From Sulfurimonadaceae bacterium (GTDB taxonomy: Bacteria > Campylobacterota > Campylobacteria > Campylobacterales > Sulfurimonadaceae), in the NCBI GenBank assembly GCA_028683835.1, contig JAQUHB010000011.1:1-64000 (forward strand): 64,000 nucleotides of DNA, read 5' to 3'. The notes under the pieces were generated by a model, which worked only from the letters and a program-made list of their open reading frames with translations, searched no databases and was not told where the DNA came from. Positions 1 through 64,000 of this stretch are shown here, piece by piece. Position 1 is the stretch's first letter, and each line of letters begins with the position of its first letter. A program made the position numbers and the translations under genes.

Positions 1-16
1 TCAAACTCTCGTCTGT
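1..16 (-). rRNA. 16S rRNA, 5' edge only (partial)
   Basis: Read on the minus strand, the first nine bases of the window give AGAGTTTGA, the universal start of bacterial 16S rRNA (the classic 8F primer site). It lies about 40 nt downstream of a consensus sigma-70 promoter whose start region matches the tRNA promoter at 40075-40103. By analogy with E. coli the mature 5' end would be near position 16. Only the edge of the gene is visible, so the call rests on nine bases plus the promoter context. The next bases to the left should continue TCCTGGCTCAG. Confidence 0.6.
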
Positions 17-55
17 CAAGGCCTAAACTTTAGGTCTCTTCGTTTGTGGACGGGA

Positions 56-84
56 ATTATAGACAAATCAGGAATGGATGTCAA
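56..84 (-). promoter_or_regulatory. Consensus sigma-70 promoter for the rRNA operon
   Basis: On the minus strand TTGACA (84-79) and TATAAT (61-56) are separated by exactly 17 bp, a perfect sigma-70 consensus. This stands out because Campylobacter and Helicobacter promoters usually lack a conserved -35 box. The region after the -10 box (TCCCGTCC) is GC-rich, as in stringently controlled stable-RNA promoters. Transcription runs towards position 1. A small inverted repeat (CCTAAA/TTTAGG, 22-34) lies in the short leader. Confidence 0.8.
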
Positions 85-161
85 GAGGTTTTTGGGGGAA
101 TTTTAAAGAAATTTGGAATTTATGAGAGAGAGCTATTTATTTGATACATTTCGATCCATAT

Positions 162-189
162 TCTATGAAATAATATTTTATTTCATAGA
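162..189 (-). terminator. Hairpin downstream of mnmA
   Basis: There is a perfect 12-bp stem (162-173 with 178-189) around a 4-nt loop, starting 4 nt past the mnmA stop codon. No strong U-run follows on the minus strand, so it may act as a 3' stabilising hairpin or a weak terminator separating mnmA from the rRNA promoter. Confidence 0.5.
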
Positions 190-192
190 TAT

Positions 193-1212
193 TTAGGCTA
201 TCCAGCCTCCACCTATAAGTTTATCATCATCATAGAAAACCGCTGCTTGTCCTTTTGCAACACCAAAAACTGGTTCATCTAAGATTACTTCTGCATAACC
301 GTTAGAAATTTGCACCTTACACGTAACAGCTTTTGTTCTATATCTTAATTTTACACTTGATTCAAACTCTGTTCGATCATCAAACATATTCATATCTCTT
401 AAATTTACTTTGTAACATGCCAGATCTTCTTTTTGTCCAACTACTATCTGATTTTTTTCATGATCAATGCTTACTACATAGTGTGGATTATGCGCACCTT
501 TTACTGTAAATCCTTTTCTCTTTCCAATCGTATAATGCATATATCCTTTATGCTCACCGACAACATTGCCATCTTGATCTAAAACTTCTCCAACTTTATC
601 TACATTAACATAATCTTTTAATATGTCCGTATAAGTTGTTTCGACAAAACAGATTTCACTCGATTCTGCCTGTGATGCAAAAGATTCTAGCCCTTTTATG
701 GAAGCTGCTAGCTTTTTTATGTCACTTTTCTTACGAGAACCCATTGGAAACAATAATCGAGGGACAATCGACTTATCTATATAAAATAAAAAGTAACTTT
801 GATCTTTTGTATCATCTTCCGCTTGCAACAGATATTTTCCATCATGCTGAATGTAATGACCTGTTGCAATAAAATCTGCATTGATCAAATCTGCAAATTT
901 TGTCATTTCACCAAATTTAAGATTTCTATTGCATAATGCACAAGGATTTGGAGTTTCTCCATTTCTGTAGGTTTCTATGAAGGGATTGAAAACTTTTTCT
1001 TTAAATATATCTTCTAAATCGAGTATATGGAGTTTAATACCGACAAAATCTGCAGCTTTTTGAGCTCTTGCTTGGTGTATTTCATGGTAACCTGGTTTTG
1101 AATGAAGACGCATATACACACCTTCAACTTCATAACCATCCTCTTTGAGAATTAGCGCAGAAACTGTTGAGTCAACTCCGCCACTCATCCCGATTAAAAC
1201 TTTTTTATTCAT
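193..1212 (-). CDS. mnmA: tRNA-specific 2-thiouridylase MnmA
   Basis: MnmA places sulfur on U34 of the tRNAs for Lys, Glu and Gln. The 339-residue protein begins with the PP-loop ATP motif GMSGGVDST (8-16). It has the catalytic cysteines Cys91 in NPCALCN and Cys188 in SSEICFV, both conserved in the family. Length is slightly short but complete. The ATG at 1212 follows AAAGAGATAAG. It is the last gene before the rRNA promoter and is separated from fliY by about 80 nt. The two tRNA genes in this window (Lys-UUU, Glu-UUC) are expected substrates. The identification is secure. Confidence 0.97.
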   Translation of the reverse strand: MNKKVLIGMSGGVDSTVSALILKEDGYEVEGVYMRLHSKPGYHEIHQARAQKAADFVGIKLHILDLEDIFKEKVFNPFIETYRNGETPNPCALCNRNLKFGEMTKFADLINADFIATGHYIQHDGKYLLQAEDDTKDQSYFLFYIDKSIVPRLLFPMGSRKKSDIKKLAASIKGLESFASQAESSEICFVETTYTDILKDYVNVDKVGEVLDQDGNVVGEHKGYMHYTIGKRKGFTVKGAHNPHYVVSIDHEKNQIVVGQKEDLACYKVNLRDMNMFDDRTEFESSVKLRYRTKAVTCKVQISNGYAEVILDEPVFGVAKGQAAVFYDDDKLIGGGWIA

Positions 1213-1290
1213 CTTATCTCTTTACATTATAATTAAAATTTATCATAAAATTATAACACTTTAAAAAGGAAAGATTCTGAAATTATAAAA

Positions 1291-2163
1291 TTAAGATTTC
1301 AATTTATTTAATCTATCTCTTTTTGTACCTATTGTTGTTATCTGTATTCCGAAGTTACCATCTACGATCACAACCTCACCTTGCGCGATCACATGATCAT
1401 CAACTAAGATATCCAAAGGATCATTCGCTAATTGATTGAGTTCTATAACAGAACCTATATCCATATTTAAGACATCTTTTAAAAGCATCTTTTTTTTACC
1501 GATTCGCACGCGAACGGGAAGCTTTACATCCATAATTAATGATATATTTTTCATATCACCATAATCTACTGTTGTTTCTTGATCATTTGTAGAATTCACA
1601 AAAGCCGCTTTTGATTCTTTCAAAGAACTTGAATTAGTTCCATTTGTAGCGTTACTATGAAATGAGTTTTCAAATTTTCCATCTACAATCAGCATCACAA
1701 GTGAATTCAAAGCCCCAAGACTAAACGTATATACGTACATCTTACTATAACTATCAAGATTAATTTCACCATCATCTTTTATATAATCAACATTGTCTAC
1801 TTTTAGTGTTACTTTTGGCAACTCTTTTTGTGCAGATAATGTATTTGAGATGGCACCCATGACATTAGATATGATCTCTTTGATGGCATCAATATCATCA
1901 TCATTCATATCTTCTTTACTCTCTCCCTCACCACCGAGCATCATATCACCAAGCGCGGTAGCTAATACTGGAGAAACAGCAACCATTATCTTAGCTTCAA
2001 TATCTCCACTTACGCCGATTTTCACTAAAGCTATCGGAGGAATAATATTGGAGATGATAGAGATACTTTCCTCTTCTTTTTTTATTAATGATGGAGATTG
2101 ACCGATTAAACTCTCAATAGTCGCTACAGTTTCACGTTCAAATAGTTTAATAAACTCTTCCAT
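1291..2163 (-). CDS. fliY: Flagellar motor switch phosphatase/stator FliY (FliN family)
   Basis: FliY is a component of the C-ring that sets motor direction. The 290-residue protein ends in a SpoA/FliN domain (about 205-285, with VKLPVRVRIGKKKM and a final GNFGIQITTIGTKRDR). It has a CheC/FliM-like middle segment (about 70-170, IKEIISNVMGAISN). This two-part architecture and size match Helicobacter and Campylobacter FliY rather than the short FliN. It follows fliM with a 4-nt gap, so the two are co-transcribed. Whether the CheC-like part retains CheY-P phosphatase activity cannot be judged from the sequence. Confidence 0.93.
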   Translation of the reverse strand: MEEFIKLFERETVATIESLIGQSPSLIKKEEESISIISNIIPPIALVKIGVSGDIEAKIMVAVSPVLATALGDMMLGGEGESKEDMNDDDIDAIKEIISNVMGAISNTLSAQKELPKVTLKVDNVDYIKDDGEINLDSYSKMYVYTFSLGALNSLVMLIVDGKFENSFHSNATNGTNSSSLKESKAAFVNSTNDQETTVDYGDMKNISLIMDVKLPVRVRIGKKKMLLKDVLNMDIGSVIELNQLANDPLDILVDDHVIAQGEVVIVDGNFGIQITTIGTKRDRLNKLKS

Positions 2164-2167
2164 CTAA

Positions 2168-3262
2168 TCAATCCTCATATTCATTATTATCATTATCTTC
2201 ATTTATGATATCTTTTGCACCGCTTATTTTAGCTTTGCGTTGTCTTTCTAGATTTTCCAACGTACGTTTGACTGAATCTTTTTCAGTATGAACTATTTCC
2301 GTAACCTGAATAGATTTTCTGAATCTTCTCAAACCTATTTCACCCTTAAATCTAACTTTTCCATCAACTGATAGTGAAACTATATCGTTTGCATCCGTAT
2401 TTAAACGTATGATATCTCCGATTTTCAGATCAAGCACCTCACTCATATCGAGCTCAGCAGAACCCAAATTTGCTTCTACATTCACTTGTGCTCCGCCAAG
2501 TAAAACTTGAAGTTCCTGATTTCTACTCTTTTTTGAACTCGTTTCATTAAGCATCAAATCTCGACTTGCAAGTTTTGGTAAAATCGGTTCTAGCGATATT
2601 ACTGGATAACAGATGTTCATCATCCCTGAACTATGACCAATGATTATCTCCATAACGACCATAACCACGATCTCATTTTGCGCAACGATCTGAACAACAT
2701 TTGGACTAGATTCTTTAGATTCAATATTTGGGTACAAATCTGTTACAGGAGCCCACGCTTCTTTGAGTGTGGACATCATAACTCTCAAAATAGTCTCAAA
2801 AAGACTGAGTTCTATGTCTGAGAATTCTCTTGTTGTTTCAAATGGTTCGCCTTTTCCGCCGAGAAGTCTGTCAAGCATTGGAAAAGCGATAGAAGGGTTA
2901 ATCTCTAATATCCCATTTCCTTCAAGCGGTTTCATAGAAAAAACATTGAAACTTGTTGGATTTGGAAGAGACATCAAAAATTCTCCATAGGTCATCTGAT
3001 CAACCGAATGTAACTGGATCTCTACAATCGAACGCATAATAGAGGATATCTGTGAAGAGAGTGACCGCGCCATCTTGTCATGAATACCGCGAAATGCACG
3101 TAACTGTTCTTTTGACACACGGTTTGGACGTTTAAAATCATACAGTGTTATCTGACGCTGTGAATATGATTCGTCACTGCCACTATCTTCTAAAGACTCA
3201 TCCCCTTCATCTACAACGTCCAGTAAAGCGTCTATCTCTTCTTGTGAAAGTATATCTGCCAT
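2168..3262 (-). CDS. fliM: Flagellar motor switch protein FliM
   Basis: FliM binds phosphorylated CheY and transmits the signal to the C-ring. The 364-residue protein has the N-terminal CheY-binding peptide LSQEEIDALL (5-14) and an acidic linker. A CheC-like middle domain starts about residue 45, and a C-terminal SpoA domain spans about 255-330. A charged tail of about 30 residues, rich in Lys, Asp, Asn and Glu, follows. It overlaps nothing but is packed 1 nt after fliA, so it is translated from the same operon. The identification is secure. Confidence 0.96.
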   Translation of the reverse strand: MADILSQEEIDALLDVVDEGDESLEDSGSDESYSQRQITLYDFKRPNRVSKEQLRAFRGIHDKMARSLSSQISSIMRSIVEIQLHSVDQMTYGEFLMSLPNPTSFNVFSMKPLEGNGILEINPSIAFPMLDRLLGGKGEPFETTREFSDIELSLFETILRVMMSTLKEAWAPVTDLYPNIESKESSPNVVQIVAQNEIVVMVVMEIIIGHSSGMMNICYPVISLEPILPKLASRDLMLNETSSKKSRNQELQVLLGGAQVNVEANLGSAELDMSEVLDLKIGDIIRLNTDANDIVSLSVDGKVRFKGEIGLRRFRKSIQVTEIVHTEKDSVKRTLENLERQRKAKISGAKDIINEDNDNNEYED

Positions 3263-3263
3263 A

Positions 3264-3950
3264 TTATGCTCCTACACTCTCTTTTATTTTTAAAATAACT
3301 GATTTATGAATTTGTGAAATTCTTGACTCGGTAATATCTAAAATCGCACTGATCTCTTTAAGTGTCAACTCCTCAAAATAATAAAGTTGAATCACCATCT
3401 GTTCACGTTCACTATGTGTAGATAAAATCTCTTCTATGAGCTCTACCAGTTGCTCTTTTTCAATTTTTTCCAAGGTCTCAGTAGCATCGTTGTCGTTAAA
3501 ATGATCATCAAGCGGCATAACTGTATAAATAGCCGATGCGATACGTGCTTCATGAATCTTTTCTTCACTCTCGCCTTCGATCATCTGTGCGAGTTGTGTA
3601 TCCGTAGGCTCCGCGTCATGTGTTAAAAGATATTCTTCAACCAAATAATCTATTCGCTTTACAAGTTTTCTACTTGCACGGCTTAAAACATCTAAAGATC
3701 TAAGATAATCCAACATTGCACCGTAAACTCTCGTTTTGGCATATCCCCAAAAAGAATCATTTTGTGTTTCATCATATCTACGTGCTAGTTTTACCAACTC
3801 TTCGGTTCCGATGGCATTAAGATCCATATAATCCACAGAACTTGGCAGTCTTTCTTTGAGTCGAAATGCCATTGCCTTTACTGCGGGAAGATATTGAAGG
3901 GCTAGCTCATCCTCTTTATGTTTAAGTTCATTTGCATAAACATTTATCAT
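3264..3950 (-). CDS. fliA: Flagellar RNA polymerase sigma factor FliA (sigma-28)
   Basis: FliA directs transcription of late flagellar genes. At 228 residues it has the family's usual length. Region 2 includes DYMDLNAIGTEELVKLARRYD (about 40-60) and region 4 is a helix-turn-helix ending LTLKEISAILDITESRISQI (about 195-215). The start overlaps the preceding small membrane protein by 4 nt (3947-3950), which indicates translational coupling. Position between flhG and fliM is the standard Campylobacterota order. Confidence 0.95.
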   Translation of the reverse strand: MINVYANELKHKEDELALQYLPAVKAMAFRLKERLPSSVDYMDLNAIGTEELVKLARRYDETQNDSFWGYAKTRVYGAMLDYLRSLDVLSRASRKLVKRIDYLVEEYLLTHDAEPTDTQLAQMIEGESEEKIHEARIASAIYTVMPLDDHFNDNDATETLEKIEKEQLVELIEEILSTHSEREQMVIQLYYFEELTLKEISAILDITESRISQIHKSVILKIKESVGA

Positions 3951-4282
3951 GCAGCAACCTTCACAGAATCCTGAGTATTCATTTTAATAGCGGCATCAGT
4001 GATCTTATGTGCCGAATCAATTACCTTTTCTCTTTTGTTGATCTCTTTTACGATACGGTCAAGATCAGACTCATGTCTATTTTTTGCAAAATTATAAGTT
4101 TTAACACTGAGCGTTCTAAAATAAAATGCTACAACAACATGTGAAAATAGATAAAAAAAGATTGTAATTAAAAAAGTATAGGAAAGCAAACCATCTGCAC
4201 TATCTGATTTTAACAATCCAAAAATAACTCCGACAAAGAATCCTTGAACTGTAAAAAAAGAGACAAAATTTGGTGCTAACAT
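3947..4282 (-). CDS. Small membrane protein of the flagellar operon, unknown function
   Basis: This 111-residue protein has two hydrophobic segments (about 6-26 and 31-55), followed by a charged, soluble tail (about 60-111) with a helical, Lys/Asp/Glu-rich composition. No domain is recognised. It sits between flhG and fliA and overlaps fliA by 4 nt, the same place as an uncharacterised small membrane protein gene in the Campylobacter jejuni flagellar cluster. A role in flagellar assembly or in anchoring FlhG/FliA is inference from position only. Confidence 0.8.
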   Translation of the reverse strand: MLAPNFVSFFTVQGFFVGVIFGLLKSDSADGLLSYTFLITIFFYLFSHVVVAFYFRTLSVKTYNFAKNRHESDLDRIVKEINKREKVIDSAHKITDAAIKMNTQDSVKVAA

Positions 4283-4305
4283 AAATAAGTACCCCTTTTA
4301 AAAAA

Positions 4306-5181
4306 TTAAAAATGCTGCATTAAACGTCTAAAAAGCCCCGTTAATCCACTCTCTGTGGAAGAAACTAGCACATTTCGTTCCAAATTCTTCGCGATCTCAT
4401 GAGCTATAAGTTCAAGATCTATCACAGGTTGAGAACCCGAAGAAACAACACTCACAAGTTCTCTTTGTTTAACTGCCATCGAAACTTTACTATCAGAATT
4501 CACTTTGCCAAGAAGTGTTAAGTTGAGATTCTCACTAATGTTAGAATGTGCGACTTTTTTTATCTTGTTAAAGACTGCTAATGCTTCTGATTCTCCACGG
4601 ACTTGATTCATAATCATCGAAATATCATTACGCATCGTGGCTATTGTTTTTATGGTCGCATAGGCATCTGTGATAGCTGCTGGATCGGGCACTGTTACAA
4701 CGATTACATCATCTGCTGCTTTTAAAAACATCTGAATATGCTCGCCAATCCCAGCACCTGTGTCAATAATCATGACGTCTAGTTTATCTAAAATCTCAGC
4801 TTCTTGCATAAATCTCGCAAAAAGTGCCTCATCAGCATACTTTAAAATTTCGTCTCCACTGTCACCTGGAATCAAAATCAAATTTCTTGTAATAGGTATC
4901 AAAATATCCGAGACTTTTGCTTCACCTTTGAGTACATGTAGAATATTTTTTTTAATCTTTACATTGAACATAACATCAAGATTTGCAAGCCCGATATCTG
5001 CATCAAATATTCCTACATTAATACCGTTTTGAGACAAAATATAAGCAAGATTCGAGCTAATCGTACTCTTACCTACTCCACCTTTACCGCTAGTAATAGC
5101 GACAAATCGTGTCTTTTTGGATTTTTTTGCAGACGATGTTGCTATGAGCTGTTCTAATTTTTCAGCCTGATGCCCGATCAT
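4306..5181 (-). CDS. flhG: Flagellar number regulator FlhG (YlxH/MinD-like ATPase)
   Basis: FlhG is a MinD-type ATPase that limits flagellar number and, in Campylobacter, influences cell division. The 291-residue protein has the deviant Walker A motif GKGGVGKST (32-40, Lys38). It also has the switch motif IDADIGLANLD and a DTGAGI box (about 140), as in ParA/MinD proteins. The C-terminus (GLTGLFRRLMQHF) is amphipathic and could bind membrane. Its ATG overlaps the end of flhF by 4 nt. An exact TACATGTA element lies inside the gene at 4933. Confidence 0.94.
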   Translation of the reverse strand: MIGHQAEKLEQLIATSSAKKSKKTRFVAITSGKGGVGKSTISSNLAYILSQNGINVGIFDADIGLANLDVMFNVKIKKNILHVLKGEAKVSDILIPITRNLILIPGDSGDEILKYADEALFARFMQEAEILDKLDVMIIDTGAGIGEHIQMFLKAADDVIVVTVPDPAAITDAYATIKTIATMRNDISMIMNQVRGESEALAVFNKIKKVAHSNISENLNLTLLGKVNSDSKVSMAVKQRELVSVVSSGSQPVIDLELIAHEIAKNLERNVLVSSTESGLTGLFRRLMQHF

Positions 5182-6458
5182 AGCTTGCTCCTGTTAAAAC
5201 CATGAAGTAAACACTCCACTAAAAAATCGCTGTTTGCGACAATCAAATCTTCGGGAACTTCTTGCCCAACAGAAAAATAACTGATAGGTTTTTTCGTTTC
5301 ATATACCAAAGAAAAAATATTTCCGAATCCTCTTGTTTCATCGAGCTTGGTAAACATCATTGTATCAACATCAAGAGGTTCAAAATTATCATACGTAGCT
5401 TTTAAATCCTCATATTTTATAGAACTTGGTATCACCAAAACTACATCAATACTAAACTCTGTCGTATTAGAATTAAGACATTCATAGATTTTCTCTATTT
5501 TATTCTTATCATAAGGACTTGAACCCATTGTATCGATTAGAATGTAATCACAATAGCGAAGAGAGTTTAGCGCACTTGAAAACTCTGGAGGGTCCACGAC
5601 AGTTTCTATACCCAGTTTCATCATCCTTGCATACTGCATCAGTTGTTCTACCGCGCCGATTCTATAAGTATCTAAAACAACAAGCCCCACTTTGTATCTT
5701 TTCTCCATCAAATAGGAGTAGCGCGCTGCTAGTTTTGCTATTGAAGTTGTTTTTCCAACTCCAGTAGGGCCAACAAGCATGATCACTTTTTTCGTTGTAG
5801 ATGTCGGCAGTGTCTCCATACGAACTGGCACCATCTTTCGTAAAATCGATTTAAAATAACGTTTGACAGTTTCAGAGTTTTCTCTCATCTTCAGTGGCAT
5901 ATGCTCTAAACTCAAATGCATCATCTCATCGAGGTGTTCTTTGTTCATACCGCTCTCAAGCGCCATCTTATAGATCTCTGCAAATTCTGGAGGAATAGCC
6001 CGATCTAAGTTTGGAGAGCGCTCCTGCCAAAACATATTTTGGATCAGCTTGACTCTGTCCCCAAGTTTGGAAAGTTCTGCTTTTATTTCACCTAGTTCTT
6101 TTGGTTGTGCCACTTCAAGTGTAGCGTTTTTCTCATTTTTATCTTTTTCATAAGTTTCACTATTACTAACTTTGGCAATTTCTGAGATCTGTCTTGCTGC
6201 TTTTGAGATGTTATAAAAGACATCTTCACTCTCTTGCTTCACAGGTTTTTGCATCTCTAGAGGACGTTGTTTTGACTTTTGTGGTGTTTGCATCTCTTTT
6301 TCATCAACAGCTACGACTATCTCATAAAGAGGCTCTTTACCTAAAGCTTTTTTTTGAATCTCTCTTGTTTCGATGAGCATCGCATCTTCACCGACTACAG
6401 CCTGTGCTTTTTTTAATGCTTCTGTCGGTGTTTTTCCGCTAAACGTTAAAATTTTCAT
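5178..6458 (-). CDS. flhF: Flagellar biosynthesis GTPase FlhF
   Basis: FlhF is an SRP-type GTPase that marks the pole for flagellar assembly and, in Campylobacterota, is needed for sigma-54-dependent flagellar gene expression. The 426-residue protein has the family's N-terminal B domain (1-50). A low-complexity linker follows, then the NG domain with P-loop VGPTGVGKTT (229-238). Further G motifs are DTYRIGAVEQ (about 264) and TKLDETRGFG (about 378). Its start overlaps folK by 4 nt. The FlhF-FlhG pair points to polar flagella. Confidence 0.95.
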   Translation of the reverse strand: MKILTFSGKTPTEALKKAQAVVGEDAMLIETREIQKKALGKEPLYEIVVAVDEKEMQTPQKSKQRPLEMQKPVKQESEDVFYNISKAARQISEIAKVSNSETYEKDKNEKNATLEVAQPKELGEIKAELSKLGDRVKLIQNMFWQERSPNLDRAIPPEFAEIYKMALESGMNKEHLDEMMHLSLEHMPLKMRENSETVKRYFKSILRKMVPVRMETLPTSTTKKVIMLVGPTGVGKTTSIAKLAARYSYLMEKRYKVGLVVLDTYRIGAVEQLMQYARMMKLGIETVVDPPEFSSALNSLRYCDYILIDTMGSSPYDKNKIEKIYECLNSNTTEFSIDVVLVIPSSIKYEDLKATYDNFEPLDVDTMMFTKLDETRGFGNIFSLVYETKKPISYFSVGQEVPEDLIVANSDFLVECLLHGFNRSKL

Positions 6459-6943
6459 TTTTTCATACTTGATAATGGGATAAGCACGCTTTCTCTTTTC
6501 ATCCAGTGCGGATGTGGAACCTTTAGAGATAAAGTATCAATAACACGGTTATCAAAAAATAAAATATCCAAATCTAAAGTCCTTGGTGCATTGGCAAAAC
6601 TGCGTTTTCTTGAAAATCTTTTCTCCAAACGCATCAAAAAGTCCAAAAAAACTTTCGGTTGCATTGAAGTTGCCAACACTATCACAGAGTTTAAAAAATC
6701 ATCCTGATCGATATATCCAAATGGAGGATTTTTTAAAATCGGTGCTGTTTGTAAAATCTCTACTCGTTTATCGGCTTGAAGTGTAAAAAAAAGATGATGA
6801 AACCTTCTTAAGACATCACCGACATTGCCACCGATACCTATCGTTGCTTGATAACGATGTGTCGATGACTGTATTTTTTTATAGGCAAAACGCGTTGTAG
6901 TGATTAAAGTTAAACTTTCACTTAAAACACGTTTTTTTATCAT
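6455..6943 (-). CDS. folK: 2-amino-4-hydroxy-6-hydroxymethyldihydropteridine pyrophosphokinase FolK
   Basis: FolK transfers pyrophosphate from ATP to 6-hydroxymethyl-dihydropterin in folate synthesis. The 162-residue protein has the motifs GIGGNVGDVLRRF (about 37-49) and APRTLDLDILFFDN (about 119-132), the latter carrying the magnesium-binding Asp pair. An N-terminal stretch of about 30 residues precedes the usual first strand, so a later start is possible. It lies between aroQ and flhF in one operon; the link to flagella is positional, not functional. Other folate genes in the window are folB-like at 24535 and folC at 57915. Confidence 0.93.
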   Translation of the reverse strand: MIKKRVLSESLTLITTTRFAYKKIQSSTHRYQATIGIGGNVGDVLRRFHHLFFTLQADKRVEILQTAPILKNPPFGYIDQDDFLNSVIVLATSMQPKVFLDFLMRLEKRFSRKRSFANAPRTLDLDILFFDNRVIDTLSLKVPHPHWMKRESVLIPLSSMKK

Positions 6944-6944
6944 T

Positions 6945-7430
6945 TTACGCCTGAATATTTTCTTGATGCGCTCTTTGCGCTTCTTGCATCGCTCTCACTT
7001 CATTGAAAAGTTGTAACATTCCTACCATCGCAAGATGATATCCAAAAGGTCCAAAACCGATCAGTGATGAAGTACAAACAGGAGCTATTAAATTCTTTTG
7101 ACGAAAATCTTCACGACGGTATGTATTAGAAATATGAACCTCGATAGCCGGAATAGAAACAGCACTAATCGCGTCACGAATAGCAACAGACGTATGTGTG
7201 TAAGCTGCCGGATTGATGATGATACCATCTGCGTCACCGTAACATTCTTGGATTCTATCGACAAGTTCACCTTCTAGATTGCTTTGAAAAAATTCTATCT
7301 CTATACCATTTTGTTCTGCAACATCTTTCATTTGAGCATGAATATGTTCAAGTTTCATCGGTCCGTAAAACTGTTGTTCACGTACACCTAGCATATTGAG
7401 ATTTGGACCCTGAATTACTACAACTTTCAT
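6945..7430 (-). CDS. aroQ: Type II 3-dehydroquinate dehydratase AroQ
   Basis: AroQ carries out the third step of the shikimate pathway. The 161-residue protein has the signature [17 protein letters not shown] (5-21), with the catalytic Tyr about residue 20. It also has [15 protein letters not shown] (about 74-88) and the catalytic His in [14 protein letters not shown] (about 97-110). It is the first gene of a minus-strand operon that runs through folK and the flagellar genes. It diverges from the deaminase gene at 7525 across a 94-nt AT-rich spacer that must hold both promoters. Confidence 0.96.
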
Positions 7431-7524
7431 TTTTTGCCTTTTTTAAGTTATATTCTTTAATTAAGCGCCAATTTTAGCAAAATTATGCATAATCTATTTT
7501 AAAATAGACGACAAAAGAGTAAAT

Positions 7525-8745
7525 GTGAAAATTATAAATCCAAATTATATCTATCAAGATGGAAACATCTTGGAAAATCAAGCGATCGCTTTTGAAAAGA
7601 ATATAGAAAAGATCGCACCAATTGAAGATTTGCTAAAGCTTTTTCCAAATGCACAAATCATAAATCTGCCGGAAAACTCACTTATTATGCCCGGACTTAT
7701 CAATGCACATGTGCATTTAGAATTTAGTGCAAACAAAGAGACCTTGGAATATGGAGATTTTCTGCAATGGCTCTACAGTGTCATTGGAAATCGCGATGAA
7801 CTTATCAACTCTTGCAACATCGAATGTATGAAAAAAGCAACACAAATGATGCTAGAATCTGGTATCACGACTTATGGAGCAGTTAGTTCTTATGGCATGG
7901 ATCTTGACGCTGCTGCTTCTTCGCCTCAAAATGTTGTGTTTTTTAATGAACTCATAGGCTCACAAGCAACGATGGCAGATGCGCTTTTTGCAGATTTTAC
8001 AGCACGTCTTGATGCTTCAAAATCGATAAAACGTGAAGGATTTTACCCAGCAGTCGCCATCCATTCCCCCTACTCCGTTCATCCGATTTTAGTCAAAAAA
8101 GCATTGCAAATGGTAAAAAATGAAAAATTGCCTCTCTCTGCGCACTTTTTGGAAAGTCCAGCAGAAAAAAAGTGGCTAGAACAAAGCGAAGGTGATTTCA
8201 AAAAGTTTTTTGTTGATTTTTTAAAACAAGAAAAAGCCGTCTCAAACATAAAAGAGTTTTTAGCTCATTTTACAGATGTGCCAACACTTATGACTCACGT
8301 CGTTCAAGCTGGCAATGAGGAACTCGAAATTCTTTCTAAGTCAAAACATACAATCATCCACTGCCCTATTTCAAACCGTCTGCTTGGAAATGGTGCCATC
8401 GATCTTGCAGAACTTGATAAACACAATATTCACTGGATCTGTGCCACAGACGGACTAAGTTCAAACTACACACTCAACCTTTTTGAAGAGATGAAAATCG
8501 CTCTTTTTATGCACCATGAAGCTGATCTTTTAACACTAGCCAAAAGACTTTTACAAAGTGTAACAAAAGATGCGGCTAAGGCACTCGGACTCAATACAGG
8601 GGAGATAAAAGAGGGAAAAAATAGTGATATGCTCGTTTTAGAACTTACATCTAAGCCAAATGAACAACTCCCGTTGCATTTACTCTTGCATGGCTATAAT
8701 ATCTCCAAAATTTATATTAACGGAAAACAGGTTAAAGGAGAGTAG
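7525..8745 (+). CDS. mqnX: Aminofutalosine deaminase (amidohydrolase family)
   Basis: This is a 406-residue amidohydrolase-superfamily enzyme. The metal ligands are visible as NAHVHLEF (60-67, His62 and His64), further His residues in AIHSPYSVHP and ISNRLLGNG, and the Asp in CATDGLSSN. Campylobacterota homologues at this locus (next to aroQ and sppA) deaminate 6-amino-6-deoxyfutalosine in the futalosine route to menaquinone; that substrate is assigned by synteny and family. The start is GTG at 7525 after AAAAGAG. It abuts sppA with no gap. menG/ubiE at 10919 would complete the same pathway. Confidence 0.85.
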   Translation: MKIINPNYIYQDGNILENQAIAFEKNIEKIAPIEDLLKLFPNAQIINLPENSLIMPGLINAHVHLEFSANKETLEYGDFLQWLYSVIGNRDELINSCNIECMKKATQMMLESGITTYGAVSSYGMDLDAAASSPQNVVFFNELIGSQATMADALFADFTARLDASKSIKREGFYPAVAIHSPYSVHPILVKKALQMVKNEKLPLSAHFLESPAEKKWLEQSEGDFKKFFVDFLKQEKAVSNIKEFLAHFTDVPTLMTHVVQAGNEELEILSKSKHTIIHCPISNRLLGNGAIDLAELDKHNIHWICATDGLSSNYTLNLFEEMKIALFMHHEADLLTLAKRLLQSVTKDAAKALGLNTGEIKEGKNSDMLVLELTSKPNEQLPLHLLLHGYNISKIYINGKQVKGE

Positions 8746-9615
8746 ATGGAAAGATTAAAAAAACTATTATTACCCATAACAGCGCCTATAGAGTTTATTC
8801 AAAATCATTTCAAAGCGATGGTTTTTTTACTGTTTGTCGTCTTAATTTTTATGCCAAGCGATGATGAATCATTGATGCCGCATAATCTTGAAAAGATAAC
8901 TTTGGCAGGGCCTATTATGGATATCAATGAAGTCGTAAAAAAGTTGGATGATGCACGTTTGAATGATAAAGTAAAAGGAGTTTTACTTGTTGTTGATTCT
9001 CCCGGTGGAGCTGTTGCGCCATCCATTGAAGTTTCATATGCAGTTAAACGTCTCAAAGCTGTCAAACCTATCGTCGTTTATGCAAGTGGGACGATCGCAA
9101 GCGGAAGCTATTATTCTTCTATCTGGGCAAATGAGATCGTCGCAAATCCCGGAAGCATGGTAGGAAGTATCGGTGTCATCATGCAAGGAGCAGATTTGAG
9201 CGAAGTAATGCAGAAGATCGGTATCAAAACACAAGTAGTTTCAGCAGGTAAATACAAACAGCTCGGTACAACTGATAGAGAATGGTTGCCATATGAGAAA
9301 GAGGAACTAAATAAAGTAATTCAAGGTACTTATAATATGTTCGTTGCAGACGTCGCAAGTGCAAGAAAACTCAAAATCGAAGATGCGCCAAATTTTGCGA
9401 ATGCACATATTTTTACCGCTTCACAAGCCAAAGCTGTCGGACTTGTCGATAAACTTGGGGTGAGTTATGATGCAGAGAATGATCTTATCAAACTCTCAGG
9501 CGTTAAAGATCCTACGTGGAATAAAGAGGATCCAATGGATAAATTCATCAAAAAACTCTCAGCTTCCTCAGCAGTGGTCTTAAACACCTACTTTCCGGCA
9601 CTTTCTTTAAGATAA
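8746..9615 (+). CDS. sppA: Signal peptide peptidase SppA (S49 family)
   Basis: SppA is a membrane-bound serine protease that degrades leftover signal peptides. The 289-residue protein is the short, single-domain form. It has one N-terminal membrane anchor (about 23-37). The Ser nucleophile lies in IASGSYY (Ser119) and the general-base Lys in SAGKYKQLG (Lys169 or Lys171), with DSPGG about residue 84. It begins immediately after the deaminase stop codon, so the two are co-transcribed. A hairpin follows its stop at 9616-9640. Confidence 0.92.
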   Translation: MERLKKLLLPITAPIEFIQNHFKAMVFLLFVVLIFMPSDDESLMPHNLEKITLAGPIMDINEVVKKLDDARLNDKVKGVLLVVDSPGGAVAPSIEVSYAVKRLKAVKPIVVYASGTIASGSYYSSIWANEIVANPGSMVGSIGVIMQGADLSEVMQKIGIKTQVVSAGKYKQLGTTDREWLPYEKEELNKVIQGTYNMFVADVASARKLKIEDAPNFANAHIFTASQAKAVGLVDKLGVSYDAENDLIKLSGVKDPTWNKEDPMDKFIKKLSASSAVVLNTYFPALSLR

Positions 9616-9640
9616 ATGACTCTTGCATGTAGGAATTTTT
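9616..9640. terminator. Convergent hairpin built from two TACATGTA-type motifs
   Basis: CATGTAGGAA (9616-9625) pairs with TTCC-T-TACATG (9630-9640) around a T-rich loop, with one bulged T. It lies between the convergent ends of sppA and xseA. Both arms are copies of the dispersed CTTACATGTAAG element (TTGCATGTAGG and CCTTACATGTAG) in opposite orientation. It probably ends transcription from at least one side. Confidence 0.55.
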
Positions 9641-9667
9641 TCCTTACATGTAGACACGAGAACCCTA

Positions 9668-10918
9668 TCAATAAACTTTAATGCTCAGCACTTTTGAAGT
9701 GACTTTCATCTTTTCGTTCATCAGCTCGAAACTATCGTTTACATGTAAGGCTTCTAAAGAGATGACTTTACCCTCTTTACTGATTTGTGCGAAGCCTGAG
9801 ACCACTCTGTTTTTTGGATTATTTGAAACGAGATTTTCTCGCAAAGCACTCAGTCTGCTCTGTTTTTGTGAAAGGTTGCTTTGCATCTGATGAGAAAGCC
9901 TACCATGTAAAGGTTCTAACTCTTTGTGAAAATTTTGAAGTTTAAATGAAATACTCTGAGTAAAGCGCTCTTTTAACTGAGAAATCTCCGCTTTTTTTTG
10001 TTTTATCTGTTGCTCAATGGAGTTTTGTTCATACAGCTTTTTGATGTGCAAAAGCGCCTGAGAAGCATTAAATATTTTTGAATTCATAACATTATGATAA
10101 TTTTGAGCGATTGCATCCAAAGTCTGATACAGTTCATTCGTATCTGGAAGGATCATCTCCATTGCGGCACTTGGAGTCGGCGCTCGAAGGTCTGCTACAA
10201 AGTCGGAGATAAGATAATCTATCTCATGTCCAACGGCTGAGACAATAGGTGTTTTAGCTTCAAATATAGCATCAGCAACAATCTCTTCATTAAATGACCA
10301 AAGGTCTTCGATACTTCCACCGCCACGACTAAGTACGATAATATCATACCCTCTTAAATCGCTTACATGTAAGGCATCAACGATATTTTGCGCACTATTG
10401 TTTCCTTGTACTAAGACATCATAAATATCGATTTCCAAAACTTTATATCTTTGATTTGCCACGCGGAGCATATCTTGCAAAGCTGCGCCAGTCGCAGAAG
10501 TGATAAGTGCAATACGGCTTGGGAATTTTGAAAGCTGTTTTTTTCTAGAAGGATCAAAATACCCTTTATTAAAAAGTTTTTGTTTGAGCTGTTCATACGC
10601 TAAAGCGAGTGCACCTTGACCTGAGGGTTCAATCATAAAACAGTTTAACTGGTATTCACCCCTTGGAGTGTAGACACTTACAGCCCCATCAACAACCACC
10701 TTAAGTCCCTCTTCGAGTCGAAACTTCAGCTTGCTTGCGTTGCCTTTAAACATCACACCTTTAATGGAGGAATCTTTATCTTTAAGAGTAAAATAGATAT
10801 GGCCGCTGCTATGATGTGTGATGCGAGAGAGTTCCCCCTCAACGAATACACGCACAAAACTGCTTTCTATAAGTGTCTTGATCTGCTCATTGAGTGATGA
10901 AACACTAAGCGTGTGCAT
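9668..10918 (-). CDS. xseA: Exodeoxyribonuclease VII large subunit XseA
   Basis: XseA degrades single-stranded DNA from both ends together with XseB. The 416-residue protein has an N-terminal OB-fold domain (about 1-100). A catalytic core holds VISRGGGS-like motif LSRGGGSIEDLW (about 198-209) and the AVGHEIDYLISDFVADLRAPTPSAA region (about 230-255), followed by long coiled-coil helices (about 280-370). It is the last gene of a long minus-strand run and abuts ubiE/menG. Two exact TACATGTA elements lie inside (9740, 10365), both read as Leu-His-Val. Confidence 0.95.
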   Translation of the reverse strand: MHTLSVSSLNEQIKTLIESSFVRVFVEGELSRITHHSSGHIYFTLKDKDSSIKGVMFKGNASKLKFRLEEGLKVVVDGAVSVYTPRGEYQLNCFMIEPSGQGALALAYEQLKQKLFNKGYFDPSRKKQLSKFPSRIALITSATGAALQDMLRVANQRYKVLEIDIYDVLVQGNNSAQNIVDALHVSDLRGYDIIVLSRGGGSIEDLWSFNEEIVADAIFEAKTPIVSAVGHEIDYLISDFVADLRAPTPSAAMEMILPDTNELYQTLDAIAQNYHNVMNSKIFNASQALLHIKKLYEQNSIEQQIKQKKAEISQLKERFTQSISFKLQNFHKELEPLHGRLSHQMQSNLSQKQSRLSALRENLVSNNPKNRVVSGFAQISKEGKVISLEALHVNDSFELMNEKMKVTSKVLSIKVY

Positions 10919-11629
10919 CTATTTTTTTCGCGCGATGATGAGTGTGGAGATATCCATGGAGAAGCTTTTCGTATACAAAATATCAAAACCTGCATCTATA
11001 AGTTCATTTTGCATATTTTCTACGGTAGAAAACGTCTCAATAGAGTTTGGAAGATACTCATATGCTTCAAGATTTTTAGAGATAAAACCGCCCACTTTTG
11101 GCAAAATCTTATTCATATAAAAATCTCTTATTTTGCCTAAAAGAGATGGATTTTCATTTTTCATAAACTCCAAGATCACAACCAGACCACCCTGTTTTAA
11201 AACACGGTTAAACTCTTCGAGTGCTTCAACTCTTTGCACGACGTTTCTAATCCCGTAAGTGATGCTGATGATATCCGCACTCTCACTCTCTAATGGGATC
11301 TCTGTCGCTTTTGCAGTGTGGTATTCAAAATCAGGAAACTTTACTTTTGCCACATCTAGCATCCCGTTTGATGGATCAACTCCTACGATTTTGCCTATTG
11401 CCACACCAGAAACAAGTGCCTGTTTACGCCAGTAATCCATCATATCGCCAGTTCCGCACGCAACATCGACGATCACATCGACACTGTCGCCGCTGTTATA
11501 ACCATATGCAAGATTACAAGCTTTTTTTCTCCAGCTTCTATCGACTCCCATACTCATGACGCGGTTTGCCGTGTCGTAAGTCGGCGCTATGTCATCAAAC
11601 ATCGATACGATTTTTTCCTGTTTTTCCAT
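10919..11629 (-). CDS. ubiE: Demethylmenaquinone methyltransferase MenG/UbiE
   Basis: This enzyme uses S-adenosylmethionine to methylate demethylmenaquinone, the last step of menaquinone synthesis. The 236-residue protein has SAM motif I DVACGTGD (55-62). It carries the family signatures near the N-terminus (FDDIAPTYDTANRVMS, 11-26) and RNVVQRVEALEEFNRVLKQG (about 120-140). Because Campylobacterota usually lack ubiquinone, the menaquinone role is the likelier one; this fits the futalosine-pathway deaminase at 7525. It stands between ribD and xseA. Confidence 0.93.
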   Translation of the reverse strand: MEKQEKIVSMFDDIAPTYDTANRVMSMGVDRSWRKKACNLAYGYNSGDSVDVIVDVACGTGDMMDYWRKQALVSGVAIGKIVGVDPSNGMLDVAKVKFPDFEYHTAKATEIPLESESADIISITYGIRNVVQRVEALEEFNRVLKQGGLVVILEFMKNENPSLLGKIRDFYMNKILPKVGGFISKNLEAYEYLPNSIETFSTVENMQNELIDAGFDILYTKSFSMDISTLIIARKK

Positions 11630-11643
11630 GCCTTATACCTTAT

Positions 11644-12651
11644 TTATATTAATTTCATCCAGATTAAAATATCATCTGATTCTTTGCTTACATGTAAAAG
11701 TTCAAACTGTGAATTGTTATGATCAAAACAACCTTGTCCACCCATTTTTGGTGCGACAAAACCAAGATAGTAATCTACATGATTTTTGCTTAACTCAAAC
11801 ATATTTTTTCCGCCCTCAATCATAATGCAGTTATAATCTTTGAGTTTTTCCAAATCAGTTTCAATATGTACTTTTCTATTTGGAACACTAAAGAGCGCAA
11901 TTGTCTTATCAAACTCTTTTGTTCGTGAAAGTATCAAAACATCTGGCGCTTTACCATTACAGAGTCTTGCATCAAGCGTCGGTCTATCGACTCTCACAGT
12001 TTCTCCACCGACAACGATGAGATCACACACAGAGCGCATCTTGTGAACAAGCGTTCTTGATTCATGTGAGCTGATAACTCCGCCATTTACACTTCCATCA
12101 AGTCTTTGAGCCCATTTAAAAAATACAAATCTTTCTTGACTCCACTTTATAAAAGGCTTTAAAAGTGCATCACCATTTACATGGTGGCATGAAGTTTCAA
12201 CTTGAATATTTGCATTTTTTAAAATCTCTTCTCCGCCATCAGCTTTTTCACTCTCATCAGCAGATGCGATGACGACTCTTTTGACTCCGAGCGAAGCAAT
12301 AAGACTTGCACATGAGGGCGTTTTTCCCTCATGAGAGCAAGGTTCAAGCGTTACATGTAAGGTTGCATTTTTAAAACAGCCATTATGATTCTTTAAAAGA
12401 TAGTTGTGAATATCATGAGAAGAACTTAGAGAAAGAATTTTTTCATCATGTGTGAGTTTGTAGTATGCAGCTTGTAACGCTAAGACCTCTGCGTGAGGTC
12501 CACCAGCTTTTTGATGAGCTTCAACGGCTAAAAGTTCGTTTTCATGATTGACGACAGTACATCCGACAGCTGGATTGGGATAGGTAAGAAGTTGGAATCT
12601 CCACGCTTCATGAAGCGCTAATTCCATAAAAAAGTTATCGTCGATTACCAT
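11644..12651 (-). CDS. ribD: Bifunctional riboflavin biosynthesis protein RibD
   Basis: RibD has deaminase and reductase activities in riboflavin synthesis. The 335-residue protein has an N-terminal zinc deaminase domain with GGPHAEV (50-56; His53, Glu55) and EPCSHEGKTPSCA (Cys105, Cys114). The C-terminal reductase domain begins about residue 165 (RFVFFKWAQRLDG). The reductase half is short, and the whole protein is some 20-30 residues below the common length, but motifs are intact. It overlaps rimP by 7 nt. Two TACATGTA elements occur inside (11689, 12352). Confidence 0.93.
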   Translation of the reverse strand: MVIDDNFFMELALHEAWRFQLLTYPNPAVGCTVVNHENELLAVEAHQKAGGPHAEVLALQAAYYKLTHDEKILSLSSSHDIHNYLLKNHNGCFKNATLHVTLEPCSHEGKTPSCASLIASLGVKRVVIASADESEKADGGEEILKNANIQVETSCHHVNGDALLKPFIKWSQERFVFFKWAQRLDGSVNGGVISSHESRTLVHKMRSVCDLIVVGGETVRVDRPTLDARLCNGKAPDVLILSRTKEFDKTIALFSVPNRKVHIETDLEKLKDYNCIMIEGGKNMFELSKNHVDYYLGFVAPKMGGQGCFDHNNSQFELLHVSKESDDILIWMKLI

Positions 12652-13082
12652 TCAAAGTAAGTACTAGCTTTAACAACATTACTTAAAGGTACGACAATAA
12701 CTTCTTCATCTTCAGGTTGAAGGTAAAGGTCTTCGCCTTTGACATCGACTAAAACACCTCTAAACTTCTCTTTGCCTTTTGCAAGGATACTCACTTTTTC
12801 GCCGATAGAGTTGACAAAATTATCAAGTTTTGTCAATTTTCTCTCGATTCCAGGACTTCCAACTTCAAGTCTGTAGTCTCCAGAAACCGGAGGAGTGACA
12901 TCGAGCAAAGGGGAGATAAGATGTGTGACATTCACACATTTTTCCATACTTACACCTTTGTTCTCTTTGTCTTTTATACTAACTCTGTAGATAGTCTCGC
13001 CATGTTCACTTGTGATGATTGCATCATACAGACTAAGACCGACAGATTCTACTATTGATTTGATATCACTCTCAAGACTCAT
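12645..13082 (-). CDS. rimP: Ribosome maturation factor RimP
   Basis: RimP helps mature the 30S subunit. The 145-residue protein has the usual two-domain layout: an N-terminal alpha/beta domain with the motif VGSPGIERKLTK (about 92-103) and a C-terminal SH3-like barrel (about 108-145). It overlaps rbfA by 11 nt and ribD by 7 nt, so it is part of the infB-rbfA-rimP ribosome-assembly cluster. nusA, its usual partner in other phyla, is not next to it here. Confidence 0.95.
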   Translation of the reverse strand: MSLESDIKSIVESVGLSLYDAIITSEHGETIYRVSIKDKENKGVSMEKCVNVTHLISPLLDVTPPVSGDYRLEVGSPGIERKLTKLDNFVNSIGEKVSILAKGKEKFRGVLVDVKGEDLYLQPEDEEVIVVPLSNVVKASTYFEW

Positions 13083-13437
13083 GCTTTCTCTCTTTTTCTA
13101 TGCGTTTAAAAAGATCTTCTATTCCCTGACTCTTTTCGAGCTGATCATCAAACTCAAATGTCAGTTTTGGAGATTTAAACCAACCCTGATCTTTTAAACA
13201 GTAATCTTCTACGATCGGAGCTACTTTTTTTAGCTGTTTCATATAAAATGTACGTTCTTCTGGAGTATAAAACTGCGGGTCGATGTAGACTTTCGCATCA
13301 CTTCTCCCATGAGAACATTTCACTTCTACAACGTCTAGTTCATGCATTCTCGCATCATTGAGTGAGCTGAGTGCTTCAGGAATAAGCTCTTGAAGAATAG
13401 ACTCCGTACGTTTTACCTTGATCTGAGCGGGAGTCAC
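13072..13437 (-). CDS. rbfA: 30S ribosome-binding factor RbfA
   Basis: RbfA is a late 30S assembly factor with a KH-like fold. The 121-residue protein shows the family opening ([17 protein letters not shown], about 8-24) and central [17 protein letters not shown]-type strands (about 36-52). It overlaps infB by 4 nt (13434-13437) and rimP by 11 nt, which implies translational coupling. Order infB-rbfA-rimP is the standard Campylobacter order. Confidence 0.94.
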
Positions 13438-16031
13438 AGAGTAACCTTCGCCTCAGCTTTTGTAAATGTCTCAATAACATCGCCGACAACGACATCATTG
13501 TAACCTTTAATTGCAACACCACACTCATAACCGTTTGTGACTTCTGCTGCATCATCTTTGAAACGCTTGAGTGATGTAAGTTCACCCTCAAATACAACGA
13601 CACCATCACGGATAACACGTACCAAACCGCCGCGCACAAGTTTACCATCCACAACAACACATCCTGCAACTGCAGCGCCTTTTGGTGTTTTGAATATATT
13701 ACGCACTTCTGCTTGACCTGTATTTGTTTCTGTAAATACAGGAGACATCATACCTGTGAGCATTCCCGTAATATCATCGATGAGTTGATAGATAACAGAG
13801 TATGTTTTAATATCAACGCCTTTTTGTTTTGCGGCAGCTTTTACGATACCCGTTGGACGAACATTAAATCCGATCAACGCCGTATTTTGACTGTTTGCAA
13901 CAAGTTCGACATCGTTTTCAGTGATTCCACCGACACCACTTGAAATTACTTCAACTTTTACTTCATCATTACGAAGTTCAGAAAGTGCTCCACGAATCGC
14001 TTCAAGTGAACCGTGAACGTCAGTTTTCAATACGATTTTGAGTGCTTTGAGTTTACCCTCGGCAATGAGTGAAGTAAGCTCGTCAAGTGTTGTTTTCGTA
14101 CTATGAGATAGCTCTTTACGTCTCTCATACTCATAACGTTTTTGAGCATATTCTCGTGCCTCTTTATCAGAGTTCATCGCGATCATTGTCTCTCCAGCTG
14201 ATGGAACTTCATTAAGTCCGACAACAACAGCTGTGTGGCTTGGTTTAAGCTCTTTTATCTGTGCTTTTTTATCATCAATCATCGCTTTGACACGTCCGTA
14301 AGATTGACCACAAACAACGTAATCACCAACTCTTAAAGTACCGTTTTGAACGATAACCGTAGCAACCGGTCCACGCCCTTTCTCTAAAGAACTTTCAACA
14401 ACAACCGCTTTTGCATTCGTTGTCTCATTTGCTTTAAGTTCTAAAACTTCTGCTGTTAAAAGAATATTTTCAAGCAAGTCATCGATCCCGTCGCCTTTTT
14501 TAGCAGACACAGGAATAAACTCGATATCTCCACCCCAATCAGTTGGGTTAAGACCACGTTCTGCCATCTGTGCTTTAACCATATCAGGATTTGCATTTTC
14601 TTTATCCATTTTGTTTAAAGCTACAATAATTGGTACACCTGACTCTTTTGCAATATTAATCGCTTCAATTGTTTGAGGTTTTACTCCATCATCTGCAGCG
14701 ACAACGATAATAATAATATCTGTCGCATTCGCACCACGTTGACGCATCGCACTAAATGCTGCGTGACCCGGAGTATCTAAAAATGTGATCCATTTACCGT
14801 TTTGTTTAATCGTGTACGCACCAATATGTTGTGTGATACCGCCAGCTTCACCGGCTGCAACTTTTGCACTTCTGATTGCATCAAGAAGTGAAGTTTTACC
14901 GTGATCAACGTGACCCATGATCGTAATAACAGGAGGACGTTCTACAAGATCTTCATCACTCTCGATCACTTCTTCTTCGTAAGATTCTTCATAGTTAAAG
15001 GCATCTTTTGGATCAATAGTTGTTACTTCGACTTCAAACTCTTCAGCTAAGATCTCTATCTCATCTTTCCCAAGAAAATCATTTTTTGTCATCATTAAAC
15101 CAAGATCAAAAAGGACTTTGATCACTTCGATCATTGGACGATTTATTTTCTCCGCAAATTCATAAACACGTATATCTTCAGGAATTTCAACATGAGTAAC
15201 AATCTCATCTGACATTTTATCTTTGACATATTTTTTACGTTTGTCGCGAGAAACTTTACGAGGTTGTTTATTTGCACCCTGTTTTTTACCAGAATTTCGT
15301 CCCAACGGTTTTGGCTCTCTTGGTTTTCTAGGTTCTTCAGCTTTGATCTCTGGTCTATGGCTTGCATTGAGATCAACAAGTTCTACTTGATTATCTTCAT
15401 AATCCATAGAAAGTTCACTTAAAGATTCACCAAAGATATCAAGTTTCATTCCGCCTGTTTGTTTCTTTGTTGAAGATGATGAAACTGTAGCAGCTTTATT
15501 TTTCTTTTTACGAGCATTAAGTTCAGCCAAGGCTTCAGCGCTCATTTTCCCATAACTAGAAACTGATTTAAAAGCGTTATCGTCATGAGAATCATTAAAA
15601 ATCTCTTCTTCGACTTTTGGCTTTTTCTTTTTAACAATTTTTAGTCCAGAAGTTTTCACAGGAGCAACCATAGTGATTGGCCCTTTTCTCTCCTCTTTTT
15701 CTACAATTGCAGAACTAATTGCAGGTACTATAACTTCTGATTTCTCTATAACAGATTCTTCTTTTATTGCTTGAATCTTTACAACACTAACAGATTCTTT
15801 CATTGCTTCAACTGCTTCTTCTTTTTTAGGAGTTGTTTCTTGAGGTGCGTCATGGCTTACTTCATTTTCAGCACCATTCATAATATAATTTACTATCTTC
15901 TCAGCCTCTTCCATCGATACTGTGCTTGACGCTGTTTTTAGATCCAAGCCCATATCTGTAGCTTTCTTCACTACCTCTTTTGATGTAATACCAAGTTCTT
16001 TTGCTATTTCGTGTACTCTAACTTTTTCCAT
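13434..16031 (-). CDS. infB: Translation initiation factor IF-2
   Basis: IF-2 is the GTPase that delivers initiator tRNA to the 30S subunit. The 865-residue protein has an N-terminal IF2_N module (1-50). A long, charged low-complexity linker (about 60-275) follows, then a second IF2_N module (about 285-335). The G domain carries G1 GHVDHGKT (373-380), DTPGHAAF and NKMDKEN, and is followed by the beta-barrel and C-terminal domains. Its start overlaps the end of the ylxR-like gene by 14 nt. The identification is certain. Confidence 0.98.
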
Positions 16032-16302
16032 TCTGAGTTATAATCTCCTTTAACTGGTTAGACAAACTTGCCATATCACTCATTTTACATTGTCGCATTA
16101 ACGATTTTACGACTTTATTTTCATTTTTTAAACACTCTTGACAAAGATAAAAGCTTCGCCCAGTATGTGTAAAATGCTGCAGTGACTTATCCAAGCATCT
16201 CAAACGTAATAACACATATTGCGGAAATCTATTTCTACAGGTTATACACATTCGAGTAGGATTGCTGGAAATTTTCGGCATTGTATCTAAATATTGCTTC
16301 AA
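16018..16302 (-). CDS. YlxR-like (DUF448) RNA-binding protein
   Basis: This is a small basic protein of the YlxR/DUF448 family, always found next to infB. The 94 residues include the signature [13 protein letters not shown] (about 17-29) and [11 protein letters not shown] (about 68-78), here with four Cys in CxxC-like pairs. An internal Met at residue 8 ([12 protein letters not shown]) fits other family members better and may be the true start (16281). It overlaps infB by 14 nt. Function in this group is not established; nucleic-acid binding is inferred from family and charge. Confidence 0.85.
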
Positions 16303-16313
16303 TTTTCTATAAA

Positions 16314-17195
16314 CTAGCGCTCAACAACAAGACCGTTATTGTCAAAGTCCAAAGTCTTTACTTCATAATCTGGAAACCTTTGCTTAAACCTATTATTTAA
16401 TGCCGCAGCATCTTGATCATAAACCATTGAGAAAAATGTTGAACCACTTCCTGAGAGAGTACTCATTAAAGCACCGCTGTCATACGCCATCTTTTGTATT
16501 GTAAAAAGCTCTGGCATCATTTTCATACGAATCTTTTGATGAAATCTGTCTTGAGTAGCAAGACGTAGCATCTCCCAATCTTCATTAAAAAATGCCGCCG
16601 TTGTGACTGCTGTATGAGAAAGGTTATAAACCGCATTCTCTTTGGAGTAGGATTTTGGCAACAGCGTCCTTGACTTAGAAGTATTGATCGGTTTATTTGG
16701 TATAACAACAACCGCTTTGAGATAATCTGGCATATGTTTTTTTTGTGAAAAAACTTTATTTTTCTCAATAGTAGCCGCATTAAAACCACCCATCACTGCA
16801 GGTGTAATGTTGTCTGGATGAGATTCATATGTAAGTGCGTGATTAAGTATTCTTCTATTTGAGACTTTTACACCGGCTGCTTCATGTGCGGTTGAGATCG
16901 CACTAACAATTACAGCGGAAGAACTTCCAAGACCTCTTGACATAGGAATTTGGTTGAAAAATGTAAATTTAAAAGTCTGTTTCGTTTGTGTTAGACGTTC
17001 ATAATGCTCGTTAAAAATACTTACAAAAAGGTTATTGCCTTTGAGTCTTGGGTTATTTGCACCCTCACCTTTAATAGCAATACTAAAAAATTTTGAGGGA
17101 TGAAACTCAACAATATTTCTAAGATCAACGGCTAAACCGAGTGAATCAAATCCCGGTCCTAAATTTGCGCTTGTGGCTGGTACACTTATAGTCAC
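16314..17195 (-). CDS. thrB: Homoserine kinase ThrB (GHMP family)
   Basis: ThrB phosphorylates homoserine in threonine synthesis. The 293-residue protein carries the GHMP signatures: [15 protein letters not shown] (6-20), the ATP-binding loop [13 protein letters not shown] (84-96), and the C-terminal motif [11 protein letters not shown] (about 245-255). It is embedded between the tsaB-like gene and ylxR, as in Campylobacter, with short spacers on both sides. No other threonine gene is nearby, so the grouping is positional. Confidence 0.95.
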
Positions 17196-17203
17196 TTTTT
17201 TCC

Positions 17204-17680
17204 TTATCCGACAGCACCGATTCCATAATTTGGAACCGTATTACTATCAAAATCATTATAATTTAAAAATTCTGGTAACTTAAACTCTGATGAGAGAGGC
17301 TCATCAAACTTTTTTGTTTCAATTGCTTCTGCATTTTTAACAAAATAGAGCTTTCCAACTGCTTTGATTGGACTATTTTGGTTAAAATAAAATGCATCTG
17401 TAGCAAATAGTGGTATATCTTTTAAAATTGAGATCGATTTTAAAAAAATATATGTGACTTTTATAGCCATAAAACTTCCCGGTCCATTTGCATAAAAAAG
17501 GTTATTTATTTTATATTTCTTTTGCAAATCTTCATATATCTGTGGAAGTACTTCAGAGCTTTTTTCCTCTGTAATAACAAAGTCAATTAGCCTGTTATTT
17601 TCATAAACACCAAACATAATCGGAGAACTGAGGGCTAAAACTATAAGATCAATATCTTTCTTATGCATATGCTTTTGCAT
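17204..17680 (-). CDS. TsaB-like protein (t6A biosynthesis, reduced form)
   Basis: TsaB partners TsaD in making N6-threonylcarbamoyl-adenosine on tRNA. This 158-residue protein keeps the family hallmark as [15 protein letters not shown] (about 65-79) where other bacteria have GPGSFTGLRIG. It is clearly shorter than typical TsaB (about 220-230 residues) and lacks most of the C-terminal half. A second Met at residue 5 would reduce the overlap with lpxC from 20 to 8 nt and is the likelier start. Location between lpxC and thrB matches Campylobacterota. The family call is moderately secure. Confidence 0.7.
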
Positions 17681-18545
17681 ACTCTTTCTCTTTTACTCCA
17701 ACGATATCCACTATCTCATAGTTCGCAGAATCTTTTAAAAGCTCTAATGTAAGCATATGATTTAGATGGTGACTTCCCGCAAGTGCTTCATAATTACCTA
17801 TAAAATTCATTCCTATGAGGCTCATGTCTCCAATAGCATCAAGAATTTTATGTCTTACAAACTCATCAGTAAAACGAAGTCCTTCCGGATTTAAAACCTT
17901 TTTCTCATCTAAAACAATTGCATTTTCTAAAGAGCCACCAAGTGCTAAGCCTTTTGATCTGAGATACTGTACTTCATGTAAAAAGCCAAAAGTGCGAGCA
18001 CGAGCAACCTCTTTTTTATAGTTTTCTTTTGTAAACTCTAGAACATACGCCTGATGTTCTATTACCGGATGAGAAAATTTAATAGTAAACTCGTAACGAA
18101 GATCTTTAGAGGGAGAAAGCTTCACGTATTTATCACCATCACGAATTTCAATATCTTTTTTAATAACCATAATACGCTTAGGAACATCTTGTTCAAGGGT
18201 ACCCGCTTCATCTAAAAGCATACAAAAACTTGCACTGCTTCCATCCATGACAGGAACTTCATCTGAATCTACCACGATTCTTAAATTATCAATTCCATAG
18301 GCATATACCGCAGATAGAAGATGCTCAATTGTAGATATAGAGTAACCATCTTTACCGATGACTGTCGCCATTTTTGTATCAACAACATTTTGAGGAACTA
18401 GCGGAATAGAGATGCCGACATCTCTTCTTACAAAGACAATGCCGCTGTTTGCTTCTAGCGGTTCCAATGTCAAATTTACAGGATTTCCGCGATGAAGACC
18501 TATTCCAACAAGTGAAACAGGTTTTTTAATAGTTGTTTGGTACAT
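17661..18545 (-). CDS. lpxC: UDP-3-O-acyl-N-acetylglucosamine deacetylase LpxC
   Basis: LpxC is the committed zinc enzyme of lipid A synthesis. The 294-residue protein has the zinc ligands His75 (in TIEHLLSA) and His232/Asp236 (in [10 protein letters not shown]). The catalytic His lies in GSHHLNHM (257-264). Start ATG at 18545. It overlaps the tsaB-like gene at its 3' end. A 70-nt spacer separates it from the M23 peptidase upstream. The identification is secure. Confidence 0.97.
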
Positions 18546-18615
18546 AACTCAGGTTCCTATTCTTTCATTCTTGCCTAAGCAATATCTATTTTAAAATTAT
18601 AGCCCAATTATAGAA

Positions 18616-19986
18616 CTATTGTTTTTCGATGATACTTTTTCCATCCTTGATGACATCTTCAATATTTAATTTCATCCAACGTGTATCCATCCATTCTTCA
18701 GGACGAACTTCTATACCTTGAACCAAAACCCCAAAATGTAGATGATCACCCATTGCATATCCAGTCATGCCTGTTTTTGCTATAACCTGCCCTGCTTTCA
18801 CTTCATCACCAACTGCGACATTTAAACTTGAGCAGTGACCATAGAGTGTATAAAGTCCAAGACCATGATCGATGATCGGATTATTTCCGTAAAGTCCATT
18901 AAAGCTAGCAAACACAACACGTCCAGGATTTTGAGTAGAGATATCTGCCATGTGAACACTTGCGAGGTCAAGACCCATATGAAAAGCTTCACTTACAATT
19001 TTGCCATTGTATGCATAGATTCTATGATCTGCATAACTCGCAACCGGTGCCCCGTTTACGATTGGATACATTGGCTTGATGCTAAAATCAGTAATCATTT
19101 TTTTCTGATCTATTTTTGAAGTTATCTTATGGATAAGATCCTCATTTTTTGCACGTACTGTTTCATTGATAAGTTTGAATCTCTCTATTTTATCCGTAAC
19201 ACCAGCAGTCTCTGGAAATTCATCTGAGAGTTCTGCAATTTTTCCATCAAGAAAAGCATCTTTGACTTCCATATTTGATACTTTATATTGTTTATCAACA
19301 AGATAAAGTCTCACATAATCTTCCGCTTTATTGCCTGCCATATCTTCAGCCACAATAGTCGCTCTAAAATTAGGTTGTTGTATCGGCCAAGCTATAAGAG
19401 CAATGTAATATCCCGGTTTCATAAATGGCTGAGCATAAAAATCTTTTCCAAAATTTGTTGTGATTTTTACGCTTTTAAGATGGTCATCGTTTGCTTTAAA
19501 AATGACAAGTGCGCTTCCACCCTTTTCAATCGCATAAGAGTTGGTCAAATCCGTTACAACTGGTCTTTTAGAATCAATAACTAAGTTAACCTCTTGCTTA
19601 GTCACATTACCGCGTAAAAAGTTCCATTTACTTGCATCTCTTGCTGTAATCGTAATCTTGGCTTTATCACTTCTAAGTCTAAAAAGCTGTTTTGGAGGTG
19701 TTACATCCATCGAAACATTGTTCTCTTTTTTCATCAATTTTTCATTCGCTATCACATAATCCTGATTATCAACATTAAGCGTCACTGAATATTCAACGAT
19801 TCCACTTTGATCTTTTATGTTTATATGTAAAGGATCTTTGAGGTTCCAATACCCATCTTTGTCAACCTTAACTTCTGGTGCATTACGGTTAAACATGGAA
19901 GATGTGTAAATAAATATAGCTCCTCCTATCAGTGATAGAAAAAATATCCAAGTTATAAGCGATGATGAGTCTCTTCTTTGTTTCAT
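18616..19986 (-). CDS. Membrane-anchored M23 family peptidase (peptidoglycan endopeptidase)
   Basis: The 456-residue protein has an N-terminal membrane anchor (about 11-28) and a periplasmic beta-rich middle region (about 45-235). A LytM/M23 domain (about 330-440) keeps all expected residues: His336 and Asp340 in HMGLD, His384 in LYGHCS, and His415/His417 in DHLHFG. M23 enzymes cut peptidoglycan cross-links; in curved Campylobacterota several set cell shape, so a shape or growth role is plausible but not shown here. Its start overlaps the DHH phosphoesterase gene by 4 nt. Confidence 0.9.
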   Translation of the reverse strand: MKQRRDSSSLITWIFFLSLIGGAIFIYTSSMFNRNAPEVKVDKDGYWNLKDPLHINIKDQSGIVEYSVTLNVDNQDYVIANEKLMKKENNVSMDVTPPKQLFRLRSDKAKITITARDASKWNFLRGNVTKQEVNLVIDSKRPVVTDLTNSYAIEKGGSALVIFKANDDHLKSVKITTNFGKDFYAQPFMKPGYYIALIAWPIQQPNFRATIVAEDMAGNKAEDYVRLYLVDKQYKVSNMEVKDAFLDGKIAELSDEFPETAGVTDKIERFKLINETVRAKNEDLIHKITSKIDQKKMITDFSIKPMYPIVNGAPVASYADHRIYAYNGKIVSEAFHMGLDLASVHMADISTQNPGRVVFASFNGLYGNNPIIDHGLGLYTLYGHCSSLNVAVGDEVKAGQVIAKTGMTGYAMGDHLHFGVLVQGIEVRPEEWMDTRWMKLNIEDVIKDGKSIIEKQ

Positions 19987-20927
19987 TGTTTGTGTTCCTT
20001 TATGAGTTGTATTATTTCTTTTATAACGTCTTGCATATCGTTTGTCTTAAGCGTGAATCCTGATGAATGAGGATGTCCACCACCTCCATAAGTATTTGCA
20101 ACATTGTTCACATTGACACTGCCATCACTTCTGAGCGATCCTTTTAGTGTCCTATCTTTATTTTCACGAAGCAGCAAAGCCACTCTGACACTCGGCAAGT
20201 GCAAAGCTTCTTCTAACGCTGCTTCACAATCACTCGCTCTTGCGCCATATTTTTGAATCATCTCTTGGTCTACATGTAAAAGTGCAATCTCACCATCTTG
20301 ATGCAAACTCATCGAAAGCATCATAGCGCCCTTGAGACGATAAGCCGCAAGTGACATATATTTTGATATATATTCACTGCATGTTTTAACATCAGCTCCA
20401 AGTTCACATAACTCTTTTGCCATTGCAAAAACTTTTTTATCAGTTTTTTGACTTAAAAAGTTGGACGAATCATCAAGTAAACCCGCATAAAGAGCCGTTG
20501 CCATTTTAGGATTGATCGATACCTCATTTGCCTTAAAAAAATCAAACAAAACCTGAGTCGTACTGATTGCATTGGGATCTACTATATTAAATCTCGCATA
20601 CCCATCATTACTTTGGTGGTGGTCAATATTGATAAGATCGATAGCAATTTCTGTACCGATTCTCGCATGTGTTCCGCAATCCAAACTAATCGCTAAATCC
20701 GCATCTACAGGAAAAACATCCCGCAGTTTTTCTACCCATGGTAAAAATTTCAATTTCTCTTCTATATTTTTCGATGCACAGAAAAAAGAAACCTTCTTAT
20801 GCAATTTTAACATATAAGTATAAACGGCAGAGGCGCTACTAAGAGAATCAGCATCAGGATTGACATGAGAAATCACGACAACATGCTTCGCTCTTTCAAT
20901 AATTTTTATAATCTCTGGATTGTTCAT
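19983..20927 (-). CDS. DHH/DHHA1 family phosphoesterase (NrnA-like)
   Basis: The 314-residue protein has the DHH-family metal motifs: HVNPDADSLSS (21-31), LDCGTHARIG (about 100) and the eponymous IDHHQS (about 121). The DHHA1 C-terminus ends NTYGGGGHPHSSGF (about 280-293). This layout matches NrnA/RecJ-like nano-RNases and pAp phosphatases; which substrate it uses is not decidable here. If it degrades pGpG it would connect with the two diguanylate cyclases in the window, which is only a suggestion. It contains a TACATGTA element at 20271. Confidence 0.85.
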   Translation of the reverse strand: MNNPEIIKIIERAKHVVVISHVNPDADSLSSASAVYTYMLKLHKKVSFFCASKNIEEKLKFLPWVEKLRDVFPVDADLAISLDCGTHARIGTEIAIDLINIDHHQSNDGYARFNIVDPNAISTTQVLFDFFKANEVSINPKMATALYAGLLDDSSNFLSQKTDKKVFAMAKELCELGADVKTCSEYISKYMSLAAYRLKGAMMLSMSLHQDGEIALLHVDQEMIQKYGARASDCEAALEEALHLPSVRVALLLRENKDRTLKGSLRSDGSVNVNNVANTYGGGGHPHSSGFTLKTNDMQDVIKEIIQLIKEHKQ

Positions 20928-20941
20928 AGTGCAATTATAGG

Positions 20942-22000
20942 CTAATTTTTATTCATTTTATAGACATATGCCAGTACTTCAGCAACTGCTGCAAAGAGCT
21001 CTTCTGGAATCTCCCGTTCTACTTCCACTTGAGCATATAATGCTCGGGCTAAAGGTGGATCCTGAACAATATGTACACCGTTTTCACGAGCGATCTCTTT
21101 AATCTTTAATGCCATGTGATTCATCCCTTTTGCTAAGACAACTGGGGCATGACCCTTTTTCTCATCATATTTAATTGCAACAGCATAGTGAGTTGGATTG
21201 GTGATAACTACATCGGCTTGAGGCACTGAAGACATCATCCTCTTTCTTGCCGACTGCATCTGCATCTGACGGATTTTCCCTTTGATGAGTGGATCACCTT
21301 CCATATTTTTCATCTCATCTTTGATCTCCTGTTTGCTCATTTTCAGACCATCAAAGTAACGTTTTCGCACAAGTATAACATCAATAGCCGCATAAATTCC
21401 GATAATAAACAACATGATTGCCGCTAAAATAATTGCCTTATGTACCATCCAAGAGAGTTGATCATGCAAACTAAAGAGCACGACTGTTGGAAGCTCTTTT
21501 GTGTAGAGAAAGAAGAAATAAAAGCCAATACCTAACGTAGTTAAAGACTTTAATGTGATCTTTAACCCATCTACAAGTTTTTTAAGAGAAAAAAGATTTT
21601 TCATGCCACTGATAATATTGAGTTTAGAAAAATTTGGAGCAATCGCATCTGCATTAAACAAAAAACCAAACTGAGCAAGTGCCGCTAAAACACCCGAAAT
21701 AGCAACAATGAGAGACAGAGGAAGAAAAATGATGAAGAATTCTTTTGCAGTTACGATGGCGATATTTATAAGAGTATCACGAGTGAGTTCCGTATTACCA
21801 AGCATTGAAAAATAATATTTTGTTAAAAATACTATATGTTCTGACATAAAATTAAAAAGCATCAAAACTGCCAAAATTGCTGCAAAAAGCGTTAAAACTC
21901 CTGAAGCATCTTGACTTTTAGGTACATTTCCCTTTGCCCTGGCATCTTCTATCTTCTTGGAGGTGGGTTCTTCTGTCTTTTCGCCTTCATCTTCAGCCAT
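20942..22000 (-). CDS. flhB: Flagellar type III export switch protein FlhB
   Basis: FlhB sets the export specificity of the flagellar secretion apparatus. The 352-residue protein has four membrane segments (about 35-55, 85-110, 150-167, 188-210). The cytoplasmic domain contains the autocleavage motif NPTH (268-271) in VITNPTHYAVAIKY. The N-terminal signature GEKTEEPTSKKIEDARAKG (6-24) is typical. It is located away from the other flagellar genes, between nadC and the DHH gene, as often seen in Campylobacterota. Confidence 0.97.
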   Translation of the reverse strand: MAEDEGEKTEEPTSKKIEDARAKGNVPKSQDASGVLTLFAAILAVLMLFNFMSEHIVFLTKYYFSMLGNTELTRDTLINIAIVTAKEFFIIFLPLSLIVAISGVLAALAQFGFLFNADAIAPNFSKLNIISGMKNLFSLKKLVDGLKITLKSLTTLGIGFYFFFLYTKELPTVVLFSLHDQLSWMVHKAIILAAIMLFIIGIYAAIDVILVRKRYFDGLKMSKQEIKDEMKNMEGDPLIKGKIRQMQMQSARKRMMSSVPQADVVITNPTHYAVAIKYDEKKGHAPVVLAKGMNHMALKIKEIARENGVHIVQDPPLARALYAQVEVEREIPEELFAAVAEVLAYVYKMNKN

Positions 22001-22012
22001 TTAGTGAAATTC

Positions 22013-22828
22013 CTACTCGACTTTCATTGAAAGATCTATCCAGTTTGCCTGATGGATCAGTGAGCCGCTACTGATGGCATCAATACCTGTTGCCGCAAAA
22101 CTCTCTATTGTATCTAAAGAGATATTTCCGCTTGCTTCTAAAAGGATATGCGGATAATGCTCTTTTTTATATTTGACCACTTCTTGCATCAGATGGGGAG
22201 TCATATTGTCACACATCACAATATCAGCGCCTGCACTCATTGCTAATACTGCCATCTCAAAGCTTTCAGCCTCGACTTCTATCTTACTTGTAAAAGGTAT
22301 TTTTGTTCTGGCACGTTTAATGTATTCATCAAGATTTGCTATCGTTTTTAGATGTGTGTCTTTTAACATCAAACAATCATCAAGTCCCATTCTATGATTA
22401 ATAGCCCCGCCTGTTCTTGTTGCATATTTTTCAAAAGTTCGAAGGAGAGGGCGTGTTTTTCTCGTATCAAGAAGTTTCGTGCCATAAGGCTGGATGAGTT
22501 TAAGATATTTTCTCGTCAGCGTCGCGATGGAACTTGCATGTAAAAGCATATTGAGCATACTTCGTTCACAACGCATCAGTGTATGAGAAGAACCGCTGAT
22601 TTTTACGATGATATCGCCTTTCGAAAACTCCTGCGAATCCTCTTTAAACCACTCTAAATGTAAGCTTTCTAGATGAGCCAAAGCATTTACATATTTTACT
22701 CCCGCAACAACACCTTCACTCTTTGCTACAATATTTGCAGTTGCTGCGCGCGCAGGTTCTACAAGTGCGTATAGATCGCCACGTCCAACATCTTCAGCTA
22801 AAACAGCCTTTACAAACTCTTCTATCAT
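22013..22828 (-). CDS. nadC: Nicotinate-nucleotide pyrophosphorylase (carboxylating) NadC
   Basis: NadC converts quinolinate and PRPP to nicotinate mononucleotide. The 271-residue protein shows the typical motifs: NMLLHASSIATLTRKY (about 91-106), the Arg/Lys-rich DTRKTRPLLR (about 118-127), the HRMGLDDCLMLKDTH strand (about 142-156), and the C-terminal ASGNISLDTIESFAATGIDAI barrel closing loop. It overlaps nadA by 4 nt, so the two steps of NAD synthesis are co-expressed. nadD at 53184 supplies the next step. Confidence 0.97.
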   Translation of the reverse strand: MIEEFVKAVLAEDVGRGDLYALVEPARAATANIVAKSEGVVAGVKYVNALAHLESLHLEWFKEDSQEFSKGDIIVKISGSSHTLMRCERSMLNMLLHASSIATLTRKYLKLIQPYGTKLLDTRKTRPLLRTFEKYATRTGGAINHRMGLDDCLMLKDTHLKTIANLDEYIKRARTKIPFTSKIEVEAESFEMAVLAMSAGADIVMCDNMTPHLMQEVVKYKKEHYPHILLEASGNISLDTIESFAATGIDAISSGSLIHQANWIDLSMKVE

Positions 22829-23823
22829 AATGTCATCATTCTCTCTAAGGCAATTTTTGCCCAGTACTGTGTTTTTTCATCTACAAATATCTCATTAATC
22901 GGTGTTCCATCATCGATGGCTTTTAAAGTCAAATAAACATCTTCTAGCGTTGTTTCATTCATTGTTGGACATTCAGGTTTTGTTGATGAAAGAATATAAG
23001 TATTTTTTGGACGTAAACGATTGACCATATTGAACTCTGTTCCAACAGCTACTTTTTGATCTTCTGGTAACTCGGTGATATACTTGATAAGCTGTGAGGT
23101 AGAACCAACGAAGTCCGCTTTGTCACAAATTTTTGGGTCACATTCAGGATGCACAGCTATAAGTATTCCCGGATATTTTTTACGATAGAACTCGATATCA
23201 TCAACGCTAAAAAGTTGATGCACTGAACAAAAACCATCAAAACAAATAATGTCACACTCTTTTGGGTCACCACCAAGTCCAATAACCATAGATTTTAAAC
23301 CCATCTGATTTGCAATGTTTTGTCCAAGACAACGATCTGGCACGAAAAGGATTTTTTTGCCCTCCTCCAATGCTTTTGTGATGATAATTTTTGCGTTGGC
23401 ACTTGTACATACCATTCCACCCATCTCACCCACTTTTGCTTTAACCTCAGCATTAGAGTTAATATAAGTGATTGGTAAAATATTCTCTTTTTGAATCCCA
23501 TTTTTTTCTAAAAATGCGACAGATTCATCAAAGTAAATTGTATCTATCATCCTTGCCATCGCACAACACGCTATTTTTGGCATCACAACACGTTTCTGGG
23601 GACTTAAAACCTTGACACTTTGCCCCATAAAACCAACACCGCAAAAAAGTACAAACTCCGCGTCATCATCTTGTGTTTTTTTCGCAAGTTCTAAAGAGTC
23701 GCCGACGATGTCAGCCATTTCGAAAACTTCGTCTCTTTGGTAAAAATGCGCAACCACTGTTACACTGAGTTTTACTTTTAATTCTTCTATTTTTTCTTTT
23801 AATTCTTCAGTTGAATAGTTCAA
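22825..23823 (-). CDS. nadA: Quinolinate synthase NadA
   Basis: NadA makes quinolinate using a [4Fe-4S] cluster. I place the start at TTG 23823, preceded by AGGAC with a 7-nt spacer, giving 332 residues beginning near NYSTEELKEK. The frame stays open upstream to 24210, but that part is the reverse complement of plsY and unlike NadA. The three cluster cysteines are in FCGVGFMGQS, VCTSANAKI and ECPTMNETTL. The protein contains the expected internal repeats of the three-domain fold. It is the first gene of the long minus-strand run and diverges from plsY. Confidence 0.95.
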   Translation of the reverse strand: MNYSTEELKEKIEELKVKLSVTVVAHFYQRDEVFEMADIVGDSLELAKKTQDDDAEFVLFCGVGFMGQSVKVLSPQKRVVMPKIACCAMARMIDTIYFDESVAFLEKNGIQKENILPITYINSNAEVKAKVGEMGGMVCTSANAKIIITKALEEGKKILFVPDRCLGQNIANQMGLKSMVIGLGGDPKECDIICFDGFCSVHQLFSVDDIEFYRKKYPGILIAVHPECDPKICDKADFVGSTSQLIKYITELPEDQKVAVGTEFNMVNRLRPKNTYILSSTKPECPTMNETTLEDVYLTLKAIDDGTPINEIFVDEKTQYWAKIALERMMTL

Positions 23824-23920
23824 TTTGTTAGTCCTAAAAATCAATAATTTTGAAATTATATCAGATTCTAATAATAATTCTTGTAGAATTCCCTCATCAA
23901 AAATAGAAGGATTTTTAATA

Positions 23921-24538
23921 ATGATGGATTTTTTATTTAGTTTAAACGGCCAGCTTTTTATAGCGGCATATCTCGTAGGAGGGATCCCTTTTGGACTTCT
24001 TTTGGCAAAGTTTTTTGCGGGTGTTGATGTTAAAGCCGCAGGAAGCGGAAGCATCGGGGCGACAAATGTTTTACGTGTTGTTAAAGAAAAAGATCCAGAA
24101 CTCGCAAAAAAACTTGGCGGCGCAACACTTGTACTTGATGCGATCAAAGGTATCTTGGTTTTAGCGGCTGGACATTTTTTAGGTGCAAGTGAAGCGACAA
24201 TGTGGGGCATCGCTGTTTTATCAGTTATCGGTCACTGTTTTAGCCCTTACTTAAACTTTGAAGGTGGAAAAGGTGTGGCAACAGGGATGGGCGTTATGCT
24301 TTTCTTACTTCCACTTGAAACTATCATCGCTTTAGTAACTTGGTTTGTTTTTGCAAAAACATTAAAAATCTCTTCACTCTCTTCACTTTTAGGTCTTTTA
24401 GCACTTATAATTTCTAGTTTTTATATTCATCCTGACATGGCGCATTCTCCTGTGCTTTTGATAGGATTTATTCTTGTTTATAAACATATTCCAAATATTA
24501 TCAGAGTATTTCAAGGGAAAGAGAAACGCGTTCTTTGA
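23921..24538 (+). CDS. plsY: Acyl-phosphate:glycerol-3-phosphate acyltransferase PlsY
   Basis: PlsY is the integral membrane acyltransferase that starts phospholipid synthesis. The start is the ATGATG at 23921 after GAAGGA, giving about 205 residues; the frame is open further upstream but that stretch is intergenic/nadA leader. Family motifs are present: GGIPFGLLLAK (about 18-28), GSGSIGATNVLRV (about 39-51) and the glycine-rich FEGGKGVATGMG (about 109-120). Five to seven hydrophobic segments are expected. Its stop overlaps the folB-like start by 4 nt. Confidence 0.95.
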   Translation: MMDFLFSLNGQLFIAAYLVGGIPFGLLLAKFFAGVDVKAAGSGSIGATNVLRVVKEKDPELAKKLGGATLVLDAIKGILVLAAGHFLGASEATMWGIAVLSVIGHCFSPYLNFEGGKGVATGMGVMLFLLPLETIIALVTWFVFAKTLKISSLSSLLGLLALIISSFYIHPDMAHSPVLLIGFILVYKHIPNIIRVFQGKEKRVL

Positions 24539-24870
24539 AAGTTTATATAGAAGATTTACGCTTTACATGTATAGTCGGAATTCTTGATTTTGAAAGAATC
24601 ACGCTTCAGGATGTGATTATAAATCTTGAACTCGAATACACTTATAAAACAAAGTTCATAAACTATGCAGAGGTGGCAGAACTCATAAAGTTCACAATGC
24701 AAGAGCAAAAATTTGAACTCCTAGAAGAGGCTTTACTTTATCTTTTTACTCTTTTAAAAGAGCATTATAAAAACATTACCACTCTTTTTATCAAGATTAA
24801 AAAACCCTCAATACTCACCGATTGCGTTGTAAGTGTAAGTGATTTTAAAGACTACTCTTTTAAGGCGTGA
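24535..24870 (+). CDS. Dihydroneopterin aldolase-like protein (FolB family)
   Basis: This 111-residue protein resembles FolB-type tunnelling-fold enzymes. It opens VYIEDLRFTCIVGILDFER (2-20), equivalent to the FolB start with its substrate-contacting strand. It also has a Glu-rich C-terminal half with LFIKIKKPSILTD (about 85-97). The start is TTG overlapping the plsY stop (TTGA). Similarity is moderate, so dihydroneopterin aldolase activity is probable rather than certain. It ends convergently inside the 3' end of the antiporter gene with a 19-nt overlap. Confidence 0.75.
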   Translation: MKVYIEDLRFTCIVGILDFERITLQDVIINLELEYTYKTKFINYAEVAELIKFTMQEQKFELLEEALLYLFTLLKEHYKNITTLFIKIKKPSILTDCVVSVSDFKDYSFKA

Positions 24871-26450
24871 TTCACAAGAAGCTTTGATATCTCATAACTC
24901 GCATCTACTAACTCCACTTCAGGCAGATCTTTCATACTTTTTTTCTCTTCTGGACTATCGATTTTAAGGATGATATCAGCATGTTTAGAAAAATCAAGCA
25001 CTGCTTGACTTATCAGACGTTTATTTTCTTCACTGTTCACTGTTATGATAATTGCTTTTGCTTCTTCCACTGCCAAAGACTCCAAAACGGGCAACTTATT
25101 TAAGTGACCGAAATATGCCATATAACCTGATTTTCTAGCAACGAGTACATGTTTTAAGTTATCAGAAATAATGATAAAATTCACCCCTCTCTTTTGTAAC
25201 TCAGATGCTACTTTTCTCCCTAATGCCCCAAATCCGGCAATAATGATGTGATCTTTTTGCTCAATAGGTGTAATAACATCTGATTCATAAAACTCTTTTT
25301 CAAAGTAAGAAGAGAGTTTATAAATATTACTCAAAATAATCGGGGTGAGTATCATGGAGATCACACTCACAAGAATCAAAAAGCTTGCCATCTCTTGAGA
25401 TATCAGCTTATCAGTTGCCGCCAAAGCAAAAATTGCAAACGAAAACTCACCGATCTGAGCCAAAGCCAAAGCAGTTTTTGCCGCAGTATTTTTATCTGTT
25501 TTTCTTCGAATGATGGTGTAAATAACAGCAGCTTTAAAAAGCATCGCCACAATAAAAATGAAGATGACAATATGAAGATTTTGTAAAAAATAAAGTAGAT
25601 CTATTTTCGTTCCAACACCAAAGAAAAATACGCCAAGCAAAAGATCTTTATAACTTGCGATATCTGATTCAACTTTTACATTGTAATTTGTGTCTGCAAT
25701 GATCATCCCTGCTATGAAAGCACCAAGCGAATAAGTAAATCCCATACTGTGTGCTAAAAGAGAAGCTCCAAGAACGATGGAAAAAACAGAACCTAAGAAC
25801 AACTCTTCGATCTGAGTTTTGGCAGAAAACGAAAGCAATGCATTGACGATTTTTTCTCCTACTGTAAACATAAGTGTTAAAACAATAAGAGCAGAAAAAA
25901 ATGTTTGCACTAAAACTGTGCCCAATGAAAGGTTGTGATTGGATAAGAATGTCATTAACAATAAGATAGGAATTACTGCCAAATCTTGAAAAATAAGGAT
26001 TCCCATCGACTTTTGTCCATAAGGGGTAAGAATATCTTTTGATTTTTTCAAATATGTAAGGACTATCGCTGTAGATGAAAGAGAAAATGCCAAAGAGATG
26101 ATGAGCGAGGAATTAAAGTCCAGTTTAAAAAGATAGTATGAAAGTAAAAATATTACAATGACACTAAAAAACACCTGCATCAAGCCATTAGCAAGTAAAA
26201 TCTCTTTCATCTTTTTTATTTTTGTAAAACTGAGTTCAAGTCCGATAGTAAACATTAAAAAAACAATTCCAAACTCTCCAACCATGTCTAGAGAATTGAT
26301 ATAAAGCCCATTAAATCCAAAGATATAACTGATGGCAGTTCCTGTGAGAATATAACCTATAATGTGTGAGATTCCATATCTTTTAAGAATGATATTGAGA
26401 ACCGTTGCGATGGCAAGAGTTAAAAAGATTGCTAATAATAAATTTTCCAT
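24852..26450 (-). CDS. Kef-type cation:proton antiporter with TrkA-N domain
   Basis: The 532-residue protein belongs to the CPA2 monovalent-cation antiporter family. About 12 hydrophobic segments fill residues 1-380 (for example FGIVFLMFTIGLELSF, 55-70, the family's conserved helix). They are followed by a cytoplasmic RCK/TrkA-N domain beginning IIAGFGALGRKVASEL (about 402-417), a Rossmann nucleotide-binding fold. Such proteins export K+ or Na+ in exchange for protons. The ion is not predictable here. It is a single gene on its strand, with a 185-nt AT-rich spacer before the divergent regulator gene. Confidence 0.92.
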   Translation of the reverse strand: MENLLLAIFLTLAIATVLNIILKRYGISHIIGYILTGTAISYIFGFNGLYINSLDMVGEFGIVFLMFTIGLELSFTKIKKMKEILLANGLMQVFFSVIVIFLLSYYLFKLDFNSSLIISLAFSLSSTAIVLTYLKKSKDILTPYGQKSMGILIFQDLAVIPILLLMTFLSNHNLSLGTVLVQTFFSALIVLTLMFTVGEKIVNALLSFSAKTQIEELFLGSVFSIVLGASLLAHSMGFTYSLGAFIAGMIIADTNYNVKVESDIASYKDLLLGVFFFGVGTKIDLLYFLQNLHIVIFIFIVAMLFKAAVIYTIIRRKTDKNTAAKTALALAQIGEFSFAIFALAATDKLISQEMASFLILVSVISMILTPIILSNIYKLSSYFEKEFYESDVITPIEQKDHIIIAGFGALGRKVASELQKRGVNFIIISDNLKHVLVARKSGYMAYFGHLNKLPVLESLAVEEAKAIIITVNSEENKRLISQAVLDFSKHADIILKIDSPEEKKSMKDLPEVELVDASYEISKLLVNHALKE

Positions 26451-26635
26451 AAAGCAATTATAGAAGGTTTTTTCAGTCTTTTTTACGAGCTGTTGTATAA
26501 AATATCTACAATCTTTACAGATTCATTTCTTAATCTAAGTTTAGAGAAATTTTAAAGAAAATTGAAAAAAACTTTAAATATTTCTAAAACTATGATATGA
26601 TTTCGCAAATTTTTCGCTTATAGGAACTTAAAAAT

Positions 26636-27310
26636 ATGCGCATTCTCATTATAGAAGATGAAGTTACTTTAAACAAAATGCTTGCAGAGGGGCTTAAAGA
26701 ATTTGGCTACCAAAGTGACGTTGTAGAAACTCTAAAAGATGGCGAGTACTATCTTGATATCCGCAACTATGATTTAGTATTGATGGATTGGATGTTGCCA
26801 GATGGCAACAGTGTTGATATCATATCAAGCATCAAAACAAATACGCCAAAAACTGTTGTAGTTGTTCTTTCAGCTCGTGATGATGATGAGAGCGAAATTG
26901 AAGCACTTCGCTGCGGCGCTGATGATTACATCCGTAAACCATTTAATTTTGACGTTTTAATTGCTCGTTTAGAAGCTAGATTACGTTTTGGAGGGAGCAC
27001 AATCATCGAGATCGATGATTTAATCATCAATCCAGAAGAGGAAAAAATCATCTATAAAGAGCAAGAGATTGAACTTAAAGGAAAACCTTTTGAAGTACTA
27101 ACTCACCTTGCTCGTCACCGTGATCAAATCGTATCAAAAGAGCAACTCCTTGATGCAATCTGGGAAGAACCTGAACTTGTAACTCCAAACGTTATTGAAG
27201 TTGCAATTAATCAGATTCGTCAAAAGATGGACAAACCTCTTGGAATCACAACTATCGAGACAGTACGTCGTCGTGGTTACAGATTTTGTTTTCCAAAAGA
27301 AATAAACTAA
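26636..27310 (+). CDS. OmpR-family response regulator, CosR/HsrA type
   Basis: The 224-residue protein has a receiver domain (1-115) with acidic pocket IIEDE (5-9), phospho-acceptor Asp51 in LVLMDWMLPDG and Lys in IRKPF (about 101). It also has a winged-helix DNA-binding domain (about 125-222). The stretch DGEYYLDIRNYDLV (35-48) matches the CosR/HsrA subgroup, regulators of oxidative and redox responses in Campylobacter and Helicobacter. In those genera the acceptor Asp is reported lost and the protein is an orphan; here Asp51 is present and a kinase gene follows. A TATGAT -10 candidate lies at 26591-26596. Confidence 0.9.
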   Translation: MRILIIEDEVTLNKMLAEGLKEFGYQSDVVETLKDGEYYLDIRNYDLVLMDWMLPDGNSVDIISSIKTNTPKTVVVVLSARDDDESEIEALRCGADDYIRKPFNFDVLIARLEARLRFGGSTIIEIDDLIINPEEEKIIYKEQEIELKGKPFEVLTHLARHRDQIVSKEQLLDAIWEEPELVTPNVIEVAINQIRQKMDKPLGITTIETVRRRGYRFCFPKEIN

Positions 27311-27316
27311 TACTAC

Positions 27317-27347
27317 AAGCTTAGAGAGCAAAGAGCTCTCCAAGCTT
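27317..27347 (+). terminator. Hairpin between regulator and kinase genes
   Basis: AAGCTT-A-GAGAGC (27317-27329) pairs with GCTCTC-C-AAGCTT (27335-27347) around AAAGA: 12 bp with a single A/C mismatch. It sits 7 nt after the regulator stop and about 100 nt before the kinase. The following U-run is weak (TATTGT), so partial termination that lowers kinase relative to regulator is likelier than a full stop. Confidence 0.55.
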
Positions 27348-27444
27348 TATTGTAACTTCTCAAAATCAAACTCCTTAGATGTAAGACTCTTTCATTATAA
27401 TTTTGATACAATTTATTACCTTTAAAGTATGACAGGATTTCATT

Positions 27445-28743
27445 ATGCTCCTCGGAAGAAGTATCAGAAAACAATTTTTTATACAGCTTATCATCGCTTC
27501 AGCATCCTTGATTTTGATCTTTACTTCCTTTGCTTATCTTTATATAGAAAGGTCAATATACAATGAAAAAAAAGATGAACTGATAAAATTTGCGCAAAAT
27601 ATCGCATCATTTAAATCCATTTCCGATGCAACAATGCTGAACCCTGAAACATTTATGGGACTCTCAGTCGAACTTGTACATCTCAAAGCTCAACCTGAAT
27701 ATGTTGATATGTATGAAAAAACAAAAGATGAAAGAACTTATCTAACACTTATCTACCCTCTCAGACTTCAGGATTTGAGTTATTTAAAAATCACAAGAGA
27801 TATAACTCCAACAAAAAAACTTTTAAATAACATTCTCAACTCTATATTCATTATTAATTCTGTAGGTTTTATTCTCATTATTTTGTATGCAATTGGGCTT
27901 TCAAAGATGCTTATAGCACCGGTCAACACACTTTCAAGAAGACTCTCAAATATGAATGAACATCTTATGCAAAATATCAAAATCGAAGAACTTCCAAAAG
28001 AATTTGAACCACTTGGTTTAACTATCAATCATCTTATAAATAGAGTTCAAAACTTTGTAAAATACCAAAAAGAACTCTTTATCGGAACTGCGCATGAGCT
28101 CAAAACTCCCCTTGCCGTCATCAAACTCAAGAATCAGGTAACACTTATTAAAAAACGTACACCTGAAGAATATATAGAAGCCTTGAAGACAACCAACAAA
28201 GCTGTTGATGATATGAATCACATTGTTTCCAATATTCTCAATATCGGTCGCCAAGAAGGCGCACAGTTAGAAAAACCTGTAGAAATTGATGTTATTTCTG
28301 TACTCAAAGAAAAAGCAAGAGATTTTACGCTTCTAGCAAACAATGAAAATAAAGAACTCATCATGCACTTTGAACCTGATCTTTTTATGGCAACACTTCA
28401 GATAAGTCTTTTAAATCAGATCGTTCAAAACTTTTTGCAAAATGCTCTCAAATTTACCCCTAAAGAAAAAAAAGTTTATATCAACAGTTTTCAAAACGAT
28501 ATTGGGCTTGTTATTGAAGTACTTGATGAGGGTTGCGGAATTGATGAAAGTGTTGATCTCTTCGCTCCTTTTAAACGTCAAGGAAATAAAAGTGGAGTCG
28601 GTCTAGGCCTTTTTTTGGCAAAAAGCGCTGCTGATGCGATTGGTGCAACTATAGAACTAAAAAATAGAACAGATGCCAACAGTGGAACAAGGGCGACCTT
28701 GACTATTATCTCTAAACTCTGCTGTCCGTTACACTTCAAATAA
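27445..28743 (+). CDS. Sensor histidine kinase, partner of the upstream regulator
   Basis: The 432-residue protein has membrane segments at about 12-33 and 133-155 flanking a small periplasmic sensor of about 100 residues. A HAMP-like linker follows, then a dimerisation domain with the H box GTAHELKTPLAV (214-225, phospho-accepting His217). The HATPase domain has the N box QNFLQNALKF, G1 DEGCGID and G2 GVGLGLFLAK. All catalytic motifs are intact. ATG at 27445. It probably phosphorylates the regulator encoded 134 nt upstream. The signal is unknown. Confidence 0.9.
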   Translation: MLLGRSIRKQFFIQLIIASASLILIFTSFAYLYIERSIYNEKKDELIKFAQNIASFKSISDATMLNPETFMGLSVELVHLKAQPEYVDMYEKTKDERTYLTLIYPLRLQDLSYLKITRDITPTKKLLNNILNSIFIINSVGFILIILYAIGLSKMLIAPVNTLSRRLSNMNEHLMQNIKIEELPKEFEPLGLTINHLINRVQNFVKYQKELFIGTAHELKTPLAVIKLKNQVTLIKKRTPEEYIEALKTTNKAVDDMNHIVSNILNIGRQEGAQLEKPVEIDVISVLKEKARDFTLLANNENKELIMHFEPDLFMATLQISLLNQIVQNFLQNALKFTPKEKKVYINSFQNDIGLVIEVLDEGCGIDESVDLFAPFKRQGNKSGVGLGLFLAKSAADAIGATIELKNRTDANSGTRATLTIISKLCCPLHFK

Positions 28744-28799
28744 ACTAAAGGTATATTTTGATATAAATCGAACTTATAAAATAATCATAAGGTTTTTGA

Positions 28800-29054
28800 A
28801 TGGCTTTACTAATAAATGATGAGTGTATCGCATGTGATGCATGTCGTGAAGAATGTCCGACTGTTGCTATTGAAGAGGGCGACCCACTTTACTACATTGA
28901 TCCAGACAGATGTACTGAGTGTGTGGGTGTTTATGATGAGCCAGCTTGTATCGCTGTATGTCCTGTTGAATGTATCGTTCTTGATAAGGATAACGTTGAG
29001 ACTATTGCAGAACTTCAATATAAATATAAAGCAATCCTAGCAGAAGAGGAATAG
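28800..29054 (+). CDS. fdxB: 2[4Fe-4S] ferredoxin (Alvin type)
   Basis: This 84-residue ferredoxin has eight cluster cysteines: Cys9, Cys12, Cys15, Cys19 in CIACDACREECP, and Cys38, Cys41, Cys50, Cys54 in CTECVGVYDEPACIAVCP. The enlarged CxxC-N8-CxxxCP second motif and the C-terminal helix identify the Alvin/YfhL type. An extra Cys58 is present. It lies between the sensor kinase and ppx, the same neighbourhood as fdxB of Campylobacter jejuni. It ends 1 nt before the ppx start. The electron partner is unknown. Confidence 0.93.
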   Translation: MALLINDECIACDACREECPTVAIEEGDPLYYIDPDRCTECVGVYDEPACIAVCPVECIVLDKDNVETIAELQYKYKAILAEEE

Positions 29055-29055
29055 T

Positions 29056-30519
29056 TTGGCAAAAATAACGGCTGTCATAGATATAGGATCCAATTCGGCC
29101 CGGATGGTGATCTATGAAAAGACAAGCCGTTTTGCTTTTCATCTGATTCACGAAGTAAAAAGCCGAGTTCGGCTTCCTGAAAATGCTTACCAAAATGGTG
29201 GTAACCTCCAACCTCAAGCAATACAAAGAACTTATGACGCTCTCGAAAATTTTTTGCATATAGCCGCTTCCTATAAGGCTAGAAAAATCCTTTGTGTTGC
29301 AACTTCAGCTTTGCGTGATGCTCCAAATAAAAATGAGTTTCTTTCTAAAGTAAAAAATGGTCTTGGACTCAATATTAAAGTGATTGATGGTCAAAAGGAA
29401 GCGTACTATGGAGCAATCGCTTGCTGTAATCTTTTGCCAAAATCTGATGCACTGACTATTGACATTGGCGGAGGTTCCACTGAGTTTTCGTATATCATCG
29501 ATGGAAAAGTTACTAATACTCTCTCCCTTGAACTCGGAACCGTAAGACTCAAAGAGCTTTATTTTGACAAAGATGATATCGAAGGCGCTAAAGCCTACAT
29601 CAATAAAGAACTGGATAAGTTAAGTAATATACCAATATCCAACCTAATGGGAATTGGTGGAACTTTTCGAGCTCTATCCAATGCAATTATGAAAGATATC
29701 AAATATCCTCTAAGCAAGCTCCATGCATTTGAGTCCTCAGCAAAAATGATGTCTTTATTTATAGATAAAGTAATGAATGCAAATGAAAAAGGTTTAAAAC
29801 GCTTATACATTAAACCAGATCGTTATGATGTCATTAAACCGGGAAGTCTCATTATCTCAGAACTTTTAAAAAGAAAAAGTGATATTTTAAAGTTTATCAC
29901 AAGTGGTGTAGGTGTCCGAGAAGGTGTTTATCTCAGCGACCTTTTAAGACACCAAAAAGAGATTTTTCCTGTAAACTTCAACCCATCTGTCAGATATCTT
30001 TTAGACTCTTATATTACTGATACAAATCATTCAAATCAGCTGGCTAAAGTTGCGCGAAAGATCTTTGAGCTCACGGCATCAACATATAATATCGATGAAA
30101 AATATAAAAGAGACCTTGTTATCGCAGCAAAACTCTCTCCCATTGGCTCAATGCTTCACAACTATTCAAGTAATCAGCACAGTTATTACCTCATTCAAAC
30201 TGCTCTTGAGTATGGATTTACACATAAAGAGATAATGCTTATAGCAACATTGACCAAATTTGCCAAAAGAAGAGCACCGTCATCTACACATTTTGATGAG
30301 TTTAAAAATATTTTGCCGGATGAGACAATAGCGGAGTTCTTAAGCTTTATTATTTCCCTCTCAAGTGCGCTACTAACACATAGACCACGAAATCTAAGCT
30401 ATGAATTCTCATTCGATAAAAATTGTTTGCATGTAAGCACAACTGAAAATATCTATCTTGCAAAAGAGAGTGTCAGGAATCTGCAGTTTCCAAAGGGAAT
30501 CAAAGTAGAGTTTATCTAA
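29056..30519 (+). CDS. Exopolyphosphatase / guanosine pentaphosphatase (Ppx/GppA)
   Basis: The 487-residue protein has the actin-like ATPase fold of Ppx/GppA, opening AVIDIGSNSARMVIYE (5-20). It has the phosphate loop TIDIGGGSTEFSY (about 135-147) and MGIGGTFRALSNA (about 198-210), followed by an HD-like helical C-terminal domain. It hydrolyses polyphosphate or pppGpp; the two cannot be separated by sequence. The start is TTG at 29056, one base after the fdxB stop. The stop codon lies inside a hairpin shared with the convergent bamA end. Confidence 0.92.
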   Translation: MAKITAVIDIGSNSARMVIYEKTSRFAFHLIHEVKSRVRLPENAYQNGGNLQPQAIQRTYDALENFLHIAASYKARKILCVATSALRDAPNKNEFLSKVKNGLGLNIKVIDGQKEAYYGAIACCNLLPKSDALTIDIGGGSTEFSYIIDGKVTNTLSLELGTVRLKELYFDKDDIEGAKAYINKELDKLSNIPISNLMGIGGTFRALSNAIMKDIKYPLSKLHAFESSAKMMSLFIDKVMNANEKGLKRLYIKPDRYDVIKPGSLIISELLKRKSDILKFITSGVGVREGVYLSDLLRHQKEIFPVNFNPSVRYLLDSYITDTNHSNQLAKVARKIFELTASTYNIDEKYKRDLVIAAKLSPIGSMLHNYSSNQHSYYLIQTALEYGFTHKEIMLIATLTKFAKRRAPSSTHFDEFKNILPDETIAEFLSFIISLSSALLTHRPRNLSYEFSFDKNCLHVSTTENIYLAKESVRNLQFPKGIKVEFI

Positions 30520-30527
30520 ACTCTACT
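30504..30527. terminator. Bidirectional hairpin between ppx and bamA
   Basis: AGTAGAGTTTA (30504-30514) and TAAACTCTACT (30517-30527) form an 11-bp inverted repeat around two bases (in practice a 4-nt loop), followed on the plus strand by CCTTTTAGCTTTT. The ppx stop codon is within the stem. It serves convergent transcripts. Confidence 0.7.
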
Positions 30528-30538
30528 CCTTTTAGCTT

Positions 30539-32761
30539 TTAAAATCTTTGTCCCATTGTAAATTCGAAGTGTGATATTTTATCACCTGATTGTTGATTTA
30601 GTGGATTTGCAAACATCAACTGGATTGGTCCAACTGGAGAGAACCATTCAAGTCCAAGACCATATCCCCCACGAGAAATCTCAGTTAATGACTTATCGCC
30701 GATAAATCCCCAGTCAAGATATGTCACAAGACGCATCTTGGCTTTTGGAACTAAAGGAAAACTTATCTCAGCACTATTTGAAAATGTTTCATTTGCACCT
30801 ATTAGTGTTGCATTATTGTCTTTTGGAGCAAGAGAATAAGAGGTATATCCTCTAACACTTCCGATACCACCCATATAGTATTTCTCTGCGATTGGTAGAT
30901 ATCCTGTATCCGTAGCATAGTTAAATCTTGCTTTGTATCTAAAGATGGCATCAAAACCAACTAAGTCTTTAAGCCCATAATACTTTCCAAATGTAGTAGC
31001 AAATTTTACAAAGTCAGCGTCTCCACCAAGTCCTGATTTTTCAACACTTTGACTTGCTGTAAACCCTTCACGAGGAAGGTAATAGTCATCTGTAGAATCC
31101 CAACTTGCACTTGCTATAACAGAGCTTTTTGAATAGCTTTGAAAATAATATGATCCATAAAGAGAAGTTGCATTAGCATCAACATTGCTATAGGTATTTT
31201 TAGAGTAGTTATACCCAAGATATCCGCTGATGTTTCTTGTAAATTTATGTCCTGCACCTAGACTGATCCCATTACTTGCCACCGTATAGTCTGTATATTC
31301 AGTTGATGACTGATAGAGTGAAAAGTTTCCACTAAAATCACTGTCATTAAGCTTTGGATTTGAAATTGAAAACGAGTAGTTATGAGTAAGTTGAGATTTC
31401 TCAAGTTTAACTCCGACATTGAGTCCTGATCCAAATATATTACGATCGCTTACAGCGATACTTAAAAGGATTCCTCCATAACTTCCATATCCTCCACCGA
31501 GTTGGATATTTCCTGTTGGAGTTTCTTTAACTTTTACGATAAGATCCATCGTATGGTCATCGATACGTTTTTCTTCGATAGTGTTACTTTCAAAATATCC
31601 AAGACGTCCAAGAGCATTTCTTGAATCTTTTAAGTCCGTCAAAGAATACATATCTCCCGGTCCAAGATAAAGTTCACGTCTTATAACACGATCCAACGTA
31701 CGAGTATTTCCAGAAATAATAACATTACGAATATGTACTTTTTCACCGGGAACAACTTTAAAGACAACGTCTACAGTGTGCTTATCTTTATCTTTTTTCA
31801 AGTCAGGCATAACATTTACAAAAGCATACCCGAGATCGGCGATAGCTGTCTTGATTCTTTCAGAGTCTTCACGGAAAGTTTTGATATTAAAAGCTTCATT
31901 TTTCACAAGCTTTAAAAGCTCTACAAGTTTCGCATTATCAATGACATCTTTTGTCTGCTCAATGTTGATTGAACTGATGCGATATACATCACCTTCTGTC
32001 ACTTGATAACTCATTTCCCCAGTATAATGATCGAAATTTACTCTCACAAATGGAGAGTCCACTTTTGCGTCCAAATACCCAAACTGCATATAATAATCAC
32101 GCATACGAAGAGGATCATATTCAAGATCTTCAATCTTTAGATCTCCACTGTTTCTGCCCCATAACCATCCTATAAATTGATGCTGTTTATTTGCAACGAC
32201 ATCATCAAAATCAGTACCTTTAAATCTATTCATACCGCTATATTTGATTTTTTCTATGATGATCTTTTCACCCTCGTTTGTCACAAACTTGATATGAATA
32301 CTGCCATTTTCTTGAACCTCTTTTTCCGCTTCGACAACAGAGTCTATTTTGCCTTCATGATTGAGTGAATCGATGATTCTTTTTTTAGCTGCTTCGATCT
32401 TTTGCTCATCATAAAGTGTACCGCGCTTAATCATAACAACATCGTTTAGAAAATCTTTGTCATCATCTTTATAGCCTTTAATCTCTACTTTTGAGATAAT
32501 CGGTTTTTCTTTAAAGTGGAACGTAACATTGCCATCTTCATTTGTGACATAGATATCTTCAAAATATCCCTGATCAAAATATTTTTTTATAGCGTCATTT
32601 ACTTTTTTGTCATTGAGATCTTCACCAACTTCCAAATCAACCATACGCATCGCTACATCTTTAGATATATGAAACAAATTGTCATAATTTATCTCTTTTA
32701 TTTTATCTGCGTAGAGCGTGACTCCCTCTAACATGGCAAGCGCCAAAAAGACTATTTTCAT
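30539..32761 (-). CDS. bamA: Outer-membrane protein assembly factor BamA
   Basis: BamA inserts beta-barrel proteins into the outer membrane. I place the start at ATG 32761, after AGGAAAT, where a signal peptide begins (MKIVFLALAMLEGVTLYA); the frame is open 25 codons further but that extension has no signal sequence. This gives 740 residues. Five POTRA repeats (about 22-400) precede a 16-strand barrel ending in FTMGQRF, with the terminal aromatic signature. The barrel has the conserved GSVRGY segment (VRGYTSYSLAP). It is transcribed alone, divergent from tyrA. Confidence 0.96.
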   Translation of the reverse strand: MKIVFLALAMLEGVTLYADKIKEINYDNLFHISKDVAMRMVDLEVGEDLNDKKVNDAIKKYFDQGYFEDIYVTNEDGNVTFHFKEKPIISKVEIKGYKDDDKDFLNDVVMIKRGTLYDEQKIEAAKKRIIDSLNHEGKIDSVVEAEKEVQENGSIHIKFVTNEGEKIIIEKIKYSGMNRFKGTDFDDVVANKQHQFIGWLWGRNSGDLKIEDLEYDPLRMRDYYMQFGYLDAKVDSPFVRVNFDHYTGEMSYQVTEGDVYRISSINIEQTKDVIDNAKLVELLKLVKNEAFNIKTFREDSERIKTAIADLGYAFVNVMPDLKKDKDKHTVDVVFKVVPGEKVHIRNVIISGNTRTLDRVIRRELYLGPGDMYSLTDLKDSRNALGRLGYFESNTIEEKRIDDHTMDLIVKVKETPTGNIQLGGGYGSYGGILLSIAVSDRNIFGSGLNVGVKLEKSQLTHNYSFSISNPKLNDSDFSGNFSLYQSSTEYTDYTVASNGISLGAGHKFTRNISGYLGYNYSKNTYSNVDANATSLYGSYYFQSYSKSSVIASASWDSTDDYYLPREGFTASQSVEKSGLGGDADFVKFATTFGKYYGLKDLVGFDAIFRYKARFNYATDTGYLPIAEKYYMGGIGSVRGYTSYSLAPKDNNATLIGANETFSNSAEISFPLVPKAKMRLVTYLDWGFIGDKSLTEISRGGYGLGLEWFSPVGPIQLMFANPLNQQSGDKISHFEFTMGQRF

Positions 32762-32871
32762 ATATTTCCTAAATTTGCATAATTTGAATAGTGATTTTAC
32801 CTCGAATGTGATTAATATTACGTTAGTTAAAAGCATTTTCAGTGTATCATTGAAATAAAAAAAGAGAAATT

Positions 32872-33702
32872 ATGAGAGTTGGAATAATCGGACTTGGTTT
32901 AATGGGTGGTTCATTGGCGCTGAGTTTAAAAAATATGCCATTTATAAGAGAGATCGTCGGTAGTGACCATAATAAAGAACACCAAAAACAAGCCCTAGAT
33001 CTCTCTCTTGTGAAGCAAATTGTTGATTTTCAAGAAATAAAAACGTGTGACATCATCATCCTTAGTGTTCCTGTTGATGGTATCATCTCTATCATCCAAG
33101 AGTTAAAAGATATTCCAAAAAATACAACTGTTATCGACTTTGGAGGGACAAAAGAAAAGATTGTAAACTCCATTCCTTCCGAGATTCGTAAAAATATTGT
33201 AGCCGCTCATCCGATGAGTGGAACTGAATTTTTTGGTCCATATGCGGCTATTGAAGAGCTTTATACTGATAAAGTAGTGGTACTTTGTGACGTGGAAGAT
33301 AGTGGAGAGCATCAAAAAGAGGTAGCGATACAACTTTTTGAAGCACTGCATATGAAGATAAGTTACATGCACGCACATGAACATGACCGTCATGCGGCGT
33401 TTATCAGCCATATGCCTCACGCTATTTCTTACTCTCTTGCAAATACCGTTATTAAGCAGGAAAACAGAGATGATATTTTAACTCTTGCAGCTGGTGGATT
33501 TCGCTCCATGAGCCGTCTTGCGAAAAGCTCACCTGCGATGTGGGAGGATGTATTTAAACAAAACAAAGGGAACGTTCTTGAAGCAATAGAACTTTTTGAA
33601 AAAGAACTCAAAAACTTTAAACAACATATCAAAGATGAGAACTGGCAAGATCTTCACAAAGATATGCAAGATGCAAACACTCTTTATAATATTTTTTCTT
33701 AG
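32872..33702 (+). CDS. tyrA: Prephenate dehydrogenase TyrA
   Basis: TyrA oxidises prephenate in tyrosine synthesis. The 276-residue protein begins with the Rossmann motif GIIGLGLMGGSLA (3-15). It has the prephenate-binding HPMSGTEFFGP (about 107-117) and the conserved HDRHAAFISHMPH (about 168-180) with the catalytic His. ATG at 32872 after AAAGAG. It ends convergently on batD with a 4-nt overlap of the stop regions (33699-33702). No chorismate mutase or regulatory ACT domain is fused. Confidence 0.95.
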   Translation: MRVGIIGLGLMGGSLALSLKNMPFIREIVGSDHNKEHQKQALDLSLVKQIVDFQEIKTCDIIILSVPVDGIISIIQELKDIPKNTTVIDFGGTKEKIVNSIPSEIRKNIVAAHPMSGTEFFGPYAAIEELYTDKVVVLCDVEDSGEHQKEVAIQLFEALHMKISYMHAHEHDRHAAFISHMPHAISYSLANTVIKQENRDDILTLAAGGFRSMSRLAKSSPAMWEDVFKQNKGNVLEAIELFEKELKNFKQHIKDENWQDLHKDMQDANTLYNIFS

Positions 33703-35153
33703 AACTTATACTTTTTTCTTAGCTCTTGGAGCTTTTTCTTATCTATATTCACATTTTGGCCAAGATAAGCTTTTCTCTCCAAAATCTCTATCATTTCTCG
33801 CACTTCATCATCCTCTTTGAACTCTATAAGTTTAGTAAGAAGTGCTTTTGTATCTTTGTGAGAAACTGGCGTTTCCCCTTTCTCTCTACGTAAATATGGC
33901 TTAAAGATCATAAATCCTACGCCAAGTAAAAATCCAATAAAAGCCGAAATTCCCATTGCGATATATGTGAACTCAGAAAAATCTTCAAAAAATGTTTTTG
34001 GATTTTGTAAAACTCCTTTTTCGATCTTGAGCGGTTCATCTTTTGCGCTAACACCGTTATTTCCAACAACATCTACATGTAAGGATTCACTGCGAAGCGT
34101 TTTTATTTCATGAGTCTTTGTATCAAAGTATTTGATCTCTATTGGCGGAATCGTAAAACTCTTCTCGCTTACAAATGCTATTTTTTTTGTATATTCACTA
34201 TGATACTCTCCACTTTTTATAAAGTGCTCAACTTTGGCATCATCTTCAAATACGGAAACATTTGCCACAAAAGGTTTAAGTGCTCCGATATCCTCAAAGT
34301 TTGCAGCTCCGCTTAAAGTAAGAGTTGCATTTGCAGCTTCGTTTTGGTTGACCTTTGTTTTATCTATGCTCATATTGAGTTTAATATCACTTCCGACAAG
34401 ATCCACTCCGCTAGGCAGTGCTTTAACATTCATATGTAAGCTGTTTGAAATATATCTATTCCATTTTACATCTCCTGCCGCACCGCCGAAAAAGTCATTT
34501 TTAAGCGTCTGCTGTGCTAAACTCATAGTCGCCGGCTTAAGTGTCAATTCACCCGCTTTTTGTGCGGCAAGAACATAAGTGATCTTTGTTACGACATAGT
34601 CTCCATCGACAATGTCAGGTTCTTGTTGCTGTTTTTTTATCCAAAGCCCGTTCATATCTGATGCCTCAAATTTAGAATCAAGCACCTTCATATCACGACG
34701 GATTTTAGAAGTAAGCGTTACACTAAAAGGTTCACCTACATAAACATCTTTTTTATCACTCGAATATTCCAGAGAGAATTTCTCTTTTGCATTTTTTGAA
34801 AGAGGATTGACATCGATCTTGATGGGTGCAGTTTTGAGAATTCCGTTGTCTGTTTTAATCAAAATAGGGTTGATAACACAAGAGTGTTCAGGCGCAAAAC
34901 TGTATGTAAGTGTAAGTGTTTTAGTAAATTTGCCATTGACTCCATTGATACTTGTTTGAGATGAAGTTCCCAAAACACTCACTCCACAAAGCGTAGTAAT
35001 GGATGGTTTTTGAAATCTGATATCGCTGATATGTAAGCTAAAATTAATAATATTTCCCGGAGTTATAGCGCTTTGATCAACATCAGCGCTCACACCTGCA
35101 AAAAGATTTGTGCTTAAAAATAAAGATGCTATTATCTTACCAAGGTTTTTCAT
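33699..35153 (-). CDS. BatD-like membrane protein (Bat operon)
   Basis: The 484-residue protein has a signal peptide (about 1-19, LFLSTNLFAGVSA). Tandem Ig-like beta domains follow in the periplasm (about 20-380), then one membrane helix (about 393-415) and a short cytoplasmic tail. This is the layout of BatD, the protein found with VWA proteins in aerotolerance operons. Function in those systems is incompletely known; a periplasmic scaffold role is inference. It overlaps the batB/batC-like gene by 17 nt. A TACATGTA element lies at 34074 (Leu-His-Val). Confidence 0.83.
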   Translation of the reverse strand: MKNLGKIIASLFLSTNLFAGVSADVDQSAITPGNIINFSLHISDIRFQKPSITTLCGVSVLGTSSQTSINGVNGKFTKTLTLTYSFAPEHSCVINPILIKTDNGILKTAPIKIDVNPLSKNAKEKFSLEYSSDKKDVYVGEPFSVTLTSKIRRDMKVLDSKFEASDMNGLWIKKQQQEPDIVDGDYVVTKITYVLAAQKAGELTLKPATMSLAQQTLKNDFFGGAAGDVKWNRYISNSLHMNVKALPSGVDLVGSDIKLNMSIDKTKVNQNEAANATLTLSGAANFEDIGALKPFVANVSVFEDDAKVEHFIKSGEYHSEYTKKIAFVSEKSFTIPPIEIKYFDTKTHEIKTLRSESLHVDVVGNNGVSAKDEPLKIEKGVLQNPKTFFEDFSEFTYIAMGISAFIGFLLGVGFMIFKPYLRREKGETPVSHKDTKALLTKLIEFKEDDEVREMIEILERKAYLGQNVNIDKKKLQELRKKYKF

Positions 35154-36867
35154 TTTTATTATCCTTTTGTGTTTTCGTCGTACCGAGTTTATACATATGC
35201 GTTGGAGTTCCGGAATTCAACCTTTGAAGCCATTTTTGCTCCTCTTTGTTACTCATACTGCTGTTACTTGGCTTGTTTACACTATTCTCTTCATTTTGCT
35301 GATCTTGCTTGTTTTGATTCTTTTGCTTCTCTTTGTCTTGCTGATTTCTATCTTGATTTTCTTTACTTTGATCTTTGTTTTGATCTTTGTTTTGCTGGCT
35401 ATTGCCTTGATTGTTCTTCTCTTTATTGGATTGATCTTGCTCTTTTTGATTTTGATCTCTATTCTGCTTGTTTTTCTCTTGCTGCTCTTTTAAAAGTTTT
35501 TCAACAATCTCTTTATTTATTTTTGCATCTGCGTCACTTTTGAGTGCGAGTGATTGCTTGTACATCTCCACAGCCTGTTGCAGTTCGCCTGATTTTGCAT
35601 AGCTGTTTGCAAGGTTATATAGAACTCCCGCCTGCTTCACTTTATCTGTTAAGTTCACTTTTTTGTAAATATCTGCGGCCTCAGAATATTTTTTATTTTT
35701 ATATAACGATGATGCAAGATTATAATTCGCCTCATTACTCTCATGATCTTTGAGATATTTTTTATACAAAGAGGTGCTTTCTTGAAAATCAGCATTCTCA
35801 TACGCTTTTTTTGCATCACCAAGGAGTTTAAAATCCAAAAGTCCCGCATGCGACGGTGTACTAGCCGCTAAAACAAGCCCAACAATAAAAGCACTCGGCA
35901 CATGCACAACTTCACGTTTACTCATAGAACTGATCGCTAGCAGTAAAAGAAACAAAGCAAATCCAATTGGAATATGAAAAAGTGGTATAAATTTTGTAAT
36001 CATTTGAGATTTTAAAGTTTTTTGCTGTACTTTTGTTTCTATCTCACTAAGCATCTTCTCTATATCACGATCAGAATTCACACCCTCGATGTACACGCCT
36101 CCGGTTTCAGTAGCCAGCGATGAAATAGAAGAATTAAGCTTAGAAATGATGATCTTTCCTTTTTGCATCACAAAACCTGTGTCAGATTTGATAGGAGCTC
36201 CCGAAGAAGTTCCCATGCCAAGCACAAACACCATAATATGATGTTCTTTAGCATAAGCAATCTCTTCGCTAAAGTCCGAATCATCTCCACCATCGCTGAG
36301 TATCAACAGATAACGTTTCTTTTGATCCTTCATGCTCTCATCGACACCTGAAAGAAGCTGCATAAAATCTGTGCCCTTTTCAGTGATAGAATTTGTAGAG
36401 AGTTGTTTGACAAGAAAAGAAACCGCGTCATGATCAAAACTCAGAGGTGACACAAGATAACCCGCCTTTGCAAATGCCACAACCCCAATACGTTCTGTTG
36501 GCGCAAGTGCTGCAAGAGAGAGTATCTTATGTTTTGCAAGTTCTAAGCGTGATGGATAAACATCGGTTGCAAGCATAGAATCAGAGATATCAAGCCCTAT
36601 CATGATATCTGCGCTCTTCGCCTGCACTTGTATTTTTCCATCAGGAATCACAGGCTCTGCAAGGGCAAAAATAAGCAGTATACCGATGATAAAGAAAAGA
36701 GCATTTCTTGCGCGAAGACTCAATCTCTTAGAGTTTACACGTAGTTTTTCCATCACTTCATCTGAGAAAAAAACTGCTTGCTTCTCCTTTTGTGATAAAA
36801 AAAGTGCAAATAAAATAATCAGCGGAGGTAACATATAATAGATAAATTCAGGATGCAAAAAGGTCAT
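35137..36867 (-). CDS. VWA-TPR membrane protein (BatB/BatC fusion)
   Basis: The 576-residue protein combines two Bat components. Residues 1-310 are BatB-like: two N-terminal membrane helices and a von Willebrand A domain with intact MIDAS motif DISDS (93-97). Two further hydrophobic segments (about 300-355) lead into a TPR region (about 360-455), as in BatC. A tail of about 90 residues is dominated by Gln, Asn, Lys and Asp, then an ordered end. Elsewhere BatB and BatC are often separate. It overlaps batA by 4 nt. Metal-dependent protein binding is expected from the MIDAS. Confidence 0.85.
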   Translation of the reverse strand: MTFLHPEFIYYMLPPLIILFALFLSQKEKQAVFFSDEVMEKLRVNSKRLSLRARNALFFIIGILLIFALAEPVIPDGKIQVQAKSADIMIGLDISDSMLATDVYPSRLELAKHKILSLAALAPTERIGVVAFAKAGYLVSPLSFDHDAVSFLVKQLSTNSITEKGTDFMQLLSGVDESMKDQKKRYLLILSDGGDDSDFSEEIAYAKEHHIMVFVLGMGTSSGAPIKSDTGFVMQKGKIIISKLNSSISSLATETGGVYIEGVNSDRDIEKMLSEIETKVQQKTLKSQMITKFIPLFHIPIGFALFLLLLAISSMSKREVVHVPSAFIVGLVLAASTPSHAGLLDFKLLGDAKKAYENADFQESTSLYKKYLKDHESNEANYNLASSLYKNKKYSEAADIYKKVNLTDKVKQAGVLYNLANSYAKSGELQQAVEMYKQSLALKSDADAKINKEIVEKLLKEQQEKNKQNRDQNQKEQDQSNKEKNNQGNSQQNKDQNKDQSKENQDRNQQDKEKQKNQNKQDQQNEENSVNKPSNSSMSNKEEQKWLQRLNSGTPTHMYKLGTTKTQKDNKNEKPW

Positions 36868-37796
36868 TCATGTCCCCTTTTATTTATCAAATATACATAT
36901 AACATCAAACTGAACACACCGAAAAAAAGTGGATAAAAATAAAAATACTCTACATCAGAAAAATTCTGAGATTTGATTTTTGATTTTTCAAGTTTGTCTA
37001 TATCATTATAGATAGACTTTAACTCTGAAGCATCAGCCGCTCCGTAAGTTTTGCCTCCAGTTATAGTTGCGATCTGTGTTAAAAGAGCTTGATCAAATTC
37101 TCCATCATTTCCTATTCCTATTGTATAAACTTTGACTTTCTCTTTTTGAGCCATTTCCAACGCTACATGTAAAGGTATTTTTGTGGCTTCTGGGGAGTTG
37201 TATCCATCTGTCAAAAGGATGGCAATTTTAGTCTTTGCTTTAGAGTTTTTCAGCAAATCCACACCTTGAGCAAGTGAATCATAAAGTGCAGTTGATTGTC
37301 CTGCAATAGAAATATAAAGCTGATCAACCACTTTTTGAACAATGTTTTTATCGTAGGTCAAAGGCGATGCAATAAAAGAATACGCTCCAAAAACGACAAC
37401 ACCGATGTTATCATCAAGCCGTTTTGCGATAAAATCTTTGACAATACTTTTAACAGCATCAAATTTTGTCGCGTCCACATTGCCTCTGTCAAATCCATGC
37501 ATACTCATAGAATCAGAAGTATCCAAAATAAGAGCTATTGCATAACCCTCTTTTGGCGCCATCTCATAAGGCTGATCTTTCACCGGAGACATAAACGCAA
37601 AGATCAACATAACAATGGAGATCCATTTGAGCATAAAAAGTAAGTTTGAGCGACTCACCGTATCTTTTGCAAAGCTTTGTGAATGGGGAAAGTAAAAAGA
37701 GGGTAGTTTCATCCGACATAAAGAGGCACAGGCTATGAAAAAAAACAGGACAAAGAAAAACCTCGGATGCTCGAAATAAAAACCATCAAACATCAA
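36864..37796 (-). CDS. BatA-like VWA membrane protein
   Basis: The 310-residue protein has two N-terminal membrane helices (about 11-28, 53-72), a VWA domain with MIDAS motif DTSDS (92-96) and TDGYNSPE (about 198-205), and a C-terminal membrane helix (about 282-303). BatA and BatB together form the core of Bat systems, which are driven by a MoxR ATPase. It overlaps the next upstream gene by 11 nt. A TACATGTA element occurs at 37164. Confidence 0.86.
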   Translation of the reverse strand: MMFDGFYFEHPRFFFVLFFFIACASLCRMKLPSFYFPHSQSFAKDTVSRSNLLFMLKWISIVMLIFAFMSPVKDQPYEMAPKEGYAIALILDTSDSMSMHGFDRGNVDATKFDAVKSIVKDFIAKRLDDNIGVVVFGAYSFIASPLTYDKNIVQKVVDQLYISIAGQSTALYDSLAQGVDLLKNSKAKTKIAILLTDGYNSPEATKIPLHVALEMAQKEKVKVYTIGIGNDGEFDQALLTQIATITGGKTYGAADASELKSIYNDIDKLEKSKIKSQNFSDVEYFYFYPLFFGVFSLMLYVYLINKRGHE

Positions 37797-38184
37797 TCAT
37801 ACCCTTATAAAGTTCAAAATAACTTCTTTCTTCATACTCAAAAGGTCCGACATCTTTTTTGTATTTATATCTTTCAAGTCGAGATATAAGATTAAAATAC
37901 ATCTCCTCATTTCTAGGCGAATCATCTTTAAAAACTAACCCATATCTCGTAATCTCATATGCTGCTTTTTTTGAATCACTAAGGTCTACATGTAAAAGTT
38001 TTTGATAAGTCGTTCTACGAAGGCTGAGACGATTTTTTGTTTTAATCCACTTAAGTGCCAAGTAAAGTAGACCTATAAGTACTAATAAAGAAACGATTAT
38101 TACAGCAATGAAAAGATATATACTATGGTCTGGTACTTCTAAAAGTGGTTTTATATCTCTTATTTTTATCTCATCTGGATTCAT
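37786..38184 (-). CDS. Small membrane protein of the Bat operon (DUF4381-like)
   Basis: The 132-residue protein has a short N-terminal stretch (IKIRDIKPLLEVPDHS), one membrane helix (about 22-46), and a cytoplasmic basic/acidic tail with an RRTTYQKLLHV segment. The layout fits the DUF4381 proteins commonly found between DUF58 and VWA genes in MoxR operons. Sequence similarity cannot be tested here. It overlaps the DUF58 gene by one base and batA by 11 nt. A TACATGTA element lies at 37987. Confidence 0.75.
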   Translation of the reverse strand: MNPDEIKIRDIKPLLEVPDHSIYLFIAVIIVSLLVLIGLLYLALKWIKTKNRLSLRRTTYQKLLHVDLSDSKKAAYEITRYGLVFKDDSPRNEEMYFNLISRLERYKYKKDVGPFEYEERSYFELYKGMIDV

Positions 38185-39014
38185 TATCTTCTCTCAAATA
38201 CTCTTTTTAAACTCACACTCGCCACATCGTCGGTATACACTTTTGTAAATCTTATACCTGCGTTTCTCAAACTTTCATACAAAGCTTTATCATGTGCGTG
38301 GACTTTTGCGACGTAATGTTTGACACTTTTTTCATTAAAATCACCTTCCAATGTTGACCCGTTTTCAGGATCCATCAAAGAAGAAAATCCCATAACAGGT
38401 GGATGCTCTTCGAGTTTATCTCGTACGATTATCGCAACAACCTCATGTTTTTTTGCTAAAATTTTTAAATTTGGTATCTCAAAAAAATCCGCTATCAAAA
38501 TGATAAGCGACTTTCTTTTGAGTCTTTTATACAAGACATCTGCCATCAAAGCATAATCCGCTTTTTGATGAAGCGGATCAAATTCTAGGATCTGTGCAAC
38601 ATTTTTTGTCGCGAAACTCATCTTTTTTGTCGGTTTAGAATAGGAGATCATCTTGTCTGTAAAAATATATGAACTAAGAAGATCACCATTTTTCAGAGTA
38701 GAAAAACTTAGCAACGCCACAAGTTCTGCAATCACATCTTGTTTGAACTTTTTACTTCCAAAATAGACACTTCCATTAAGCATCGTTGATACGACTACGT
38801 TAAGCTCTCTCTCCTCTTTAAATATTTTGATATAAGGTGCTTGCATCTTCGCCGTGATATTCCAGTCAATATGGCGGATATCATCTCCAGGCATATATTC
38901 ACGAAGCTCTACAAAATCATATCCCTCACCTTTAAAAATAGAAGGATTATTGCCGCTCATCTCACTAAATACTTGGCGACGGGCACGAACGAGTATCTTT
39001 TTTAATTTACTCAT
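38184..39014 (-). CDS. DUF58 family protein (MoxR operon)
   Basis: The 276-residue protein carries the DUF58 core motif GDDIRHIDWNITAK (about 43-56) preceded by FVELREYMPGD, and a VWA-like fold in the rest. DUF58 proteins accompany MoxR ATPases and are thought to be adaptor or substrate-binding partners. It lies between moxR (9-nt gap) and the small membrane protein (1-nt overlap), so the operon is tightly coupled. Confidence 0.88.
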   Translation of the reverse strand: MSKLKKILVRARRQVFSEMSGNNPSIFKGEGYDFVELREYMPGDDIRHIDWNITAKMQAPYIKIFKEERELNVVVSTMLNGSVYFGSKKFKQDVIAELVALLSFSTLKNGDLLSSYIFTDKMISYSKPTKKMSFATKNVAQILEFDPLHQKADYALMADVLYKRLKRKSLIILIADFFEIPNLKILAKKHEVVAIIVRDKLEEHPPVMGFSSLMDPENGSTLEGDFNEKSVKHYVAKVHAHDKALYESLRNAGIRFTKVYTDDVASVSLKRVFERR

Positions 39015-39023
39015 GATGCTCTC

Positions 39024-39971
39024 TTAAGGGATCGGAACTGTTTTTACAATTTTATCGATGAGAGAATCTGTTGTAATTCCCTCGGCTTCAGCTTCATAAG
39101 TCAAAACTAGACGATGGTGCATAATCTCTTTAACTATATAAGCTACATCAACAGGTGTCACAAAATCTTTTCCCCGCAAAAATGCCATCGCTTTAACCGC
39201 TTTGAACATATCAATACTCACACGCGGACTTGCACCAAACTGAATATATTCAGCGATATCTTCAAGCCCATACGCACTTGGATTTCGTGATGCTTCTACA
39301 AGCTCAATCATGTATTCTTCAACCTCGGCATCTATATGGACAGCTTTGACCGCTTCTTTGAGATTTACAAGGTCTTCATGACTGATCACTGTATTGATCT
39401 GCTCATTCATACCGCCTGAGATACGTCTTGCAATCTCTAGTTCTTCCTCTTTTGTGTTGTAACCGACATCCAGTTTAAGCATAAAACGGTCAAGTTGAGC
39501 TTCAGGAAGCTGATATACACCCTCTTGTTCAACAGGATTTTGAGTCGCCATAACAAAAAATGGAGGAGAGAGCTGAAAACTCTCTTCACCTATCGTCACT
39601 TGACGTTCTTGCATCACTTCCAGCAATGCCGACTGCACTTTTGCCGGAGCACGATTGATCTCATCAGCTAAAAGAAGGTTAGTAAAGACAGGTCCGCGCT
39701 TTATCTTAAACTCATTTGTCTTTGGATCATAGATCTGAGCACCTAAAATATCTGAAGGAAGCAAGTCAGGTGTGAACTGAGCACGTTTAAAATCCAAACC
39801 CAAACTCTGTGAGAGCGTTTTAACCGTCGTTGTCTTTGCAAGTCCGGGAACACCTTCAATTAAAACATGCCCTTCACAAAGCAGTCCAATAAGGAGTCCG
39901 TCTATCATTTTTTCTTGACCTATGACGACTTTTGCGACCTCTTTTTTTATCTCGTTTATTTTAGAAATCAT
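39024..39971 (-). CDS. MoxR-family AAA+ ATPase
   Basis: The 315-residue protein has the AAA+ motifs: Walker A EGVPGLAKTT (39-48, Lys46), Walker B LLADEINRAPAKVQ (about 97-110), sensor 1 VMATQNPVEQEG (about 143-154), and an Arg-finger/sensor 2 region with GASPRVSIDMF (about 243-253). It is the first gene of the Bat operon. MoxR ATPases act as chaperones for metal insertion or complex assembly; the client here is unknown. Confidence 0.94.
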   Translation of the reverse strand: MISKINEIKKEVAKVVIGQEKMIDGLLIGLLCEGHVLIEGVPGLAKTTTVKTLSQSLGLDFKRAQFTPDLLPSDILGAQIYDPKTNEFKIKRGPVFTNLLLADEINRAPAKVQSALLEVMQERQVTIGEESFQLSPPFFVMATQNPVEQEGVYQLPEAQLDRFMLKLDVGYNTKEEELEIARRISGGMNEQINTVISHEDLVNLKEAVKAVHIDAEVEEYMIELVEASRNPSAYGLEDIAEYIQFGASPRVSIDMFKAVKAMAFLRGKDFVTPVDVAYIVKEIMHHRLVLTYEAEAEGITTDSLIDKIVKTVPIP

Positions 39972-40074
39972 ATATTTTTCCTATTACGGGTATCTATTGT
40001 AAGGTGTAGTATAGCTTAGTCGAAGTAAATAAATACCAAATAGCACACAAATAACGCATCTTTTAAAAAAATGC

Positions 40075-40103
40075 TTGACTTTAAAAAATAGTTTTACTAT
40101 AAT
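40075..40103 (+). promoter_or_regulatory. Sigma-70 promoter for the tRNA-Lys/tRNA-Glu pair
   Basis: TTGACT (40075-40080) and TATAAT (40098-40103) are spaced by exactly 17 bp. From the -10 box onward the sequence (40098-40117) matches the rRNA promoter at the start of the window in 19 of 20 positions. This suggests a shared class of stable-RNA promoters with a GC-rich discriminator (TCCCCTCC). Confidence 0.82.
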
Positions 40104-40111
40104 TCCCCTCC

Positions 40112-40133
40112 ACAAACATCCGTGTTTGTTTTT
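40112..40133 (+). other. Terminator-like hairpin in the tRNA leader
   Basis: ACAAACA (40112-40118) pairs with TGTTTGT (40123-40129) around TCCG, followed by T4 directly before the first base of tRNA-Lys at 40134. It lies at the very start of the transcript. It could be a processing guide or an attenuator. The signal is visible but its role is unknown. Confidence 0.5.
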
Positions 40134-40209
40134 GTCTCGTTAGCTCAGCTGGTAGAGCACGTCACTTTTAATGATGTGGCCGATGGTTCGAATCCATCAC
40201 GGGACACCA
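40134..40209 (+). tRNA. tRNA-Lys (anticodon UUU)
   Basis: All four arms fold. The acceptor stem GTCTCGT pairs with ACGGGAC. The D arm is GCTC/GAGC. The anticodon stem CGTCA/TGATG encloses loop CTTTTAA with anticodon TTT. The T arm is GATGG/CCATC with TTCGAAT. CCA is encoded (40207-40209). Total 76 nt. It is a substrate expected for MnmA. It heads a two-tRNA transcript with tRNA-Glu. Confidence 0.96.
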
Positions 40210-40247
40210 TCGCAAACTTGTTTGCAAAACTTATTAACCACAATTGT

Positions 40248-40322
40248 GGCTCCATCATCTAATGGTTAGGATTCAAGGTTTTCATCCTTGCCATAGGGGT
40301 TCGAATCCCCTTGGAGTCACCA
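40248..40322 (+). tRNA. tRNA-Glu (anticodon UUC)
   Basis: The acceptor stem GGCTCCA pairs with TGGAGTC. The anticodon stem CAAGG/CCTTG encloses TTTTCAT with anticodon TTC. The T arm is GGGGT-TCGAA-TCCCC. CCA is encoded, 75 nt in total. The 38-nt spacer from tRNA-Lys holds a small inverted repeat (GCAAAC/GTTTGC, 40212-40225) and a 12-bp palindrome (40238-40249) that reaches the first two tRNA bases. A T-run follows the CCA end, consistent with termination just after the gene. Confidence 0.96.
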
Positions 40323-40373
40323 TTTTTTCTATAAACTTCCTTATTTTAAACATTGTTATAAAATTTTAACTTT

Positions 40374-42017
40374 TTACTCTTTATCATATCTTTTATGTAG
40401 CTCTTTAGCTTGTGCGACCGCTCTTGCAAATGTTCTATGCATGTACACTTCCCCTATTAATGCAACGATGTTATACTTCTGTAAATCTGTGAAAACATTA
40501 TCGTTTGTCCCAGAAGTCAATACAACCGTCCCATTATCTCTGAGTAGTTTTATAGTTTCTTGAAAATTATGGAGTGCTGTCGAATCTATAAAACTTACAT
40601 GTCTCATTCTAATAATTAATATTTTAGATGAGATACCTCTTTCTTTTATAAGTTCTGCATATTGTTTTGCGGAAGCAAAAAACAAAGGACCGCCTATCTC
40701 ATAAACAGATATCCCTTGTGGAAGGTTTTCATAGTTTTCTATATCATCTATATCATGACTTACGATCAGTTCACGACCATCAACATCTGCCATTCTTTTC
40801 ATAAATAAAAGTGCTGATAATACGATTCCAACTTGAATAGCAACAGTTAAGTCTACTAAGACAGTAAGTATAAATGTAGAAAGTAATACGATGTAATCAA
40901 AAGGTGAACCTTGCAAAATAGATATAAAAGATTTCCATTCACTCATTTTATAGGCAACTACTATCAAAATTCCTGCCAAACAAGACATTGGTATAAGTTT
41001 TGCAAAATCTATAAAAACAAGCATAATTAAAAGTAAAACTAAAGAGTGTGTTATCCCTGCTATTGGTGTTCTTCCCCCATTCTCAACATTGGTCGCTGTT
41101 CTTGCGATGGCTCCTGTTGCAGGTATACCCCCAAAAAAAGGTGTCACTATATTTGCTATACCTTGAGCAATCAATTCTGTATTAGAGCGATGATTTCCAC
41201 CAATCATTCCATCTGCGACAACTGCCGACAAGAGAGATTCTACCCCACCGAGCAAAGCAATAATAAAAGCAGGCACCAAATACGTAGATAAATTTGCTAA
41301 TTCAAAATTTGGAAGTGAAAAAGTTATATCATTAGATATCGTACCAAAGAATGTTTCTATAGTTGTAACAGGAAGATGAAGAAAATGAACTAAAAGTGTC
41401 ATGGAGACAATAGCGATAAATGAACCAGGAATCTTCATCGTAATATATTTAAAATTGATAGTTATTAAAATTGTACAAACAGTAATGGCCAAAGCATAGA
41501 GATTTGTATCATTAATATGCTCAATATAAATGATCCATTTTTCAAAAAATGCTGATGGAAGCTTTGATATCTCCAATCCCAAAGCGTCTTTTATCTGTGT
41601 TGTAAATATAACCAATGCAATTCCGCTTGTAAAACCGACAACCAAGGGATGAGGAAAATATCTTAATAAATTACCTAATTTAAATAATCCAAACAGGATT
41701 AATATCACTCCTGCCATTATGGTCGATATAAGAAGTCCATTCGTCCCATACTGTTCAATTATCCCGTATAAGATAATAATAAAAGCACCTGTTGGACCAC
41801 CGATTTGTACTTTACTGCCACCCAAAAATGATATTATAAAACCTGCAACAATAGCAGTAATAATCCCTTTTTCCGGCGAAACACCTGAGGCAACGGCAAA
41901 AGCAATGGCAAGAGGCAATGCTACAATGCCGACAATTGTGCCAGCTATCATATCTGCAATAATCTGTTCTCTTGAAATACCATTTTTAATTAATGTGAAA
42001 AATTTTGGTTCAAACAT
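40374..42017 (-). CDS. SulP-family anion transporter with STAS domain
   Basis: The 547-residue protein has about 11-14 membrane helices (about 20-410) with the SulP core GGSKVQIGGPTGAF (about 65-78) and GGIPATGAIARTATNV (about 298-313). A C-terminal cytoplasmic STAS domain (about 435-535) contains FIDSTALHNF. SulP proteins move sulfate, bicarbonate or other anions; in sulfur-oxidising autotrophs either could apply, and sequence alone does not decide. The gene stands alone on its strand. Confidence 0.93.
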   Translation of the reverse strand: MFEPKFFTLIKNGISREQIIADMIAGTIVGIVALPLAIAFAVASGVSPEKGIITAIVAGFIISFLGGSKVQIGGPTGAFIIILYGIIEQYGTNGLLISTIMAGVILILFGLFKLGNLLRYFPHPLVVGFTSGIALVIFTTQIKDALGLEISKLPSAFFEKWIIYIEHINDTNLYALAITVCTILITINFKYITMKIPGSFIAIVSMTLLVHFLHLPVTTIETFFGTISNDITFSLPNFELANLSTYLVPAFIIALLGGVESLLSAVVADGMIGGNHRSNTELIAQGIANIVTPFFGGIPATGAIARTATNVENGGRTPIAGITHSLVLLLIMLVFIDFAKLIPMSCLAGILIVVAYKMSEWKSFISILQGSPFDYIVLLSTFILTVLVDLTVAIQVGIVLSALLFMKRMADVDGRELIVSHDIDDIENYENLPQGISVYEIGGPLFFASAKQYAELIKERGISSKILIIRMRHVSFIDSTALHNFQETIKLLRDNGTVVLTSGTNDNVFTDLQKYNIVALIGEVYMHRTFARAVAQAKELHKRYDKE

Positions 42018-42338
42018 TCTGTTTACAATCCTCTCTATGAGTTTTGGTAAAAGATTTCAAATAGAAATTTTACAACACTTTTACTCTGTTTGACATATTA
42101 AAAAAATACTACTACCTATCAAAATTTTAACAGGAGACGAGTGACATATAGTCTGTTCTTACAATATTTACTTGACTAGAGAGTATAAATATAGTAGAAT
42201 CCATACATTAAATTTAAGGCACGAAACTTGTGCGTAAATGCTTTATCTTACTCAATTACGGGCCCTTATATAGGGATAAAAATATTAGGGTAATTCTCAC
42301 TTAAGAGTCACCACTTTACTTACAAAGAAAACATTCTT
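42018..42338. other. 321-bp intergenic region, divergent promoters
   Basis: No coding potential is seen. The region lies between divergent sulP and the unknown gene at 42339. It holds the promoter candidate at 42172-42200, a short inverted repeat GCAC-N7-GTGC (42219-42233), and a CCCT/AGGG-armed near-palindrome (42263-42275) similar to the perfect one at 48792-48805. Further AT-rich leader follows. Confidence 0.6.
42172..42200 (+). promoter_or_regulatory. Sigma-70 promoter candidate for the gene at 42339
   Basis: TTGACT (42172-42177) and TAGAAT (42195-42200) are separated by 17 bp. The predicted start near 42207 would give a leader of about 130 nt, long for this genome. An imperfect sigma-54-like element (GG-N10-GT, 42218-42231) lies within that leader. 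Confidence 0.6.
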
Positions 42339-42890
42339 ATGAAAACATACTCTATAAATCCACAGACTAAAATGATCACAACAAATGATGATTTTGACGG
42401 ACAAGTCAACAGTATCTACACTTTTTTCAACTCCATTCTTGTAGATCATTCTCAAGCTTTAAATGAACATATTATTTATACAGATGCGAATGCTCTTATC
42501 TCAACGCTGATTCCCTACTTTATCGGTGAACAGCTTTTTTTAGGAACATCACTCATTATCGGACAAAATGGTTTTGAAGAAACAGATGTCAAAATTGGTC
42601 TTGAACAATTAGAAGCACTTATAAACTATGATGTCAATATGTTTTACAAAAAATCTCTTAACGCGCTTGCCACTGAAGAGTTAAATCTTTATAAGATCTT
42701 TGAAGTCACCGATAATGGAAAACCTCTACATGTAAGCTACGAATGGGTAATCTATACTTTTAATATGGCAGACGAAAGAACACAAAACTACTTTTTAAAT
42801 ACTCTCGATGTAACTATCATGGAAGAAAAAAGTGTGCAGGAACATTTTCAGAAAATGGCACAACTCGCAGTAAACGCAGGTAACAGATAG
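42339..42890 (+). CDS. Protein of unknown function (183 aa)
   Basis: No family is recognised. The 183-residue protein has no signal peptide or clear membrane helix, is acidic, and reads as a mixed alpha/beta soluble protein. An early region contains TDANALISTLIPYFIGEQLFLGTSLIIGQNGF-like alternating hydrophobic stretches (about 48-80). ATG at 42339 with poor Shine-Dalgarno (AAAGAAAAC). It has its own promoter and its stop codon sits inside a 13-bp hairpin shared with the convergent chemoreceptor. A TACATGTA element lies at 42727 (Leu-His-Val). Confidence 0.8.
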   Translation: MKTYSINPQTKMITTNDDFDGQVNSIYTFFNSILVDHSQALNEHIIYTDANALISTLIPYFIGEQLFLGTSLIIGQNGFEETDVKIGLEQLEALINYDVNMFYKKSLNALATEELNLYKIFEVTDNGKPLHVSYEWVIYTFNMADERTQNYFLNTLDVTIMEEKSVQEHFQKMAQLAVNAGNR

Positions 42891-42911
42891 AGAAAAAATT
42901 CTCTATCTGTT
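42882..42911. terminator. Bidirectional 13-bp hairpin
   Basis: AACAGATAGAGAA (42882-42894) and TTCTCTATCTGTT (42899-42911) form a perfect 13-bp stem around AAAA. The stop codons of both convergent genes (TAG at 42888-42890, and on the minus strand at 42903-42905) are inside the stem. It has no strong U-run. Confidence 0.7.
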
Positions 42912-44822
42912 TGGTCTTGAACTTTCGCGAAGCATATTATCCATCAGGTTAAACAACTCTTTACTCGCGTGTTCCATCTCTTGAAAATTATTGAATATCT
43001 CTGTTCTATGTGTTAAGATATTGGCCGTAGGGTCTACTGCATCTAAAAACTTCATATTTGTATTTGCATTTTTATGGACTATTGCATGAGGTGACGTGAA
43101 TTGTGAATATATAGAAGTATTCCCAAACCTCTCTTTACCCTCACCATCATACCATTTACCTAAGCGACATCCATGATGATCGACCACTGAAAGTACCTGT
43201 TTTGCAGTAACAATACTGTTATATGCTCGTGCTTTATATAAAATATGATCCATTTTAGCTAGTACTACAAAGATACTATTTTCCATTCCGTAGGAAGAAT
43301 GGACAATACCAGAAGAATTTTTACTAAGCTGTGTCAATATCTCTTCAAACTTATAAATTCTTTCCGTAGACTCCTCTACAACACTATTCATAGCTTCACT
43401 GCTCATCTGAATGTCACTCATTCCTTGCTGTAAAGTTTTAATCGAAATAGATATCTCACCGGTTGCTTTATGTGTACGTTCTGCGAGTTTTCTGACTTCA
43501 TCAGCAACGACTGCGAAACCTCTTCCATGTTCTCCTGCACGAGCTGCTTCTATGGCAGCATTCAGTGCAAGAAGATTTGTCTGATCTGCGATATCAGTAA
43601 TGAGCTCTATAACTGATGTGATATTTTCTGCCTGTGTTGCAAGTTCATCTATGGCTTGAGTATTCATACCTACTTGATTTTTGAGAGATTCGAGTTCTCC
43701 AACAATAACATCAATACTTTTTTTAGAATCGCTAGCATGAGATTCAGCAGATCTCGTTGCATTTGTAACACCTTTTAAAGCTTCTATATTTTTTGCCAGC
43801 TCTTCTTGAATCAAAGTCATACTTTCTGTAACACCCATACTTAATTGACTTATCTCTGCATTGAAACTGTCTTGTTGTTTTTTACTTTCTTGTGCTTGCA
43901 TAGAGTCGATGCTCCCTTTGACAAGAGTGATTGCTGTAACAAACTCACCTTTCATAGCATTAGAATGGATCTCAACGTTAAAATCTCCTTTAGATGCTTT
44001 AGAGATAGAGTGATTGATCTGATTTACAAAATCTTCAATCTGATCAAGTAATGACGATAAAGCAATTCCCATAACACCAAATTCTGTGTGCTCGTTCTTC
44101 TCAATTCCATGATGCTGAAGGTTCCCCTCTGCTGCGTGCTTCATCATATCTGTAAAGTTTTTGATAACTTTTACTATAGAACGCACAAGCACTTGAGACA
44201 AGATTAATACCATAATGCCAATAAAAAATCCAAGGATTAATGCAGCATATTTGTAGATTGAAGTACGTTGGGACATATCATTGACTGCACTTTCAAGAGC
44301 GTTATGTTTAAGCTCGATCACTTTTTCAAATTTTGCTCTTGATGCTTCAGCAGGAGGAGTCAGAGTAGCTTTATAGTTTTTATACAGTCCATCTTTATCT
44401 TCACTAATCTGTTTTGGTGTTAATGATTTCATAAGTGTAAATGCATTATTTAAAAAGAACATAGCTGAGTTTTGTGAATCTTCTATGAGTTTACGCTCAT
44501 TATCATCCACCGCTGTTTCTTTTAACTTTTGAAAACTTTCAGAAACTTTTGCAACTTTTTGAGATATCTTTTCTATATCTTTATCATAGTCACCACCAAG
44601 CATAATATCTCTGTCCAGTCTACTGACATAGTTCATATCTGCTTCGATAGAGAGGGTGTACATCTCACCTGCAACATATTTAGCTTTTAGATCACTAAAC
44701 TGAGAATCCAGTTTACTTAATACTAAATAGACGAAAAGCGACCCCGCAAATATCGATACAGTCACAAACATAAGAAGATAGTTCATCTTTTTATGAATAC
44801 TAGTATTTTTCATAAATTCCAT
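42903..44822 (-). CDS. Methyl-accepting chemotaxis protein with C-terminal CZB domain
   Basis: The 639-residue receptor has membrane helices at about 12-37 and 191-213. They flank a four-helix periplasmic sensor rich in Asp, Lys and Ser. A HAMP region follows, then the signalling hairpin tip [26 protein letters not shown] (about 425-450, written here with its key residues E, R, G, F and the DEVRKLAE core). Residues about 520-600 form a CZB zinc-binding domain with [14 protein letters not shown] (549-562) and later His residues. CZB receptors sense zinc or zinc-liberating oxidants such as HOCl in other bacteria. The ligand here is unknown. Confidence 0.92.
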
Positions 44823-44894
44823 ACATCACCTTTTTATCACAATTCTTTCTTCGCTAAATTCTATCATAAATTCTTATAAATCTATACTCCAAAA

Positions 44895-45254
44895 TTACCA
44901 CTCATTAAATTTTTCTGCTTTATGCTTATCTTTTTTGTATTTTCTATTATTTTTAGTTTTTTCAAGTTTATTTGATTTATAAAGGATCTCATTTTTTAAC
45001 TCTTCAATAGCTTGATCACTATCAACTTTTGAAATGATCTCTTTAACTAAAGATTCCAAATCACTAAACTCTCCCTTATACAAAACAGCGCTTTGAGTTT
45101 TTTGAAAGTATTTGAGATTGTTTTCTATCTTTTTGTTATATCCTTCTTTAGTTGTCCCTTCAGGAATGGAAAGATAAGCAACAACACTTTTTAAAAATCT
45201 CTCAAGAACACGAATATATTTTAACCTTATTGAGGAGTCTATTTTATTTGACAT
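44895..45254 (-). CDS. Small Lys-rich protein of unknown function (119 aa)
   Basis: The 119-residue protein is highly charged (Lys, Glu, Asp), predicted mainly helical, with a strongly basic end (NNRKYKKDKHKAEKFNEW). It has no signal peptide, membrane helix or known domain. It lies alone between the chemoreceptor and the divergent rhodanese gene. Codon use resembles its neighbours and the frame is long enough to be real, but no homology can be claimed. Confidence 0.65.
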   Translation of the reverse strand: MSNKIDSSIRLKYIRVLERFLKSVVAYLSIPEGTTKEGYNKKIENNLKYFQKTQSAVLYKGEFSDLESLVKEIISKVDSDQAIEELKNEILYKSNKLEKTKNNRKYKKDKHKAEKFNEW

Positions 45255-45318
45255 TGTTTACCTGATTGTTAGTTTATGGAAGTATAATTATATACTAAAT
45301 ACTCATAGGACACATTAT

Positions 45319-45714
45319 ATGAAAAAACTTTTCCTACTACTCGTTTTTCTTGTCGCTTCATTGTTTGCAGAGGTAACAAACATCTATCCAGATAGCGCTT
45401 TTTTAAGTAAAAAAATTCCGATCGTGGATATACGTACAGAGGGAGAATGGAAGGAAACAGGAATTCTTAAAGGTGCCATTCCTATCACTTTTTTTGATGA
45501 AAAAGGAGGCTACAATATCCCTCTTTTTCTCAAAGAACTCTCAGCGAAAGTGGATGTAAAAAAACCATTTGCTCTTGTCTGCCATACCGGAAGTAGAACA
45601 AAGATGGTATCAGCATTTTTATCACAAAAGTTAGGTTACAATGTTTATAATCTTAACGGTGGTATGTTATACGTTATGGGTAAAAAACTTCCGATTATTT
45701 CATACAAAAAATAG
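45319..45714 (+). CDS. Secreted rhodanese-like domain protein
   Basis: The 131-residue protein has a signal peptide (about 1-17, LFLLLVFLVASLFA) and a single rhodanese domain. Active-site loop CHTGSR (88-93) carries the sulfur-accepting Cys88 and closing Arg93, and DIRTEGEW (37-44) is the conserved opening. A periplasmic role in moving persulfide sulfur is likely, which would suit a sulfur-metabolising host, but the substrate is unknown. A TATAAT-like -10 lies about 30 nt before the ATG. Confidence 0.88.
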   Translation: MKKLFLLLVFLVASLFAEVTNIYPDSAFLSKKIPIVDIRTEGEWKETGILKGAIPITFFDEKGGYNIPLFLKELSAKVDVKKPFALVCHTGSRTKMVSAFLSQKLGYNVYNLNGGMLYVMGKKLPIISYKK

Positions 45715-45728
45715 TTATTACAGCTCTG

Positions 45729-45745
45729 TTGGCATAGAACTTGCT
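45729..45745 (+). promoter_or_regulatory. Sigma-54 (RpoN) promoter
   Basis: TTGGCAT-N5-TTGCT matches the -24/-12 consensus TTGGCAC-N5-TTGCW at all but one position. GG (45731-45732) and GC (45743-45744) have the required 10-bp gap. The predicted start near 45756 precedes the diguanylate cyclase start at 45788. In Campylobacterota RpoN mainly serves flagellar genes. Confidence 0.75.
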
Positions 45746-45787
45746 ATTTTCTCCTATAACTGCAGAAGATAGCAACAAGGGAAATAT

Positions 45788-47011
45788 TTGAAATTTATAG
45801 ATGCTCTACGCCTTAAAAGTAAGCTCTTTTTCCTCTTCATCCTCATCTCGCTTGGTCTTTTCATCATAGGTGTGCTAGGAACACTCAATCTCATCTCTAT
45901 GAAGAAAAAAATCGATGCTCTTTATTTTGGTTCTTTTATCACAGTCGTTAATCTTGATGAGATCTTAAATGCTTATGATGTAGATATCCAGAGAAATCTT
46001 ACTCTTGCGAAAGAAAATTTATTAAGCACACAAGAAGCGATAGACGCGGTCAATAATGCTCTTATAGACATAGACAAACATTGGGATGATTATCACAACC
46101 ACTATAAAACTCCAAAAGAGCGTCCATTTGTCACTTATGCAGCAAAAGAGATCACTAATACTAAACTCTTTTTAAGCCAACTCTATCAGATCTGTCAAAA
46201 TGGATGTACTATGGGTGATCTTTCTATCGAGACTCTGAATTCTCACATCGATCATATCCACACGATAATAGCCCAACTGAGATCATATGAGATTCAGCGT
46301 GCACAGTACCAAAGACAAGAACTTATAGATTCCTATCATGAGACTCAGATCAAACTTGGAATTATCCTCATTTTAGTCAGCGGTGGTGTTCTGCTCATTT
46401 TGTATATAGTTTTTAAGAGTATTCAAAAAGATCAATCAGATATTGAGAGTGTTTCAAAAAAACTCCAAATAGCAAATAAAAAACTTGAAAATGCTTCATA
46501 TACAGACTCACTTACAAATCTTTACAACAGACGCTATTTCAATATTGTTCTCGATAGAGAGATAAAACGAGCTAAACGAGCCAAAAGCGAGATAACGTTT
46601 ATGATGCTCGATGTGGATTTTTTCAAGCAATATAACGATACTTACGGACATATTGAAGGAGATAAAGCGCTTATACATGTAGCCAAAAGTTTACGCTCTG
46701 TACTTCAACGTCCAGGTGACTTTGTCTTTAGACTCGGAGGTGAAGAATTTGGTGTATTCCTAACTGATACCGATGCGCAAGATGCTCAAACACTCGCAAG
46801 TAAGATCTGTCATTCTCTCGAAGAACAAAAGATTCCACATGCGGGCAACAAAGCCAACAAATACCTTACTATCTCTATAGGAGTCGTCTCATGTGTAGGC
46901 GATGAAACTTTAAATGAAGAAGAGATCATAAAACAAGCAGATAAGAAACTTTATGAAGCAAAAGAAAATGGAAGAAATAGATATGAATTTAGCTTTGGGG
47001 TTTTGGGTTAG
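45788..47011 (+). CDS. Membrane-bound diguanylate cyclase (GGDEF)
   Basis: The 407-residue protein has membrane helices at about 13-35 and 189-210 with a helical periplasmic sensor between them containing two Cys (136, 140). A coiled coil leads to a GGDEF domain (about 235-400). The active motif GGEEF (317-321) and the inhibitory site RPGD (308-311), five residues earlier, are both intact, so c-di-GMP synthesis with product inhibition is expected. The start is TTG at 45788 after AAGGGAAATAT. It is preceded by a sigma-54 promoter. A TACATGTA element lies at 46674. Confidence 0.93.
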   Translation: MKFIDALRLKSKLFFLFILISLGLFIIGVLGTLNLISMKKKIDALYFGSFITVVNLDEILNAYDVDIQRNLTLAKENLLSTQEAIDAVNNALIDIDKHWDDYHNHYKTPKERPFVTYAAKEITNTKLFLSQLYQICQNGCTMGDLSIETLNSHIDHIHTIIAQLRSYEIQRAQYQRQELIDSYHETQIKLGIILILVSGGVLLILYIVFKSIQKDQSDIESVSKKLQIANKKLENASYTDSLTNLYNRRYFNIVLDREIKRAKRAKSEITFMMLDVDFFKQYNDTYGHIEGDKALIHVAKSLRSVLQRPGDFVFRLGGEEFGVFLTDTDAQDAQTLASKICHSLEEQKIPHAGNKANKYLTISIGVVSCVGDETLNEEEIIKQADKKLYEAKENGRNRYEFSFGVLG

Positions 47012-47350
47012 TAATCCAATTATCTATTTTCAACCCTTCTACTCTTTTACATTATTTGTTACCAACTCTACGTTAAAAGAAGAAGCATGAGCAGCAATCT
47101 CTCACTCCCAAGCTCTTTTGCTTGGGAGCGTGTATTTGTGTTTGTATCCATTCCAAAACTGGAGTTTAGGAACGAGAGAAAACCTAAATAAGTTTTAATT
47201 GCATCTATTTCTTCTTTGATTTCATCTATTTTTTACCATGGTTTTTCATAAAAAAAAGAGTGGATTTTTGATGTTTGTTTGGATTGATTAAGAAAATGTC
47301 TTGAAGGGTTTCGCCCGTGAGGACGAAAGGGGTTTAACTAAAAGCCCGAA
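47012..47350. other. 339-bp intergenic region with several hairpins
   Basis: No protein-coding frame is convincing. It contains a 9-bp hairpin CTCCCAAGC/GCTTGGGAG (47105-47128), likely terminating the diguanylate cyclase transcript. A 22-bp near-palindrome (47151-47172) and a hairpin TTTCGCCC-GTGA-GGACGAAA (47309-47328, GNRA-type tetraloop, one C/A mismatch) follow. The last is close to the 3' end of the porin gene, which ends at 47351. The rest is AT-rich. Confidence 0.6.
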
Positions 47351-48679
47351 TTAGAAGTTTAGAGTTAAGTATGCTTGTACCATGTTTGAATCTACTAAAT
47401 TACCAGTAGATTTATGGTTAAATGATGAACTAACATACGCTAAAGTAGCATCTAGTGGTCCAAATTTTTTGCCAGCAGTTACTGCTACTTCTGTCATGTC
47501 TTGACCATCACGTTTTTGATCTACCGAAGTAAGATAAAAACCAGCATCAAATAAACCAGCCACCGGAGATGTAAGAGTTACATTCCAAGCAGATGCACCG
47601 ATAGCAGTTACTTGACCATAGTTCCACCATGCTTCAGTATATAGTTTTGATGCACCTGTACTTGTTGCAGTATTTGCAGCACCTACAATACCTTGATCAG
47701 ATACAGCAGAGTAAGCAACTGATGCAGCGAACATATCTTTTACACTGTATCCAAGTTTACCAGCAGTAGTTTTTGATACACCAGAACCAGAGGCAGCGTC
47801 AGTAGCATCTACATTTGCGTACTGAATACCAGCAGTTACCCCAGCAAGGCCAAGAGTTGTAGTATCTAAATCACCTTGTAACCAGAAAGCTTGAGCAACT
47901 TTAGATACATCATAGTACCATGCTTGAGCAGTTAATGGTTTCCAAGAGTTATTGATGATACCGTATGCATACGCACCATCTTTACCATAAGTTGTGAAAT
48001 TACCATTTTGATTAACAACTGCACCAACAGCTAAACCAAGAGTATTTACATTACTACGAGCATCTTGTCCAAATGTTTCTGTACCATTACCATTACCAAC
48101 ATAAGCAGCAACTAAAGTAGTATCAGGAATATCTTGATTGATTAAAACACCTGCCTCAAACGTATTTTTTTCGATTGACCATTTTTCAGTAAACGCAAGT
48201 GGAGTATCTAGTTCCATACGTCCAAGTTTCAAAGTTGATTTTGAACCTTGATTTAAAGAAAGAGCAATCCAAGCTTCATTCATCCAATTTGCATTATCAA
48301 CTTTCGCACCACCTAAAGCAGAACCATAGCTTGCACCAGTAGGAGCTGTTGCTGTATGTGCACCACCCCATACATTACCTACCAAGTTGTTTTCTAAACC
48401 TAAAGTAGAAAGCACCGTATAACCAGCACCAGCACTTACAGTCACTAAACTGTTTTTAGCAAGATCAGCAGAAATATTAAGGTTTAAACCAGCATCAGCT
48501 GCAGAAGAATCTTTATCAAATAAAGAAGCACTATTACCTGTCAAACCTACATAACCAACTTTTGCATCTTGCGTGCTATAAAACAATTGTGCGTTACCAG
48601 AAACTTTAACATTGTCGATTGCAAACGCAGACGCACCTACTAGTACCGCTGCCGCAAGACTCATTTTAACTATTTTCAT
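47351..48679 (-). CDS. Outer-membrane porin (Campylobacterota family)
   Basis: The 442-residue protein has a clear signal peptide (MKIVKMSLAAAVLVGASAFA, 1-20). A beta-barrel follows, rich in Gly, Ala, Asn, Thr and Ser, opening VKVSGNAQLFYSTQD and ending QAYLTLNF with terminal Phe, the hallmark of outer-membrane barrels. Size fits Campylobacter/Sulfurimonas major porins. Composition (high Ala, Gly and Thr; low Cys) and preferred codons point to strong expression. The promoter candidate on the minus strand is TACAAT at 48729-48734. A hairpin (48691-48710) lies in the leader just before AAGGAG. Confidence 0.9.
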   Translation of the reverse strand: MKIVKMSLAAAVLVGASAFAIDNVKVSGNAQLFYSTQDAKVGYVGLTGNSASLFDKDSSAADAGLNLNISADLAKNSLVTVSAGAGYTVLSTLGLENNLVGNVWGGAHTATAPTGASYGSALGGAKVDNANWMNEAWIALSLNQGSKSTLKLGRMELDTPLAFTEKWSIEKNTFEAGVLINQDIPDTTLVAAYVGNGNGTETFGQDARSNVNTLGLAVGAVVNQNGNFTTYGKDGAYAYGIINNSWKPLTAQAWYYDVSKVAQAFWLQGDLDTTTLGLAGVTAGIQYANVDATDAASGSGVSKTTAGKLGYSVKDMFAASVAYSAVSDQGIVGAANTATSTGASKLYTEAWWNYGQVTAIGASAWNVTLTSPVAGLFDAGFYLTSVDQKRDGQDMTEVAVTAGKKFGPLDATLAYVSSSFNHKSTGNLVDSNMVQAYLTLNF

Positions 48680-48791
48680 TCATTCTCCTTAAATAAGCTT
48701 TGACTTATTTTAATATTTTGTCAGAGCCATTGTATCACACATTTCTTAAAAATTTCTGTAATTTTATTTGATTATTGTTATCAAAAATTCC

Positions 48792-48805
48792 CCCTATATA
48801 TAGGG
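48792..48805. promoter_or_regulatory. Perfect 14-bp palindrome, operator candidate
   Basis: CCCTATATATAGGG is a perfect palindrome in the divergent spacer between the porin and the lipoprotein gene. A related CCCT/AGGG-armed 13-bp element occurs at 42263-42275. Such an element near a porin promoter may be a repressor or activator site. No regulator is proposed. Confidence 0.5.
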
Positions 48806-48913
48806 TTTTATCACATACTTGTCACATTGCAAATACTCTATTCATGGTAAAACAGAAAAAATTTGTTATACTTGTGAAATGTTTAAAATATATTTAAGAT
48901 TAGAGGAGAAAAA

Positions 48914-49337
48914 ATGAGATTTGTAGGAACACTTGGGATGTTTACATATGTAACACTCACACTTAGCGGATGCAGTGGACATACCATGCAAGACTATGCG
49001 GACAAACATTTTAACACTAAAAAGGAAGTGAAACCTATTGAGGTCAAAAAAGAGGAACCAGTATCTCCAACAAAGAATGAAGCACTAAGTAAAATTTCTC
49101 CCTTAAATGACGGAAGAACAGATGGAGCGATGCAAAGTTCTCTCGATAACTGGCTTGGAAGTGTCTGGACACCAACGGTGGATAAAAATGAAACGATCAA
49201 AAAGCTGGATGAGAATGAGAGCAGAAACTTCACCCTTCAAGAGTACGTAGATAAAGCCGTAGCTTACAGCAAAAACAAACCCGACTCAAACGAGTCTTCT
49301 TTGAAAGATAAAATGGACAAAATGCCTGCTATCGGGA

Positions 49338-49342
<5 letters not shown>
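48914..49342 (+). CDS. Small lipoprotein of unknown function
   Basis: The 142-residue protein has a short signal ending in a lipobox LSGC (17-20), so Cys20 should be lipid-modified. The rest is soluble, charged (Lys, Asp, Glu) and low in structure at the ends, with a central SLDNWLGSVWTPTVDKNETI segment typical of a small conserved motif in this group. ATG at 48914 after AGAGGAG. It diverges from the porin gene. Function unknown. Confidence 0.82.
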
Positions 49343-50893
<1,551 letters not shown>

Positions 50894-50897
<4 letters not shown>

Positions 50898-52099
50898 TCT
50901 TCTATCACCGGTTTTACCAAAGGCTGCACACCTGGAAGTGTTTTCCCCTCAAGAAGTTCAAGTGATGCGCCGCCACCTGTGGAGATAAATGTCATCTCTT
51001 CATCAAGACCGATACGTTGTACCAAGTCCGCAGTATCACCACCGCCAACCACAGTCGTCGCATAGCTATCTGCTACAAAATGTGCGATCTTTGTTGAACC
51101 ACGTGAAAAACGTTCCATCTCATACACGCCCATTGGACCATTCCAAAGAACAGTCTGGACATTGTTTAGCACTTCTCTATAAAGTCTCACCGTTGCTGGC
51201 CCAATATCTAAACCCATCCAGCCATCTGGAATCTCTTGAGCGGTTACAGCTTTACTGACAGCTTCTGCATGAAACTTTTCTGCGGCAATAATATCTACAG
51301 GAAGATAAAATTTTACTCCAAGTTTTTTTGCTTCATCCATAATGCGCCCAGCTTCATCAAGTAAATCATCCTCAACAAGTGAAGCTCCGATATTGTAACC
51401 GAGCTTTTTCAAAAAAGTAAAAGCCATACCACCGCCGATAAGAATCTTATCTACCCGAGGGAGAAGATTTACAAGCGCTTCAAGTTTTCCTGAAACCTTA
51501 CTTCCACCTACAATCGCTACAAATGGACGAGCAGGTTTTTTCATCAAAGTTGCGAAAAACTGAATCTCTTTCTGGAGCAAAAATCCAGCAGCTTTCGAGT
51601 TTTCGTCAAAAAAATGAGTAATCCCTTCAACCGAAGCATGTGCACGATGAGAAACACCAAAAGCATCATTGATATAAATATCCGCCATTGATGCGAGTGT
51701 CTTTGAAAACTCTTTATCATTTTTCGTTTCGCCAGCCTCAAAACGAAGGTTTTCAAGCAATAAAACTTGTCCATTTTTTAACGCTTTTGCTTTTTGAATT
51801 GTATCTTCGCCAACAACATTTTCTGAAAGCTGAATATCTCTTTTTAAAAGAAGTTGCAAACGTCTTTGCACTGGAGCGAGTGAGTATTTTATATCAAATT
51901 CTCCGTCTGGACGACCAAAATGTGAAGCTAAAATAACAGAACAATCCTGATCTAGACAATAGTTGATCGTAGCAATCGCCGAGCGGATACGGCGGTCATC
52001 TGTGATGTTGTTGTACTCATCAGTCGGAACATTGAAATCACAACGGATAAACACCCTTTTATTTGCTAAATCTAACTCTTTTATCGTATATAACTGCAT
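50894..52099 (-). CDS. pgk: Phosphoglycerate kinase Pgk
   Basis: The 401-residue protein has the standard Pgk features: [20 protein letters not shown] (19-38), the substrate His/Arg residues in [12 protein letters not shown] (about 59-70), [26 protein letters not shown], and the C-terminal [10 protein letters not shown] plus [13 protein letters not shown] (about 372-384). It lies 12 nt after gapA and overlaps tpiA by 4 nt. The identification is certain. Confidence 0.98.
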
Positions 52100-52111
52100 T
52101 AAACCATCCTC

Positions 52112-53113
52112 TTATTTACTGATGTGAAGTGCCATGTCGATAAGGCGAGAAGAGTATCCCCATTCATTATCATACCAAGCCATAACTTTGACCATATTAC
52201 CACCGATCACCTGTGTCAAATCATCTGCGACGATAGCACTATATGAAGAACCTACAAAATCCTGAGAAACACGCATCTGCTCATCTACAAGCAAAAGACC
52301 TTTAAGATCTGTCGCCGCTTTTTCCTTGAAAAGTGCACTGATCTCCTCTTTTGTAGTATCACGGCCAACTACGACATTGAGGTCAACCATGGAAACATCC
52401 GGAGTCGGAACACGAACACTCTGTCCATGAAGCTTACCAATAAGCTGAGGCAATACAAGACCAATCGCTTTTGCCGCACCTGTCGTTGTCGGGATCATAT
52501 TAATAGCACCTGCGCGTGCACGACGCTTGTCTTTAGAGTGTTTCACATCTAAAATATTTTGATCGTTTGTATACGAGTGGATAGTCGTCATCAAACCTTT
52601 TTCAATTTTAAACGCATCATCCAAAGTTTTTGCAATAGGTCCAAGACAGTTTGTCGTACATGAAGCATTTGAAATAACACGCTGTCCATCATATTTTGCT
52701 TCATTCACACCCATAACAAATGTCGGAGTATCCTTGTCGTTTGCCGGAGCTGAAAAAAGTACTTTTTCGATCCCATTTTGAATATGAATCTGAGCGCTTT
52801 CTTGAGTCAAAAACACACCCGTACACTCAAAAACGATATCAGCGCCACAAGAGGCAAAATCAAGATTTTTCGGGTCTCTGTCACAAAAAACTTTTACTTT
52901 ATTATCTCCGATTTGAAGATATCCATCTTCTAAAACCTCAACATCTTTTCCAAAGTTTCCATGAACTGAATCGTTATTTAAAAGATATACCATCATATCT
53001 AGACTTGCCGTATCATTTATAGCAACAATCTCGACGTCACTACGCCCTGAAGCAATGCGAGTCACACAACGTCCAATACGTCCAAATCCATTAATTGCTA
53101 TCTTTAGTGACAT
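52112..53113 (-). CDS. gapA: Glyceraldehyde-3-phosphate dehydrogenase
   Basis: The 333-residue protein has the Rossmann start INGFGRIGRCVTRI (7-20), the catalytic Cys152 in SNASCTTNCLGP, and the sulfate-binding TTTGAAKAIGLVLP (about 208-221). It is the first gene of the run gapA-pgk-tpiA-fabI. Asp34 following the second strand suggests NAD rather than NADP use. Start at 53113 after an AT-rich leader that it shares, divergently, with nadD. Confidence 0.97.
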   Translation of the reverse strand: MSLKIAINGFGRIGRCVTRIASGRSDVEIVAINDTASLDMMVYLLNNDSVHGNFGKDVEVLEDGYLQIGDNKVKVFCDRDPKNLDFASCGADIVFECTGVFLTQESAQIHIQNGIEKVLFSAPANDKDTPTFVMGVNEAKYDGQRVISNASCTTNCLGPIAKTLDDAFKIEKGLMTTIHSYTNDQNILDVKHSKDKRRARAGAINMIPTTTGAAKAIGLVLPQLIGKLHGQSVRVPTPDVSMVDLNVVVGRDTTKEEISALFKEKAATDLKGLLLVDEQMRVSQDFVGSSYSAIVADDLTQVIGGNMVKVMAWYDNEWGYSSRLIDMALHISK

Positions 53114-53165
53114 ATTTATTCCTTACTTACTAAACGTTAAAAATTGGGTTATTTTAGCAAACTTT

Positions 53166-53174
53166 TGCTATAAT
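53166..53174 (+). promoter_or_regulatory. Extended -10 promoter of nadD
   Basis: TGCTATAAT is a perfect extended -10 element (TGn-TATAAT). The start of transcription is expected near 53181-53182, only 2-3 nt before the nadD ATG at 53184, so the transcript may be leaderless. Confidence 0.65.
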
Positions 53175-53183
53175 TTTATTTAA

Positions 53184-53732
53184 ATGAAAACTATTGCTCT
53201 TTTTGGCGGCTCTTTTGATCCGCCTCATCTAGGTCACAAAGCTGTTGTCGATGCCATTTTATCGACTTTGGATGTTGATAAAGTCATAGTGATGCCCGCG
53301 TATTTGAACCCGTTTAAGACAAAAGTTTACGCACCGCCCGAGCTTCGTTTAAAGTGGATGAAAAAGATTTTTTCTTCATATAAAAACGTAGAAGTGGATG
53401 ATTTTGAGCTCACATGTAAGCAAAAAGTACCAAGTCTAACAACGGTGCATCATTTACAAAAAAAGTATGACAAGATTTATCTTGTCATTGGCGCTGATAA
53501 TCTCGTAACCTTGGATAAATGGTTTGGTTATGACGAGCTCAAAACGCTTGTAACTTTTGTCGTAGCAACACGAAATGATGAGCAAATACCAAGAGAGTAT
53601 ATCTCTTTACATGTAAACGAGCCCATTAGCTCCACGAGTTTACGAGAAGAGTTCAAAAAAGAGTTTTTACCTGCAGCTGTGGTAGACGAAATAGAAAAAT
53701 ATTATAAGGAAAACAATTGGATAAAAGATTAG
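53184..53732 (+). CDS. nadD: Nicotinate-nucleotide adenylyltransferase NadD
   Basis: NadD makes deamido-NAD. The 182-residue protein has the nucleotidyltransferase motif FGGSFDPPHLGH (7-18) and the C-terminal ISSTSLRE (about 157-164) that binds phosphate. There is no Shine-Dalgarno before the ATG, consistent with a nearly leaderless message. It overlaps rsfS by 16 nt. An exact dispersed motif at 53608 gives Leu-His-Val, and a near copy at about 53410 gives Leu-Thr-Cys-Lys in another frame. Confidence 0.95.
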   Translation: MKTIALFGGSFDPPHLGHKAVVDAILSTLDVDKVIVMPAYLNPFKTKVYAPPELRLKWMKKIFSSYKNVEVDDFELTCKQKVPSLTTVHHLQKKYDKIYLVIGADNLVTLDKWFGYDELKTLVTFVVATRNDEQIPREYISLHVNEPISSTSLREEFKKEFLPAAVVDEIEKYYKENNWIKD

Positions 53733-54034
53733 AAAGAATATCTAGCGTTCTAGATTCACACAAAGCTGAGGCGATCGAAGTTTTCGATCTTAGAGGAAAA
53801 GATTATTTTGTAGATTATGTTGTACTTGCATCATCACTTGGACAGCGTCATACGGAAGCTTTGCTTGAACACCTCAAAAAAGACTTAAAAAAAGAAGAAA
53901 AGTTTTTATACATAGACGAGAGCAGTGACTGGATCGTAGCTGATCTTGGCGATATTCTTATCCACATCATGACTCCGGAATTTCGTATCAAATATGATAT
54001 GGAAAGTTTCCTAAGTGAGCTTAAAAGAGCGTAA
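53717..54034 (+). CDS. rsfS: Ribosomal silencing factor RsfS
   Basis: RsfS binds ribosomal protein L14 and keeps idle 50S subunits apart. The 105-residue protein has the family core: DLRGKDYFVDYVVLASSLGQRHTEA (about 24-48) and the Trp/Asp pair in SSDWIVADLGDILIHIM (about 69-85). Start is TTG at 53717, with AAGGA upstream, inside the 3' end of nadD. The stop is inside a hairpin. The nadD-rsfS pairing is conserved in bacteria. Confidence 0.94.
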   Translation: MDKRLERISSVLDSHKAEAIEVFDLRGKDYFVDYVVLASSLGQRHTEALLEHLKKDLKKEEKFLYIDESSDWIVADLGDILIHIMTPEFRIKYDMESFLSELKRA

Positions 54035-54044
54035 TTGCTCTTTT
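54023..54044. terminator. Hairpin at rsfS end, convergent with YmdB-like gene
   Basis: AAAAGAGC (54023-54030) pairs with GCTCTTTT (54037-54044) around GTAATT. The stem's second arm doubles as a U-run for rightward transcripts. The rsfS stop codon lies in the loop. The convergent gene stops at 54047. Confidence 0.7.
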
Positions 54045-54046
54045 AG

Positions 54047-54856
54047 CTACTCCTCTATCCAACACGCAGTTACTATCTTCTTTCCATTATCAAACATCTT
54101 CACTTTAAACGCATCCTTACATTTTCCATCATGAAGCTCATACACAACCATCTGTAGTATTTTTTTACAACTTTTTGGAATATCAAAATGCCCTTTTATT
54201 CCTGTAAAAAAACTCTCTAAGGGAACTTTTTTATCCATACCTATAACATTATCACGGCATCCTGTCAAACCAATATCACTTAAATATCCTGTCCCTTTTG
54301 AGATTTGAAGATCATCAGAACTTACATGCGTGTGCGTTCCACAAATCGCGCTCACACGCCCTTCAAGAAGCATCATCATCCCACGTTTTTCACTCGTTGC
54401 TTCAGCGTGAATATCTACAAAAATATTTTTAATTTTCTCTACATGTAAGGCTTTTACGCTTTCATCCGCACAGCGAAATGCATTGTCCACTAAAGGCATT
54501 CCATAATGTCCCATGATATTAAGCACTGCGAGTTTTTCCTCACCTATTTCATAGACTTTCAAGCCTGTTCCGGCCACACCTTGAGGATAATTATGAGGAC
54601 GTAAAATCTCATAAGAATCAAAAAGTTCACCTATCTCTCTTTTGTCAAAAGTATGATTACCGCCTGTCATGACGTCCACACCCGATTTAAAAAGTTCTTC
54701 GGCATTTTTTTTAGTAAGTCCAAACCCGTGTGAAGCGTTTTCATAATTTGCGATGACAAAGTCAATGCCATACTCTGCGCGGATTTTTTTCAAATGCTCG
54801 GCTATCATTACGCGTCCGGGACGTCCGACAATATCGCCGATAAATGCTATTTTCAT
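54047..54856 (-). CDS. YmdB-like metallophosphoesterase
   Basis: The 269-residue protein has the calcineurin-like metal motifs of the YmdB family: FIGDIVGRPGR (5-15), ANYENASHGFGLTKKN (about 36-51), TGGNHTFDKREI (about 64-75), and ICGTHTHVSSDD (about 172-183). In Bacillus and others YmdB hydrolyses 2',3'- or 3',5'-cyclic nucleotides. The substrate here is not known. ATG overlaps the mfd stop (TAATG). A TACATGTA element lies at 54440. Confidence 0.88.
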   Translation of the reverse strand: MKIAFIGDIVGRPGRVMIAEHLKKIRAEYGIDFVIANYENASHGFGLTKKNAEELFKSGVDVMTGGNHTFDKREIGELFDSYEILRPHNYPQGVAGTGLKVYEIGEEKLAVLNIMGHYGMPLVDNAFRCADESVKALHVEKIKNIFVDIHAEATSEKRGMMMLLEGRVSAICGTHTHVSSDDLQISKGTGYLSDIGLTGCRDNVIGMDKKVPLESFFTGIKGHFDIPKSCKKILQMVVYELHDGKCKDAFKVKMFDNGKKIVTACWIEE

Positions 54857-57846
54857 TACAAGACCTTTGGTTTTGAATTTCTAAGATAAAAAAGAGTTGC
54901 TTTGACAATGTCATCATCATCTTTGCTTGAAGCTGTTATTGTCTCTTTACTATCATTTTGGTAAATAAAAGTGACATTTTGGGCAAAAGAAGTTACAGTT
55001 TTTATCTTTTTACCAAGGCTTAGAAGTTTGATGACCATCAGCTCAAAAAACTGTTTTGTGACCTCATCAAGAGAGCCAAACCTATCGACTGTTTCCTCTT
55101 CTATCTCGTAAACTTCAGTTACATCTTCAGCTTGCGAAAGACGACGATACAGATCAAGTCTGAGCCTGTCTTCGCTCACGACCATATCGGAGATATACGC
55201 ACTGATGGCAAGTTTTATATCCACTTTAGCTTTTTTCTCTTCAACTTTATTACTCAGCTCTTTGATGGCATCTTCAAGCATACGAAGGTATAGAGAGTAA
55301 CCGATATTTTTGATATGTCCGCTTTGCGCGTCACCGACAAGATTACCGCCACCTCTGATCTCTAAATCATGATATGCAAGCACCGAACCGCTTCCCAAAA
55401 AGGAGTTTGATTCGAGTGCGATAAGACGTTTTTTCGCTTCATCTGTGATATTGTCTTTATCTTCTACGATGAAGTAGGCAAAACCCTCCACGTTTGAGCG
55501 TCCCACACGTCCTCGAAGCTGATGCAGATCAGCGATTCCGAATCTGTCCGCTCCATCTATTATCATCGTGTTTACAGAAGGCATATGGATACCCGATTCG
55601 ATGATAGAGGTTGCTATCATGAGATCATACTCACGGTTTTCAAACTTTAAAAGCTCTTTTTCCGTGTCAGCTGCGGAGATCTGAGAATGCAGCATTACCA
55701 TTCGAAGTTCCGGCAGGATCGCTTTGAGTTCTCCATATTTGATAGGCATATGATCGATGGAATTATGAACATAAAACACCTGACCACCTCGACGAAGCTC
55801 ACGTAAGATCACCTCTTTGATAAGTTTTTCATCGTAGCTTTTGACGAAGGTTCTCACACCCTGACGCTCCATCGGCGGTGTTTGAAGCGTGCTCATCGTT
55901 TTGATAGAACTTAGAGCTTGGTTGAGTGAGCGTGGAATCGGTGTTGCTGACATCGAGAGCATATGGATGTTGTTATAAAGCTCTTTGATTCTCTCTTTTT
56001 GCTTGACTCCAAATTTATGCTCTTCATCGACTATCACAAGCCCGAGTTTGGCAAATGAGACACCAAAGATCGCATGCGTGCCGACTACGACATCGATAAT
56101 CCCCTCTTTAAGCGCGATTTCAACATTTTTTCTCTCCTTAACAGAGATAAAGCGGTCAAGTTTTGCAACTCTAAGCCCAAGTGTATCAAATCTTTTTTCT
56201 AAAGATTTATAGTGCTGAGAACTAAGAAGTGTGGTCGGAACGATGATCGCGCTTTGAAATCCAGCCTTGCATGTAGCGTAAATGGCATTCATCGCGACCT
56301 CGGTCTTTCCAAAACCGACATCACCGCTAAGGAGTCTATCCATAATATGACCACCAGCCATTTCTCCGAGTATCTCATCAATAGATTGTTTTTGATCATC
56401 AGTATAATCAAACCCTGCAGAGCTCTGAAACTCACTTATCACTTTTTTAGCGATTTCGATTTTTGGGGCTTTTATTAGCGCACGCGCCGCGGCTGTATTT
56501 ACGATGGAAGCGGCTATCTCAAAAAGTTTTGTTTTGACACTTTCTTTGAGTTTTGCAAAGCTTCCTTTTCCAAGGCGATCTAAAACAGGAACAGAACCGC
56601 CCCCTGCAATGTAGCGGTCTATATAGTCAAGATTTTCAACAGGAAGCAGAACTTTATCATCGCCGATGTAACGGATGACGATGAAATCTTTCACACCGCC
56701 GAGTATTTCCAACTGATCGATCTTCTCAAAAATACCGACGCCGTAATCTTCATGAACAACATAATCACCCGGTTTCAGATCATCAAGAAGGATAGAAGTT
56801 TTTCTGCGTCTGCGTTTTTTCTCAGGTTTGTTAAGCGAAAGAATCAGTTCATCATCGCCGATCACATTTAAAATAAGTGGACTGTAGAAAACTTCGACAC
56901 CCTTTAGATCAAAGAGTCCACTCTGTTTTATCTGTGCTTCGTTGGAGGCGATCAGTGTGACCTTTTTCTTTTTATGCACTTCTATGATAGCTTTAACGTC
57001 AGTGACCACAAGCGGATGATAATTCTGTTCTTCTGGGATGATTTCAGCGTTAAAAAACTCTCTTGAGATTTGAGGATCGTTTAAACCATAGACTTCATCC
57101 AAAGAGTTTTGCATCTTTGAGATGAGCATCATTTTTTTATTTTCTAGAAAGTTTTCTGCTAAATCATCGAGTAGCCAAAAACCAAGCGAAGCAAGATCTT
57201 TGACAAAACTGTCACTATCGCTCTTTTTAATCTTCTCACCTAAAACTTCAAACTGTGCTTCATCAAGCGAATAAAAAGCCGCAGTAATTTCAAAACTCTC
57301 AAGTTCTTCTCCTAAAGTTCTCTGCGTTTCAAGCTCAAACTCTTTGATCTGCTCTATTTCATTATCAAAAAGAGAGACACGTATTGGGTTTTTAGCAGAT
57401 GGCACATAAATATCTACAATATCGCCGCGAAAAGAGACCTCACCCTCCATCTGTACGATATCTACAAACTCATATCCCCAAAAGAAAATCTGTTCTTTAA
57501 AAGATTTCAGATCTAAAGTTCCGCCGAACTCTATCGTCATTGAGTGCAGTGCTTCTGGTTTTGGCAAAGGGAAAAGAAGCGTTTTTAAAGGGGAAATAAT
57601 AAGCGGCTTCTTCTTTGCACGATAGTAAATCCTAAGAGCTGAGAAAAGCTCAAAAAGCTCCTCTTTAAAAGGTCTGAGATCATCTTTAAAACGAGCTCGA
57701 AAATCTGGAAAAACAATATGCTCGATTTTAAAGAACTTTGCCACATCAGAAAGTGATGCAGCCTCTTTTGCATCTTGAGCAATTAGCACGTCTAAAGAGA
57801 GTTTTTTAGTAGATTTGAGGTATTCAAAGAAACGTGTTTGTGACAA
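54856..57846 (-). CDS. mfd: Transcription-repair coupling factor Mfd
   Basis: Mfd displaces RNA polymerase stalled at DNA damage and recruits UvrA. The 996-residue protein has a UvrB-like N-terminal module. The RNA-polymerase-interacting domain (about 335-400, GDYVVHEDYGVGIFEKID) follows. The RecG-like helicase has Walker A LSGDVGFGKTEVAM (about 490) and DEEH box VDEEHKFG (about 595). The C-terminal TRCF domain is present. It is about 150 residues shorter than the E. coli protein, as is usual in Campylobacterota. Confidence 0.97.
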   Translation of the reverse strand: MSQTRFFEYLKSTKKLSLDVLIAQDAKEAASLSDVAKFFKIEHIVFPDFRARFKDDLRPFKEELFELFSALRIYYRAKKKPLIISPLKTLLFPLPKPEALHSMTIEFGGTLDLKSFKEQIFFWGYEFVDIVQMEGEVSFRGDIVDIYVPSAKNPIRVSLFDNEIEQIKEFELETQRTLGEELESFEITAAFYSLDEAQFEVLGEKIKKSDSDSFVKDLASLGFWLLDDLAENFLENKKMMLISKMQNSLDEVYGLNDPQISREFFNAEIIPEEQNYHPLVVTDVKAIIEVHKKKKVTLIASNEAQIKQSGLFDLKGVEVFYSPLILNVIGDDELILSLNKPEKKRRRRKTSILLDDLKPGDYVVHEDYGVGIFEKIDQLEILGGVKDFIVIRYIGDDKVLLPVENLDYIDRYIAGGGSVPVLDRLGKGSFAKLKESVKTKLFEIAASIVNTAAARALIKAPKIEIAKKVISEFQSSAGFDYTDDQKQSIDEILGEMAGGHIMDRLLSGDVGFGKTEVAMNAIYATCKAGFQSAIIVPTTLLSSQHYKSLEKRFDTLGLRVAKLDRFISVKERKNVEIALKEGIIDVVVGTHAIFGVSFAKLGLVIVDEEHKFGVKQKERIKELYNNIHMLSMSATPIPRSLNQALSSIKTMSTLQTPPMERQGVRTFVKSYDEKLIKEVILRELRRGGQVFYVHNSIDHMPIKYGELKAILPELRMVMLHSQISAADTEKELLKFENREYDLMIATSIIESGIHMPSVNTMIIDGADRFGIADLHQLRGRVGRSNVEGFAYFIVEDKDNITDEAKKRLIALESNSFLGSGSVLAYHDLEIRGGGNLVGDAQSGHIKNIGYSLYLRMLEDAIKELSNKVEEKKAKVDIKLAISAYISDMVVSEDRLRLDLYRRLSQAEDVTEVYEIEEETVDRFGSLDEVTKQFFELMVIKLLSLGKKIKTVTSFAQNVTFIYQNDSKETITASSKDDDDIVKATLFYLRNSKPKVL

Positions 57847-57914
57847 AACTGATCCTGTTGGGGACTTTTTAAAGCCCTAAAAATTGGCGTGATTTTAGCA
57901 TAACTCTCTTAGAT

Positions 57915-59060
57915 TTATAGTTTTTGCCACTCTTTTAAAAAGGTTTCAGCAACACTGAAGGAACCAAAAACAAGATAGTTTTTATCTTCTTGTATTGCTT
58001 CATGAGGTTTACATGTAAGCTTTAACTCTTGTAAAGTTTGCACTAAAAAAGATCTTTCAACGATGCGAGAATCGCTTACATCTAAGAGTTCAACCTTATC
58101 AATAATAGGCATTAAAAGAGTCAAAATGGCTTTAAAGTCTTTATCTTTATAAGTGTTATAGATGAGTGTAAACTTTTGTCCCTCGAGTGTTTTTGCTATT
58201 GCTTGTGCGGCAAGTGCGTTGTGTCCAACATCAAGTAAAATATTTGGCGCGATTTGAGTCAGTCTTCCAAAAAGTCTAGCATCTTTAAAATCATCTGCAT
58301 TAAACTCAAATCCAAGTTTTTCAAGAGCACAAGCCGCTAGAGCGAGATTATCACTCAAATATTTTGGAAGATCCATCGCTTCGCTGATGGCAGAGATATT
58401 TATTTGAAAACTTTCATCACCTTCTTTTAAAAAAATAAGTTTTGTATCTTTATGAAAGGCTATCTCTTTGGCTATCTCGTACACTTCGCTATGTTTTTGC
58501 AAACCCACTATCGCAGTTTTTTGCATGGCATTGAGCTTTGTCGTCGCTATTTTCTCTATACTCTCGCCTAAAAAAGCGGTATGATCAAAATCTATGGGGG
58601 TAAAAAGCGTCAATTCTTTAGGAAATACTGCCGTTGCATCATATTCTCCACCAAGTCCGGCTTCAAGTACTACGTAGTCGCACTCTGCAAATACCATCAT
58701 CGCTAAAAATGTCGTGTACTCAAAATAACTTAGAGCATCAGCATCAGATTTTTCAAGTAAGGCGAAAAGTTTTTTATGAGTATTTTCCAAAATTTCATCT
58801 GAAACATCTGCACCATTTAGCCATATTCTCTCGTTAAATTTTAAAATATGCGGAGAGGTATAATGGCCCACCTGCAAACCTTTTTTTAAAAGTGCCGAAG
58901 CCAAAAAGCGCCCCGTAGTTCCCTTACCGTTTGTACCGATAAGATGGATAATTTTAGGAGTTGGCAGAGCAGATTTAATTTTTTTATAAATACAAGGCAT
59001 CCGTTCATGATCTATTTGGTCATAATAAAGCGGCTTTACATCTAAGAATTTACTTAACAA
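57915..59060 (-). CDS. folC: Folylpolyglutamate/dihydrofolate synthase FolC
   Basis: FolC adds glutamate to folates. The 381-residue protein has the Mur-ligase-like P-loop LIGTNGKGTTGRF (about 40-52), the GLGGEYDAT motif (about 132-140), and a C-terminal ligase domain with DVGHNALAAQAI (about 279-290). It is somewhat short but complete. It follows the GGDEF gene by 2 nt. A TACATGTA element at 58010 encodes Leu-Thr-Cys-Lys, a different frame from most copies. Confidence 0.93.
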   Translation of the reverse strand: MLSKFLDVKPLYYDQIDHERMPCIYKKIKSALPTPKIIHLIGTNGKGTTGRFLASALLKKGLQVGHYTSPHILKFNERIWLNGADVSDEILENTHKKLFALLEKSDADALSYFEYTTFLAMMVFAECDYVVLEAGLGGEYDATAVFPKELTLFTPIDFDHTAFLGESIEKIATTKLNAMQKTAIVGLQKHSEVYEIAKEIAFHKDTKLIFLKEGDESFQINISAISEAMDLPKYLSDNLALAACALEKLGFEFNADDFKDARLFGRLTQIAPNILLDVGHNALAAQAIAKTLEGQKFTLIYNTYKDKDFKAILTLLMPIIDKVELLDVSDSRIVERSFLVQTLQELKLTCKPHEAIQEDKNYLVFGSFSVAETFLKEWQKL

Positions 59061-59062
59061 GT

Positions 59063-60601
59063 TTATGACTCAACTCTATTTCTACCATTTTGTTTTGCAA
59101 GATAGAGTTTTTCATCAGCAGAATTAATAGTAGCCTTGTGAGAAGGAAATTTTGATCTCATACTTACTCCCGCACTTAGAGTCACATCGATACGCTGGTT
59201 TTGATACATAAATTTTGCTTCTTCTACATGTGCGCGCACTTTTTCTGCAAAAATGACCCCACCCTCAATATCAGTCTCACTTAAAATGGCTAAAAACTCT
59301 TCTCCGCCATATCTTCCGACAATATCAACAGTCCTGCAATCTTTCTTTAAAATCGCCGCAAAAGCATTTAAAACAGCATCCCCCGCTTCATGTCCAAAGG
59401 TATCATTAACTTTTTTAAAGTGGTCGATATCAAACATTACTACACTAAAGTTGCGCCCATATCGTATAAATTCATCCTCTTTTATCTTCAGATAATCATC
59501 AAGCGCTCTTCTGTTAAACAATTTTGTTAGAAAATCTTCGCGTGAATTTTGTTTCGCATCTTCGAGCTCTTTTTCTAATCCCTCTATTTTTTTACCTAAA
59601 AGCTTTACTTCATTATCATGTGCTTTAAGATCTTTACTGAGTGCTACGGTATTTTCTTCGAGTGCGACTGCAATTATATAAAGTCTGTTATGTGCTGTTT
59701 TAAAATCAAGGTTATTTTGTTTATTGAGATTTTCAAGATCTTTTTTTATATCTTTAATCTCGGTATTGGATTGATCTGATTTTTCTATCATCTCGATCAG
59801 CTGAAGCGATAATTTATCAAGTACACTATCAAGAGATCGGAACATCGCTTTTAATGTATTTTTATCAAGAGCAATACGAAGTTTTATGGCAGCTTTTAGC
59901 TCTTGTTCTATCGAGTGCATAGTAAGAATTTCAGGATTTTTTCTGAGGCTATCACTGATTGTCGCTATTTTTTCATTGATACTTGAAGCAATAGAAGGAA
60001 CAAGTGAAGCGATAATAATTGCTGCGATCTGTTTTAAATTTCCCTCTTTTGTAATACTTTTTACCTCATTCAAATTTTCAATCGTGCTCTTTAAATCTTT
60101 ATAATAAACTTTTCCCATTGACTTAAGATGATTAAAAAATGAATCATCATAATTCGTGATAAAGTTTACCCAAGCTTGACGATAGGTCGCAAATTGCTCT
60201 TTTGATGCGTTGGGAATACTAAGGAGATCTATACTCTTTCTAGCAAGTTCTGCGGCTTCTTTGTTGTGAAGAAGTTCCACCGCTTCAAGGATTCTCTTGG
60301 TTAAAAGTTGATTTTCGATCAAAAGTTCGGCACAATTCGTTGGATTCATACGATTGAGTTTGGAGATAAGATAACGCATAAGCTCTTGAGTAGTTTTAAG
60401 GCGGTATTGTTTGAGCTCTACTTGAAACTCTTTATTGAGAGTTTTTGCATATTTATCGACTTCATTGCACTCTTCTATAATCATGCCGGCGAGTTTTGCC
60501 TCTTTACAAAACGCCTCCGCATAATACTCCGGAGTTAAAAGTTTATTTTCATCTTTTAGTCTTTCGATCGCTTTTTTTATAATCCCATTAATCGTCATCA
60601 T
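59063..60601 (-). CDS. Cytoplasmic diguanylate cyclase (GGDEF) with helical N-terminus
   Basis: The 512-residue protein has no signal peptide or convincing membrane helix. It has a long alpha-helical N-terminal region (1-340, including a coiled coil at about 265-350) and a GGDEF domain (about 355-510). The active motif GGEEF (432-436) and inhibitory RTVD (423-426) are both present. The long helical sensor is of unknown family. It overlaps the lptE-like gene by 4 nt, so it is co-expressed with leuS and lptE, an unusual partner for a signalling enzyme. Confidence 0.9.
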   Translation of the reverse strand: MMTINGIIKKAIERLKDENKLLTPEYYAEAFCKEAKLAGMIIEECNEVDKYAKTLNKEFQVELKQYRLKTTQELMRYLISKLNRMNPTNCAELLIENQLLTKRILEAVELLHNKEAAELARKSIDLLSIPNASKEQFATYRQAWVNFITNYDDSFFNHLKSMGKVYYKDLKSTIENLNEVKSITKEGNLKQIAAIIIASLVPSIASSINEKIATISDSLRKNPEILTMHSIEQELKAAIKLRIALDKNTLKAMFRSLDSVLDKLSLQLIEMIEKSDQSNTEIKDIKKDLENLNKQNNLDFKTAHNRLYIIAVALEENTVALSKDLKAHDNEVKLLGKKIEGLEKELEDAKQNSREDFLTKLFNRRALDDYLKIKEDEFIRYGRNFSVVMFDIDHFKKVNDTFGHEAGDAVLNAFAAILKKDCRTVDIVGRYGGEEFLAILSETDIEGGVIFAEKVRAHVEEAKFMYQNQRIDVTLSAGVSMRSKFPSHKATINSADEKLYLAKQNGRNRVES

Positions 60602-61125
60602 TTCGCCTTTGTAGCTCGAGCTCCCTGCGCAGAGACTTTGGCCACAAAAGAGGAGATAGCTTTTGTAGCACCATTTTGGATCGCTTCAAAACGGATCTGA
60701 TCAGATATTATAGCATTTGCTTCGATTGAAAAATCATAATTTCCAGAGACATCATATTGCTTTACAATCCCATCATGAGTACTTGTGATGTGTAAATAAA
60801 TAACTGTTCTATATCCCGTTACATATCCATTTATATCATACTGCATAGGCGTATATATGACATTTTTAAGTGTGATGACAAGATGTGTTGTAGAGTGGGC
60901 TCTATCACTTAGAGAAGTTTGAAAACTTTTGATAACTGCAGTATCTACAGCATCTTTAATTGAGACTGTATTTTGAGGATCGATGGCAGATATAATCACC
61001 TGTGTACTTACTTTATCTCCTACGACTTCACGTGCAAATTTTGAGCTTGGAAGATAACCACAACCGCTTAAAATACCTACATATAAGGCTAAAAATAGTA
61101 CTATAGAAGCTCTTACATGTTGCAT
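60598..61125 (-). CDS. lptE: LptE-like outer-membrane lipoprotein
   Basis: LptE plugs the LptD barrel that delivers LPS to the outer membrane. The 175-residue protein has a signal peptide ending in lipobox LSGC (19-22, lipidated Cys22) followed by GYLPSSKFAREVVGDKV, the pattern seen in LptE-type proteins. The rest is beta-rich (60-150). Position after leuS matches Campylobacter, where this lipoprotein is thought to be LptE. The sequence alone is too divergent for certainty. Confidence 0.75.
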   Translation of the reverse strand: MQHVRASIVLFLALYVGILSGCGYLPSSKFAREVVGDKVSTQVIISAIDPQNTVSIKDAVDTAVIKSFQTSLSDRAHSTTHLVITLKNVIYTPMQYDINGYVTGYRTVIYLHITSTHDGIVKQYDVSGNYDFSIEANAIISDQIRFEAIQNGATKAISSFVAKVSAQGARATKAK

Positions 61126-61128
61126 TTT

Positions 61129-63579
61129 TTATCCTTTTATAACAATATTTACGAGTTTATTTGGTATCACAATCTCTTTTACAATCTCTTTATCTTCTAA
61201 CCATTTTGCGATACTCTCTTTTGCAAGCGCTAAGATACTCTCTTGGCTATCACCAACACCTACTTCGATCTCAGCGCGTTTTTTACCGTTGACTGAGACA
61301 CCCATATTAACGCTATCTACCTCAAAAACTTCACCTACCATTTTTTGAGGTACAAGGTTCTTACATGTGAAGAGTTTATCAGATAATTCCCAACAGATAT
61401 GAGGAACAACAGGTTCCATTATTGATAAAAGTATCCAATACCCCTCTGTCCAAATCTCTTTGTTTTCTTGTGCACCGAGCGCATTCATCGCTTCCATAAC
61501 ACCGGCTATCATTGTGTTAAAAGTGTAACGTTCTGTGTAAACTTCTTCAGCTCTTTGCAAAGCTTCATACACTTTTTTACGAGCAAATTTTTCCTCTTTG
61601 CTTAAAGTCGCATGATTTATAGATGGTAATGACGTAGTAGTTTTTACATTGGTACTACGATCGTAAAAACGTTTTAAAAATCTGAATGCTCCCTCGACTG
61701 CGCTGTCATTCCATTCCAACTCTTGCGTTGGAGGTGCTGCAAAAAGGATAAAAAGTCTTGCTGTATCTGCACCGTATTTTTCAATGAGTGCATCAGGATC
61801 TACTGTGTTGCCTTTTGACTTACTCATTTTTGAACCGTCTTTTAACACCATGCCTTGCGTTAAAAGTTTTTCAAACGGTTCACTGTTCTCAATGTAACCA
61901 AGATCACGCAGTACTTTTGTGAAAAATCTCGCATATAAAAGATGCAAGATCGCATGTTCGATTCCACCGATGTAGTGATCAACTCCCATCCAGTAATCAA
62001 CCTCTTTTTTCTCAAAGCCCTTCTCATTCCACGTAGCTTTTGAAGCTGTATAGCGTAAAAAATACCAAGAGGATTCTACGAAAGTATCCATCGTATCTGT
62101 TTCACGGAGGGCATCGCCATTACATGTAGGACATTTACAATGCTTCCATGTCGGATGATTTGCTATAGGATTTCCCTCTCCTGTGAACTCTACATTTTCT
62201 GGCAAAGTGATAGGAAGATTCTCTTTTTTCTCAGCCACGGTGCCACATTTATCACAATGGACCAAAGGAATAGGTGCACCCCAATATCTTTGACGTGAGA
62301 TTCCCCAATCTTTAAGACGAAAGTTAATCACTTTTTTACCGATTTTTTTCTCTTCAAAAAGATCCATAACCTTTTGTTTTGCATCAGTTGAAGATACATC
62401 GTTAAACTCCGCAGAGTTAAATAAAATACCCGTTTCTGTAAATGCGCACTCAGTTGGAAGTTCACCCTCGAGTGGTTTGATCACAGAATGGATAGCTAGA
62501 TCATATTTTTTTGCAAACTCATAATCTCTATCATCATGTGCAGGAACTGCCATAACCGCACCACTGCCGTAATCCATCAAAACAAAGTTTGCGATCCAAA
62601 CAGGAATACTTTTTCCAGTTAAAGGATGAAGTACATTGATTCCAAGTGAAACACCTTGTTTATCTTTTTGACGGTCGATATTATTTGAGTTTTTCATGTG
62701 ACGGATAAGTGCAGCTGTCTCTTCACTAAACAAACCGTTGTTTAGCATATAGCTAACGATCTCGTGTTCAGGAGCAAGAGCAGTGTAGCTCACGCCGTAA
62801 ATAGTGTCTGGACGAGTCGTGAAAACATCAAACTTTTCGAAGTTTCCGTCTAAAAGATTTTTACTCTGTTCATCAAGATAAAGATCAAATTCTAAGCCTG
62901 TAGATTTTCCTATCCAATTTTCTTGCATAGTCAAAACCTGTTTTGGCCAGCCGTTTTCTAAAAGTTTAAGATCGTTTAAAAGTTCGTCTGCATAGTCAGA
63001 GATTTTAAGATAATATTGGAACATCTCTTTTTTGACTACTTCCGTGTCACATCTCCAGCAGCATCCATCAATTACCTGTTCATTTGCAAGAACAGTCTGG
63101 TCATGTGGACACCAGTTCAAGAAACCTTTTTTGCGATACAAAAGCCCTTTTTCAAACATATCAATGATAAAGCCCTGCTCGAATTTTGTATAAAGTGGAT
63201 CGCTTGTCGCAAAATCTCGCTCCGCAGAAAAAGAAAGTCCCAAAGTAGAAAGCTCTTTACGCATATAATCTATATTTTCATAAGTCCATTTTTTAGGATG
63301 GATTCCGTTTTTGATCGCAGCATTTTCAGCTGGCATACCAAAACTGTCAAATCCGATTGGATGCAGTACATTTAAACCCTGTTGACGATAGTATCGTGCA
63401 AAGGCATCGCCGATAGTGTAGTTTCTCACATGTCCCATATGAAGTCTTCCACTTGGAAACGGGAACATACTGAGTATATATTTTTTATCTTTACTAAAAT
63501 CATCGCTTGGTTCAAAACTAGAGTTTTCACTCCAGAATTTTTGCCATTTTATCTCTATGTTTGAGGGGGTGTATTGCAA
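61129..63579 (-). CDS. leuS: Leucyl-tRNA synthetase LeuS
   Basis: The 816-residue protein is a complete class I synthetase. It has the HIGH motif as HMGH (about 47-50, in [14 protein letters not shown]), the editing domain (about 230-420), a zinc-binding Cys cluster (CPTCNG region), and KMSKS as KMSKSKGNT (near residue 580). I accept the TTG start at 63579: AGGAG ends 6 nt before it, and the protein begins QYTPSNIE as in the family. A TACATGTA element at 62121 lies in the CPTCNG codons. Confidence 0.97.
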
Positions 63580-63642
63580 AAAAATCTCCTAATTAACAAT
63601 TGTTCATATTTCATTTTTTCCTCTAAAATGAGGAAATTTTTA

Positions 63643-64000
63643 TCAGACGACGCCACCTTCAAACTGGCTTCTCATCTTATCTTTTTCTACTTCACGTTTT
63701 TTCGCATCTGCGAGTTTTGTTCTATATTTTGTAACATCAAATCCAAACCAAATAAGCATCGGGGCAGCAACAAAGATCGAAGAATAAGTTCCGATAACAA
63801 CACCGATAAGCATAGTATACGAGAATGGATGAATGATCTCTCCACCAAACATATAAAGAGTAAAGACCACTAAAAATGTCATAAGTGATGTTAGAACAGT
63901 ACGAGAAAGTGTACGTGTAATTGAATCATTAATAACCTCTTTAAAGCTGTTTTCATTTGAACCCTCGATTCCCTCACGAATCCTATCAAAAATGATGATC
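63643..64000 (-). CDS. secF: Protein translocase subunit SecF, C-terminal part (cut by window end)
   Basis: The frame stays open to the right edge. It reads IIIFDRIREGIEG, then TLSRTVLTSL, then the last membrane helices FGGEIIHPFSYTMLIGVVIGTYSSIF, ending in a short charged tail. The FDRIRE and TLSRT motifs are diagnostic of SecF. An internal Met at 63882 is not the start; about 200 upstream residues are outside the window. It precedes leuS as in Campylobacter secD-secF-leuS. SecDF uses the proton gradient to help protein export. A short stem (63617-63636) lies just after its stop. Confidence 0.93.
   Translation of the reverse strand, partial: IIIFDRIREGIEGSNENSFKEVINDSITRTLSRTVLTSLMTFLVVFTLYMFGGEIIHPFSYTMLIGVVIGTYSSIFVAAPMLIWFGFDVTKYRTKLADAKKREVEKDKMRSQFEGGVV

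Follow-up and report, generated by a model that had tools for sequence, protein, structure and literature searches.

A conserved, probable sigma-54 promoter element upstream of a predicted diguanylate cyclase gene in Sulfurimonadaceae and its probable link to the flagellar FlgR regulon

The window, i.e. the whole stretch of 64,000 nucleotides analysed here, comes from a genome of the Sulfurimonadaceae, which oxidise sulfur (assembly GCA_028683835.1, contig JAQUHB010000011.1, positions 1 to 64,000; the source genome, G000, is called the own genome below). It carries a gene for a predicted diguanylate cyclase, the enzyme type that makes c-di-GMP, which starts with a TTG codon and follows a rhodanese-domain gene on the same strand. 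The features of this locus are:

45319..45714, forward strand, rhodanese-domain gene directly upstream of the cyclase gene (PF00581, E = 4.4e-12)
45729..45745, forward strand, sigma-54 -24/-12 promoter element TTGGCATAGAACTTGCT, assigned from sequence and ortholog conservation
45756, forward strand, predicted transcription start, ~12 bases after the GC (promoter geometry, general knowledge)
45777..45782, forward strand, ribosome-binding site AAGGGA, 5 bases before the TTG codon (from the sequence)
45788..47011, forward strand, diguanylate cyclase gene, 407 aa, TTG start, with a 4HB_MCP_1 sensor (residues 8-139) and a GGDEF domain (residues 238-398)
47105..47128, forward strand, terminator-like hairpin after the cyclase gene, with a poor T tract (pattern scan only)

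The sensor of the encoded protein is a chemoreceptor-type four-helix bundle (PF12729, residues 8-139), and its GGDEF domain is complete (PF00990, E = 8.4e-52, 175.6 bits). The GGEEF signature is invariant in 17 aligned orthologs, as are R308 and D311 of the RxxD inhibitory site. The product is a four-helix-sensor GGDEF protein with intact motifs and, by its predicted topology, membrane-bound; judged from these motifs it should make c-di-GMP and be held back by the inhibitory site. Terminator-like hairpins of the kind seen after the gene occur three times in the stretch, compared with 1.0 expected. Transcription of the rhodanese gene may continue into the cyclase gene by read-through. The genes upstream of the cyclase differ among ten named loci, and the neighbours in the loci read are non-flagellar; a rhodanese-like ORF, recognized by manual reading, lies near the cyclase in two of the ten, both from Sulfuricurvum. 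A 119-aa unannotated ORF stands together with the rhodanese gene (window 44895-45714) beside the cyclase, and the same pair occurs in the Sulfuricurvum locus L199 at -975 to -152 from the cyclase, a conserved neighbourhood as judged by eye. Adjoining the locus on the reverse strand (window 42903-44822) is the gene of a chemoreceptor that ends in a CZB (zinc-binding) domain.

The element TTGGCATAGAACTTGCT begins 15 bases past the stop of the rhodanese-domain gene. Its GG (45731-45732) and GC (45743-45744) are separated by a spacer of ten bases, which is the geometry of a sigma-54 promoter, and it matches the TGGCAY-N5-TTGCW consensus with GG-N10-GC spacing. The first-pass annotation had described TTGGCAT-N5-TTGCT with exact GG-N10-GC spacing, and this motif is indeed found at 45729-45745 on the forward strand. 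That it stands directly before the TTG start was also correct, but not the distance of 43 nt: 42 bases lie between the end of the site and the TTG codon at 45788. The site had further been taken for the single strong sigma-54 site of the window. This agrees with our counts, as the 45729-45745 site is the only place in the window that matches TTGGCAYNNNNNTTGCW exactly; at up to two mismatches there are 28 window matches vs 23.9 expected, so that the weaker ones, being close to chance, carry no meaning. Window-level counts of degenerate sigma-54 patterns were not significant and were dropped. A string similar to TTTTAGCATAA/TTTTATCATAA that several loci carry upstream was likewise set aside as an enhancer, since it resembles the -10 element of a divergent gene.

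It is mainly the conservation of the site before orthologous genes that rules out a chance match at 45729-45745. Among 121 Sulfurimonadaceae genomes, the own genome included, 115 contained matches to the cyclase at E ≤ 1e-30, and 82 (two of them as partial genes) passed the ortholog cut-off of a best E ≤ 1e-60. Upstream DNA was obtained from 79 of these 82 genomes, the gene starting at a contig edge in G021, G032 and G113. A strict site, defined as NTGGNAYNNNNNWTGCN within 250 bases upstream, was present in 71 of the 79 regions, or in 70 without the doubtful L144 (at -189); the opposite strand gave 1/79, and mononucleotide shuffles a mean of 0.15/79. The strict pattern was chosen after the first 30 regions had been seen (28/30), and was found in 43 of the 49 later regions (42/49 without L144). 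Six of the eight misses carry one-letter variants (L046, L068, L148, L160, L162 and L164), while nothing similar to the site lies upstream of L163 and of the partial gene of L166. The final T, which the pattern does not force, is present in 69/69 cases (of the 70 sequences, one ended too early to be scored). In the window's genus, six genomes share the TGGCAT...TTGCT block, whereas the rest of their intergenic DNA varies.

Outside this ortholog group the picture differed. None of 28 more distant GGDEF genes (L218, L220-L246) is preceded by the strict site, L221 being uninformative at a locus edge. In a class-wide search, 61 of 347 genomes gave a hit at E ≤ 1e-55, and the strict site was absent from all six relatives outside Sulfurimonadaceae whose upstream DNA was read. 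Five of these six (family f7, 31-34% identity) probably belong to the Arcobacter group; RpoN and FlgRS are described as lost in Arcobacter (PMC9321776), and A. butzleri is likewise reported to lack both (PMC2147049). On this sample of six outside relatives, the promoter link appears to be particular to Sulfurimonadaceae.

A scan of the whole own genome, named in the first-pass annotation as a check, likewise favoured a sigma-54 reading. Pattern TTGGMAYNNNNNTTGCT had eight exact matches (reversed control, 0), and TGGNAYNNNNNWTGCT had 43 (reversed pattern, 8). By the rule of our script, 22 of the 43 TGGNAYNNNNNWTGCT matches fall outside long ORFs and about half inside genes; L114, classed as outside, abuts an opposite-strand ORF, and L098, classed as coding, stands ~35 bases before fliW. 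The genes downstream of TGGNAYNNNNNWTGCT sites that Pfam or NCBIfam models identify encode FlgI, FlgB, FlgH, FliD, FliW and PseB. Sites also precede two Flagellin_N proteins, which manual reading assigns as one flagellin and one FlgL-like protein, and two hook/rod proteins, one of them closest to FlgF, just under the model cut-off, and the other FlgE-like by manual reading. Sites of this type are therefore found in this genome ahead of genes for the flagellar rod, ring, hook, cap and filament. Further sites stand before DnaJ-domain, uracil-DNA-glycosylase-like, TPR, EF-hand and methyltransferase-like genes, and the remaining ones lie inside genes, before unannotated ORFs or without an assignable ORF. 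With one mismatch allowed, TGGCAYNNNNNTTGCW matched the whole genome 203 times (control, 60); eight of its 13 exact matches lie inside genes, which is why the other patterns were used.

The own genome encodes two sigma-54 activators, FlgR and a NifA-like protein, and two RpoN proteins. FlgR (384 aa) consists of a receiver and an AAA+ domain, and no helix-turn-helix was found in it; the NifA-like activator has GAF, AAA+ and HTH_8 domains. Both fell short of their NCBIfam cut-offs (624.5 of 750 for FlgR, 517.8 of 528.85 for NifA). The flgR gene lies (in L079 1934-3983, G000 C4) downstream of an LPP20-family gene with a sigma-54 site of its own (C4:5501), which suggests that FlgR may itself be under sigma-54. 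Of the two rpoN genes (G000 C66:45298-45759 and C5:25673-26125; L080 1611-3263), one shares contig C5 with the NifA-like gene, so that here flagella and nitrogen fixation may each rely on a sigma-54 of their own. Two RpoN also occur in several of the relatives that have the larger activator. For Campylobacter and other Epsilonproteobacteria, FlgR has been described as the sole sigma-54 activator (PMC3162934), a statement that the NifA-like gene qualifies. The same holds for the first-pass view that sigma-54 in Campylobacterota is largely reserved for flagellar genes: besides the flagellar sites, this genome has the NifA-like activator and two RpoN rather than one.

We counted activators (E ≤ 1e-15) in the first 30 cyclase-bearing genomes for which loci were retrieved. 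Eighteen had one activator and ten had two; G096 had one together with two fragments, and in the cyclase-bearing G040 (85% complete) neither FlgR nor any other activator was detected. The sole activator matched the own FlgR over at least residues 2-381 in 18/18 cases, at 73-96% identity, and five of these 18 genomes (G053, G088, G098, G102 and G116) are single-contig. FlgR was present in 21 of 22 cyclase-bearing Sulfurimonadaceae genomes tested, G040 being the exception. Thirty cyclase-lacking genomes, chosen mostly for lacking the cyclase, were tested as well: 12 were without FlgR (G007, G010, G025, G027, G035, G036, G044, G045, G049, G050, G056 and G072) and 18 had FlgR or a fragment. This comparison of FlgR absence covers genomes picked for the purpose, and one case, G040, runs counter to it.

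The cyclase also co-occurs with the MS-ring protein FliF. In the 121 genomes, it was found in 81/102 with FliF vs 1/19 without (Fisher's p = 7.5e-10, kinship ignored), and in the 95 genomes of at least 90% completeness in 70/86 vs 0/9 (p = 1.7e-6, likewise ignoring kinship); most FliF-lacking genomes fall into two genera, and the association is not kinship-corrected. The one FliF-lacking genome with the cyclase is G026 (83% complete), in which FlgR is present. RpoN followed the same trend more weakly, with the cyclase in 79/105 genomes with RpoN vs 3/16 without. Because 21 FliF-bearing genomes are without the cyclase, and because 18 of the 30 cyclase-lacking genomes keep FlgR, which is not what a core regulon member would show, the cyclase is on these genomes an accessory of the FlgR regulon at most. 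As a separate observation, G072 (L253 9340-11733) has no RpoN, no sigma-54 activator and no cyclase, and keeps, by manual reading, a shortened FliF-like ORF (454 aa) and a FliG-like ORF. The idea that its divergent FliF belongs to a swapped-in foreign flagellar set was rejected, as the neighbours resemble those of L254.

Collectively, we regard it as very probable that 45729-45745 is a real sigma-54 promoter, that the gene behind it is under FlgR/RpoN control and that its product is a cyclase. Control by FlgR is inferred from the conservation of the site and from the many relatives in which no activator other than FlgR was detected. The proposal of the first-pass annotation that c-di-GMP production is linked to flagellar assembly is thus well supported by comparison, namely by conservation, by the flagellar sites of the own genome and by co-occurrence with FlgR and FliF.

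How such a link might operate is suggested by C. jejuni, in which FlgS/FlgR react to the export apparatus together with its MS ring and rotor by activating the genes under sigma-54 control (PMC9449129, PMC13432727). By extension from C. jejuni, FlgS/FlgR would become active once the export gate and the MS ring/rotor are in place. FlgR, devoid of a DNA-binding domain, would then activate sigma-54 polymerase at the flagellar promoters and at the cyclase promoter, and a cell that has passed this checkpoint would, on the same analogy, produce the cyclase together with its hook and rod. The cyclase, with its presumably periplasmic four-helix sensor and restrained by the inhibitory site, would make c-di-GMP, which in other bacteria usually signals cells to stop swimming and settle. 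A rise of c-di-GMP in flagellum-building cells could slow or cap flagellation, or could prepare attachment, via a non-PilZ effector. No PilZ domain was found in the own genome at E ≤ 0.001, so that the effector would be of another kind or too divergent. A brake, a flagellation cap and attachment preparation are each compatible with the data; this physiological outcome is the weakest step, and we consider it doubtful. The scheme as a whole, a flagellar cascade of opposite sign running from the basal body through FlgR/sigma-54 to c-di-GMP synthesis, with its own brake, cap or attachment programme and a non-PilZ effector, is offered as a tentative model only.

The arrangement resembles the FlgSR/RpoN regulon of C. 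jejuni and H. pylori in its FlgR-type activator and in the sigma-54 sites that precede its hook, rod and ring genes. In lacking a DNA-binding domain, the FlgR found here resembles that of H. pylori, in which this domain is absent and which is reportedly an enhancer-independent activator. Unlike in the C. jejuni and H. pylori regulon, a diguanylate cyclase would be a member here; none is named in the accessible text of PMC9449129 and PMC13432727. The flagellar cascades described elsewhere mostly drive c-di-GMP phosphodiesterases, i.e. PdeH in E. coli and BifA in Pseudomonas (P. putida, P. aeruginosa) (PMC8669469, PMC5026340, PMC4866697). Common to these systems and ours is a c-di-GMP enzyme under the flagellar gene cascade, but in those systems the enzyme under FliA lowers c-di-GMP, whereas the one that sigma-54/FlgR would control here is predicted to make it. 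This contrast in sign is not absolute, because in E. coli the flagella-coregulated RdcA/RdcB are described to activate the cyclase DgcE, a precedent for an indirect feed to synthesis. Nor is the bare pairing new, given that sigma-54 promoters were predicted upstream of E. coli yeaJ and yhjK (PMC3162934). As in our case, the sigma-54 site precedes a gene for a (putative) diguanylate cyclase; the E. coli sites differ in being a prediction in another organism, for which the accessible text of that study draws no FlgR-type regulon link. The P. putida protein FlgZ/PP4397, reported as a sigma-54- and FliA-dependent c-di-GMP effector (PMC6093933), is similarly a component of c-di-GMP signalling whose gene is expressed together with flagellar genes via sigma-54, but is a YcgR-like effector, not a cyclase. 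We found no literature on a cyclase in an FlgR regulon by title or abstract, most subscription papers lying outside the scope of this search.

If the model is true, a flagellar cascade would be able to raise c-di-GMP directly, besides lowering it. Sulfurimonas has cultured members. c-di-GMP signalling in Campylobacterota is poorly understood, and in C. jejuni it is in doubt whether CbrR, the one predicted cyclase, makes c-di-GMP (PMC10790790). A cyclase promoter of the FlgR/sigma-54 type that is conserved throughout the family would provide an entry point that comprises a gene, a promoter and a regulator.

Four other explanations were weighed. FlgR and sigma-54 might drive the gene while c-di-GMP acts on a target unrelated to flagella or attachment, the promoter serving as a growth-state signal. 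The non-flagellar neighbours of the cyclase in the loci read would fit this, as would the lack of a PilZ protein in the own genome and the retention of FlgR in 18/30 cyclase-lacking genomes; it is set against the association of the cyclase with FliF and FlgR and against the general connection between c-di-GMP and motility known from other bacteria, and we judge it rather unlikely. Alternatively, the protein might be regulated as proposed and yet be a c-di-GMP-binding or dead GGDEF protein, as C. jejuni CbrR, another GGDEF protein, is reported to be without cyclase activity in vitro (PMC10790790). The complete GGDEF domain and the invariant GGEEF, R308 and D311 make this improbable. That the promoter is real but read by NifA with the second RpoN, which would tie the cyclase to nitrogen fixation, is suggested by the NifA-like activator and the two RpoN of the own genome, one on the contig of the NifA-like gene (C5). 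In contrast, the 18 of 30 cyclase-bearing genomes with FlgR alone keep both gene and site (at -90 in G018, nearer in the remaining ones), and eight of the 12 FlgR-less genomes have a NifA-size activator without the cyclase, in a set mostly chosen that way, so that we give this reading very little credit. Finally, a chance match with transcription by rhodanese read-through or from a sigma-70 promoter, for which the nearby same-strand rhodanese gene and the frequent matches of broad patterns inside genes could be cited, is hardly credible in view of the 70/79 orthologs with the site, the 8/10 named loci in which manual reading found no rhodanese-like ORF upstream, and the scan of the DNA between the two genes, in which no sigma-70-like site reached the threshold.

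Beyond the flagellar genes, some proteins encoded behind intergenic sites of the own genome are possible members of the regulon: the DnaJ-domain protein behind L094 (C47:13362), a candidate for the flagellar regulon, the uracil-DNA-glycosylase-like protein behind L025 (C9:37955), the EF-hand protein behind L011 (C80:19869), the TPR protein behind L008 (C60:81541) and an unannotated 314-aa protein behind L107 (C58:83322).
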